DNA from: an uncultured Methanobrevibacter sp.
Lineage (GTDB): Archaea; Methanobacteriota; Methanobacteria; Methanobacteriales; Methanobacteriaceae
Direction: 5' to 3'
Assembly: GCF_905235195.1 (NCBI RefSeq)
Contig: NZ_CAJOKH010000040.1
Location: 1 to 33,628, forward strand
DNA length: 33,628 bases
Position numbers and translations under genes: made by a program. Under the pieces are notes generated by a model that was given only the letters and a program-made list of their open reading frames with translations, had not been told where the DNA came from and made no database searches. Below are positions 1-33,628 of this stretch, piece after piece. Each line of letters starts with the position of its first letter. The first letter of the stretch is position 1.

Positions 1-45
1 CTCATTAACTACATCGGAAACGGTATAATTAAAATACATACTCAT
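1..45 (-). CDS. Possible 5' end of a gene leaving the window on the left
   Basis: On the minus strand an ATG at 45-43, with a second in-frame ATG at 39-37, opens a frame of 15 codons that runs off the left edge (MSMYFNYTVSDVVNE). It has the same orientation as the next genes. No clear SD is seen. Fifteen codons are too few to name a family. The plus-strand frame starting at base 1 is also open for 15 codons and ends with TAA at 46-48, so this could instead be the tail of a plus-strand gene. Confidence 0.2.
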   Translation of the reverse strand, partial: MSMYFNYTVSDVVNE

Positions 46-357
46 TAATTGAATTTTAATTGAATTTACCATCATTTTGATGTTTTGTAATTTTTTTTTA
101 CGGTTGCATGTGGATTTAATTTTTTTTTAGAATTGTTAATTTTAAATATTTTGTCTAACAAATTAAATTTTGGGTATTTTGAATCGTAATTTAAACTCGG
201 TAACATTTTAATTCCCAAATGAATATATCTTATCCGTTATATTTTAATATAACATTTATATTTCCCTATTTTAAATTTAATGAATTTTATGAAAACACCG
301 TAATAAAATAAATATATATTATTTTGTATTTAGAAAAAAATAAGATTTTTATGCAAG

Positions 358-371
358 TTTCGTATACGAAA
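358..371. promoter_or_regulatory. Perfect 14-bp palindrome TTTCGTATACGAAA
   Basis: The sequence is completely self-complementary around its centre and stands out because its CG steps are rare in this AT-rich DNA. Such a site could be an operator for a dimeric regulator. No gene starts close enough to say which promoter it would serve, so the role is a guess. Confidence 0.3.
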
Positions 372-373
372 AA

Positions 374-389
374 ATCTAGCACCCTATAA
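374..389 (+). repeat. 16-base repeat, left copy (inverted relative to 33534-33549)
   Basis: ATCTAGCACCCTATAA here is the exact reverse complement of 33534-33549. The two copies lie about 33 kb apart in inverted orientation. Its nature is unknown. It may be the shared end of an insertion sequence or of a repeated gene 3' end. Confidence 0.4.
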
Positions 390-524
390 AATAAATTTTA
401 ACAGATTTTTTTACTTATATATCTTCTTTATTATAATAATGCACCTTAATTTAATTCTTTAATTCTTAACATATTTATTAAACAAGATGATTAATATAAA
501 AAAAAGTTAATTAAATTAAATTAA

Positions 525-1187
525 TTATTCTAGTCTCCAATCCACTTCATCTAAACCATTATCCTTTAAAAACTCGTTTGCAAGTAGAAAATGATTACAA
601 TTAAAAAATCCTCTTCTTGCAGAGAATGGACTTGGATGAGAAGTAATTAAAACCAGATGATTAGGATTATTAAGGAGATGCTTTTTTTCTTCAGCCTGCT
701 TACCCCATAACATAAAAACAATAGCTTGGTTCTGTTTATTTAAAATTTTAATTACTTTATCTGTAAATATTTTCCATCCACAGTTACTATGAGAATTAGC
801 TTTACCTTCTTCTACCGTTAAAACAGTGTTTAATAAAAATACTCCTTGATTAGCCCAATTTTCAAGACATCCTGATTTTGGAATATTATAAGCATACTCA
901 TTATTGATTTCTTTAAAAATATTTTTAAGTGACCTTGGTATAGTATGACCTTCTGGAGTAGAAAAAGCAAGACCATGTGCCTGACCTCTCTCATGATAAG
1001 GGTCTTGACCTAAAATAACAATTTTAACACTAGATGGAGGTGTTAATTTAAATGCATTGAAAATATCTTCATATGGAGGATAAATTGTTTTGGTTTTATA
1101 TTCTAAATCAATAAAGTCCATAATCTGTTTAAAATACTTCTTTTCAAATTCATCTTGTAATACTTCATCCCACTCATTTCCAATCAT
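525..1187 (-). CDS. ung: Uracil-DNA glycosylase, family 1 (UNG type)
   Basis: Removes uracil from DNA as the first step of base-excision repair. The 220 residues match the usual length of bacterial Ung. The family-1 water-activating motif GQDPYH is at residues 60-65 with catalytic Asp62, LLNT is at 118-121, and the leucine-loop motif HPSPFSARRGFF starts at His184. These motifs separate it from the archaeal family 4 and 5 enzymes. No SD is visible before the ATG (TTTAATTTTATG), so the mRNA may be leaderless. It stands alone, 219 bases from the next gene on the same strand. Family 1 is mainly bacterial, eukaryotic and viral, so presence in a methanogen suggests gain from bacteria; that part is inference. 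Confidence 0.95.
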   Translation of the reverse strand: MIGNEWDEVLQDEFEKKYFKQIMDFIDLEYKTKTIYPPYEDIFNAFKLTPPSSVKIVILGQDPYHERGQAHGLAFSTPEGHTIPRSLKNIFKEINNEYAYNIPKSGCLENWANQGVFLLNTVLTVEEGKANSHSNCGWKIFTDKVIKILNKQNQAIVFMLWGKQAEEKKHLLNNPNHLVLITSHPSPFSARRGFFNCNHFLLANEFLKDNGLDEVDWRLE

Positions 1188-1405
1188 AAAATTAAATTTA
1201 TTTAATTTAATATTTATATTGATTGTAAAATATTAAAAAGGAAAATAAAACATAATACGAAATTTTATTTAGCAAAAATAATTAAATAATATAAGGAAAT
1301 AATGAAAAAAATAAAAAAACATAAAAGAATACTACAAAAAAGAAAAAATAAGAAAAAGATAAAGAATTAGTGAAAAAAGAAAAAAATAATGAAAAAATAC
1401 AATAA

Positions 1406-1609
1406 TTATTTATTATCAGAATTATTAGCGTCCCATGGTTTATTTGCCATTATTTTTCCAAAATCAATGGTATCATCATCAATAAATTCAAGAACTATTT
1501 TTCCATCTTCAATGGACCAATTTACAAAATTATCTTCTTTAATATTTAATTCTTCCCTAAATTTTAATGGGATTGATAATTTAAAACCACTTTCAATTTT
1601 TGTTTTCAT
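1406..1609 (-). CDS. AbrB/SpoVT-type swapped-hairpin DNA-binding protein
   Basis: A 67-residue protein whose first 45 residues fit the AbrB/MazE fold: an N-terminal strand with a Lys and Ser-Ile-Pro motif (KLSIPLKFREEL), then LNIKEDNFVNWSIEDGKIVLEF. Such proteins bind DNA as dimers, either as transcription regulators or as the antitoxin half of toxin-antitoxin pairs. The start is firm: AGGTGATTAA precedes the ATG. No toxin-like gene lies beside it, so a stand-alone regulator is more likely than an antitoxin. The last 20 residues are acidic and probably disordered. Confidence 0.75.
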   Translation of the reverse strand: MKTKIESGFKLSIPLKFREELNIKEDNFVNWSIEDGKIVLEFIDDDTIDFGKIMANKPWDANNSDNK

Positions 1610-2014
1610 TTAATCACCTACAATTATTTTAAAAAAAAATTGTTTAAAATAAATTCTAATAAATTTTAAATAAAAATTTTTAATAAAAGATTTAAGACAT
1701 AATTATTATGATTTTACTTAAATAAAAATATAATTTATTTTAAAAATTAATTAAAGATTTTGTTTAAAAAAAATATTAAAACAAAAAATGATGTCTTAGT
1801 GAAAAAATAGATTAAAAAAAAGTATTTATTGATTAAATTAAAAAATGAATTAAATTATTATATTTATTTTAAAAAAGAACAATGAAAACTATTAATTTTA
1901 TAAAATTAATAAAAAGACAATAGTTAAAATATAAAATTAAAATCTGAAATATAAAATATAAAATTTATATTTAAAATAAGATTTAAATTAAAATAAAAAA
2001 AGAAAAAAAGTTTA
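1610..2014. other. AT-rich intergenic region between abrB-like gene and wall hydrolase
   Basis: About 400 bases of nearly pure A/T with many short A and T runs and no supported coding frame. It should hold the promoter of the AbrB-like gene (reading left) and the poly-T tract that ends the hydrolase transcript. Confidence 0.5.
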
Positions 2015-2029
2015 GAGGATAATATCCTC
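1986..2029 (-). terminator. Hairpin plus T-run behind the wall hydrolase
   Basis: Read on the minus strand just after the hydrolase stop codon, GAGGAT-ATT-ATCCTC (2029-2015) forms a perfect 6-bp stem with a 3-base loop. It is followed by CTAAACTTTTTTTC and a second T7 tract. This is a textbook intrinsic-type terminator and also fits poly-T-dependent archaeal termination. Confidence 0.65.
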
Positions 2030-2052
2030 GAATATTTATTTTACAATTTTAC

Positions 2053-4611
2053 CTAGAACGGTAAATTATCATATCTAGCATAAATGGTTGCAGTTTTTGT
2101 ATCCCAGTTATTTATTTCACCGAAATTATTTCTAGTTGAAATAGTATCCGCACTATACCATTTACCCTTGATTTTTACCTCTGTCCAAACATGTCCATAC
2201 CATCCATCGGAGAAATGGCAATATCCATGAACATATCTAATTGTTAAACTAACAGCTCTACACATTGCAACATAAAGGTTAGACTGGTCACAACAGTTTC
2301 CAGATCTAAGTTTTAATGTTTTAGCTGCACCTTGTTGGGAATTATAATAATATGAATATTTAATATTATCTCTAACCCAATTAAACATCTTAACTGCTTT
2401 TGCATAATTAGAAGTTAAACCTTTTGTTAGGCTTTTTGCAAGTTTAGTAATTGATGATGTATCAGGTGAACCTGAACTAGTAGTTACAACAACGGATGCT
2501 GGTAATTCACTATGATGACCATAATAGGTTAATATTCTACTAAATGCATCTGTTAAATCACAGAAATTAATTTTACCTACAGCAGTTGATGAGTAATTTG
2601 GTCCCTGTTTATGTTCTAAAATATATTTATAGGTTCTACGAGCTGAATCTACATATCCGTCCATTTTGAGATGTTTCTTCTCAAGTTGATCTCCCATAAA
2701 AGGATCTTCAGGTTCGGATAAAGCTCTTGTCATTACAGGAATATTACTCAAATTATTATTTTTAATGTTTACAATTGCTAAAGATTCATAATATAAGAAA
2801 CGTGTCATTGAAACACTTTTTGTACCAATTTTTACAGAAGTTGGAAGTGCTTTATTTTTAGCATAATATGCTCTAACAGTATTTGCAGCAGTAATAATCT
2901 GTGAAATAGTAAAACTTGTTACAGGTTTAGGAGGTACTACTGCAGGTTTCTTATTTGTTATTGTTATATAATCCGGTAAATTTTTATATGATTTATAATA
3001 TGATAAAACGGCAGCAAATCCTTCAACTAAATTATTGTAGTTTAAACGACCCATATTTGTAGTTGAATAATTAGGACCTTGGCCATTTTGTTTAATCCAT
3101 TTATAAGTCCTCGTAGCAGAATCAACATATTGAGATTTAGACCATTTTTTATTTGAAATCTTGTCACCTGCATTAGGAGAAGATGGTTCTTTAAGAGACC
3201 CAATTTTACTTAGAGCGGATTTTTTACCGTTATGCAAATTGCTAATAGCTAAAGCCTCATAATATAAAAACTGAGCCATAGTACATTTTAAACTACCTAC
3301 TTTTACAGTTTTAGGAAGTTTTTTATTTTTAGCATAATATGTTCTTATAGTATTTGAAGCATTTAAAATCTCTGTTACTGCTACCTTACTAGATGCAGAA
3401 GATGAACCAGTAGTTGATTTCTCTTTGACTCCACTTATGGAACTTACATCAAAAAGATTAGAAAGCGCATATCTAAAGAATACAACACCTTGTGCTCCTC
3501 CATTAATTGCATTTTGAGCATCGGTTTTAAGAGCACTGGCACTTAATTTAGTAGTATCACTATCAGATTTGTAAGATTGTAAAGCTATCCACACTTGTGC
3601 TTTAGCTGAATGCTTAGCATAATACTGAGCTACAGATTTAATCCATGAAGATGAAGCAGCATAATTACCTTTATAAGCCATAGGCACTAAAATATCAAGA
3701 TATTTTCCAAGTTGTGCAGAATTTTGACCATAATAGGTAATAGAATCTCCTTTTTCAGGCATTAAAGCCGCAGAAACAAGGATATTCTTATCAATAGCTT
3801 TTACTTTTTTTACAATTTTTTGTACAAGAGAATTAATTGCACTTACACCATTTGAATATTTACTTGCACGGAGAGATCCACTTCCAGCAAAACGTAAATA
3901 ATCTAAATGAATTCCTGCAACGTTTCTTAATTTTGCATATTTAACTGCCTCATTTATTTTAGAATTGATATATGAGGAAGAAGCAGTAGCAGGATTATGC
4001 CATTGTCCATCATAATATACTTGCATCCAAATATGTACCTGAATACCATATGAATTTGCTTTTTTGATAAAAGATTCAACTTTACTTTTACCATAAGTAT
4101 CATAGGCATAAAAGTTTAAGAAAATATTTCCAATATGATATGATTTAAGTTTAGCCAAATTAACACTATTCATATTTACTCCAAATAAATAAACTCCAAA
4201 AGTATTTTTAGATGACCCTGCAGCCATATTAGTGGAAATAAATTTATTTTGATTAACAATAGTAGGATTGGTTACTTCTAAACTATATGAAGCTTTCAAA
4301 TCATTAATTGGAATTATTTCTCCATTTGTAACTTCATTAAGAGAAGCGTTTTCTACAACTCCTTCATCTATAGAAGTACTGCAAGAAATATCCTCAACCT
4401 TACTAGAGCAAGGATCAGGTAAATCAGAATCAACCACCTCACCCTCAGTTGAGGTAGGAACATTAGCATCTTCTTCAATTGTACTAATCTGATTAGAATC
4501 ATCAACTGAACTTAATGTATCCGTTCCATTGGTAACATCACTTGCTGAAATAGCTGAAATGCTAATTAGAAGTAATATTAATAATAAAGGTAAAATTGTC
4601 CTATTTTTCAA
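2053..4611 (-). CDS. Secreted pseudomurein hydrolase: TIM-barrel glycosidase domain, pseudomurein-binding repeats, C71-like endoisopeptidase
   Basis: An exported 852-residue wall enzyme. Residues 1-23 are a signal peptide (LLPLL-type hydrophobic core ending SAISAS). An acidic low-complexity linker runs to about 135. Residues 137-395 look like a GHL10/DUF187-type TIM barrel: FGVYLFGVN, GIHLDYLRFAG with Asp237, and DILVPMAYKGN. Pseudomurein-binding repeats follow at about 412-460 and 568-618, each followed by a related module ending in QGPNYS (about 490-550 and 645-710). Residues 730-852 form a transglutaminase-like domain with a probable triad Cys773 or 774 (SGNCCDQ), His807 (YGHVW) and Asp822 (SADTIS). 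This is the layout of the PeiW/PeiP phage pseudomurein endoisopeptidases (C71), with an added glycosidase. It could be an autolysin or a weapon against other methanogens. The TTG used here lies 13 bases from the SD GAGG; ATT at 4617-4615, 7 bases from it, may be the true start. Confidence 0.85.
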   Translation of the reverse strand: MKNRTILPLLLILLLISISAISASDVTNGTDTLSSVDDSNQISTIEEDANVPTSTEGEVVDSDLPDPCSSKVEDISCSTSIDEGVVENASLNEVTNGEIIPINDLKASYSLEVTNPTIVNQNKFISTNMAAGSSKNTFGVYLFGVNMNSVNLAKLKSYHIGNIFLNFYAYDTYGKSKVESFIKKANSYGIQVHIWMQVYYDGQWHNPATASSSYINSKINEAVKYAKLRNVAGIHLDYLRFAGSGSLRASKYSNGVSAINSLVQKIVKKVKAIDKNILVSAALMPEKGDSITYYGQNSAQLGKYLDILVPMAYKGNYAASSSWIKSVAQYYAKHSAKAQVWIALQSYKSDSDTTKLSASALKTDAQNAINGGAQGVVFFRYALSNLFDVSSISGVKEKSTTGSSSASSKVAVTEILNASNTIRTYYAKNKKLPKTVKVGSLKCTMAQFLYYEALAISNLHNGKKSALSKIGSLKEPSSPNAGDKISNKKWSKSQYVDSATRTYKWIKQNGQGPNYSTTNMGRLNYNNLVEGFAAVLSYYKSYKNLPDYITITNKKPAVVPPKPVTSFTISQIITAANTVRAYYAKNKALPTSVKIGTKSVSMTRFLYYESLAIVNIKNNNLSNIPVMTRALSEPEDPFMGDQLEKKHLKMDGYVDSARRTYKYILEHKQGPNYSSTAVGKINFCDLTDAFSRILTYYGHHSELPASVVVTTSSGSPDTSSITKLAKSLTKGLTSNYAKAVKMFNWVRDNIKYSYYYNSQQGAAKTLKLRSGNCCDQSNLYVAMCRAVSLTIRYVHGYCHFSDGWYGHVWTEVKIKGKWYSADTISTRNNFGEINNWDTKTATIYARYDNLPF

Positions 4612-4623
4612 TAAAATCTTTTC

Positions 4624-5122
4624 ACCTCACAATACTATTTTAAAAATAGTAAATATAATGTAATTTTAACTAATTTTAAAATTACACATGAAATAAACAC
4701 TATCTTTATTTTCATAATTTTTAAATTCAAAATATTTTATGAAATAATTTTTCAATGAAATATTATAAGTGGAATTTAAAATGATAAATACTATTTTTAA
4801 AATGTAATTAATTGTTATAATTAAGATATATTTAAAATTTTCTACAAAATTTAATAAAAAAATAAATGAGTTTTTTTAGTTTTATGAAAAAATAAGAAAA
4901 AAATTAAAAAAATTAAATTAACACATTATTATCAAAAAAAGTTAAAAAAATAGTTTTAATATATAATTTGTTTATAAAATGCTATACAAACAGCGAAAAT
5001 AAGATTAAAAAAATTTAAACCATTTTAAAATTAAATAATTTAGTATAATTTGTTTACTATTGATTTAGTTTGAAAATTTTAAAATAGAATAAAATAGGCA
5101 ATAAATAAACATTTGCAGGAAA
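4624..5122. other. Intergenic region between the wall hydrolase and the distal end of the CRISPR array
   Basis: About 500 AT-rich bases with no supported gene. It must contain the hydrolase promoter (reading left) and the end of the CRISPR precursor transcript. Read on the minus strand from the last repeat it has several T tracts, including seven T in the stretch around 5010-5020, which could stop pre-crRNA synthesis. Confidence 0.45.
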
Positions 5123-8074
5123 GTCGCAATCCTTGTTTTAGTAGAAAATGGCCTGCAATAGAATTAGAGCAAACGGATTTATATAATCCTGAAGAGTCGC
5201 AATCCTTGTTTTAGTAGAAAGTGGCCTGCAATGGACAAGAGTTAGAATGGTATGGTTTTGAACCTACGTCGCAATCCTTGTTTTAGTAGAAAGTGGCCTG
5301 CAATTTATGAAAGTTTGTTTGAAGGCTTTTGATGGAGATGAGTCGCAATCCTTGTTTTAGTAGAAAGTGGCCTGCAATGTGGATTTAAATTCTATACTCT
5401 CTCTGCAAGAGTGTCGCAATCCTTGTTTTAGTAGAAAGTGGCCTGCAATGGATATGAATGTTATGGAAGATTGTAATTACAAAGAGTCGCAATCCTTGTT
5501 TTAGTAGAAAGTGGCCTGCAATAAAATGGAGATGATGTTATATGAAAAATTTAGAAAAGTCGCAATCCTTGTTTTAGTAGAAAGTGGCCTGCAATTAAGA
5601 AATTTAAATCATTTAAAAAAGGTAGAATTAAGTCGCAATCCTTGTTTTAGTAGAAAGTGGCCTGCAATTTTAAGAGGTTAAAATATGAGATATGAAGTAA
5701 AACGTCGCAATCCTTGTTTTAGTAGAAAGTGGCCTGCAATTTATCCGATTTATATGATAGTAATATATTATCTGAGTCGCAATCCTTGTTTTAGTAGAAA
5801 GTGGCCTGCAATTTTTAAACGATAAAATAACCGATAACAATTATTATTGTCGCAATCCTTGTTTTAGTAGAAAGTGGCCTGCAATCTAAAATAAAAAGGA
5901 AGAAGTGATAAAATGATAGAGTCGCAATCCTTGTTTTAGTAGAAAGTGGCCTGCAATTTATGGAGTTTGTCCAAATGAAACAATTAAAGAGTAGTCGCAA
6001 TCCTTGTTTTAGTAGAAAGTGGCCTGCAATTTTAAAGGATTATACTAATCTTGTTATTATATTAAAGTCGCAATCCTTGTTTTAGTAGAAAGTGGCCTGC
6101 AATTTACGGTAGATAACAATACCTTTCAAATCATAGGTGGTCGCAATCCTTGTTTTAGTAGAAAGTGGCCTGCAATTACTTCTTTTGGATATATGCTTTC
6201 TCTGTTTTTTACGTCGCAATCCTTGTTTTAGTAGAAAGTGGCCTGCAATAAAGAACAACTTGAAGAGTTAAAATCGTTGTGTGTTGGTCGCAATCCTTGT
6301 TTTAGTAGAAAGTGGCCTGCAATAATATAAATATTCTGTATATGTACATCTTGTATATGAGTCGCAATCCTTGTTTTAGTAGAAAGTGGCCTGCAATAGT
6401 GATAAACGAAAATGAACAAGAAGTAGAAATCGAGTCGCAATCCTTGTTTTAGTAGAAAGTGGCCTGCAATCAAAAAAACGATATGGAGGAACGATTATCT
6501 GATATTGTCGCAATCCTTGTTTTAGTAGAAAGTGGCCTGCAATTTAAATATGATTGACGGAGATTGTGAGCTCTCTGTGTCGCAATCCTTGTTTTAGTAG
6601 AAAGTGGCCTGCAATCAGACTGTGGATTAAATTAGATATGCCGAGATTACCGTCGCAATCCTTGTTTTAGTAGAAAGTGGCCTGCAATGCGCTCAAAGCA
6701 CTCAAAAAATTTGCAGTGTCTCAGTCGCAATCCTTGTTTTAGTAGAAAGTGGCCTGCAATTAAATAAAGCTGAAGCTGTTCTAAAAGTAGATGTTGTCGC
6801 AATCCTTGTTTTAGTAGAAAGTGGCCTGCAATTCAGGAGAATATTTGATAACAAACATGCTCCAACCAGTCGCAATCCTTGTTTTAGTAGAAAGTGGCCT
6901 GCAATTAGAAGATTTTTTAAATTTAACTGAGTTTATAGAAGTGTCGCAATCCTTGTTTTAGTAGAAAGTGGCCTGCAATGAAAATAAAAAAGGAGCTGTT
7001 AGAACAGCTCCAAAGTCGCAATCCTTGTTTTAGTAGAAAGTGGCCTGCAATAGTAAAATAAAGGATTATAGAGTCTTAATTCTTAATAAGTCGCAATCCT
7101 TGTTTTAGTAGAAAGTGGCCTGCAATTAAGATTTTAAATGAGAAAGATTTATGTCTTCTTAAGTCGCAATCCTTGTTTTAGTAGAAAGTGGCCTGCAATG
7201 AATTTTCAGTATTTAAGGGGTTAAATACTGATTTGTCGCAATCCTTGTTTTAGTAGAAAGTGGCCTGCAATACGGTTATTACCGTTAGAACAGCCGTTTA
7301 AAAATTCGTCGCAATCCTTGTTTTAGTAGAAAGTGGCCTGCAATAACCAAACATGGAAAGAAAAATAGGTGGAAAATACGTCGCAATCCTTGTTTTAGTA
7401 GAAAGTGGCCTGCAATAAAGAGTTATGTGATGATTATTGCATTGTTTATGATAGTCGCAATCCTTGTTTTAGTAGAAAGTGGCCTGCAATTTCTTATATG
7501 GTTTGTTGTGCTTTGGGTGTTGTTATGTCGCAATCCTTGTTTTAGTAGAAAGTGGCCTGCAATTTAAAGAAGGTAAGAATATTATTGAATTCAATAATTG
7601 TCGCAATCCTTGTTTTAGTAGAAAGTGGCCTGCAATTAAATACTGATTTAGTCTTTATATCTTTTGAAATCGAGTCGCAATCCTTGTTTTAGTAGAAAGT
7701 GGCCTGCAATATTTATAGGATTAATTTAAGAGAAACAAAAATATGTCGCAATCCTTGTTTTAGTAGAAAGTGGCCTGCAATACAAGTATTCGAGAGTGAA
7801 TACGAGTTTAATAAAAGGTCGCAATCCTTGTTTTAGTAGAAAGTGGCCTGCAATTGTACTGAACTTCCTGAGGGTAGTCAGTTAATACCTGTCGCAATCC
7901 TTGTTTTAGTAGAAAGTGGCCTGCAATAATGGAAAATAAAAAGAATTTGAATAAGAAAAAAGAAGTCGCAATCCTTGTTTTAGTAGAAAGTGGCCTGCAA
8001 TTATAGATTGGACTGATACATCAGAGCAGATAGATTTGTCGCAATCCTTGTTTTAGTAGAAAGTGGCCTGCAAT
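5123..8074 (-). CRISPR. CRISPR array, 41 repeats of 37 bp and 40 spacers, transcribed leftwards
   Basis: The repeat, as seen on the plus strand, starts GTCGCAATCC, continues TTGTTTTAGTAGAAAGT and ends GGCCTGCAAT. Hand counting gives 41 copies starting every 71-75 bases from 5123 to 8038, with spacers of 34-38 bases. All copies are identical except the first (5123-5159), which reads GAAAATGG instead of GAAAGTGG. Degenerate repeats mark the leader-distal end, so the leader is on the right. Read on the minus strand the repeat ends AAGGATTGCGAC, resembling the common AAGGATTGAAAC ending, so the crRNA 5' handle would be ATTGCGAC. The repeat has no strong hairpin, which fits cleavage by Cas6. Two spacers (7200-7234 and 7637-7673) overlap in sequence. 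Confidence 0.98.
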
Positions 8075-8577
8075 AGCCCCAATTTTTAACTGAAAAATAG
8101 TAAATAATTGCTAAAAATTGAGGAATTTTTAAGTGTTTTGTGAAGAACACATTTTATAAACACCATTTATAAATATATTCACAATACCATATAAATCTTT
8201 TGAGATAAAAATCAGAACAAAATATATAATAATAATTTAAAAAAAAATAAACCCTAGAAAAATAATAAAACTAAGAAAAAACCCATATTTAATAGAAGTA
8301 TAAACCATTTAAAATATATTAAAAATATTCATAAAATTTAAATAAATTTATCAAACAAACAAAAAATAATCATATCTTCACAAAATACTTAATTTTAAAA
8401 CAAGCAAAAAACTTATTTTTGCTCATAAAAAAAATACGAAAATAATAATTTTAGATTAGAATGACTAATATAAGAGAAAATTCTAAAAATATAAAGAACT
8501 GCCTTAGAAATTTATAAAAAAAATCTCTCTTAAAATATTGGAATTCTGGCAGAAATAAAAAAAAATAGTAAAAATTT
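8075..8577 (-). promoter_or_regulatory. CRISPR leader between cas1 and the array
   Basis: A 503-base AT-rich non-coding stretch joins the cas1 stop to the first repeat. Next to the repeat is an imperfect 12-bp inverted repeat, CCCCAATTTTTA (8077-8088) with TAAAAATTGAGG (8112-8123). On the minus strand two tandem 13-mers, TTTATAAATGGTG and TTTATAAAATGTG (8173-8148), look like doubled TATA boxes. They would place the transcript start roughly 55-75 bases before the first repeat. The position, AT content and perfect leader-side repeats support a leader; the exact promoter is a guess. Confidence 0.7.
8148..8173 (-). repeat. Tandem 13-bp TATA-like repeats in the leader
   Basis: Two adjacent minus-strand 13-mers beginning TTTATAAA agree at 11 of 13 positions. 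Each resembles an archaeal TATA box. They may serve pre-crRNA transcription or mark the leader for spacer integration. Confidence 0.45.
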
Positions 8578-9582
8578 TTACCACCTTAAGGAAAATCCAT
8601 TATATTTTTCCTTCTTAAGAAGAAATTTTGAAATTAATTTTGCTTGATAGAATATAATATCTTCATAACTTATATTTTCATTATTAATTTTTACATTGGA
8701 TTTAAGTTTTTTCATAATCTCTGATATGAGTAATTTTCTTTTATCCTCTGAAATAATAACGATATTGTCTTTAAGTTCAAAATCATCAACCTTAACTTGT
8801 CGTTTAGTTATCATTTTAATTACAACCTTATCAACGATTTGTTGACGGAATTCTTCAATTAAATCAAAGACTAAACTTGCACGACCATAACGATCTCCAT
8901 GTAAATATCCACAATAAATATCTAAACCTGTAATAAATAATGCTTTAATAATTTGAGTTTGAAGTATAGCATAACCATAATTTAACATTGAATTTATAGG
9001 ATCTTTTGCACCTCTACCACTACGAGATTGGAAATTAAATTCATTAGGAATAATAGTTTTAATACCATCCCAATATTCATTAGCAGCAATCCCCTCTAAA
9101 CCCAAAATATTATTTCTAATATCGTCAACAGGCCTATTTCTAATATCATTTAATTGTATGATAATATTTGCAATATTATCTCTTTTTTGTATAAGAAATT
9201 CTGGATTCTCACGAGGCTTTGATAATGTTCCAAGAACTGCCTTTTGATTTTCCATTTTAGCTTTAATAAATGACTTTGCAAGATAACCACTTCGAAAATC
9301 ATTTAATGCTGAGTACTGCTCTTTTTTAACATTAACATGTTTATTTTCAGTTGGCAGCAACTGATATACTACCTCACCTTTCCAATTAAGTACTATAGTA
9401 TCAATATTACGTGCTGCAAGTAAACTCATAGCATCAAATGTTATTGAACCCTTACCTGTAATAATTAACTGTTCAATATCATCAATAACATAATAATTTG
9501 TAATTTTATCATTTTCTTTAATTAAAATTTGATTATCACGTCTTGCAACTGATTTTCCAAAACCTTCCACAAATAATTTCAT
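8578..9582 (-). CDS. cas1: CRISPR-associated integrase Cas1
   Basis: Cas1 joins with Cas2 to insert new spacers at the leader end of the array. The 334 residues are normal length. Metal-binding residues can be placed: Glu163 in GLEGIAANEYW, His228 in GYLHGDRYGR and Glu243 in LVFDLIEEFR. The N-terminal strand domain (KLFVEGFGKSVAR...ITGKGSITFDAMSLLAARNI) is typical. The ATG at 9582 is chosen because GGGG ends 6 bases before it; the TTG four codons upstream overlaps that SD. It is the last gene of the operon before the leader, 39 bases after cas2. No reverse transcriptase is fused to it. Confidence 0.97.
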   Translation of the reverse strand: MKLFVEGFGKSVARRDNQILIKENDKITNYYVIDDIEQLIITGKGSITFDAMSLLAARNIDTIVLNWKGEVVYQLLPTENKHVNVKKEQYSALNDFRSGYLAKSFIKAKMENQKAVLGTLSKPRENPEFLIQKRDNIANIIIQLNDIRNRPVDDIRNNILGLEGIAANEYWDGIKTIIPNEFNFQSRSGRGAKDPINSMLNYGYAILQTQIIKALFITGLDIYCGYLHGDRYGRASLVFDLIEEFRQQIVDKVVIKMITKRQVKVDDFELKDNIVIISEDKRKLLISEIMKKLKSNVKINNENISYEDIIFYQAKLISKFLLKKEKYNGFSLRW

Positions 9583-9621
9583 AATAATCCCCAATAATTT
9601 ATATAAATAAAAATTATTAAA

Positions 9622-9900
9622 TCATACAAAATCAAAGTCTTTTATTTGAGGAATTTCAGTAAATCCCTCTATAAAAATAGATTCTTCACAATTTTTACAT
9701 ATGGGGATTAAAACAATATTGTCATTATCTGAGGAGATATACAAGTCCAATTTATCTGCCAAATCTAGTCTTCTTTTAAGATCAAGATAACCCGCAAAAA
9801 CAGATTTTTGAACTCTATATAAACCATAATGTTGTAACAATTTAATTAGATGATTTCTACTTATATCTTCAGATATATCATAAAATACAAAAACTAATAT
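9622..9900 (-). CDS. cas2: CRISPR-associated Cas2, apparent ATA start codon
   Basis: Partner of Cas1 in spacer acquisition. The frame reads LVFVFYDISEDISRN, then LIKLLQHYGLYRVQKSVFAG, a complete Cas2 ferredoxin-like fold with the conserved Asp at residue 8, ending in PQIKDFDFV (92 residues). The first ATG, at 9840, lies inside helix 1 and would remove strand 1 and the key Asp, so it cannot be the true start. The frame opens at a TAG (9915-9913) and contains no ATG, GTG or TTG before the Asp. AGGGGG (9914-9909) is followed, after exactly 8 bases, by ATA at 9900-9898. This is either a non-standard AUA start or a mutated ATG. Confidence 0.85.
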   Translation of the reverse strand: MLVFVFYDISEDISRNHLIKLLQHYGLYRVQKSVFAGYLDLKRRLDLADKLDLYISSDNDNIVLIPICKNCEESIFIEGFTEIPQIKDFDFV

Positions 9901-9915
9901 ATAAAAAACCCCCTA

Positions 9916-10060
9916 AAAAACTAAAAAAATGTAAATTAAATATTAAACATAAAAATAATGAAATATTTAACTATTAAACCTTTTTTATATTTTAAAATAA
10001 ATAAAACTTAAAATTTTTATATTTTTTTAATTGAATACATCAAAAAAACTATTATATCTA
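9916..10060. other. Gap between cas6 and cas2, T-rich on the minus strand
   Basis: About 145 AT-rich bases, much longer than the other gaps in the operon. Read leftward it has several T runs (for example seven T near 10040) and a possible TATA-like stretch, so cas2-cas1 and the array may have their own promoter separate from the csm genes. Confidence 0.35.
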
Positions 10061-10747
10061 TTAATCATCCTCCAATATTTTATCTATACTATCATCAATC
10101 ATTTTTACAGAACCAAAACCTTGGCTGACTCCTTTTCCAAAACCAAAAAAGTCAGGTATTTTATAATGAACCTTAAATTCACCAGTGAATGAATTCATTT
10201 CAATATTTTTATATTTTATTCTGCCTTCTTCCAGATGTGATTTTACATGTAATCTTTTATTTACAATTATTCCCAATCCCTTACTCATTGAAAGAATATT
10301 TCCAACAAGAATATTGTTAATAAAATTTTTTTTATCCTTCCAGTTATCCATTTGCCTATATTTATTATAGTTTGTTGAATTTAAAGCAATCCATGGAGAT
10401 ATAAACTTATAATGATATTCCTCCCTTGTAGGTTGAACATCTACTTCCTTATCATATAAGATTTTTTTTACAATCTCATACTTTTTATCAAGATGCAAAT
10501 AATTAAGCTCATCTACAATATTTTTTAATGAATTTACACCTTCTTCAATACCTAAAATTATTGCTTTATCATCAAAAATATGATATTGTACTAAAGGATA
10601 GGAATATAAAAATCTTTCATCACCATAATGATTATGTAAAAGATAATTTTCTTTAAATGTATTTCCAATATATCCTCTAAGTTTACTAGTTGAAACCTTA
10701 ATTGGTTCATCTGTATTTAAAATCAAATATGTAGTGTTAATTTTCAT
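10061..10747 (-). CDS. cas6: CRISPR repeat endoribonuclease Cas6 (Cas6b-like)
   Basis: Cuts the pre-crRNA within each repeat to give crRNAs with an 8-base 5' handle. The 228 residues contain the glycine-rich RAMP loop near the C-terminus (FGFGKGVSQGFGSVK, residues 201-215) and an N-terminal RAMP fold. His38 and His40 in LLHNHYGDERFLYSY, followed by Tyr48, match what I recall as the catalytic region of Methanococcus Cas6b. It is the only Cas6 in the window, so it should serve this array. SD AAGGT precedes the ATG. It lies 33 bases after csm6 in the same direction. Confidence 0.85.
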   Translation of the reverse strand: MKINTTYLILNTDEPIKVSTSKLRGYIGNTFKENYLLHNHYGDERFLYSYPLVQYHIFDDKAIILGIEEGVNSLKNIVDELNYLHLDKKYEIVKKILYDKEVDVQPTREEYHYKFISPWIALNSTNYNKYRQMDNWKDKKNFINNILVGNILSMSKGLGIIVNKRLHVKSHLEEGRIKYKNIEMNSFTGEFKVHYKIPDFFGFGKGVSQGFGSVKMIDDSIDKILEDD

Positions 10748-10780
10748 TTTATAACCTTAATCCATTTAATTAAATAAATA

Positions 10781-12124
10781 TTAATTAATTTGGGTAAATT
10801 TTGGAAATTTAGCAAATTCCATTTCCTCTTCAATATTTGGCATTAAAATTTTTGAAAAATCCAATATTAAATCAAATAACTTATTAGCCTTATTTGGAGA
10901 AATAGGATTTAAACCATGTGCTAAAATAGAAGTATTTCTAGACTTAACATTATTATTAATATTTCTTCTCTCATATTCTACACCTATATTAGATGATAAA
11001 TTTAATTCATATTCTATTTTTTTAAGTAACTGGAAACTGTTATATGAAGGAAGTTTAACTGTACATTTATTAGGATCATCAAAATCATAAGGATCATTAT
11101 CATTTACAAATTTTACAGCAGGACTTTCCATCCCCATAATGCTAATTAATTGACCTTTATTAATTTTAAACTCATTTGCTTGATCTAATAGATTATGGTC
11201 TAAAATTCCTACATTTGTAAGGGAAATTTGTGCAATTAATTCATTAGCTCTGTAAAGTCTAGCAACTGCATCATCATATTTACCTTCTTCAATTCTACGT
11301 GCAGCATTATTTAATAAATCTGGAAGATAATAAATGATTCTATCTTCAATTGATAAATCCGCTGAATATTTTTGATTTAAAAATTGAATATTATTATGTA
11401 TTTGGCTAATAAATCCGGGATGAACTTTATTTAATTTTTCAACTATATGAGGATAGTATTTTAAATTACGAGACAAACGAGAAAATTTCATAGGTTTAAA
11501 CTTATCCCAATCATCATAAAATTCAACAATACTTCTGTAAAACTTTACTTCATCATTTAATTCATCATCCTGAATTTTAGATTTTGCTATTTTTAGATTT
11601 TCAATTGCTGCTTGAAACTGATGAAGATTGAAAAACTGTTTAGAATTTTTTATCTCTTCAACAGCATATAATTCAAATGGATCTTCCTGAGGTTTAAAAT
11701 TTTCATGACCTGTTTTAACAATACCTACACCATTTTTATCTCGACCAAAAATAGAATCTGATCCAATATATGAATATTCTATATTATTTCCAATTGTTGC
11801 TAAAATAGCTCCTGCAACCATACTTTTGGTTCCACCAGTAAAATCAAGATAAATATCAAAATCTCTACTATTTAAATCAGAAATAATCTCTTTAACTTTA
11901 TTATAAACAAGATGCATCTCCTGAGGATCATCAATATTATAAAACTCCATTTCATTTGAAAGATATTTATGAGAAAATAAACTAGAAACTTCTAATGCAA
12001 TTTTTTCCGTATCCTCTGAATGAACAAAAGAAATATAATCCGGATTTAATTTTTTTATCGCTTCTACAAGAGGTTCTACAGTCCCTCCAGTTGTTAAGAT
12101 TAATGCTTTTTTCTTTTTTGACAT
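10781..12124 (-). CDS. csm6: Csm6-type CARF-HEPN ribonuclease (Cas02710 family)
   Basis: An accessory RNase expected to be switched on by cyclic oligoadenylate made by Cas10. The N-terminal half is a CARF domain: TTGGTVEPLVEAI at 11-23 and the ligand-pocket motif DFTGGTKSM at 94-102. The middle part has the family motif KYDDAVARLYRANELIAQ. The C-terminal HEPN motif is Arg396-Asn-x5-His403 (RNTSILAH). These features fit the TIGR02710/PF09670 group found with type III systems. 447 residues is normal. It lies between csm5 and cas6, 83 bases after csm5. The SD is weak (AAGTG). Confidence 0.88.
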   Translation of the reverse strand: MSKKKKALILTTGGTVEPLVEAIKKLNPDYISFVHSEDTEKIALEVSSLFSHKYLSNEMEFYNIDDPQEMHLVYNKVKEIISDLNSRDFDIYLDFTGGTKSMVAGAILATIGNNIEYSYIGSDSIFGRDKNGVGIVKTGHENFKPQEDPFELYAVEEIKNSKQFFNLHQFQAAIENLKIAKSKIQDDELNDEVKFYRSIVEFYDDWDKFKPMKFSRLSRNLKYYPHIVEKLNKVHPGFISQIHNNIQFLNQKYSADLSIEDRIIYYLPDLLNNAARRIEEGKYDDAVARLYRANELIAQISLTNVGILDHNLLDQANEFKINKGQLISIMGMESPAVKFVNDNDPYDFDDPNKCTVKLPSYNSFQLLKKIEYELNLSSNIGVEYERRNINNNVKSRNTSILAHGLNPISPNKANKLFDLILDFSKILMPNIEEEMEFAKFPKFTQIN

Positions 12125-12207
12125 AATAACACTTTTTTAAATTAATTGAATAAAAAAATAATCAGTTAGTATGAAAAAACATAATCAACTGATAATAATT
12201 AATAAAT

Positions 12208-13355
12208 TTATTTTGGCTCTGCAAAAGACAACTGAACCCATCCAAGTGGTAAATCTGTTGATGTAATTTTTCGAGATTTAGGGAATTCATATTCATATGA
12301 CCTTCTAAAGCTTTGACGGATTTCTTCAAATCTTTGAATATCTTCATTTTTAATTTTTAAAGCAATGGAAGTGGCTAATAACCCTGAACCAGAGCCTAAT
12401 TTAATTAAAGGTTTATCTAACTTATTCCATTTTGACAATTTTTCATATGTCTTTTTAATACTAGGTCTGTCATATTCTTCATAAAATTCTATCTCATGGT
12501 CTATTATATCATTGGAAAAATTATAAATAGACTCTTTAATGTTTTTTAAACTGATTAAGTATTTTTTATCTTCAATACCAATTCTATTTAAAACATCATC
12601 ATTAACAGTATTGTTTAAACTAAATTTAAGAGATGTTTTTCTACCTATTGTTTCAACATAAGTTTTAATTACTCTTCCATTGCGACCATGATCTTCAAAA
12701 GTACCTGTAGGTTTAGCTTTAATGGTTTTTAAATCATAAACATGAGGAAATTTAGCAACAGTAGAATCAGATATTTGTAAAAATCTCATAATACTATTTT
12801 GTGCAGAATTACCTTTAGGTGCTGAAAATATTTTATTAATAAAATTATCACATGCCCCTCTTTTAATTCTATATTTACCACTGCGTTTTTGAACAATATC
12901 CTCTGGAATATCATCAGCATTTATTAAATTATATAATAAACTTGTTCTAATAGCACCTTTAAGAGATGAACCTGGAATAAAAAATTTATCATTAGTTTTA
13001 ATACCCTCTGCAATTTCACTTGGAATATTCTTATATCCTTTTTTATCAGTAAGTTGGAATTTACATACGGCATTGTATCTTCGATATTATTTTTAACCTT
13101 AGAATCATATTGTTCTAATTTAAAATTCTGATTAGATAAATTTTCTATAAATTTGTCTTTTTTATCATCTGTTAAATCTTTATAATATTCAATTACATCG
13201 ATTCTTTTGATAATATTAATATCTTCACCTTTAAGTTTTGCTTTTCCTGTGACAAATTCATTTGAAAAATATTTTCTACCATTTCCAATAAATACTGGAG
13301 TAATTGTCTTCATAGTACAGCTAAAATTACCAAAAAGTTTACCTGAAGATACCAT
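12208..13355 (-). CDS. csm5: Csm5, type III-A effector subunit, split by a -1 frameshift
   Basis: Csm5 caps the crRNA 3' end in the Csm complex. The first 106 codons (MVSSGKLFGNF..., ATG at 13355 with GGGAGG 8 bases upstream, inside the end of csm4) are in one frame. The rest is in the -1 frame: GYKNIPSEIAEG, FFIPGSSLKGAIRTSLLYN (the RAMP glycine loop), then MRFLQISDS. Without a shift, translation ends at 12924 after 143 residues. With it, the product is 382 residues, a normal Csm5 length. The frames meet at 13044-13038, codons ATA AAA AAG, an in-frame A-AAA-AAG slippery heptamer. Programmed or chance slippage, a real one-base deletion in the A6 run, or a sequencing error are all possible. 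No strong stimulatory hairpin or internal SD is evident. Confidence 0.85.
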
Positions 13356-13356
13356 A

Positions 13357-14298
13357 TTAATTACCTCCCAAATCAATAGCCGTTTTTACAGGAAATGCTA
13401 TACCATATTCTACTGCAGGATTAATATCTCCTACTTCAACTATTGTTCCATAACTATCACTATAGTTTTTAAAGATTGAACCTTCTTTAAAGAATCTTAC
13501 CTGTTTTCTTATCTCACCAGAAGCACTTCTACCTCTTTTAGAATCAATTTCATATATTGAATATCCATCAATATTTTCTAAATCATATTCAGAGGGAATA
13601 AATCTTGAAAGATTTATGAAGTATTTAGAGTCTGTAACATCCTTTATTGATTCATCATATATTTCATATTCAAATTGACCTTTACCTGTTGATATATCTT
13701 TTCCAAATCCACGGTCTTTTAAGAATTTTAATGCGCTTTTAATAATTGGAATATAGTTCTTATCGTTAAATTCAATATAGAAAAATAAACCCATATTCAA
13801 ATATCTTTGACCTTCGGAGTAAAAAATGCCCTCTGTAGTATTAAATAATCTATTTACACTATTGTTAGGAATAATATCCTCAGTTAATCTGAAATTCTCA
13901 TAGGATTTATTCATAAGAAAACTACCTGAGGAAGAATAATCTGAGTAATTATTTAAAATATCAGATTCATTTAACTGACCATTAATAATATTATAGAAAA
14001 TTTCTTCTTCAACAAATTTAACCTTTTTATATTTTTTTAAATCATCAAAAACAGAATTATTCAAATCTAATTTTTGATTTAAATTGATTTTAGGGAAGAA
14101 TTTAACTTTTTCATCATTTTCATCATAGATAAACGGGAAAGGAGATGATAAGTAAAATGGTACATTATTTTTAAACTCTTCCAAGATAGCATCTGTTTTA
14201 TCCGGATAAAGTTGATTAATGGCAAATGTTAAAGCACCAAACAAAGTATCTGAATGTAATTCTGGAAAGATAGATAAAGGTTTTATATAAACCAACAT
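13357..14298 (-). CDS. csm4: Csm4, type III-A effector subunit
   Basis: A RAMP protein that holds the crRNA 5' handle and contacts Cas10. The N-terminus MLVYIKPLSIFPELHSDTLF is diagnostic of Csm4 (LYIKPLS...LHSDT). The glycine-rich loop FGKDISTGKGQFEYEI is at about 198-213. 313 residues is normal. The ATG follows AAGGAGA by 8 bases, overlapping the end of csm3. The last codons contain the csm5 SD, so the two genes are probably translationally coupled. Confidence 0.93.
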   Translation of the reverse strand: MLVYIKPLSIFPELHSDTLFGALTFAINQLYPDKTDAILEEFKNNVPFYLSSPFPFIYDENDEKVKFFPKINLNQKLDLNNSVFDDLKKYKKVKFVEEEIFYNIINGQLNESDILNNYSDYSSSGSFLMNKSYENFRLTEDIIPNNSVNRLFNTTEGIFYSEGQRYLNMGLFFYIEFNDKNYIPIIKSALKFLKDRGFGKDISTGKGQFEYEIYDESIKDVTDSKYFINLSRFIPSEYDLENIDGYSIYEIDSKRGRSASGEIRKQVRFFKEGSIFKNYSDSYGTIVEVGDINPAVEYGIAFPVKTAIDLGGN

Positions 14299-14310
14299 TA
14301 TGATCTCTCC

Positions 14311-15036
14311 TTAATTATATATTTTTTCTATAGCTTCTGGAATATCTCCATTTTCAACAATTATTTCAGGTTCTTTATCTTCTTTATAATAATTGGAATC
14401 TCTTTTTTCTACAGTAATTTCATCAAATTTAACTTTACCAAAACCTCTACTACCACTTCCACCAAGATAATTATCTTCTAAAAGTAACATGGATTCAAAT
14501 ACATATTTAATTAAATCTTCATCATCCTCATATACTGTAAATATTATTTCAAAATCAAACTTAGAATCTTTAGGAATTCTTTCAATATTTCTTGGAGTTG
14601 CACTAGAATCTATTCTGTTTAAGTTATTTTCATATTTTAATTCTGCACCTCCAACAATTTCTTCTTGAGATGTCCATAATTCTTTAGTATCTTCAGTAGG
14701 ATATGAATCTCTTACAATAATTCTTGTGGGGAACATTAATTGTGATTTTTTATCTGAAGAAACTCCGAAAACTTTTGCAGAAATAGAGTTTTCATCATCT
14801 GAAGGTTTACCTTCATTTTTAATAACACTTTGAGCTGAAACTTCATCATTTAACTCAAATAAATTTCGAAGTTTACCTTTTAAAGAGGAACCTGGAATAT
14901 ATGGTAAATTAGTTACACTATCCCTTATAACTGGGTTATCACTTCCACCAATATCTATAGAATCTGCTGAACCACCAATATGTAAACCTGTTAAACATAC
15001 AATTTTTCCGGAAATAACATAATTTTCTTTAAACAT
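14311..15036 (-). CDS. csm3: Csm3, target-RNA-cleaving backbone subunit
   Basis: Multiple copies form the helical backbone of the Csm complex and cut the target RNA every 6 nt. The sequence reads LTGLHIGGSADSIDIGG-SDNPVIRD. Its Asp33 falls at the same position as the catalytic Asp33 of the streptococcal Csm3, so RNase activity is expected. YIPGSSLKGKLRNL (46-59) is the crRNA-binding loop and GSGSRGFGKVKFDEI is the C-terminal glycine motif. 241 residues. AGGAGG sits 7 bases before the ATG. It follows csm2 by 11 bases. Confidence 0.96.
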   Translation of the reverse strand: MFKENYVISGKIVCLTGLHIGGSADSIDIGGSDNPVIRDSVTNLPYIPGSSLKGKLRNLFELNDEVSAQSVIKNEGKPSDDENSISAKVFGVSSDKKSQLMFPTRIIVRDSYPTEDTKELWTSQEEIVGGAELKYENNLNRIDSSATPRNIERIPKDSKFDFEIIFTVYEDDEDLIKYVFESMLLLEDNYLGGSGSRGFGKVKFDEITVEKRDSNYYKEDKEPEIIVENGDIPEAIEKIYN

Positions 15037-15047
15037 TATTAAACCTC

Positions 15048-15482
15048 CTATTTACCTGTGTAAAATTTGTGATATGCTACAATTGATTCGAAAAATTTTA
15101 CAAATGTATTAAAATTATTCATTTTTTCTTCTTCACTACCTACATCTACTTTTCTCATAAGTGCCATCATAATTTTATAAAAATTTAAAGGGATTAAATT
15201 TCTACCCTTTGCAACAGCAATTTGTGGTTTAAGTAGATAAAAGTCAACTTCAATTTCATCCCATGTTTCTTTTTGTTCAATAAGCTTTACTGCACCAAAA
15301 AACTTTCGAAGTTGTGTGGTTTTAAGATTTTTAGAGTTTTTTGCTATTTTATCTGCATAACCATTTTCATCAGCATATTTTTTTGCTGATATATCACTTA
15401 ACATCTTTACCTGATTAATTTCATTAATAATTTCTTTTATTTCACCAGAATCATTATTATTTCTGTTATATCCATTAGCCAT
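15048..15482 (-). CDS. csm2: Csm2, small effector subunit
   Basis: The small helical subunit of the Csm complex that lines the crRNA-target duplex. 144 residues, mostly helical and charged. LRKFFGAVKLIEQKETWDEI and FYLLKPQIAVAKGRNLIPLNFYKIM match the Csm2 pattern (QLRKF...LKP.laYa.gR). The first 30 residues are polar and asparagine-rich. The ATG at 15482 is favoured over the adjacent TTG because GAGG lies 7 bases before it. That SD is contained in the last codons of cas10, four bases upstream, implying coupled translation. Confidence 0.92.
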   Translation of the reverse strand: MANGYNRNNNDSGEIKEIINEINQVKMLSDISAKKYADENGYADKIAKNSKNLKTTQLRKFFGAVKLIEQKETWDEIEVDFYLLKPQIAVAKGRNLIPLNFYKIMMALMRKVDVGSEEEKMNNFNTFVKFFESIVAYHKFYTGK

Positions 15483-15486
15483 CAAA

Positions 15487-18030
15487 TCACCTCATCCTTA
15501 AACTTGCCCATGAAACAGGGATATTTATCCAAGGCATATTTTTAATAGTTTTTTTATCAATTTCATCTTTAAATGTCCTATTTTTTATTAAACGTAATTT
15601 GTATTTAATATAGGGAACATAAACTTTGGTTTCCAATCTACGGGCATTTTCCCTCTCCCATCCATTAGTTGAATTTGGAATAATCTTTTTATTAATATGC
15701 TGATTCCATAACTTTAACATATAATAAATTATTCCCATAGATAGCTGATTTTTATCCTTATATTCCTCCAATTCTTCCCCATATTCAATCAAATCATTAA
15801 ATCCTTTAAATACATCATTTGAATCCCATCTTAAAACTTGATCAAACAATGTAATTTTATCTTTACCACAGGATTTTGAATGTTCCAGATTAGTATCTGC
15901 AAATCCAACAGCTTTACCAATAGGGAATTTAGGACCAACAATACTTATTCCCCCAGATATATTGATAGAAGGATTATTACAAGACCATTGTTTAAATTTA
16001 TCTCTAAATTCCTGTGCAAATTTAATAATATCATCATATGGACCAATTACCAGTAAATCATCACCACCAGAATAATTTATATGAATAGTTGGTATAGCAT
16101 ATCTTTCACATTCATCGCAAAGTTCCTCACCAGTTTTTTCTTTATAAACCATAATAGATTTAAGCTCTTCATCCTCTTTATTTTCATTATCACTTTGAAG
16201 AACTAATTCTACTGATTTAACTTTGTCTTTACATTCATCACAAACTTTTGTAAAAACCCTATAATTTTTACTTATCTCATTAATAATTCCTGAAAAGAAC
16301 AAATCAAGCATTGATGAAAGTGAAGAAACACGAGAAATACTTGCTCCTTTTGAATCATCAGAAGATATTTTATTAAAACCCTGTGAGAATACTTTTCCCA
16401 AATTATCTACATCCATTTTTAAAACACCTAATTTATCTGCACCTTTACTAATAGTTGCTAAGTGTTCAAAGTACAATGTAGTGCCCTTTGCTTTAGGGAT
16501 AGTGTTTCCAAGAAAACTAAAACTAAATGAAATATTCGCATCTGAAAATTGTGATGCCAAAGATGTAAAATCAGTGCCATTAAGTTTAATTACTTCTACA
16601 AATTCAGATTTGGAAGCTAAATCCCCAATAACTTTATTGATAGAACCATTATCATCATTTCTAAAAGTAAAACCAATGTTAAGACTTTCAAAGAAGATTG
16701 AATTTGAAATTATTTTGGTATTTGAGTAATATTTAATCATATATTCTCTATTACCAACTATTGCACCAAAATTTTCATGTTCTATACAGGAATTACAAAT
16801 ATTCTGATTTTCATTATCTATCGGATTTCCACAGACAGAACAGGTATTATATACTGGTTTTTCATCCAATGTAAAAATTTCATCCAGATTATCTGAAAAT
16901 TTATGTTTTTTATCTTCATTTAAAAGATTTGATAAATTAGATGTAATTTCACCGAAATTTGATAAATCTTCACCCTTACATTCCTTATAAACTAAAGCCA
17001 AATATAATTCAGCATTAAAATTAGAAATAAAATATCTATTAATATCACTTTTAATTTTATTTATTTCTTCAATGGATGTTCGAGTATTTGGAGCAATAAT
17101 AACAAATCTTCCACCACCACAAAAGAGAATATTTGCTTCTGTAAGATTTAAATTCCGAATAATCCTACTTGCAATAGCTTCATTAAGTAAACTTATATAA
17201 ATAGACCTGCCTCTAAGTCTTTTACTCATACCACTTTGAGCTTCCTGCGGAGAAGAAACCTTATAAATAAAGTTCTGAATACCTGAAATATCACCATTAA
17301 TAATAATAAACTTATGTGCATCTTTTGAATCTGATTCACTATCAAACAAATAAGAACAGCTTGCTATTGCAGCTGTTGTTTTAAGATGATCATATAATGA
17401 AATATCTGCTTGAGAAACATATACTGCAGATGGGATAGTAGAAGTATATTTTCTCAAAATTGCAAGAACAGTTGAAAAATCGTTTTTGTTTTTTAAAGAA
17501 TCAATATCTTTTAAAAATAAGGACCATAATCTATTATATTCCGGTTGAAGATTCCATTCACCTTCCTTTAAAGGGTTAACTCTAGGTTTTAAATTATCAA
17601 AACTAGATTTATTAATATCTAATCTTTGAAGTGGAACATGTTGTTCTTTAATTAAGCCATTATCACCTATGGCAATCCTTGAAAAAATGGAATTTAATGG
17701 TGTTTTAGATGTATCATTTTTATCTTCAGAGGATATTCTCTCACTTGAAGAATAATGGTCTGCTTTTTGAACAATTTTACATAACTCTGGAAAATTGGAT
17801 TTATTGGGATTATGATGGTATAATACTAAATCTTCTATATCCTCATTCCAATATTGGCTTGTAAAATCTGCACTCCATTTTCCATGTGCACCATTCCAAC
17901 CATAGTCATCTTGAGTATATTTTTGATATTTTTCTGAATGTTTTTTACCAGTACGTTGATAAAACTTACCAATATCATGTAATAATGCACCAAATTGTAC
18001 ATTTACATATTCATCATAAATATCAAACAC
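15487..18030 (-). CDS. cas10: Cas10/Csm1, HD nuclease and cyclic-oligoadenylate synthase
   Basis: The signature type III subunit. When the complex binds target RNA it cleaves ssDNA and makes cyclic oligoadenylates. His18-Asp19 in ALLHDIGKFYQR is the HD nuclease site. A first Palm domain lies at about 230-350 (ISGIQNFIYKVSS). A four-cysteine zinc site (CSVCG...CNSC, about 395-415) follows, with another Cys pair set (CDEC...CDEC, about 590-640). The synthase motif GGDD is at 655-658. Both activities look intact. 847 residues. The GTG used here overlaps the SD AGGAGG (18035-18030) and so is a poor start. ATT at 18021-18019, 8 bases after that SD, is better placed, and no ATG exists in frame before the HD motif. 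It is the first gene of the operon. Confidence 0.95.
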   Translation of the reverse strand: MFDIYDEYVNVQFGALLHDIGKFYQRTGKKHSEKYQKYTQDDYGWNGAHGKWSADFTSQYWNEDIEDLVLYHHNPNKSNFPELCKIVQKADHYSSSERISSEDKNDTSKTPLNSIFSRIAIGDNGLIKEQHVPLQRLDINKSSFDNLKPRVNPLKEGEWNLQPEYNRLWSLFLKDIDSLKNKNDFSTVLAILRKYTSTIPSAVYVSQADISLYDHLKTTAAIASCSYLFDSESDSKDAHKFIIINGDISGIQNFIYKVSSPQEAQSGMSKRLRGRSIYISLLNEAIASRIIRNLNLTEANILFCGGGRFVIIAPNTRTSIEEINKIKSDINRYFISNFNAELYLALVYKECKGEDLSNFGEITSNLSNLLNEDKKHKFSDNLDEIFTLDEKPVYNTCSVCGNPIDNENQNICNSCIEHENFGAIVGNREYMIKYYSNTKIISNSIFFESLNIGFTFRNDDNGSINKVIGDLASKSEFVEVIKLNGTDFTSLASQFSDANISFSFSFLGNTIPKAKGTTLYFEHLATISKGADKLGVLKMDVDNLGKVFSQGFNKISSDDSKGASISRVSSLSSMLDLFFSGIINEISKNYRVFTKVCDECKDKVKSVELVLQSDNENKEDEELKSIMVYKEKTGEELCDECERYAIPTIHINYSGGDDLLVIGPYDDIIKFAQEFRDKFKQWSCNNPSINISGGISIVGPKFPIGKAVGFADTNLEHSKSCGKDKITLFDQVLRWDSNDVFKGFNDLIEYGEELEEYKDKNQLSMGIIYYMLKLWNQHINKKIIPNSTNGWERENARRLETKVYVPYIKYKLRLIKNRTFKDEIDKKTIKNMPWINIPVSWASLRMR

Positions 18031-18036
18031 CTCCTA

Positions 18037-18534
18037 ACTTTTTTAAAACATTTAAATAATAAATATTAAAAAAAGTTTAAAGAATTTGATAATCCCCCTA
18101 AACAAATAATAAAAAACATATTGCATAGTTGAATACAAATTCAAACTTTATTAAACAAATATATGTTTTTAAATGTTTCTTATATTAAATATTAAAAAAT
18201 ATTATTAATAAAAGTTTTTATTTGAATTTCAATAATTAATAAAAATATTATGTAAAATTATTTAATAAAAATTAATTTAACTTATTTTTAAACAATATAT
18301 GTCTTAAAATAAAAAAAAGAATTAGAAATCATATTATGATTTAAAAAAATAGTTTCTTAAATAATTATTTTAAAAATTAGTTTCATAATTGATAAAGTAA
18401 TATAATAATATATATGTAATTATAAAAAACTATTAGAAAAAATAAGAATAAAACATCCAAAACTTTAACTCAAAACATTATTTAATTATTAAATAAATAT
18501 AAAAAAATATTTAATAAAACAATTAGGTTATAAA
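18037..18534. other. Divergent promoter region between the CRISPR operon and the TPR genes
   Basis: About 500 AT-rich bases with no supported gene. It must hold the main promoter of the cas/csm operon (leftward) and that of the first TPR gene (rightward). Many TATA-like A/T stretches are present, so I cannot choose one with confidence. Confidence 0.45.
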
Positions 18535-19095
18535 ATGGGAAAAAAACAGGAATATATTCAGGCAGAAAAGTACTTTGAAAGTAAAGATTATGAAAATGCA
18601 CTTAAGATTTATGTAAAATTATATAATAAAGACTATCAAAAAGAAAAAATATTATCTACACGATTTGCACCATGTTTTGGAGAAATTGATAATGATAATA
18701 GATTAAAATATATTAATGATTTAATTGATACAAATCCTAAGGATAGTCAGTTATATTATATTAAAAGTGACATTCATCTTTTAAATGATGACTATGAAAG
18801 TGGACTTAAATCAATTAATAAAGCATGCACCCTCAATAGTGACAATTTTGAGTATGCATATCGTAAAGTCCAAATATATGATAAATTAGATAAAACAAAA
18901 GAAGGAGAAGAATATTTAAAATTTCTTAAAGAAAATCATATGAATACATATGTTAAAATTTATCTGTTTAATTACTTTATAGAGCATAATGATACTAACT
19001 TAAGTCCTGAAGAATTATTTGTTAATATTGACAGATATACTGAAAAAGATATTCAACTAACACTAGAAGAACTTGGTGGAATTAATAATATCTAA
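18535..19095 (+). CDS. Tetratricopeptide-repeat protein
   Basis: A 186-residue soluble protein made of helical hairpins of TPR type: AEKYFESKDYENALKIYVKLY (about 11-31), a middle pair at 58-92 (DSQLYYIKSDIHLL, YESGLKSINKACTLN), and NFEYAYRKVQIYDKLDKTKEGEEYL. No signal peptide or membrane segment. AGGT precedes the ATG. It resembles the next gene in plan, including a C-terminal LEELGG-type end and a KIYLFNYFI segment like KIVLFNMFV, so the two are probably duplicates. Such proteins scaffold other proteins; the partner is unknown. It starts about 500 bases from the CRISPR operon on the opposite strand, and nothing shows a functional link. Confidence 0.75.
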   Translation: MGKKQEYIQAEKYFESKDYENALKIYVKLYNKDYQKEKILSTRFAPCFGEIDNDNRLKYINDLIDTNPKDSQLYYIKSDIHLLNDDYESGLKSINKACTLNSDNFEYAYRKVQIYDKLDKTKEGEEYLKFLKENHMNTYVKIYLFNYFIEHNDTNLSPEELFVNIDRYTEKDIQLTLEELGGINNI

Positions 19096-19375
19096 TAAGA
19101 ATATAAGACATAAATATTTTATAATACTTTTATAATACGGTTTTTAAAAGTATCAAATTAAGAGTTAATAAATATTTAATAATACAGTGAGATATTATTT
19201 AAAAGAATACTAAATTTAAGAATTATAACTATTTAAATATTATAAGACTTTTGTTTAAAATTTAATAAAAAATAATTAAAGAAATAATAAGAATAAATAC
19301 TTTTATAAATAGTGTAAATATAATTAAAATAAACTTAAAAACAATTTAACAAATCACAAAAAAAAAGGTCATATT
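19096..19375. other. Intergenic region between two TPR genes
   Basis: About 280 AT-rich bases. No gene is seen. A promoter for the second TPR gene is likely because the distance is too long for a tight operon; the sequence AAAAAAAAGGTC lies just before its ATG and supplies AGGT as SD. Confidence 0.35.
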
Positions 19376-20209
19376 ATGAATAATGATAAATTATACGATG
19401 AAGCAATAAACGATTTAAATAATGAGAATTATGGTGAAGCTTTAAAAAAATTCATTACTTTATTTAATTCCAATTTTGATGATAGAAGTGTGTTTTATTT
19501 TATATTAAATTGTATTGAATCAAGTGATGAAGGCCCTATAAAAGATGCAATTGAAAATATTAAGCTTGACGATAATAATCCAGATAGCTTTTTTATAAAA
19601 AGTTATGCTCTTAACTCTGTTGAGGAGTATGAAGATGCAGTCAAATATATTGAGGATGCAATCCAATTAAATCCTGATAATTTCCACTATCATGTTCTTA
19701 AAATGACAGAATATGTAGATTTAGATAAAATTGAAGAAAGTGAAAGCTATGAAGGAATAATGGAAACTAATCAAAAAGTGTTTGTTAAAATAGTACTCTT
19801 TAATATGTTCGTTGCTTCTGCAGATGAAGACTTCGAAGGTGATCTGTTTGAAATAATAGAATACATTGATAATTTTGAAGATGAAGATATTGAAGATTTC
19901 TTAAATAATCATGGCGGAGTTGAAGGATTATTAAATGAACTTGACCCTGCAAACCTTCAAGCAGAATTTGATAATGATGATGATGAAATAATCCTTGATG
20001 AAGACAATGTCATCGAAATAAACCCTGATGACATAGATGAAAATGGAAATATTACTCTAAAACTAGATGATAATATAGATATAGAATTAGAAGACGGAAG
20101 TGGAATAGAACGTGATGAGGAGGGAAATTTAGTGATAAACGTTAATAACGATATTGAAGAAGGAGAGGAAGAAGAACTTGAAATCAGTCCCATACCAATT
20201 TATAGATGA
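19376..20209 (+). CDS. Tetratricopeptide-repeat protein with long acidic tail
   Basis: 277 residues. The first 125 hold TPR-like hairpins: YDEAINDLNNENYGEALKKF, then FFIKSYALNSVEEYEDAVKY and IEDAIQLNPDNFHYHVLKM. From about residue 195 the protein becomes an extremely acidic tail rich in Asp, Glu, Asn and Ile with short repeats of the form DE.N.I.I. It is parallel in design to the gene before it. The tail ends in EEGEEEELEISPIPIYR and overlaps the start region of the next gene in another frame. Function unknown; protein-protein interaction is the likely job. Confidence 0.75.
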   Translation: MNNDKLYDEAINDLNNENYGEALKKFITLFNSNFDDRSVFYFILNCIESSDEGPIKDAIENIKLDDNNPDSFFIKSYALNSVEEYEDAVKYIEDAIQLNPDNFHYHVLKMTEYVDLDKIEESESYEGIMETNQKVFVKIVLFNMFVASADEDFEGDLFEIIEYIDNFEDEDIEDFLNNHGGVEGLLNELDPANLQAEFDNDDDEIILDEDNVIEINPDDIDENGNITLKLDDNIDIELEDGSGIERDEEGNLVINVNNDIEEGEEEELEISPIPIYR

Positions 20210-20858
20210 AAATGAACTGGAAGAATTAAACATGGATGAAATCCATGAGGCCTTAACAATAGCTCATAGCCAATTTAGATATAATGAAAATCACAACGAT
20301 TATATATTAAGTCAAGAAAGTGAAGAATGTATCTATAACAGCGATGAAGAAATAATTGAAGTTATTGAAAACTATATTAAAAATACACTCACTTATGTAA
20401 ACGATTTTATTTTAAAAATAGAAGATAAAGATATGGCTGATTTTCTAAGAAAAAATACAGAACTCATTGAAAACAGAAAATTTGATGAAGCTCTTGAAAA
20501 TACCAATGATTATTTCCTAAAAAATCCTGATGACAAAAATATAATGATATTTAAAGGATTTTTATATCTTTTAAACTTCCTAAGCATTGATGCATTGTAT
20601 ATTATAAACCAAATAAAGGATAATGAAGAAATATATGAATGTATGCTTATAAAAGCATTAGCTTGCGAAGCTTTAAACCGTGATCTTTCATATTATTGCT
20701 TTGAAAAAGTTCTTGAGATGGACGATAATGATGAAAGAATATGGGTAGAATACATAATCTATGCACTCAATAAGGAAGACATGCCTAAAGTAGAACAATT
20801 AGCTTCTAAATGTAAGGCAAAATTCCCTGACTTTGAAATGGGAATAGAAGAAGAATAA
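20178..20858 (+). CDS. Acidic TPR-like protein, overlapping the previous gene in the +1 frame
   Basis: About 226 residues from a TTG at 20178 (GAGG 9 bases upstream), or 208 from the ATG at 20232 (GGAAG 8 bases upstream). The choice is open. Residues 100-200 look like TPR hairpins: LRKNTELIENRKFDEALENTN, FKGFLYLLNFLSIDALYI and IKALACEALNRDLSYYCFEKV. The previous gene's frame ends 31 bases inside this one when the TTG is used. The junction is a purine run (GAAGAAGGAGAGGAAGAAG), where a single-base change would fuse the two. It may therefore be an independent, coupled gene or the second half of a split gene. No known family was recognised beyond TPR. Confidence 0.65.
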   Translation: MKSVPYQFIDENELEELNMDEIHEALTIAHSQFRYNENHNDYILSQESEECIYNSDEEIIEVIENYIKNTLTYVNDFILKIEDKDMADFLRKNTELIENRKFDEALENTNDYFLKNPDDKNIMIFKGFLYLLNFLSIDALYIINQIKDNEEIYECMLIKALACEALNRDLSYYCFEKVLEMDDNDERIWVEYIIYALNKEDMPKVEQLASKCKAKFPDFEMGIEEE

Positions 20859-20861
20859 ATA

Positions 20862-20940
20862 TTTTATTTTCATTCTTTTTTTACTTAAATTTATTTTATT
20901 TTATTTTTATTTAATTTTATTTTATTTTTTTATGGTTTTA
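20862..20940 (+). terminator. Pyrimidine-rich termination zone between convergent genes
   Basis: Just after the TPR stop codon the plus strand has repeated T tracts (ATTCTTTTTTTAC, then several ATTTTATTTT units, then T7). No strong hairpin is seen. Repeated poly-T is the usual archaeal terminator. The next gene reads toward it from the right. Confidence 0.5.
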
Positions 20941-21069
20941 AACTAATTTTACATATATGTCCTTATTTTATAGATTTATACTTATTATATCTATATCTTT
21001 TTTACAAATTAGTTGTAAATTGTAATAATTGATTTGTTAAACACTTTCAATCAAATAATCATTTACGAC

Positions 21070-21516
21070 TTAATTATCAGACTCTTTTTCAATTAATATA
21101 GTTACAGGCCCATCATTTACTAACTCAACTTGCATATATGCACCGAACTGCCCTGTTTGAACATTCATTGTTTTTCTACATTTTAAAACAAAATCATCAA
21201 AAAGTTTACTTGCTTCATCAGATTTTTTAGCTTTATGAAAAGAAGGCCTATTATGTTTATGGGTATCTCCATATAATGTAAATTGAGGAACAAGTAAAAC
21301 TTCGCCTTCAACATCATTTACTGGAAGATTCATATTTCCAGTTTCATCTTCAAATATACGTAATTTAACGAGTTTATTTGCCATATAATCTACTTCTTTT
21401 TCTGTATCCTTTGAAGAAAAACCTACAAGAACCATATAACCCTTATTAATCTCACCAATAATCTTCCCATCCACTTCAACACTAGCAGATTTAACTCTTT
21501 GAACAACTAATTTCAT
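21070..21516 (-). CDS. dtd: D-aminoacyl-tRNA deacylase, bacterial type (DTD1)
   Basis: Hydrolyses D-amino acids, and mischarged glycine, from tRNA. The 148-residue protein starts [17 protein letters not shown], which is diagnostic. It has the SxQFTLYGD motif as [18 protein letters not shown] (about 75-92) and the NxGPVT motif as [11 protein letters not shown] at the end. The ATG at 21516 is chosen because GGAAGGG lies just upstream. It follows the oxidoreductase gene on the same strand by about 70 bases, and that gap holds a duplicated copy of this gene's own start. Many archaea carry the unrelated DTD2 instead, so a bacterial origin is possible. Confidence 0.95.
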
Positions 21517-21605
21517 ATAAAATCCCTTCCTATAAATCATAATGAATGAATTAACTCTCCAACAACTAATTTCATATAAAATCCTACTTATAAATCATAA
21601 TGAAT
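21491..21605 (-). repeat. Tandem ~55-bp duplication over the dtd start
   Basis: 21491-21547 and 21551-21605 are about 90% identical, offset by 60 bases. Each copy holds the sequence TATGATTTATA, an SD-like stretch, ATG and the first codons AAATTAGTTGTT. The unit therefore covers the last codons of the oxidoreductase gene and the first of dtd. The right copy forms the oxidoreductase stop and the left copy the working dtd start. Confidence 0.9.
21537..21575 (-). CDS. 12-codon upstream ORF created by the duplication
   Basis: In the extra copy an ATG at 21575, preceded by GTAGG at the usual distance, opens the frame [12 protein letters not shown] and ends with TGA at 21539-21537. The first five residues repeat the start of dtd. 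The dtd ATG follows 20 bases after the stop. If translated, it could lower or couple dtd translation; it could also be a by-product of the duplication. Confidence 0.4.
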
Positions 21606-23042
21606 ATTATGTAATTTATATAAACATACTGCACTACTAGATGGGAATGCATATATCATATAATCAAGTTCCTCTAAAGTGATTTTATGATTAATAATAA
21701 AAGCAAACATATTCGCCACATTTTCACCGTCAGCAGCAAATATTTCAGCACCAACAATATTCAAATCATTATCTACAACAACTTTAACCTCTGCGGTTGT
21801 ATCATTTTTAAGTTCAAGTGAATATGATTTACCATATCTAAGTCTATGTACACTATACTCTCCATTTTCCAAAGCTTTATAAACTGGTACTCCAACTGTA
21901 GCAATTCTTGGAATAGTGTATGCAACTGCAGGTACTACTGGATATGTGATAGCATCAGCCTCAGAAAGTAACTCTTTTGCAAGATATTTAGAATGGTGAA
22001 TTGCAACAGTTACAAGCTTTGCAATGCCTGTATCTGCAACATCTCCTGCTGCATAAATATTAGGTATTTTAGTTTGCAGATGATCGTTTACTTTAATTCC
22101 ATTTTTAGTATATGTTAATCCTATATTTTCAAGACCGACTCCTTCAAGATTTGCCTCTCTTCCAGTAGCTCCAACAACATAATCTCCTGTTAATTCAATA
22201 CCACTTTTACATTTGACTGTAAAACCATTTTCATAAGGAATATTATCAACCTTCGCTTCCGGATCTTTAAATACACCATCAGTATTTAATCCATTTTCAA
22301 GATTTGAAACCTTAGCTTCAGCATCTATAATTCCATCATGATTTTTTATAATCTCAAGAACTGTTTCATTAAAATGGAAACGTATATTCTTTTGTTTGAG
22401 TATTTCAATTACATTTTGAACATATGGTTGATGGAAGTATTTTAAAGCCATATCAGAACGGATAATAACATCTGCACTATTACCTGCTTCTGCAAGAATT
22501 GATGCAAATTCCATTGCCACAAAACCTCCACCAATAATTATTGCATGTTTTGGAAGAGTTCCCACATCCAGATAATCCGTACTATCATGTAAATATTGCT
22601 TCCCTTTAATGTCTGGTATAACAGGTTTTAGGCCTGTTGCAATTACAATTTTATCTGTAGTGTATTTTTTATTTCCAGCTTCAACAGTATGTTCATCTAT
22701 GATTTTTCCTTTACCATGAGCAACATCAAGCCCATATTCCTTAAACTTATTATCCAAAAATGGAGCCATATTTGCTATACGTTTTCTTTTAAATTTCATT
22801 AAAGCATTCCAATCAACTTCCATATTAGCTGACTTTCCAACACCTTCAAATTTATCAAATGAAGCTTTAAGCTCATATGGTGCATCTAATAATGCCTTAG
22901 AATTACATCCCCTATTTGCACATGTTCCTCCATAAAGACTTTCTTCAATAATAAGGACTTTTAATCCTGCTTTTTTCAAAAACCTTCCACCTTGCCATGC
23001 AGCATTTCCACTGCCAATATATATTACATCATAATCGTACAT
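21588..23042 (-). CDS. FAD-dependent pyridine nucleotide-disulfide oxidoreductase
   Basis: A 484-residue flavoprotein of the dihydrolipoamide dehydrogenase / glutathione reductase / mercuric reductase superfamily. FAD-binding [14 protein letters not shown] is at 7-19. A redox disulfide CANRGC (Cys41, Cys46) lies in [12 protein letters not shown]. The NAD(P)H-binding loop is [20 protein letters not shown] and the second FAD motif is [10 protein letters not shown]. The dimerisation domain is at the C-terminus. The usual active-site His-Pro-x4-Glu is replaced by YAFPSSSAV, so the normal proton-relay His is absent. The substrate is therefore unclear, and I do not call it lipoamide dehydrogenase. 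A GATGAG SD precedes the ATG. It is in the same orientation as dtd. Confidence 0.88.
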
Positions 23043-23373
23043 CTTCTCATCCGTAAAAAGTTATAATAAAAATGTCTTTAAAACTAATATTATTTATTTA
23101 AAATTAAAGAAAATATAAATTTTTTTAAAATTATTTTAAATATTTATCAGATAAAATATAAATTTTTTATTAGAACATAATTATAAGTTTTTGAATAGTC
23201 TTAAGTAAATTACCCTATAATGGTATAAGATTAAAAAAATCAATGAAAAATACAATTTATTTTTTAAAATAAGAAAAAAGGACAATAATAGATTATGTTT
23301 AAAATAAAGAAAATATAAATAAAATTATATTTTAGATAAAAAAAGGCAAGGATACTTTATGTTTAAATAAGAA

Positions 23374-23493
23374 AAAGGTCATTTGAAAAATTAAAACTTA
23401 TAAAACTAAATTTTTTAAAGCCTTTAAAAATATATTTGAAATAAAAAATTTTTAAATTTAGTTTTAAATAATTTCAAAAAAAAGAAGACCTTT
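23374..23493. repeat. Long imperfect inverted repeat
   Basis: AAAGGTC (23374-23380) and AAAACTAAATTT (about 23402-23413) on the left arm are mirrored on the right by AAATTTAGTTTT (about 23454-23465) and GACCTTT (23487-23493). The arms are about 45 bases each around a 30-base loop. The RNA of either strand could fold. It may be a terminator-like or regulatory hairpin, or the remnant of a small element. Confidence 0.5.
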
Positions 23494-23563
23494 AACATAA
23501 ATTATAATTATTATTAAAAATATAAACAACTATTATATTAATTATTAATATTCTTAATAGTAT

Positions 23564-23576
23564 ATTCTATTAGAAT
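23564..23576. promoter_or_regulatory. ATTCTATTAGAAT palindrome in the purC promoter region
   Basis: A perfect 6-1-6 palindrome lies 57 bases before the purC ATG, in the region where an archaeal TATA box and transcript start would be expected. It could be an operator. The regulator is unknown. Confidence 0.35.
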
Positions 23577-23632
23577 AATAATTAACAGTTAAAATTGAAC
23601 TTAAACGATTATTTAAATAATAGAGGATTAAA

Positions 23633-24373
23633 ATGACCGAAAAAACTAATTTATTATATGAAGGTAAAGCTAAAAGTGTTTATGAAACTGATAATGACAA
23701 TTTAGTAATTGTTGAATTCCGTGATGATATGACTGCAGGTGATGGTGCAAGAAAAGAAACCATGACAAAAAAAGGTTATTATAATTCTATTATTACAAGT
23801 AAAATATTTGAAGTATTAGAGGATAATGGAATTAAAACTCAATTTATTGAAATGGCTAAACCATCTACCCTTGTTGTTAAAAAATTAGATATGATACCTC
23901 TTGAGGTTATTGTACGTAATATTGCAACTGGAAGTTTAGTTAGAACATTCCCATTTGAAGACAAGACCCCACTTAATCCTCCAATAATCCAAACTGACTA
24001 TAAAAGTGATGAATTCCATGACCCTGCTATAAATGACAGTATATCTATAGCATTAGGTTTAGCTAGTCAGAAAGATTTAGACTTTATAAGAGAGACTGCA
24101 CTTAAAATTAATGATATTATGAAGGATATGTTTTTAGATGCAGGTATAACCCTTGTTGACTTTAAGATTGAATTTGGTAAAGATACAGAAGGAAACATTG
24201 TACTTGGTGATGAAATTAGTCCTGACAGTTGCAGATTATGGGATGTTGAAACCCAAGATATGCTTGATAAGGAACTATTTAGGAAAGGTCAAGATGATAA
24301 AGTAATGAGTGCATATGAAGAAGTATTCAATAGATTACTTAGTGATGAAGATAAAGCTAAATGGAATTTATAG
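23633..24373 (+). CDS. purC: SAICAR synthetase (purine biosynthesis)
   Basis: Phosphoribosylaminoimidazole-succinocarboxamide synthase joins aspartate to CAIR with ATP. 246 residues, as for bacterial and archaeal PurC. It shows [14 protein letters not shown] at 7-20, the signature [19 protein letters not shown] (about 98-116), [11 protein letters not shown] and [12 protein letters not shown]. The ATG follows AGAGGATTAAA. An imperfect AACC...GGTT hairpin and T-rich stretch follow the gene, but purS and purQ come next on the same strand, so they form a purine cluster. Confidence 0.97.
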
Positions 24374-24530
24374 TTAAAACCATTAAATAAAACCTTTTAA
24401 AATTAATTTAAATTAAGGGTTCTTTTGATTATTTTTAATAAAAAAATAAAGATGAACATGACAAAAATAATAAAATAAAATTAATATTAAGATTAATAAA
24501 AATAATAAAAGTTAAACATGTGTGATTAAA

Positions 24531-24785
24531 ATGATATTTGATATAGAAGTTGAAATATCCCTTAAAAAGGGTATGTTAAATCCTGAAGCAAAAACAATAG
24601 AAAATTCACTTAGCTTACTTGGATATAAAGTGGAAAATACACAAACCTTAAACATTATTACCTTCCAAATGGAAGGTAAAAGTGTCGAAGAGGTTGAAAG
24701 TGAAGTAGATGATATGTGTCAAAGATTACTTTGTAATCCTGTAATCCACAACTATAAAATTACAATTAATCAGAATAATTTTTAA
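24531..24785 (+). CDS. purS: FGAM synthase subunit PurS
   Basis: The small subunit of the three-part formylglycinamidine synthase (PurS-PurQ-PurL), which helps pass ammonia from PurQ to PurL. About 84 residues, of the normal size. It contains the family sequence [24 protein letters not shown] and ends in NPVIHNYKI. The ATG at 24531 fits better than the GTG at 24522, which lies within the likely SD (GTGATT). purQ follows after 23 bases. purL is not in the window. Confidence 0.93.
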
Positions 24786-24808
24786 ATAAAAATATTTTGA
24801 GGGAAAAC

Positions 24809-25462
24809 ATGAAAATAGGAGTTATAAGATTTCCAGGTACAAATTGTGACCGGGATGTATATCATGCAATTGAACTTGCAGGAGCACAAGCAGAATACAT
24901 CTGGTGGAAAGATGAAAATTTAACAGAATATGATGGAATAATAATACCTGGAGGATTTTCATATGGAGATTACTTACGTGCTGGAGCAATAGCTTCAATT
25001 ACACCTGTAATTAAAGGTGTAAAAGCACTTGTAAAAGAAGAAAAACCAGTACTTGGAATATGTAATGGTGCACAAATACTTGGTGAGATAGGTTTAGTTC
25101 CAGGTGTTTTCATTAGAAATGAATATCCAAAATTTAATTGTCAATCAATAAAACTTAATGTAGAAAGTACACGTAGTCCATTTACCTCATATTATAAGAA
25201 AGGAGAAATTGTATCAATCCCAATAGCCCATGCAGAAGGAAGATTCTACAGCGAAAACATTGACTTAATCCATGAACAAGATCAAATTTTATTTTCATTT
25301 GCAGAAGAAAATCCTAATGGATCTATGGAAAAAATTACAGGAGTATGTGATGAATCTGGACTTGTATGTGCAATGATGCCACACCCTGAAAGAGCAAGCG
25401 AAAAAATATTAGGTTCAGATGATGGACTTAAAATCTTTAAAGGTATGATTGACAATCTTTAA
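24809..25462 (+). CDS. purQ: FGAM synthase glutaminase subunit PurQ
   Basis: Releases ammonia from glutamine for FGAM synthase. About 217 residues of the class-I glutamine amidotransferase fold: [11 protein letters not shown] at the N-terminus, oxyanion loop [14 protein letters not shown], nucleophile Cys85 in [12 protein letters not shown], and His191-x-Glu193 in MPHPERASE. The ATG at 24809 is chosen because GAGG lies just before it; an in-frame TTG four codons upstream overlaps that SD. Transcribed with purS. Confidence 0.97.
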
Positions 25463-25547
25463 TCAATATACTTAGATTAAAACTAATCTATTTTAATATT
25501 AAATATTAATTTAATTTTAATTTTTAATAAACATCTAAAGTGATATA

Positions 25548-26297
25548 ATGGTAGTATATTTAGTAGGTGCAGGTCCTGGAGATGTAGATTTAATAACTGT
25601 AAAGGCAGTTAAAGTCTTAAAAAAAGCAGATGTAGTATTATACGACTATCTTTCAAATGATGAAATACTTGACTATGCACCAGATAATGCTAAAAAAATA
25701 TATGTTGGAAAAAAAGCAGGTGCACATTATAAAAAACAAGAAGAAATTAATAAACTTATAGTTAAAGAAGCACAAGATAAAATCAATAGTAAAGATGGTA
25801 AAAGCGAACCTATAGTTGTGCGTCTTAAAGGTGGAGATCCATTTGTATTTGGTCGTGGAGGCGAAGAGATAATTGAACTTGTTGAAGCAAATGTAAACTT
25901 TGAAATTATACCTGGAGTCACATCTGCAATAGGAGCTCCAACATCTCTTGGACTACCAGTCTCACATAGAGGAGTTGCAACCTCATTTACCGTTGTAACA
26001 GGTCATGAAGATCCAACAAAATCTGAAAAACAAGTTAAATGGGACTTTACTGCAGATACATTAATAATCCTCATGGGTATTGGTAATATTGAAGAAAACA
26101 CTAAAGAAATTATGAAATATCGTGACCCTAAAACACCTGCATGTGTAGTTGAAAGCGGTACACTTCCAGGAGAAAGAATAATTTTCGCTACACTTGAAAA
26201 TATTGCAGATAAAAATATTAATACCCCTGCAATACTCATTATTGGAAATGTAATAGACATATTTAAGGATATGGATTACTTAAAAGAAAAACAATAA
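25548..26297 (+). CDS. cobA: Uroporphyrinogen-III C-methyltransferase
   Basis: Methylates uroporphyrinogen III twice with S-adenosylmethionine to make precorrin-2. This precorrin-2 feeds cobamides, F430 and siroheme, all central in methanogens. 249 residues. It has the N-terminal signature [19 protein letters not shown], the second signature [18 protein letters not shown], and the SAM-site segment [20 protein letters not shown]. It is a single-domain form without the uroporphyrinogen synthase fusion. It follows purQ by 85 bases in the same direction. The ATG follows AGTGATATA. Confidence 0.97.
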
Positions 26298-26412
26298 AAA
26301 AATAAAGCTAATATTATAAAAAAAATCAATGAAAAAATATTAACCAGAAATATTAAAAAAAAGTTTAATAAAATAAAAAATTAAAAAAAAAACATAAAAA
26401 AGAGATGATATT

Positions 26413-26760
26413 ATTTTTGGCCTACATTTACCATTTCATTTATACCAACCTGCAACAATAATTATTGGAATAGTTTTCATATACATTTTTTATATAAAAT
26501 ATAAAAAACATGAGATACGCTTAGGAGTATTATTACTCTGGAGCTTATTTTGGATTATTGCTATAATAATCACCTTTTTAGGAGATTTTACATCACTTAT
26601 AAGTAAAATGGTTGGTTTCGGTCGTGGATTAGACATGATTTTTGCAATCGCTATTGGAATATTAGTATACTTTAGTTATTATACTATACGAAAAATGAAT
26701 GATTTAAATGAAAATATTTCCAAATTAAATAAAATCCTTAATGAAAAAAATAAAAAATAA
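26413..26760 (+). CDS. Small three-helix membrane protein, DUF2304-like, with no standard start codon
   Basis: An open frame of about 115 codons that automatic callers would miss, because it contains no ATG, GTG or TTG until halfway. It has three hydrophobic segments: TIIIGIVFIYIFYI, then LGVLLLWSLFWIIAIIITFL, then LDMIFAIAIGILVYFSYYTI. It ends in a charged coiled-coil tail (KMNDLNENISKLNKILNEKNKK). The plan of helix, KYKKHEIRLG.LLLWS, helix, helix and tail with a coiled coil fits the DUF2304 family, often found near glycosyltransferases. The frame opens at a TAA (26395-26397). GAGATGAT (SD-like, 26402-26409) is followed by ATT ATT, and the second ATT (26413), 7 bases after GAGA, is the likely start. 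Function unknown. Confidence 0.7.
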   Translation: MFGLHLPFHLYQPATIIIGIVFIYIFYIKYKKHEIRLGVLLLWSLFWIIAIIITFLGDFTSLISKMVGFGRGLDMIFAIAIGILVYFSYYTIRKMNDLNENISKLNKILNEKNKK

Positions 26761-26841
26761 TTATTCTCATTTAATATTCTAAGATAAAAAAGATTATCTC
26801 CATTAAAATATTAGACCATAGTTGCAAATTAAAAAAAAAAA

Positions 26842-27741
26842 TTATAAATCTTTAAAATATGGCATATGAATAATCTCATCATCATATATTAATGCAGTAC
26901 CAGTACCATAATTATTGCTAAATTTAATAAATTCACCAAGGCCTTGAGATTTTTCTTTAATAAATTCTGATTTTGAAATATTTTCAATAATCTCATTAAT
27001 CTTATCATCATCAACTGAATCATTAGCTTTAAAATCAATGCTATCAATAATATAACTTCTAATAATTTTATCATGATAATTTTCATAAATTTCAGGATTA
27101 GTGAATATTTCAACACCGATAATTTCATTATCTATAATTGCAATAAGACCTGTTTGATTATTAGATAATTTAAAATAATCTAAATATTCATCTTGATATT
27201 GGCTGAAATCTTCATAACAATCAACCATAGCACTAGTTTTTGGTTGAATTGAACATCTGTGTGAAAAATTATCAATAGAATACCAAACATTATCCTGAAT
27301 AGATTGTTCATCTAAAGCACTTGCTTTAGCTCTACGAGTATTTGAATTTGCAATATAATCTGATTGTTCAAAATCACAAAAATGATTATTCTTATAACTC
27401 CATCTTCCTCTTTCAGTACAACTAACAGATATTTTCATTGTTGTTTTTGGTGGAACAATAACTGTTCTATTTACAATACGATTCTGTTTTGCCCCAATAA
27501 TCTCCTCACCATCAATCAATATTAATGGAGTCACAGCATTATTAGTTATGATAACATTATTTACATCTTCAACTTCACATTCCTTCACTTCAACAAGACC
27601 TAAATCAAATCCTTTCTTTAAAGTGAGAAAATCTGTAGCATTAGATATTTCAGTTTCTAAAGGAATTATTGTAAGACCTTTATAAGATTGTACCTTCAAT
27701 TCATTAAAACTAATTATATTTTCATCAATTTTAATTTCCAT
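26842..27741 (-). CDS. ARPP-1-like protein (DUF6569-type)
   Basis: A soluble 299-residue protein. The N-terminal half matches the ARPP-1 domain pattern as I recall it: LTIIPL near the start, LGLVEVKECEVEDVNNVIITN, LILIDGEEIIGAKQNRIVNR, then VSCTERGRWSY. Its biochemical role is not known; the name refers to association with ADP-ribosylglycohydrolase and rhodanese-phosphatase proteins. AAGGGGG lies 8 bases before the ATG. The next gene on this strand, a HIRAN protein, ends 62 bases upstream and uses a nearly identical ribosome-binding region, so the two form a pair. The C-terminal 100 residues are acidic and not recognised. Confidence 0.7.
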   Translation of the reverse strand: MEIKIDENIISFNELKVQSYKGLTIIPLETEISNATDFLTLKKGFDLGLVEVKECEVEDVNNVIITNNAVTPLILIDGEEIIGAKQNRIVNRTVIVPPKTTMKISVSCTERGRWSYKNNHFCDFEQSDYIANSNTRRAKASALDEQSIQDNVWYSIDNFSHRCSIQPKTSAMVDCYEDFSQYQDEYLDYFKLSNNQTGLIAIIDNEIIGVEIFTNPEIYENYHDKIIRSYIIDSIDFKANDSVDDDKINEIIENISKSEFIKEKSQGLGEFIKFSNNYGTGTALIYDDEIIHMPYFKDL

Positions 27742-27803
27742 ATTAAATACCCCCTTAAATAATGAAAAATAAATAAAAATAAAATAAAATAAATTAAATT
27801 GAA

Positions 27804-28166
27804 CTAAATATGATTTATATCAGAATTTGGATTCTTACTTAAGACAATAATCTCATCTGATGTTAATATTTTAGCAATGATAGCATTAGTCGATATAAAT
27901 TTAACCTGAGCATAATCTTCGTCTAAAATTTTATCATAAATTCTACCGGCACTCATAGTGCCTTTAATAACAGTTTTTACACTATTTGCAATATAAGCAG
28001 ATTTGCCAGCATATCTTAACTCAACAGCAATAGCCTCACTATCATAATCATTATTTGGTTCTTTTTTAAGTTTTAAAATAGAGTCTAATTTAAATGGTTT
28101 AATACCATGAAACATATTAAATCCATTAACTGTTATAAAAATATCATCAGAATAATCATAATCCAT
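27804..28166 (-). CDS. HIRAN-domain protein
   Basis: A 120-residue stand-alone HIRAN-like domain. It includes FITVNGFNMFHGIKPFKL, then LKLKKEPNNDYDSEAIAVEL, then GKSAYIANSVKTVIKGTMSAG. The N.YD..AI.V pattern and the GY.p....  -type second half are the HIRAN hallmarks. HIRAN domains recognise damaged or stalled DNA ends in helicases such as HLTF, while small stand-alone forms in prokaryotes have unknown roles. AAGGGGGG precedes the ATG at 28166. It is upstream of and probably co-transcribed with the ARPP-1-like gene. Confidence 0.75.
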   Translation of the reverse strand: MDYDYSDDIFITVNGFNMFHGIKPFKLDSILKLKKEPNNDYDSEAIAVELRYAGKSAYIANSVKTVIKGTMSAGRIYDKILDEDYAQVKFISTNAIIAKILTSDEIIVLSKNPNSDINHI

Positions 28167-28555
28167 ATTAAACCCCCCTTAATAATAAATTATAATTCTA
28201 TAAATACTATCTATTTTTTTAAATTTAAATATTTGGAATAATATTTTAAAAAATTTATCTAAAATTAATTCCAAATATATTAGACATTTATAAAAAAAAT
28301 TATAAATTCTTAAAAAACTTTAAACAAATAAAAGAATTATAAAAAAATAAATAAAATTAAATATTAAAGTAGTTAAATTAAACTATTAAGGTATTTAAAT
28401 TAAGATTAAATATTTTATAATAAAATGATATTTCCATATTTTAATTTCTAAATTATATTAAATCAGTGCTTGATTAAAAAAATGGAAAATATTAAAATTT
28501 TGCACTATTGCTTTTAAATAGAATAAATTTAAAAAATAAGGGAAATTAAGATAAA
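28167..28555. other. Divergent intergenic region
   Basis: About 390 AT-rich bases between the leftward HIRAN gene and the rightward phosphatase-like gene. No gene is seen. A TATA-like TTTTAAATAG at about 28512-28521 is suitably placed for the rightward gene. Confidence 0.4.
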
Positions 28556-30688
28556 ATGATTAAAAACAAGATTTTCACATCATTTAATATAATAATAAAA
28601 ACATTGTTATTTTTCCTATCAAATATAGTTGCATTATATATTTTAGACTATATTAGTACTGATTTTACAATTGGCCCTTGGTATAATGGAATCATTATTG
28701 TAATAGCAGTTGCAATTGGAAATTCACTGTTATGGCCAATATTTAGAAGATTTTTAATGAAAATTATCATATTTACTTTTGGAATAGGGTCACTTTTTAT
28801 AAATTCTATTATATTTTATATTACATCCCTTCTTATTCCTGGAGTATCAGCTGGAATTTATGGAATCTTAGAAGTTCCTATTGTAATGGCAATAACTACA
28901 ACATTTATTACAAATATTACAAACACAAACTATTATGATAGTTATATTAAAAAAATACTTAAAAATGCAATCAAACAAAAAACACAGGATAACAAAGGAT
29001 ATAATGGATTAATAATGCTTGAAATTGATGGATTATCAATTAATACTTTAAAAAAAGCCATTGATAAAGGTAAGATGCCTAATATTAAAAATTTCATAGA
29101 TAATAAAACACATACTCTAAAGGAATGGGAAACTGATTTATCTTCACAAACAGGTGCAAGTCAAGCAGGAATTTTACATGGAAATAATAAGAATATTGTG
29201 GCATATAGATGGGTTGAAAAAGAAAATAATAATCAAATTGTAGTTTCGGGTAAATTAAGTGATTCCCCAATGCTTGAAAAAAGAATAAGTAATGGTAAAG
29301 GATTACTTATCAATGGAATTAGTATTGCAAATATGTTCTCAGGCGATAGTATTATTCCAACATTAACTTCTTCAAAATTAAATGGATTATCTAATATTTA
29401 CAGTAAGTCATTAAATTCTGTATTTTTAGATGCATATAACTTTCAAAGATTATTTATTTTATTTTTATGGGATATACTTCTTGAATTAAAATCACAATTA
29501 GTCCACAAAATCAAAAATATACAACCACGTTTAAAAAGAAATATTGTTTATGCTGCCGTAAGAGCAGGTGCTAATGTTGTTTTAAGAGAAGTTACAACTG
29601 ACGTTTTAACAAGTGAAATATTAACTGGAAATATTGATACTGCATATGCAAGTTATATGGGTTATGATGAAATAGCACATCATTCTGGAGTTGAAGATGA
29701 GGATGTGTGGAATGCTTTAAAATCAATAGATTTGCAATTTTCTAAAATTAACTCTGCAATAGAAATGAGTGATAGAAATTATCAATTAGTTATTTTATCA
29801 GACCATGGTCAATCAATGGGTGCTACATTCAAACAAAGATACAACATAAGTTTAGAAGACTATGTACGTAGATTACTTCCTAAAAACTTAAAAATATATA
29901 AAAATAAGTATAATATTGACCACTTTAGAGATGCAGTAATTCCAGAAAATAAACAAATAAAAAATCTTAAACAAAAAGTAGGTAATATACGTTATGAATT
30001 ATTTGAAGATAATGAATTTATGAAAAATATTAAAGAAGAATATGGAAATAGAAAACCTAGAATAATATTTGAAAATAAACAATATTTAAACTTAAAAGAA
30101 AAATATTCAAATAGTTTAGATTATATTATAAGCCATCAAAGTATAGAGCAGAGTACTAAAAAAGCAAAAGAATCTGAACTGATAGTATTAGGTTCTGGAA
30201 ATTTAGGACTAATCTATTTAACCCAGTGGAAAGAGCGCCTATCTTATGAAGAGATTGTGATGCTTTTTCCCAATTTAATTCCAGGACTTGTTAAACATGA
30301 AGGAATTGGATTTATCCTTGTTAATTCTATAACTAATGGAGGAATGGTTATAGGAGACAAAGGAATTTATTATTTAGATAAGGGTGAAACTGTAGGAGAA
30401 AATCCACTTAAAGGTTTTGGTTTAAATGCTAAAAAACATTTGAAACGACAAAATTCCTTTGACAATATGCCAGATATACTTGTAAATAGCTTTTATGACA
30501 ATAAAACAAATGAAGTTTGTGCATTTGAAGAATTAATTGGATCTCATGGAGGACTAGGAGGAAATCAAACAAAACCTTTTATTTTATATCCCTCCACATG
30601 GAAAGCACCTGATGAATTAATTGGTGCGGAATCAATATATGAATTTTTAAAAAAACAGACAGAGCTTTTAAAATTTGAAACACAATAA
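28556..30688 (+). CDS. Membrane-anchored alkaline-phosphatase-superfamily protein with holin-like N-terminal domain
   Basis: 710 residues. The first 120 hold four hydrophobic segments resembling the mycobacteriophage D29 Gp11-type four-helix domain (Phage_holin_4_2): LFFLSNIVALYILDYI, then IIIVIAVAIGNSLLWPIF, then IIIFTFGIGSLFINSIIFYI, and PIVMAITTTFITNI. The rest is a phosphodiesterase domain of the alkaline-phosphatase superfamily: metal ligand Asp158 in LEIDGLS, nucleophile Thr199 in SSQTGASQAGILHG, Asp371 and His375 in MGYDEIAHH, Asp416-His417 in LSDHGQSMG, and a last His in IGSHGGLGGNQ. All metal ligands seem present. The substrate is unknown; a role in envelope phosphate or polymer metabolism is a guess. 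SD-like GGG lies upstream of the ATG. It is upstream of a MATE gene on the same strand. Confidence 0.85.
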   Translation: MIKNKIFTSFNIIIKTLLFFLSNIVALYILDYISTDFTIGPWYNGIIIVIAVAIGNSLLWPIFRRFLMKIIIFTFGIGSLFINSIIFYITSLLIPGVSAGIYGILEVPIVMAITTTFITNITNTNYYDSYIKKILKNAIKQKTQDNKGYNGLIMLEIDGLSINTLKKAIDKGKMPNIKNFIDNKTHTLKEWETDLSSQTGASQAGILHGNNKNIVAYRWVEKENNNQIVVSGKLSDSPMLEKRISNGKGLLINGISIANMFSGDSIIPTLTSSKLNGLSNIYSKSLNSVFLDAYNFQRLFILFLWDILLELKSQLVHKIKNIQPRLKRNIVYAAVRAGANVVLREVTTDVLTSEILTGNIDTAYASYMGYDEIAHHSGVEDEDVWNALKSIDLQFSKINSAIEMSDRNYQLVILSDHGQSMGATFKQRYNISLEDYVRRLLPKNLKIYKNKYNIDHFRDAVIPENKQIKNLKQKVGNIRYELFEDNEFMKNIKEEYGNRKPRIIFENKQYLNLKEKYSNSLDYIISHQSIEQSTKKAKESELIVLGSGNLGLIYLTQWKERLSYEEIVMLFPNLIPGLVKHEGIGFILVNSITNGGMVIGDKGIYYLDKGETVGENPLKGFGLNAKKHLKRQNSFDNMPDILVNSFYDNKTNEVCAFEELIGSHGGLGGNQTKPFILYPSTWKAPDELIGAESIYEFLKKQTELLKFETQ

Positions 30689-30919
30689 CTGAATTGTATA
30701 TTATCATAATCTTCTAGAAAATATTATAATTTTTAATAATTCAATACCCAAATAACTAAAATAAAAATAAGAATAAAAAAAAAATAAAAAAATAAAAAAA
30801 TAAAAAACCTTAACTGAACAAATACTTGAAATCACCGAAAAACAACATATAAGCTCCAAAACTAGTATTATATTTATCATCCTACAATATTTAAGTATTA
30901 TAATAAACAAAATAAATTT

Positions 30920-32275
30920 ATGAAATATAATGTAGATTTTGTAACAAACCCTAAACATGCATTTTGGCAATTTAGTAGGCCTTTACTTTTACTGTCTATT
31001 TTTGAAGCATGTTATTCATTTGTAGATGTTTTTTGGGTATCACAAATGGATCAAAAATCATTTTTTGCAGTAGGAGTTGCAGTACCATTATTTACACTGA
31101 TTTATGGTATTGGAAAGGCACTGGGGGTTGGAACAAATTCTATAATAGCTCGAGAAATAGGTCAACACAACTTACTAGGAGCTAAAAATTCAATTTTACA
31201 TGGTATTATAACATGTATTATAATGGGAATTATTATTGGATTAGCTTCCTTCTTTATAAAAGATATTTTGATATTTACAAAAGCAAATTCCTCCTCTTTA
31301 GACTTATCAATAGCATATTTAAGACCATTATTCATATTTTCCTTTGTTTTTCTTTTTGCTAATTTATTTGTTAGTACCTTACAAGGAGAAGGAAACTCTA
31401 GAATACCTACTGCTATGCTTATTATAACAAATGTATTAAATTTAGTTTTAGATCCTATTTTTATCTTTGTTTTGCATATGGGAGTAACTGGTGTTTCAAT
31501 AGCTACAATATTATCCAATGCAATAACTGCAATATACTTATTATACTGGTATTTAAGTGGAAAATCAGCAGTTGAATTGAATTTTAAATACTTTAAACCA
31601 GGAATTGTATATGAAATATTTATAGTTGCTATTCCAAGCTTTTTAACAGATAGTTTATGGTGTTTAACTAGTTTGTACTTTAATAGGATTTTAATCGAAC
31701 AATTAGGTCAAATTGGAGTACTACTTTATGGAACTTCATCCAGAATACAAACATTAATCGCATCTCCTCAAAAAGCATTTAGTAGAGCATTAATAAGTGT
31801 TAGTGGTCATTTATTTGGTGCAAACAAAAAAGAAGAATTAATAAATTTATATTATTATGTACTTAAAATATCCATAATAATTGCAATTATTACAACAGTA
31901 ATATTCTTCTTTATTAGAGATTATGGATTTGCTTTGTTTTCAGTAACTAGTGCCCCTGAATCTGTATTTTATATTGCTCTTGCAGGTATAATAATTGTTC
32001 CAGTTAATGAAGTTACAGTATTATCAAGAAAAATTATTGATGGAACAGGAAAAAGTTATTACGATTTAATATTATCACTCTTTATGGTATTGTTTGAAAT
32101 TATGATTGCAACATTATTATCCAATTATTTCAATCATGGTATAGGTGTTTTACTTGCAATATTAATAGCAGAAATTGTATTTGCTATAATTTACTTTACA
32201 TTAATAGTTTATCTTTTCGACCAACATAGAAAAGGAGTAATTAAGAAATTCCATCATTATCATAGGACAGGATAA
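30920..32275 (+). CDS. MATE-family multidrug/cation antiporter
   Basis: 451 residues with about twelve hydrophobic segments arranged as two repeated halves, as in the MATE family that exports drugs or metabolites against H+ or Na+. The N-terminus FWQFSRPLLLLSIFEACYSF and VDVFWVSQM, the segment GKALGVGTNSIIAREIGQ, and the later half NRILIEQLGQIGVLLYG, with PQKAFSRALISVSGHLFGA, are family hallmarks. No SD is seen before the ATG (AAATTTATG), so the message may be leaderless. It converges with the radical SAM gene, with only 36 bases between their stop codons. The substrate cannot be told. Confidence 0.92.
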   Translation: MKYNVDFVTNPKHAFWQFSRPLLLLSIFEACYSFVDVFWVSQMDQKSFFAVGVAVPLFTLIYGIGKALGVGTNSIIAREIGQHNLLGAKNSILHGIITCIIMGIIIGLASFFIKDILIFTKANSSSLDLSIAYLRPLFIFSFVFLFANLFVSTLQGEGNSRIPTAMLIITNVLNLVLDPIFIFVLHMGVTGVSIATILSNAITAIYLLYWYLSGKSAVELNFKYFKPGIVYEIFIVAIPSFLTDSLWCLTSLYFNRILIEQLGQIGVLLYGTSSRIQTLIASPQKAFSRALISVSGHLFGANKKEELINLYYYVLKISIIIAIITTVIFFFIRDYGFALFSVTSAPESVFYIALAGIIIVPVNEVTVLSRKIIDGTGKSYYDLILSLFMVLFEIMIATLLSNYFNHGIGVLLAILIAEIVFAIIYFTLIVYLFDQHRKGVIKKFHHYHRTG

Positions 32276-32311
32276 AAACTTAAACATATTTAGAAATATA
32301 TTTAAAGTAAA

Positions 32312-33403
32312 TTATTTATTTATAATATTTTCAACATCTTCCTTATGTTCAAATAATACACAGCCACCATCATGATTATCTAGAAGTAGGTCTCCATCCC
32401 TAAGAGATTTAAATAAATTAGAATTTAAAGCTTCAAGAAGTGATGTGTCCTTAACATTTATATCACTATATGGTGATGCAGGACATGGTTCTGCCTGTCC
32501 ATGAGAATTAATATGGAAAAATCCCCTACCTGCAGCAAGACAACCTCCAGAACTTTTCTCATCTCCAGGAAATGATAAAAATAACATATCTTCATGTTTT
32601 TTACGTAAATTTTCAATTGCTTCAGATAATAATTCTCTTTCAATATCACCAGGTGCTAAATCTAATCTTTCTCCACTAACAGGTACATACTCTATGAAAA
32701 ATATTACCTTACATCCATAATCCTTTAACTGATTAATAAAATCATCCTTTAAAAGTTCAGATAAATTTTCTCGAGTAAATGTAAGTGAAGCTCCAAATAT
32801 TATATTATTCTTTTTTAATAGATCCATTGACTCTACTATATTATTATACACCCCTTCTCCTCTTCTAGAATCAGTAACCTCCTTATTTCCTTCAATTGAT
32901 AAAATTGGAACAAGATTTCTATTTCCATCATATAATTTTAGATAATCCTCATTTAACATTGTTCCATTTGTAAATATGGGAAATAAAATTTCATGAAATT
33001 TACTTGCACAAATTATAACATCTTCCCTAAGCATAGGTTCTCCACCTGCAAGAACTATAAAACTTATTCCAATATCTTTAGCCTGTCTAAATATATCCTC
33101 CCATTCTTCTGCAGTTAACTGATTAATAGGATCATTATCATCACAGCCATGGTTTGCTCTTGAATAACATCCCGTGCAATGTAGGTTACAGGAAGATGTA
33201 ATACTTGATATTAGAAAGATTGGAATATTTTGACCATTACGATTATATTCTTCTCTAATTTTTTTTGCTTTTTTAGTATGTTTTGCAAATTTTGCTAAAA
33301 ACAAACTTTCCTTAGGATTTTTAATTGATGCTTTTATTGCATCTTTTACAATACGCTCAGCACCATTTGAAAGGTATTCCTGTAAATTAAAATCATTTAC
33401 CAT
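32312..33403 (-). CDS. Radical SAM protein with SPASM-like C-terminal cysteines
   Basis: 363 residues. The [4Fe-4S] cluster motif CNLHCTGC (Cys72, Cys76, Cys79) binds S-adenosylmethionine. The GGEP motif (VLAGGEPMLRED, about 119-130) and the NGT segment (FTNGTMLNED) are typical. Toward the end, CLAAGRGFFHINSHGQAEPC and GGCVLF supply further cysteines like a SPASM or twitch auxiliary cluster. The N-terminal 60 residues form a helical extension. Such proteins modify peptides or make cofactors, but no peptide substrate gene is seen next to it. GGGG lies 7 bases before the ATG. Confidence 0.88.
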   Translation of the reverse strand: MVNDFNLQEYLSNGAERIVKDAIKASIKNPKESLFLAKFAKHTKKAKKIREEYNRNGQNIPIFLISSITSSCNLHCTGCYSRANHGCDDNDPINQLTAEEWEDIFRQAKDIGISFIVLAGGEPMLREDVIICASKFHEILFPIFTNGTMLNEDYLKLYDGNRNLVPILSIEGNKEVTDSRRGEGVYNNIVESMDLLKKNNIIFGASLTFTRENLSELLKDDFINQLKDYGCKVIFFIEYVPVSGERLDLAPGDIERELLSEAIENLRKKHEDMLFLSFPGDEKSSGGCLAAGRGFFHINSHGQAEPCPASPYSDINVKDTSLLEALNSNLFKSLRDGDLLLDNHDGGCVLFEHKEDVENIINK

Positions 33404-33526
33404 AAAATTTCCCCATATACAAATATACTTATTTTAAATTATTTACTTTACATATAATTATTTACTATTAACTATCAAAACTGAATATTCAATATTGTTG
33501 TAATTATTGATTAATATTAGATAATA

Positions 33527-33628
33527 TTAAAAATTATAGGGTGCTAGATAGAGCAAAATTTTAAGAGTGATATTTGCTCTTCTTTTTTGTTGATTTTTAG
33601 TTTTTGTTGGTCTGTTTTTAATGGTGCC
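33527..33628 (-). CDS. Possible 3' end of a gene entering from the right
   Basis: On the minus strand a frame is open from the window edge for 33 codons (GTIKNRPTKTKNQQ..., basic in composition) and ends in LYLAPYNF and TAA at 33529-33527. The basic tail would suit a nucleic-acid-binding protein or transposase, but no family can be named from this. The stretch includes the 16-base repeat that recurs inverted at 374-389, and an 8-bp hairpin, so it may also be non-coding. Confidence 0.3.
   Translation of the reverse strand, partial: GTIKNRPTKTKNQQKRRANITLKILLYLAPYNF
33534..33549 (-). repeat. 16-base repeat, right copy (inverted relative to 374-389)
   Basis: TTATAGGGTGCTAGAT is the exact reverse complement of 374-389. 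It lies inside the possible partial gene at the right edge. Confidence 0.4.
33550..33588 (+). terminator. AGAGCAAA...TTTGCTCT hairpin followed by T-run
   Basis: AGAGCAAA (33550-33557) pairs perfectly with TTTGCTCT (33573-33580) around a 15-base loop and is followed by TCTTTTTT on the plus strand. It has the look of an intrinsic terminator for a plus-strand transcript. No plus-strand gene ends just before it, so its use is unclear. Confidence 0.3.

Follow-up and report, generated by a model that had tools for sequence, protein, structure and literature searches.

Results

A multidomain wall protein encoded beside a CRISPR-Cas locus

The window, by which we mean the whole 33,628-nt stretch of DNA analysed here, comes from an uncultured Methanobrevibacter sp. 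and encodes on its minus strand (2053-4611) a protein of 852 amino acids with a signal peptide, a linker, a TIM barrel, two blocks of pseudomurein-binding repeats (PMBRs) and a transglutaminase-like (TG) domain. The first-pass annotation, made by reading the sequence, had recognized a real open reading frame and let it run to 4617, where there is an in-frame ATT, a non-standard start codon; we place the start at the TTG whose first base is 4611; a ribosome-binding-site-like GAGGTGA (4622-4628, minus strand) is read 10 nt upstream of it. All coordinates of the protein's parts refer to the same strand. Residues 1-24 (4540-4611) look by eye like the signal peptide that had been noted there, with a charged N end, a hydrophobic core and an AxA-like end. 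They are followed by the linker (residues 25-136; 4204-4539), the barrel (residues 137-395; 3427-4203), PMBR block 1 (residues 409-566; 2914-3387), PMBR block 2 (residues 567-708; 2488-2913) and the TG domain (residues 712-852; 2056-2478). The annotation spoke of two PMBRs; repeats are indeed present, but Pfam resolves them into six significant PF09373 stretches (E 1.4e-24, 85.4 bits, cut-off 24.9), grouped into two blocks of ~140-160 aa each, which places the protein among the pseudomurein-binding proteins of this family. NCBIfam holds no model for any of the proteins described here.

Compared with the nearest relative, locus L047 of another genome, dN/dS was 0.26 for the barrel and 0.17 for the TG domain, values that indicate purifying selection on both, and 0.80 for the linker, which appears to be under low constraint. 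As the L047 barrel is 83% identical to that of the window and dN/dS is low in both domains, the gene is not a chance reading frame.

The gene is chromosomal and is flanked by a uracil-DNA glycosylase gene and a CRISPR array. No viral genes were found near it, and no operon or neighbourhood link was found in the window. The array (5122-8170) consists of 41 repeats of 37 nt (GTCGCAATCCTTGTTTTAGTAGAAAGTGGCCTGCAAT) and 40 spacers. Beside it lies a type III-A set, all on the minus strand, with Cas1 (8578-9594), a Cas2-like protein (9622-9840), Cas6b, Csm6, Csm4, Csm3, Csm2 and Cas10, reaching 18030. Two open reading frames of the Csm operon, 12208-12789 and 12924-13376 (both minus strand), have no Pfam match; the former sits between Csm6 and the Csm4 region, at the expected position of csm5. 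Comparison of the spacers with the viral loci that we fetched gave no match, only one 16-base chance similarity.

A divergent DUF4015/GH18-like barrel with a conserved Asp/Glu pair

The fold of residues 137-395 was predicted by AlphaFold2 from an alignment of 47 related sequences. The model (mean pLDDT 96.7, pTM 0.93) is a (beta/alpha)8 barrel of the glycosidase TIM type, with eight strands alternating with helices. Its best PDB match in Foldseek is Cwp19 of Clostridioides difficile (E 4.2e-10, TM 0.74-0.76 by query), followed by PgaB/BpsB, GH53 and GH18 enzymes, while the closest solved chains by sequence profile are 4s1a and GH18 enzymes. The likeness to GHL10 that had been proposed therefore holds for the fold only, since the window protein has no match to the GHL10 profile (PF02638) and its DUF4015 (PF13200) score of 22.5 bits is below the cut-off of 27. 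Relatives do exceed the Pfam cut-offs. A paralogue in the same genome, on contig C45, scores 29.5 bits with DUF4015 and other relatives reach up to 60.1 bits (L162); L134 is above the cut-offs of GH18 (44 bits), DUF4015 (37 bits) and GHL10 (31.4 bits, cut-off 27.9), and L140 is also above that of GH18. By these profile scores the window barrel is a divergent DUF4015/GH18-like domain that belongs to DUF4015 at the family level only. In five loci of one family of the class (f3; L135-L139) the barrel has an insert of ~95 aa between its third and fourth strands, with a very high content of Tyr, Lys and Arg; similar inserts are seen in L150-L154, L165, L166 and L168.

To the barrel the annotation had ascribed two motifs, GIHLDYLR and PMAYKGN, and it had called for a predicted fold with acidic residues in the active site. 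Both motifs are present and hold key residues, Asp237 and Tyr313, respectively. Among 87 diverse barrel copies from four families, Asp237 (codon 3901-3903) is present in all and Glu286 (codon 3754-3756) in 85; Tyr238, Arg240, Gln296, Asp306, Tyr313, Trp323 and Tyr347 are each found in at least 86. The two copies without Glu286 (L156 and L172) also deviate at other conserved positions, and may therefore be degenerate. As Asp237 lies at the end of strand 4 and Glu286 directly after strand 5 of the model, both should sit at the mouth of the barrel, and we propose this near-invariant pair as the catalytic one, the role of Glu286 being drawn from its conservation. GH18-type catalysis was ruled out: the position of the catalytic Glu in the GH18 motif DxxDxDxE is taken in the alignment by the invariant Arg240, so that the mechanism cannot be transferred from GH18.

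The TG domain is homologous to pseudomurein endoisopeptidases

The C-terminal domain has a Cys-His-Asp triad (Cys773, codon 2293-2295; His807, 2191-2193; Asp822, 2146-2148) that is invariant in 32 of 32 sequences. Its AlphaFold2 model (pLDDT 92, pTM 0.88) is nearest in fold to 3isr, PeiP (TM 0.72) and PeiW (TM 0.71), and the same three are retrieved by a profile search with the domain. In Pfam it scores 87.5 bits with Transglut_core (8.8e-25) and 25.3 bits with Peptidase_C71, above the cut-off of 22, while the corresponding C71 score of L135 (20.9) falls just under it. We are sure that the domain is homologous to the Pei enzymes. Of the phage-type endoisopeptidase that the annotation had seen here, the kinship with PeiW and PeiP is retained; the phage-type label is not, as the domain fits Transglut_core better than C71 and the gene, rather than encoding a viral lysin without export signal, is chromosomal, specifies a signal peptide and has uracil-DNA glycosylase and CRISPR-Cas genes, not viral ones, as neighbours.

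PeiW and PeiP cleave the Ala-epsilon-Lys bond (PMC4592898). For formation of the Glu-Lys bond of pseudomurein, the best candidate in the literature is a set of exported methanogen transglutaminase genes (OG0000044; PMC11915815), and Leahy et al. likewise proposed cross-linking of pseudomurein by transglutaminases (PMC2812497). The TG domain may do either, cleave as Pei enzymes do or form cross-links. We lean towards cleavage, because the domain follows PMBRs as in PeiW and PeiP and because viruses pair the same barrel with a peptidase. TG domains were found at 1-7 copies per genome in 15 of 15 genomes tested, including genomes without the barrel.

The barrel is found in nearly all genomes of the class

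The annotation had suggested a search for this architecture in Methanobacteriales. Our search of the order found the barrel in 133 of 151 genomes. An alignment-based search found it in 134 of 152 genomes, in 20 of 20 genera and in 86 of 91 good-quality genomes of the whole phylum set, which consists of a single pseudomurein-bearing class. The best 80 named relatives in the genome collection were all from Methanobrevibacter or Methanobacteriaceae. The genomes without the barrel include five that are each 99% complete: G020, G022 and G036 of genus g8, and G143 and G145 of family f3. G022 is identified as M. ruminantium M1 by an exact match to the start of peiR; it has six TG and seven PMBR matches. 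Since complete genomes, that of M. ruminantium M1 among them, lack the barrel, it is not universally essential. For M. ruminantium M1 a wall backbone with GalNAc in place of GlcNAc has been reported (PMC2812497), and the strain is reported to be resistant to PeiW and PeiP (PMC2812497, PMC4592898). Together with this backbone, the absence of the barrel from M1 is a possible hint of substrate specificity. That presence of the barrel tracks a GlcNAc rather than a GalNAc backbone is only an idea, as the barrel is missing from G143 and G145 too and a single genome is no proof.

In our census, Methanobrevibacter barrels occur in three architectures: Big repeats followed by the barrel; Big repeats, barrel, PMBR and TG; and, as in the window, barrel, two PMBR blocks and TG. 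The order barrel-PMBR-TG is found in dozens of Methanobrevibacter loci, and about half of the copies in this genus are of the Big-barrel type without PMBR or TG, so that these may act on a substrate other than pseudomurein. A signal peptide, barrel, PMBR and TG are also combined in family f4 (L140, from a 1.2-Mb genome) and in f3 (L135). In f2 four PMBRs are joined to the barrel (L129, L131), and genome G150 has a barrel with nine PMBRs (L133, cut at the locus end) in a 1128-aa frame that also has a TG match. As barrel-PMBR-TG recurs in three families, the fusion is old in the class.

The host genome itself (G000) contains the barrel in three genes and the TG domain four times, the paralogues having been read as loci. 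On contig C45 (8.3-14.0 kb) a Big-barrel-PMBR-TG gene is followed by a Big-PMBR-TG gene, and on contig C50 (16.2-19.3 kb) a Big-barrel gene adjoins a Big-TG gene. Tandem pairs of Big-barrel genes (~600 and ~500 aa) are seen in Methanobrevibacter at L016, L017, L023, L028, L030 and other loci, which suggests that wall-linked barrels lacking PMBR have undergone an expansion specific to this lineage.

Viruses carry the barrel in lysin-like proteins

Eight virus contigs in IMG/VR encode a highly similar barrel (L038-L045), and a ninth match (L046) is weak. A second viral scan with an alignment of the viral barrels gave no further contigs, and tblastn of the barrel against 50,697 phage records gave no match. 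This absence concerns the barrel, as the C39-like domain of L038 did match one of these viruses (vir080). It had been claimed that Pei lysins have no barrel; this is true of PeiW and PeiP, but barrel-containing lysin-like proteins do exist in virus contigs. In two contigs, L044 and L045, the gene adjoins those of terminase, portal and head-maturation protease, and in the products (362 and 333 aa) PMBRs and the barrel are the only recognized domains. L044 and PeiW share 48% identity over their PMBR parts, and the C71 domain is absent from L044; in both viral proteins the match to the PHROG 'pseudomurein endoisopeptidase' is confined to the PMBR part. By domain content, then, the barrel occupies the place of the peptidase in a Pei-type lysin. 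Because the L044 gene lies between the portal and protease genes, its product could be carried in the virion for entry instead of serving lysis.

In L038-L041 the barrel stands at the very start, followed by PMBR (weak in L041) and a C39-like domain assigned by eye (YCGP ... GHYE); no obvious signal peptide was seen in the four, and the next gene in L038 and L040 encodes an integrase. A lysin with PMBR and C39 is known, namely PeiR (PMC6189367), and L038-L041 read as PeiR-type proteins plus the barrel. The best PDB match of the C39-like domain of L038 (10845-11429) is 22oc_A, named only 'P210 WT' (E 2.5e-22). L042 and L043 combine Big-like domains with the barrel; the segment 11050-11467 of L042 (NCFD ... 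YDHIRI ... RDP) is TG-like by eye and has no Pfam match. In the tree the viral barrels fall at three separate, mostly well supported places, L044 and L045 beside f4, L038, L041, L042 and L043 within Methanobrevibacter, and L040 elsewhere, so that about three captures by viruses would be needed. Of all the evidence, the viral relatives give the strongest hint as to function. Repeated uptake of the barrel into signal-less viral PMBR proteins is hard to explain unless it aids in opening the wall, which argues for a wall-cutting barrel and makes this family a candidate pseudomurein glycosidase.

Discussion

We propose, with a probability of about 0.6, that the window protein is an exported, wall-anchored enzyme of pseudomurein remodelling, in which a glycan-hydrolysing barrel is combined with a TG domain acting on the peptide cross-link. 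The signal peptide would take the protein through the membrane. PMBRs bind pseudomurein, and the six repeats would hold the protein on it. The barrel would then hydrolyse the backbone of N-acetylglucosamine and N-acetyltalosaminuronic acid, with Asp237 and Glu286 at its mouth as the most likely catalytic residues, and the peptide cross-link would be the target of the TG domain, which more probably cleaves it, like PeiW and PeiP. Being chromosomal and kept by nearly the whole class, such an enzyme would probably serve wall growth, turnover or separation of daughter cells, and the same barrel has been taken up by viruses into their lysins. What the analysis establishes are the domains, the fold, the conserved residues, the distribution and the viral exchange of domains; catalysis, the bond that is cut and the biological role are deduced from these.

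The likeliest alternative concerns the TG domain: the barrel would cut the glycan while the TG domain, as a transpeptidase, formed the Glu-Lys cross-link, giving a bifunctional enzyme of wall growth and not a double cutter. The published proposals for exported methanogen transglutaminases (PMC11915815, PMC2812497) speak for such an activity, as do the 1-7 TG copies in every genome tested, even where the barrel is missing, and the fact that by profile and fold a generic Transglut_core protein, 3isr, comes before PeiP and PeiW. Yet the sole characterized PMBR-linked relatives, PeiW and PeiP, cleave (PMC2989375, PMC4592898) and have the same order of PMBR and Cys-His-Asp domain; moreover, the viral barrel is paired with a C39-like peptidase, and a cross-linker would be useless to a lysin. 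We hold this alternative to be the less likely one. It seems improbable that the barrel is an adhesin accessory, either inactive or only binding carbohydrate, that fastens onto glycans of the host or of bacteria. Across 87 diverse copies the Asp, Glu, Gln and Tyr residues at its mouth hardly vary, which is unexpected for a mere binder, and adhesin parts are missing from the viral PMBR-barrel proteins. In favour of this reading, many Methanobrevibacter barrels lie C-terminal to Big repeats in adhesin-like proteins without PMBR or TG, and a survey of adhesin-like proteins lists a 'putative glycosyl hydrolase domain' once for M. smithii (PMC11532034).

The first-pass annotation had also considered a lysin against competitors. 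A secreted weapon against other methanogens or bacterial murein would be in keeping with Cwp19, the closest solved structure, which cuts bacterial murein (PMC6016235), and with the bacteria-killing murein hydrolases known in some archaea (PMC12356512). The PMBRs, however, are directed at pseudomurein, the polymer of the producer's own wall, and the gene is chromosomal, nearly universal in the class and has no adjoining immunity gene in the window, which leaves this the least probable of the roles considered.

Under the preferred reading, that of a wall-remodelling enzyme, the comparative evidence makes the conserved barrel a strong candidate for the pseudomurein glycan-cleaving enzyme that has so far been missing. 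The pseudomurein-cutting enzymes characterized so far in the papers found are peptidases, PeiW, PeiP and PeiR, and for methanogen viruses a survey of lytic proteins published in 2025 mentions Pei alone (PMC12596118). The literature searched contains no prior report of a pseudomurein glycosidase, and as many subscription papers lay outside it, priority is uncertain. We give somewhat better than even odds to the broader proposal that with this barrel a family of pseudomurein glycan hydrolases becomes known for the first time. It would be an autolysin present across the class and fused to a peptide enzyme, which tailed viruses have captured at least three times, either to replace the known pseudomurein peptidases or to supplement them. 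If true, a glycan hydrolase would explain how pseudomurein-bearing cells open their own wall for growth and division, would be of use for protoplasts, DNA extraction and the chemistry of wall structure, and would offer a second target bond for the lysins studied against ruminant methane. As the family is widespread, small and foldable, the question is directly testable.

Several known systems resemble the window protein in part. PeiW and PeiP, the C71 enzymes of the Methanothermobacter viruses psiM100 and psiM2, likewise carry a C-terminal Cys-His-Asp domain after their PMBRs, but they are short, signal-less and virus-encoded, whereas the window protein is exported and chromosomal, has an added TIM barrel and scores far higher with Transglut_core than with C71. 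PeiR, of the M. ruminantium provirus phi-mru, combines PMBR with C39 as the viral proteins L038-L041 combine PMBR with a C39-like cysteine peptidase; it has no barrel, and the window protein has TG in place of C39. Cwp19 (GHL10, PF02638) shares with the window protein a signal peptide, a TIM barrel and wall-binding repeats, although both the wall polymer and the repeats differ; it is a lytic transglycosylase whose cleavage of murein glycan has been shown (PMC6016235). Comparison with all its structural neighbours points to Asp196 as an active-site residue, with no clear second acidic residue (PMC5765458), whereas the window barrel family has Glu286. With 4s1a and DUF4015, the best Pfam barrel family for most relatives, the barrel shares FDY.RFP-type and PM.Y motifs; no established substrate of DUF4015 was found in the literature, the sole paper found mentioning it in fusion with a wall-linked YkyA domain (PMC12700454). 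GH18 chitinases and the YaaH-SleL cortex enzymes have in common with it the TIM barrel and the PM.Y motif of strand 6, but carry the catalytic Glu where the window barrel has Arg240. Atl-type autolysins of bacteria join an amidase and a glucosaminidase in one exported protein with wall-binding repeats. Their domains are unrelated to those described here and their wall polymer is different, but in them, as would be the case for the window protein, enzymes for the glycan and the peptide side of the wall are united in a single exported wall-binding protein.
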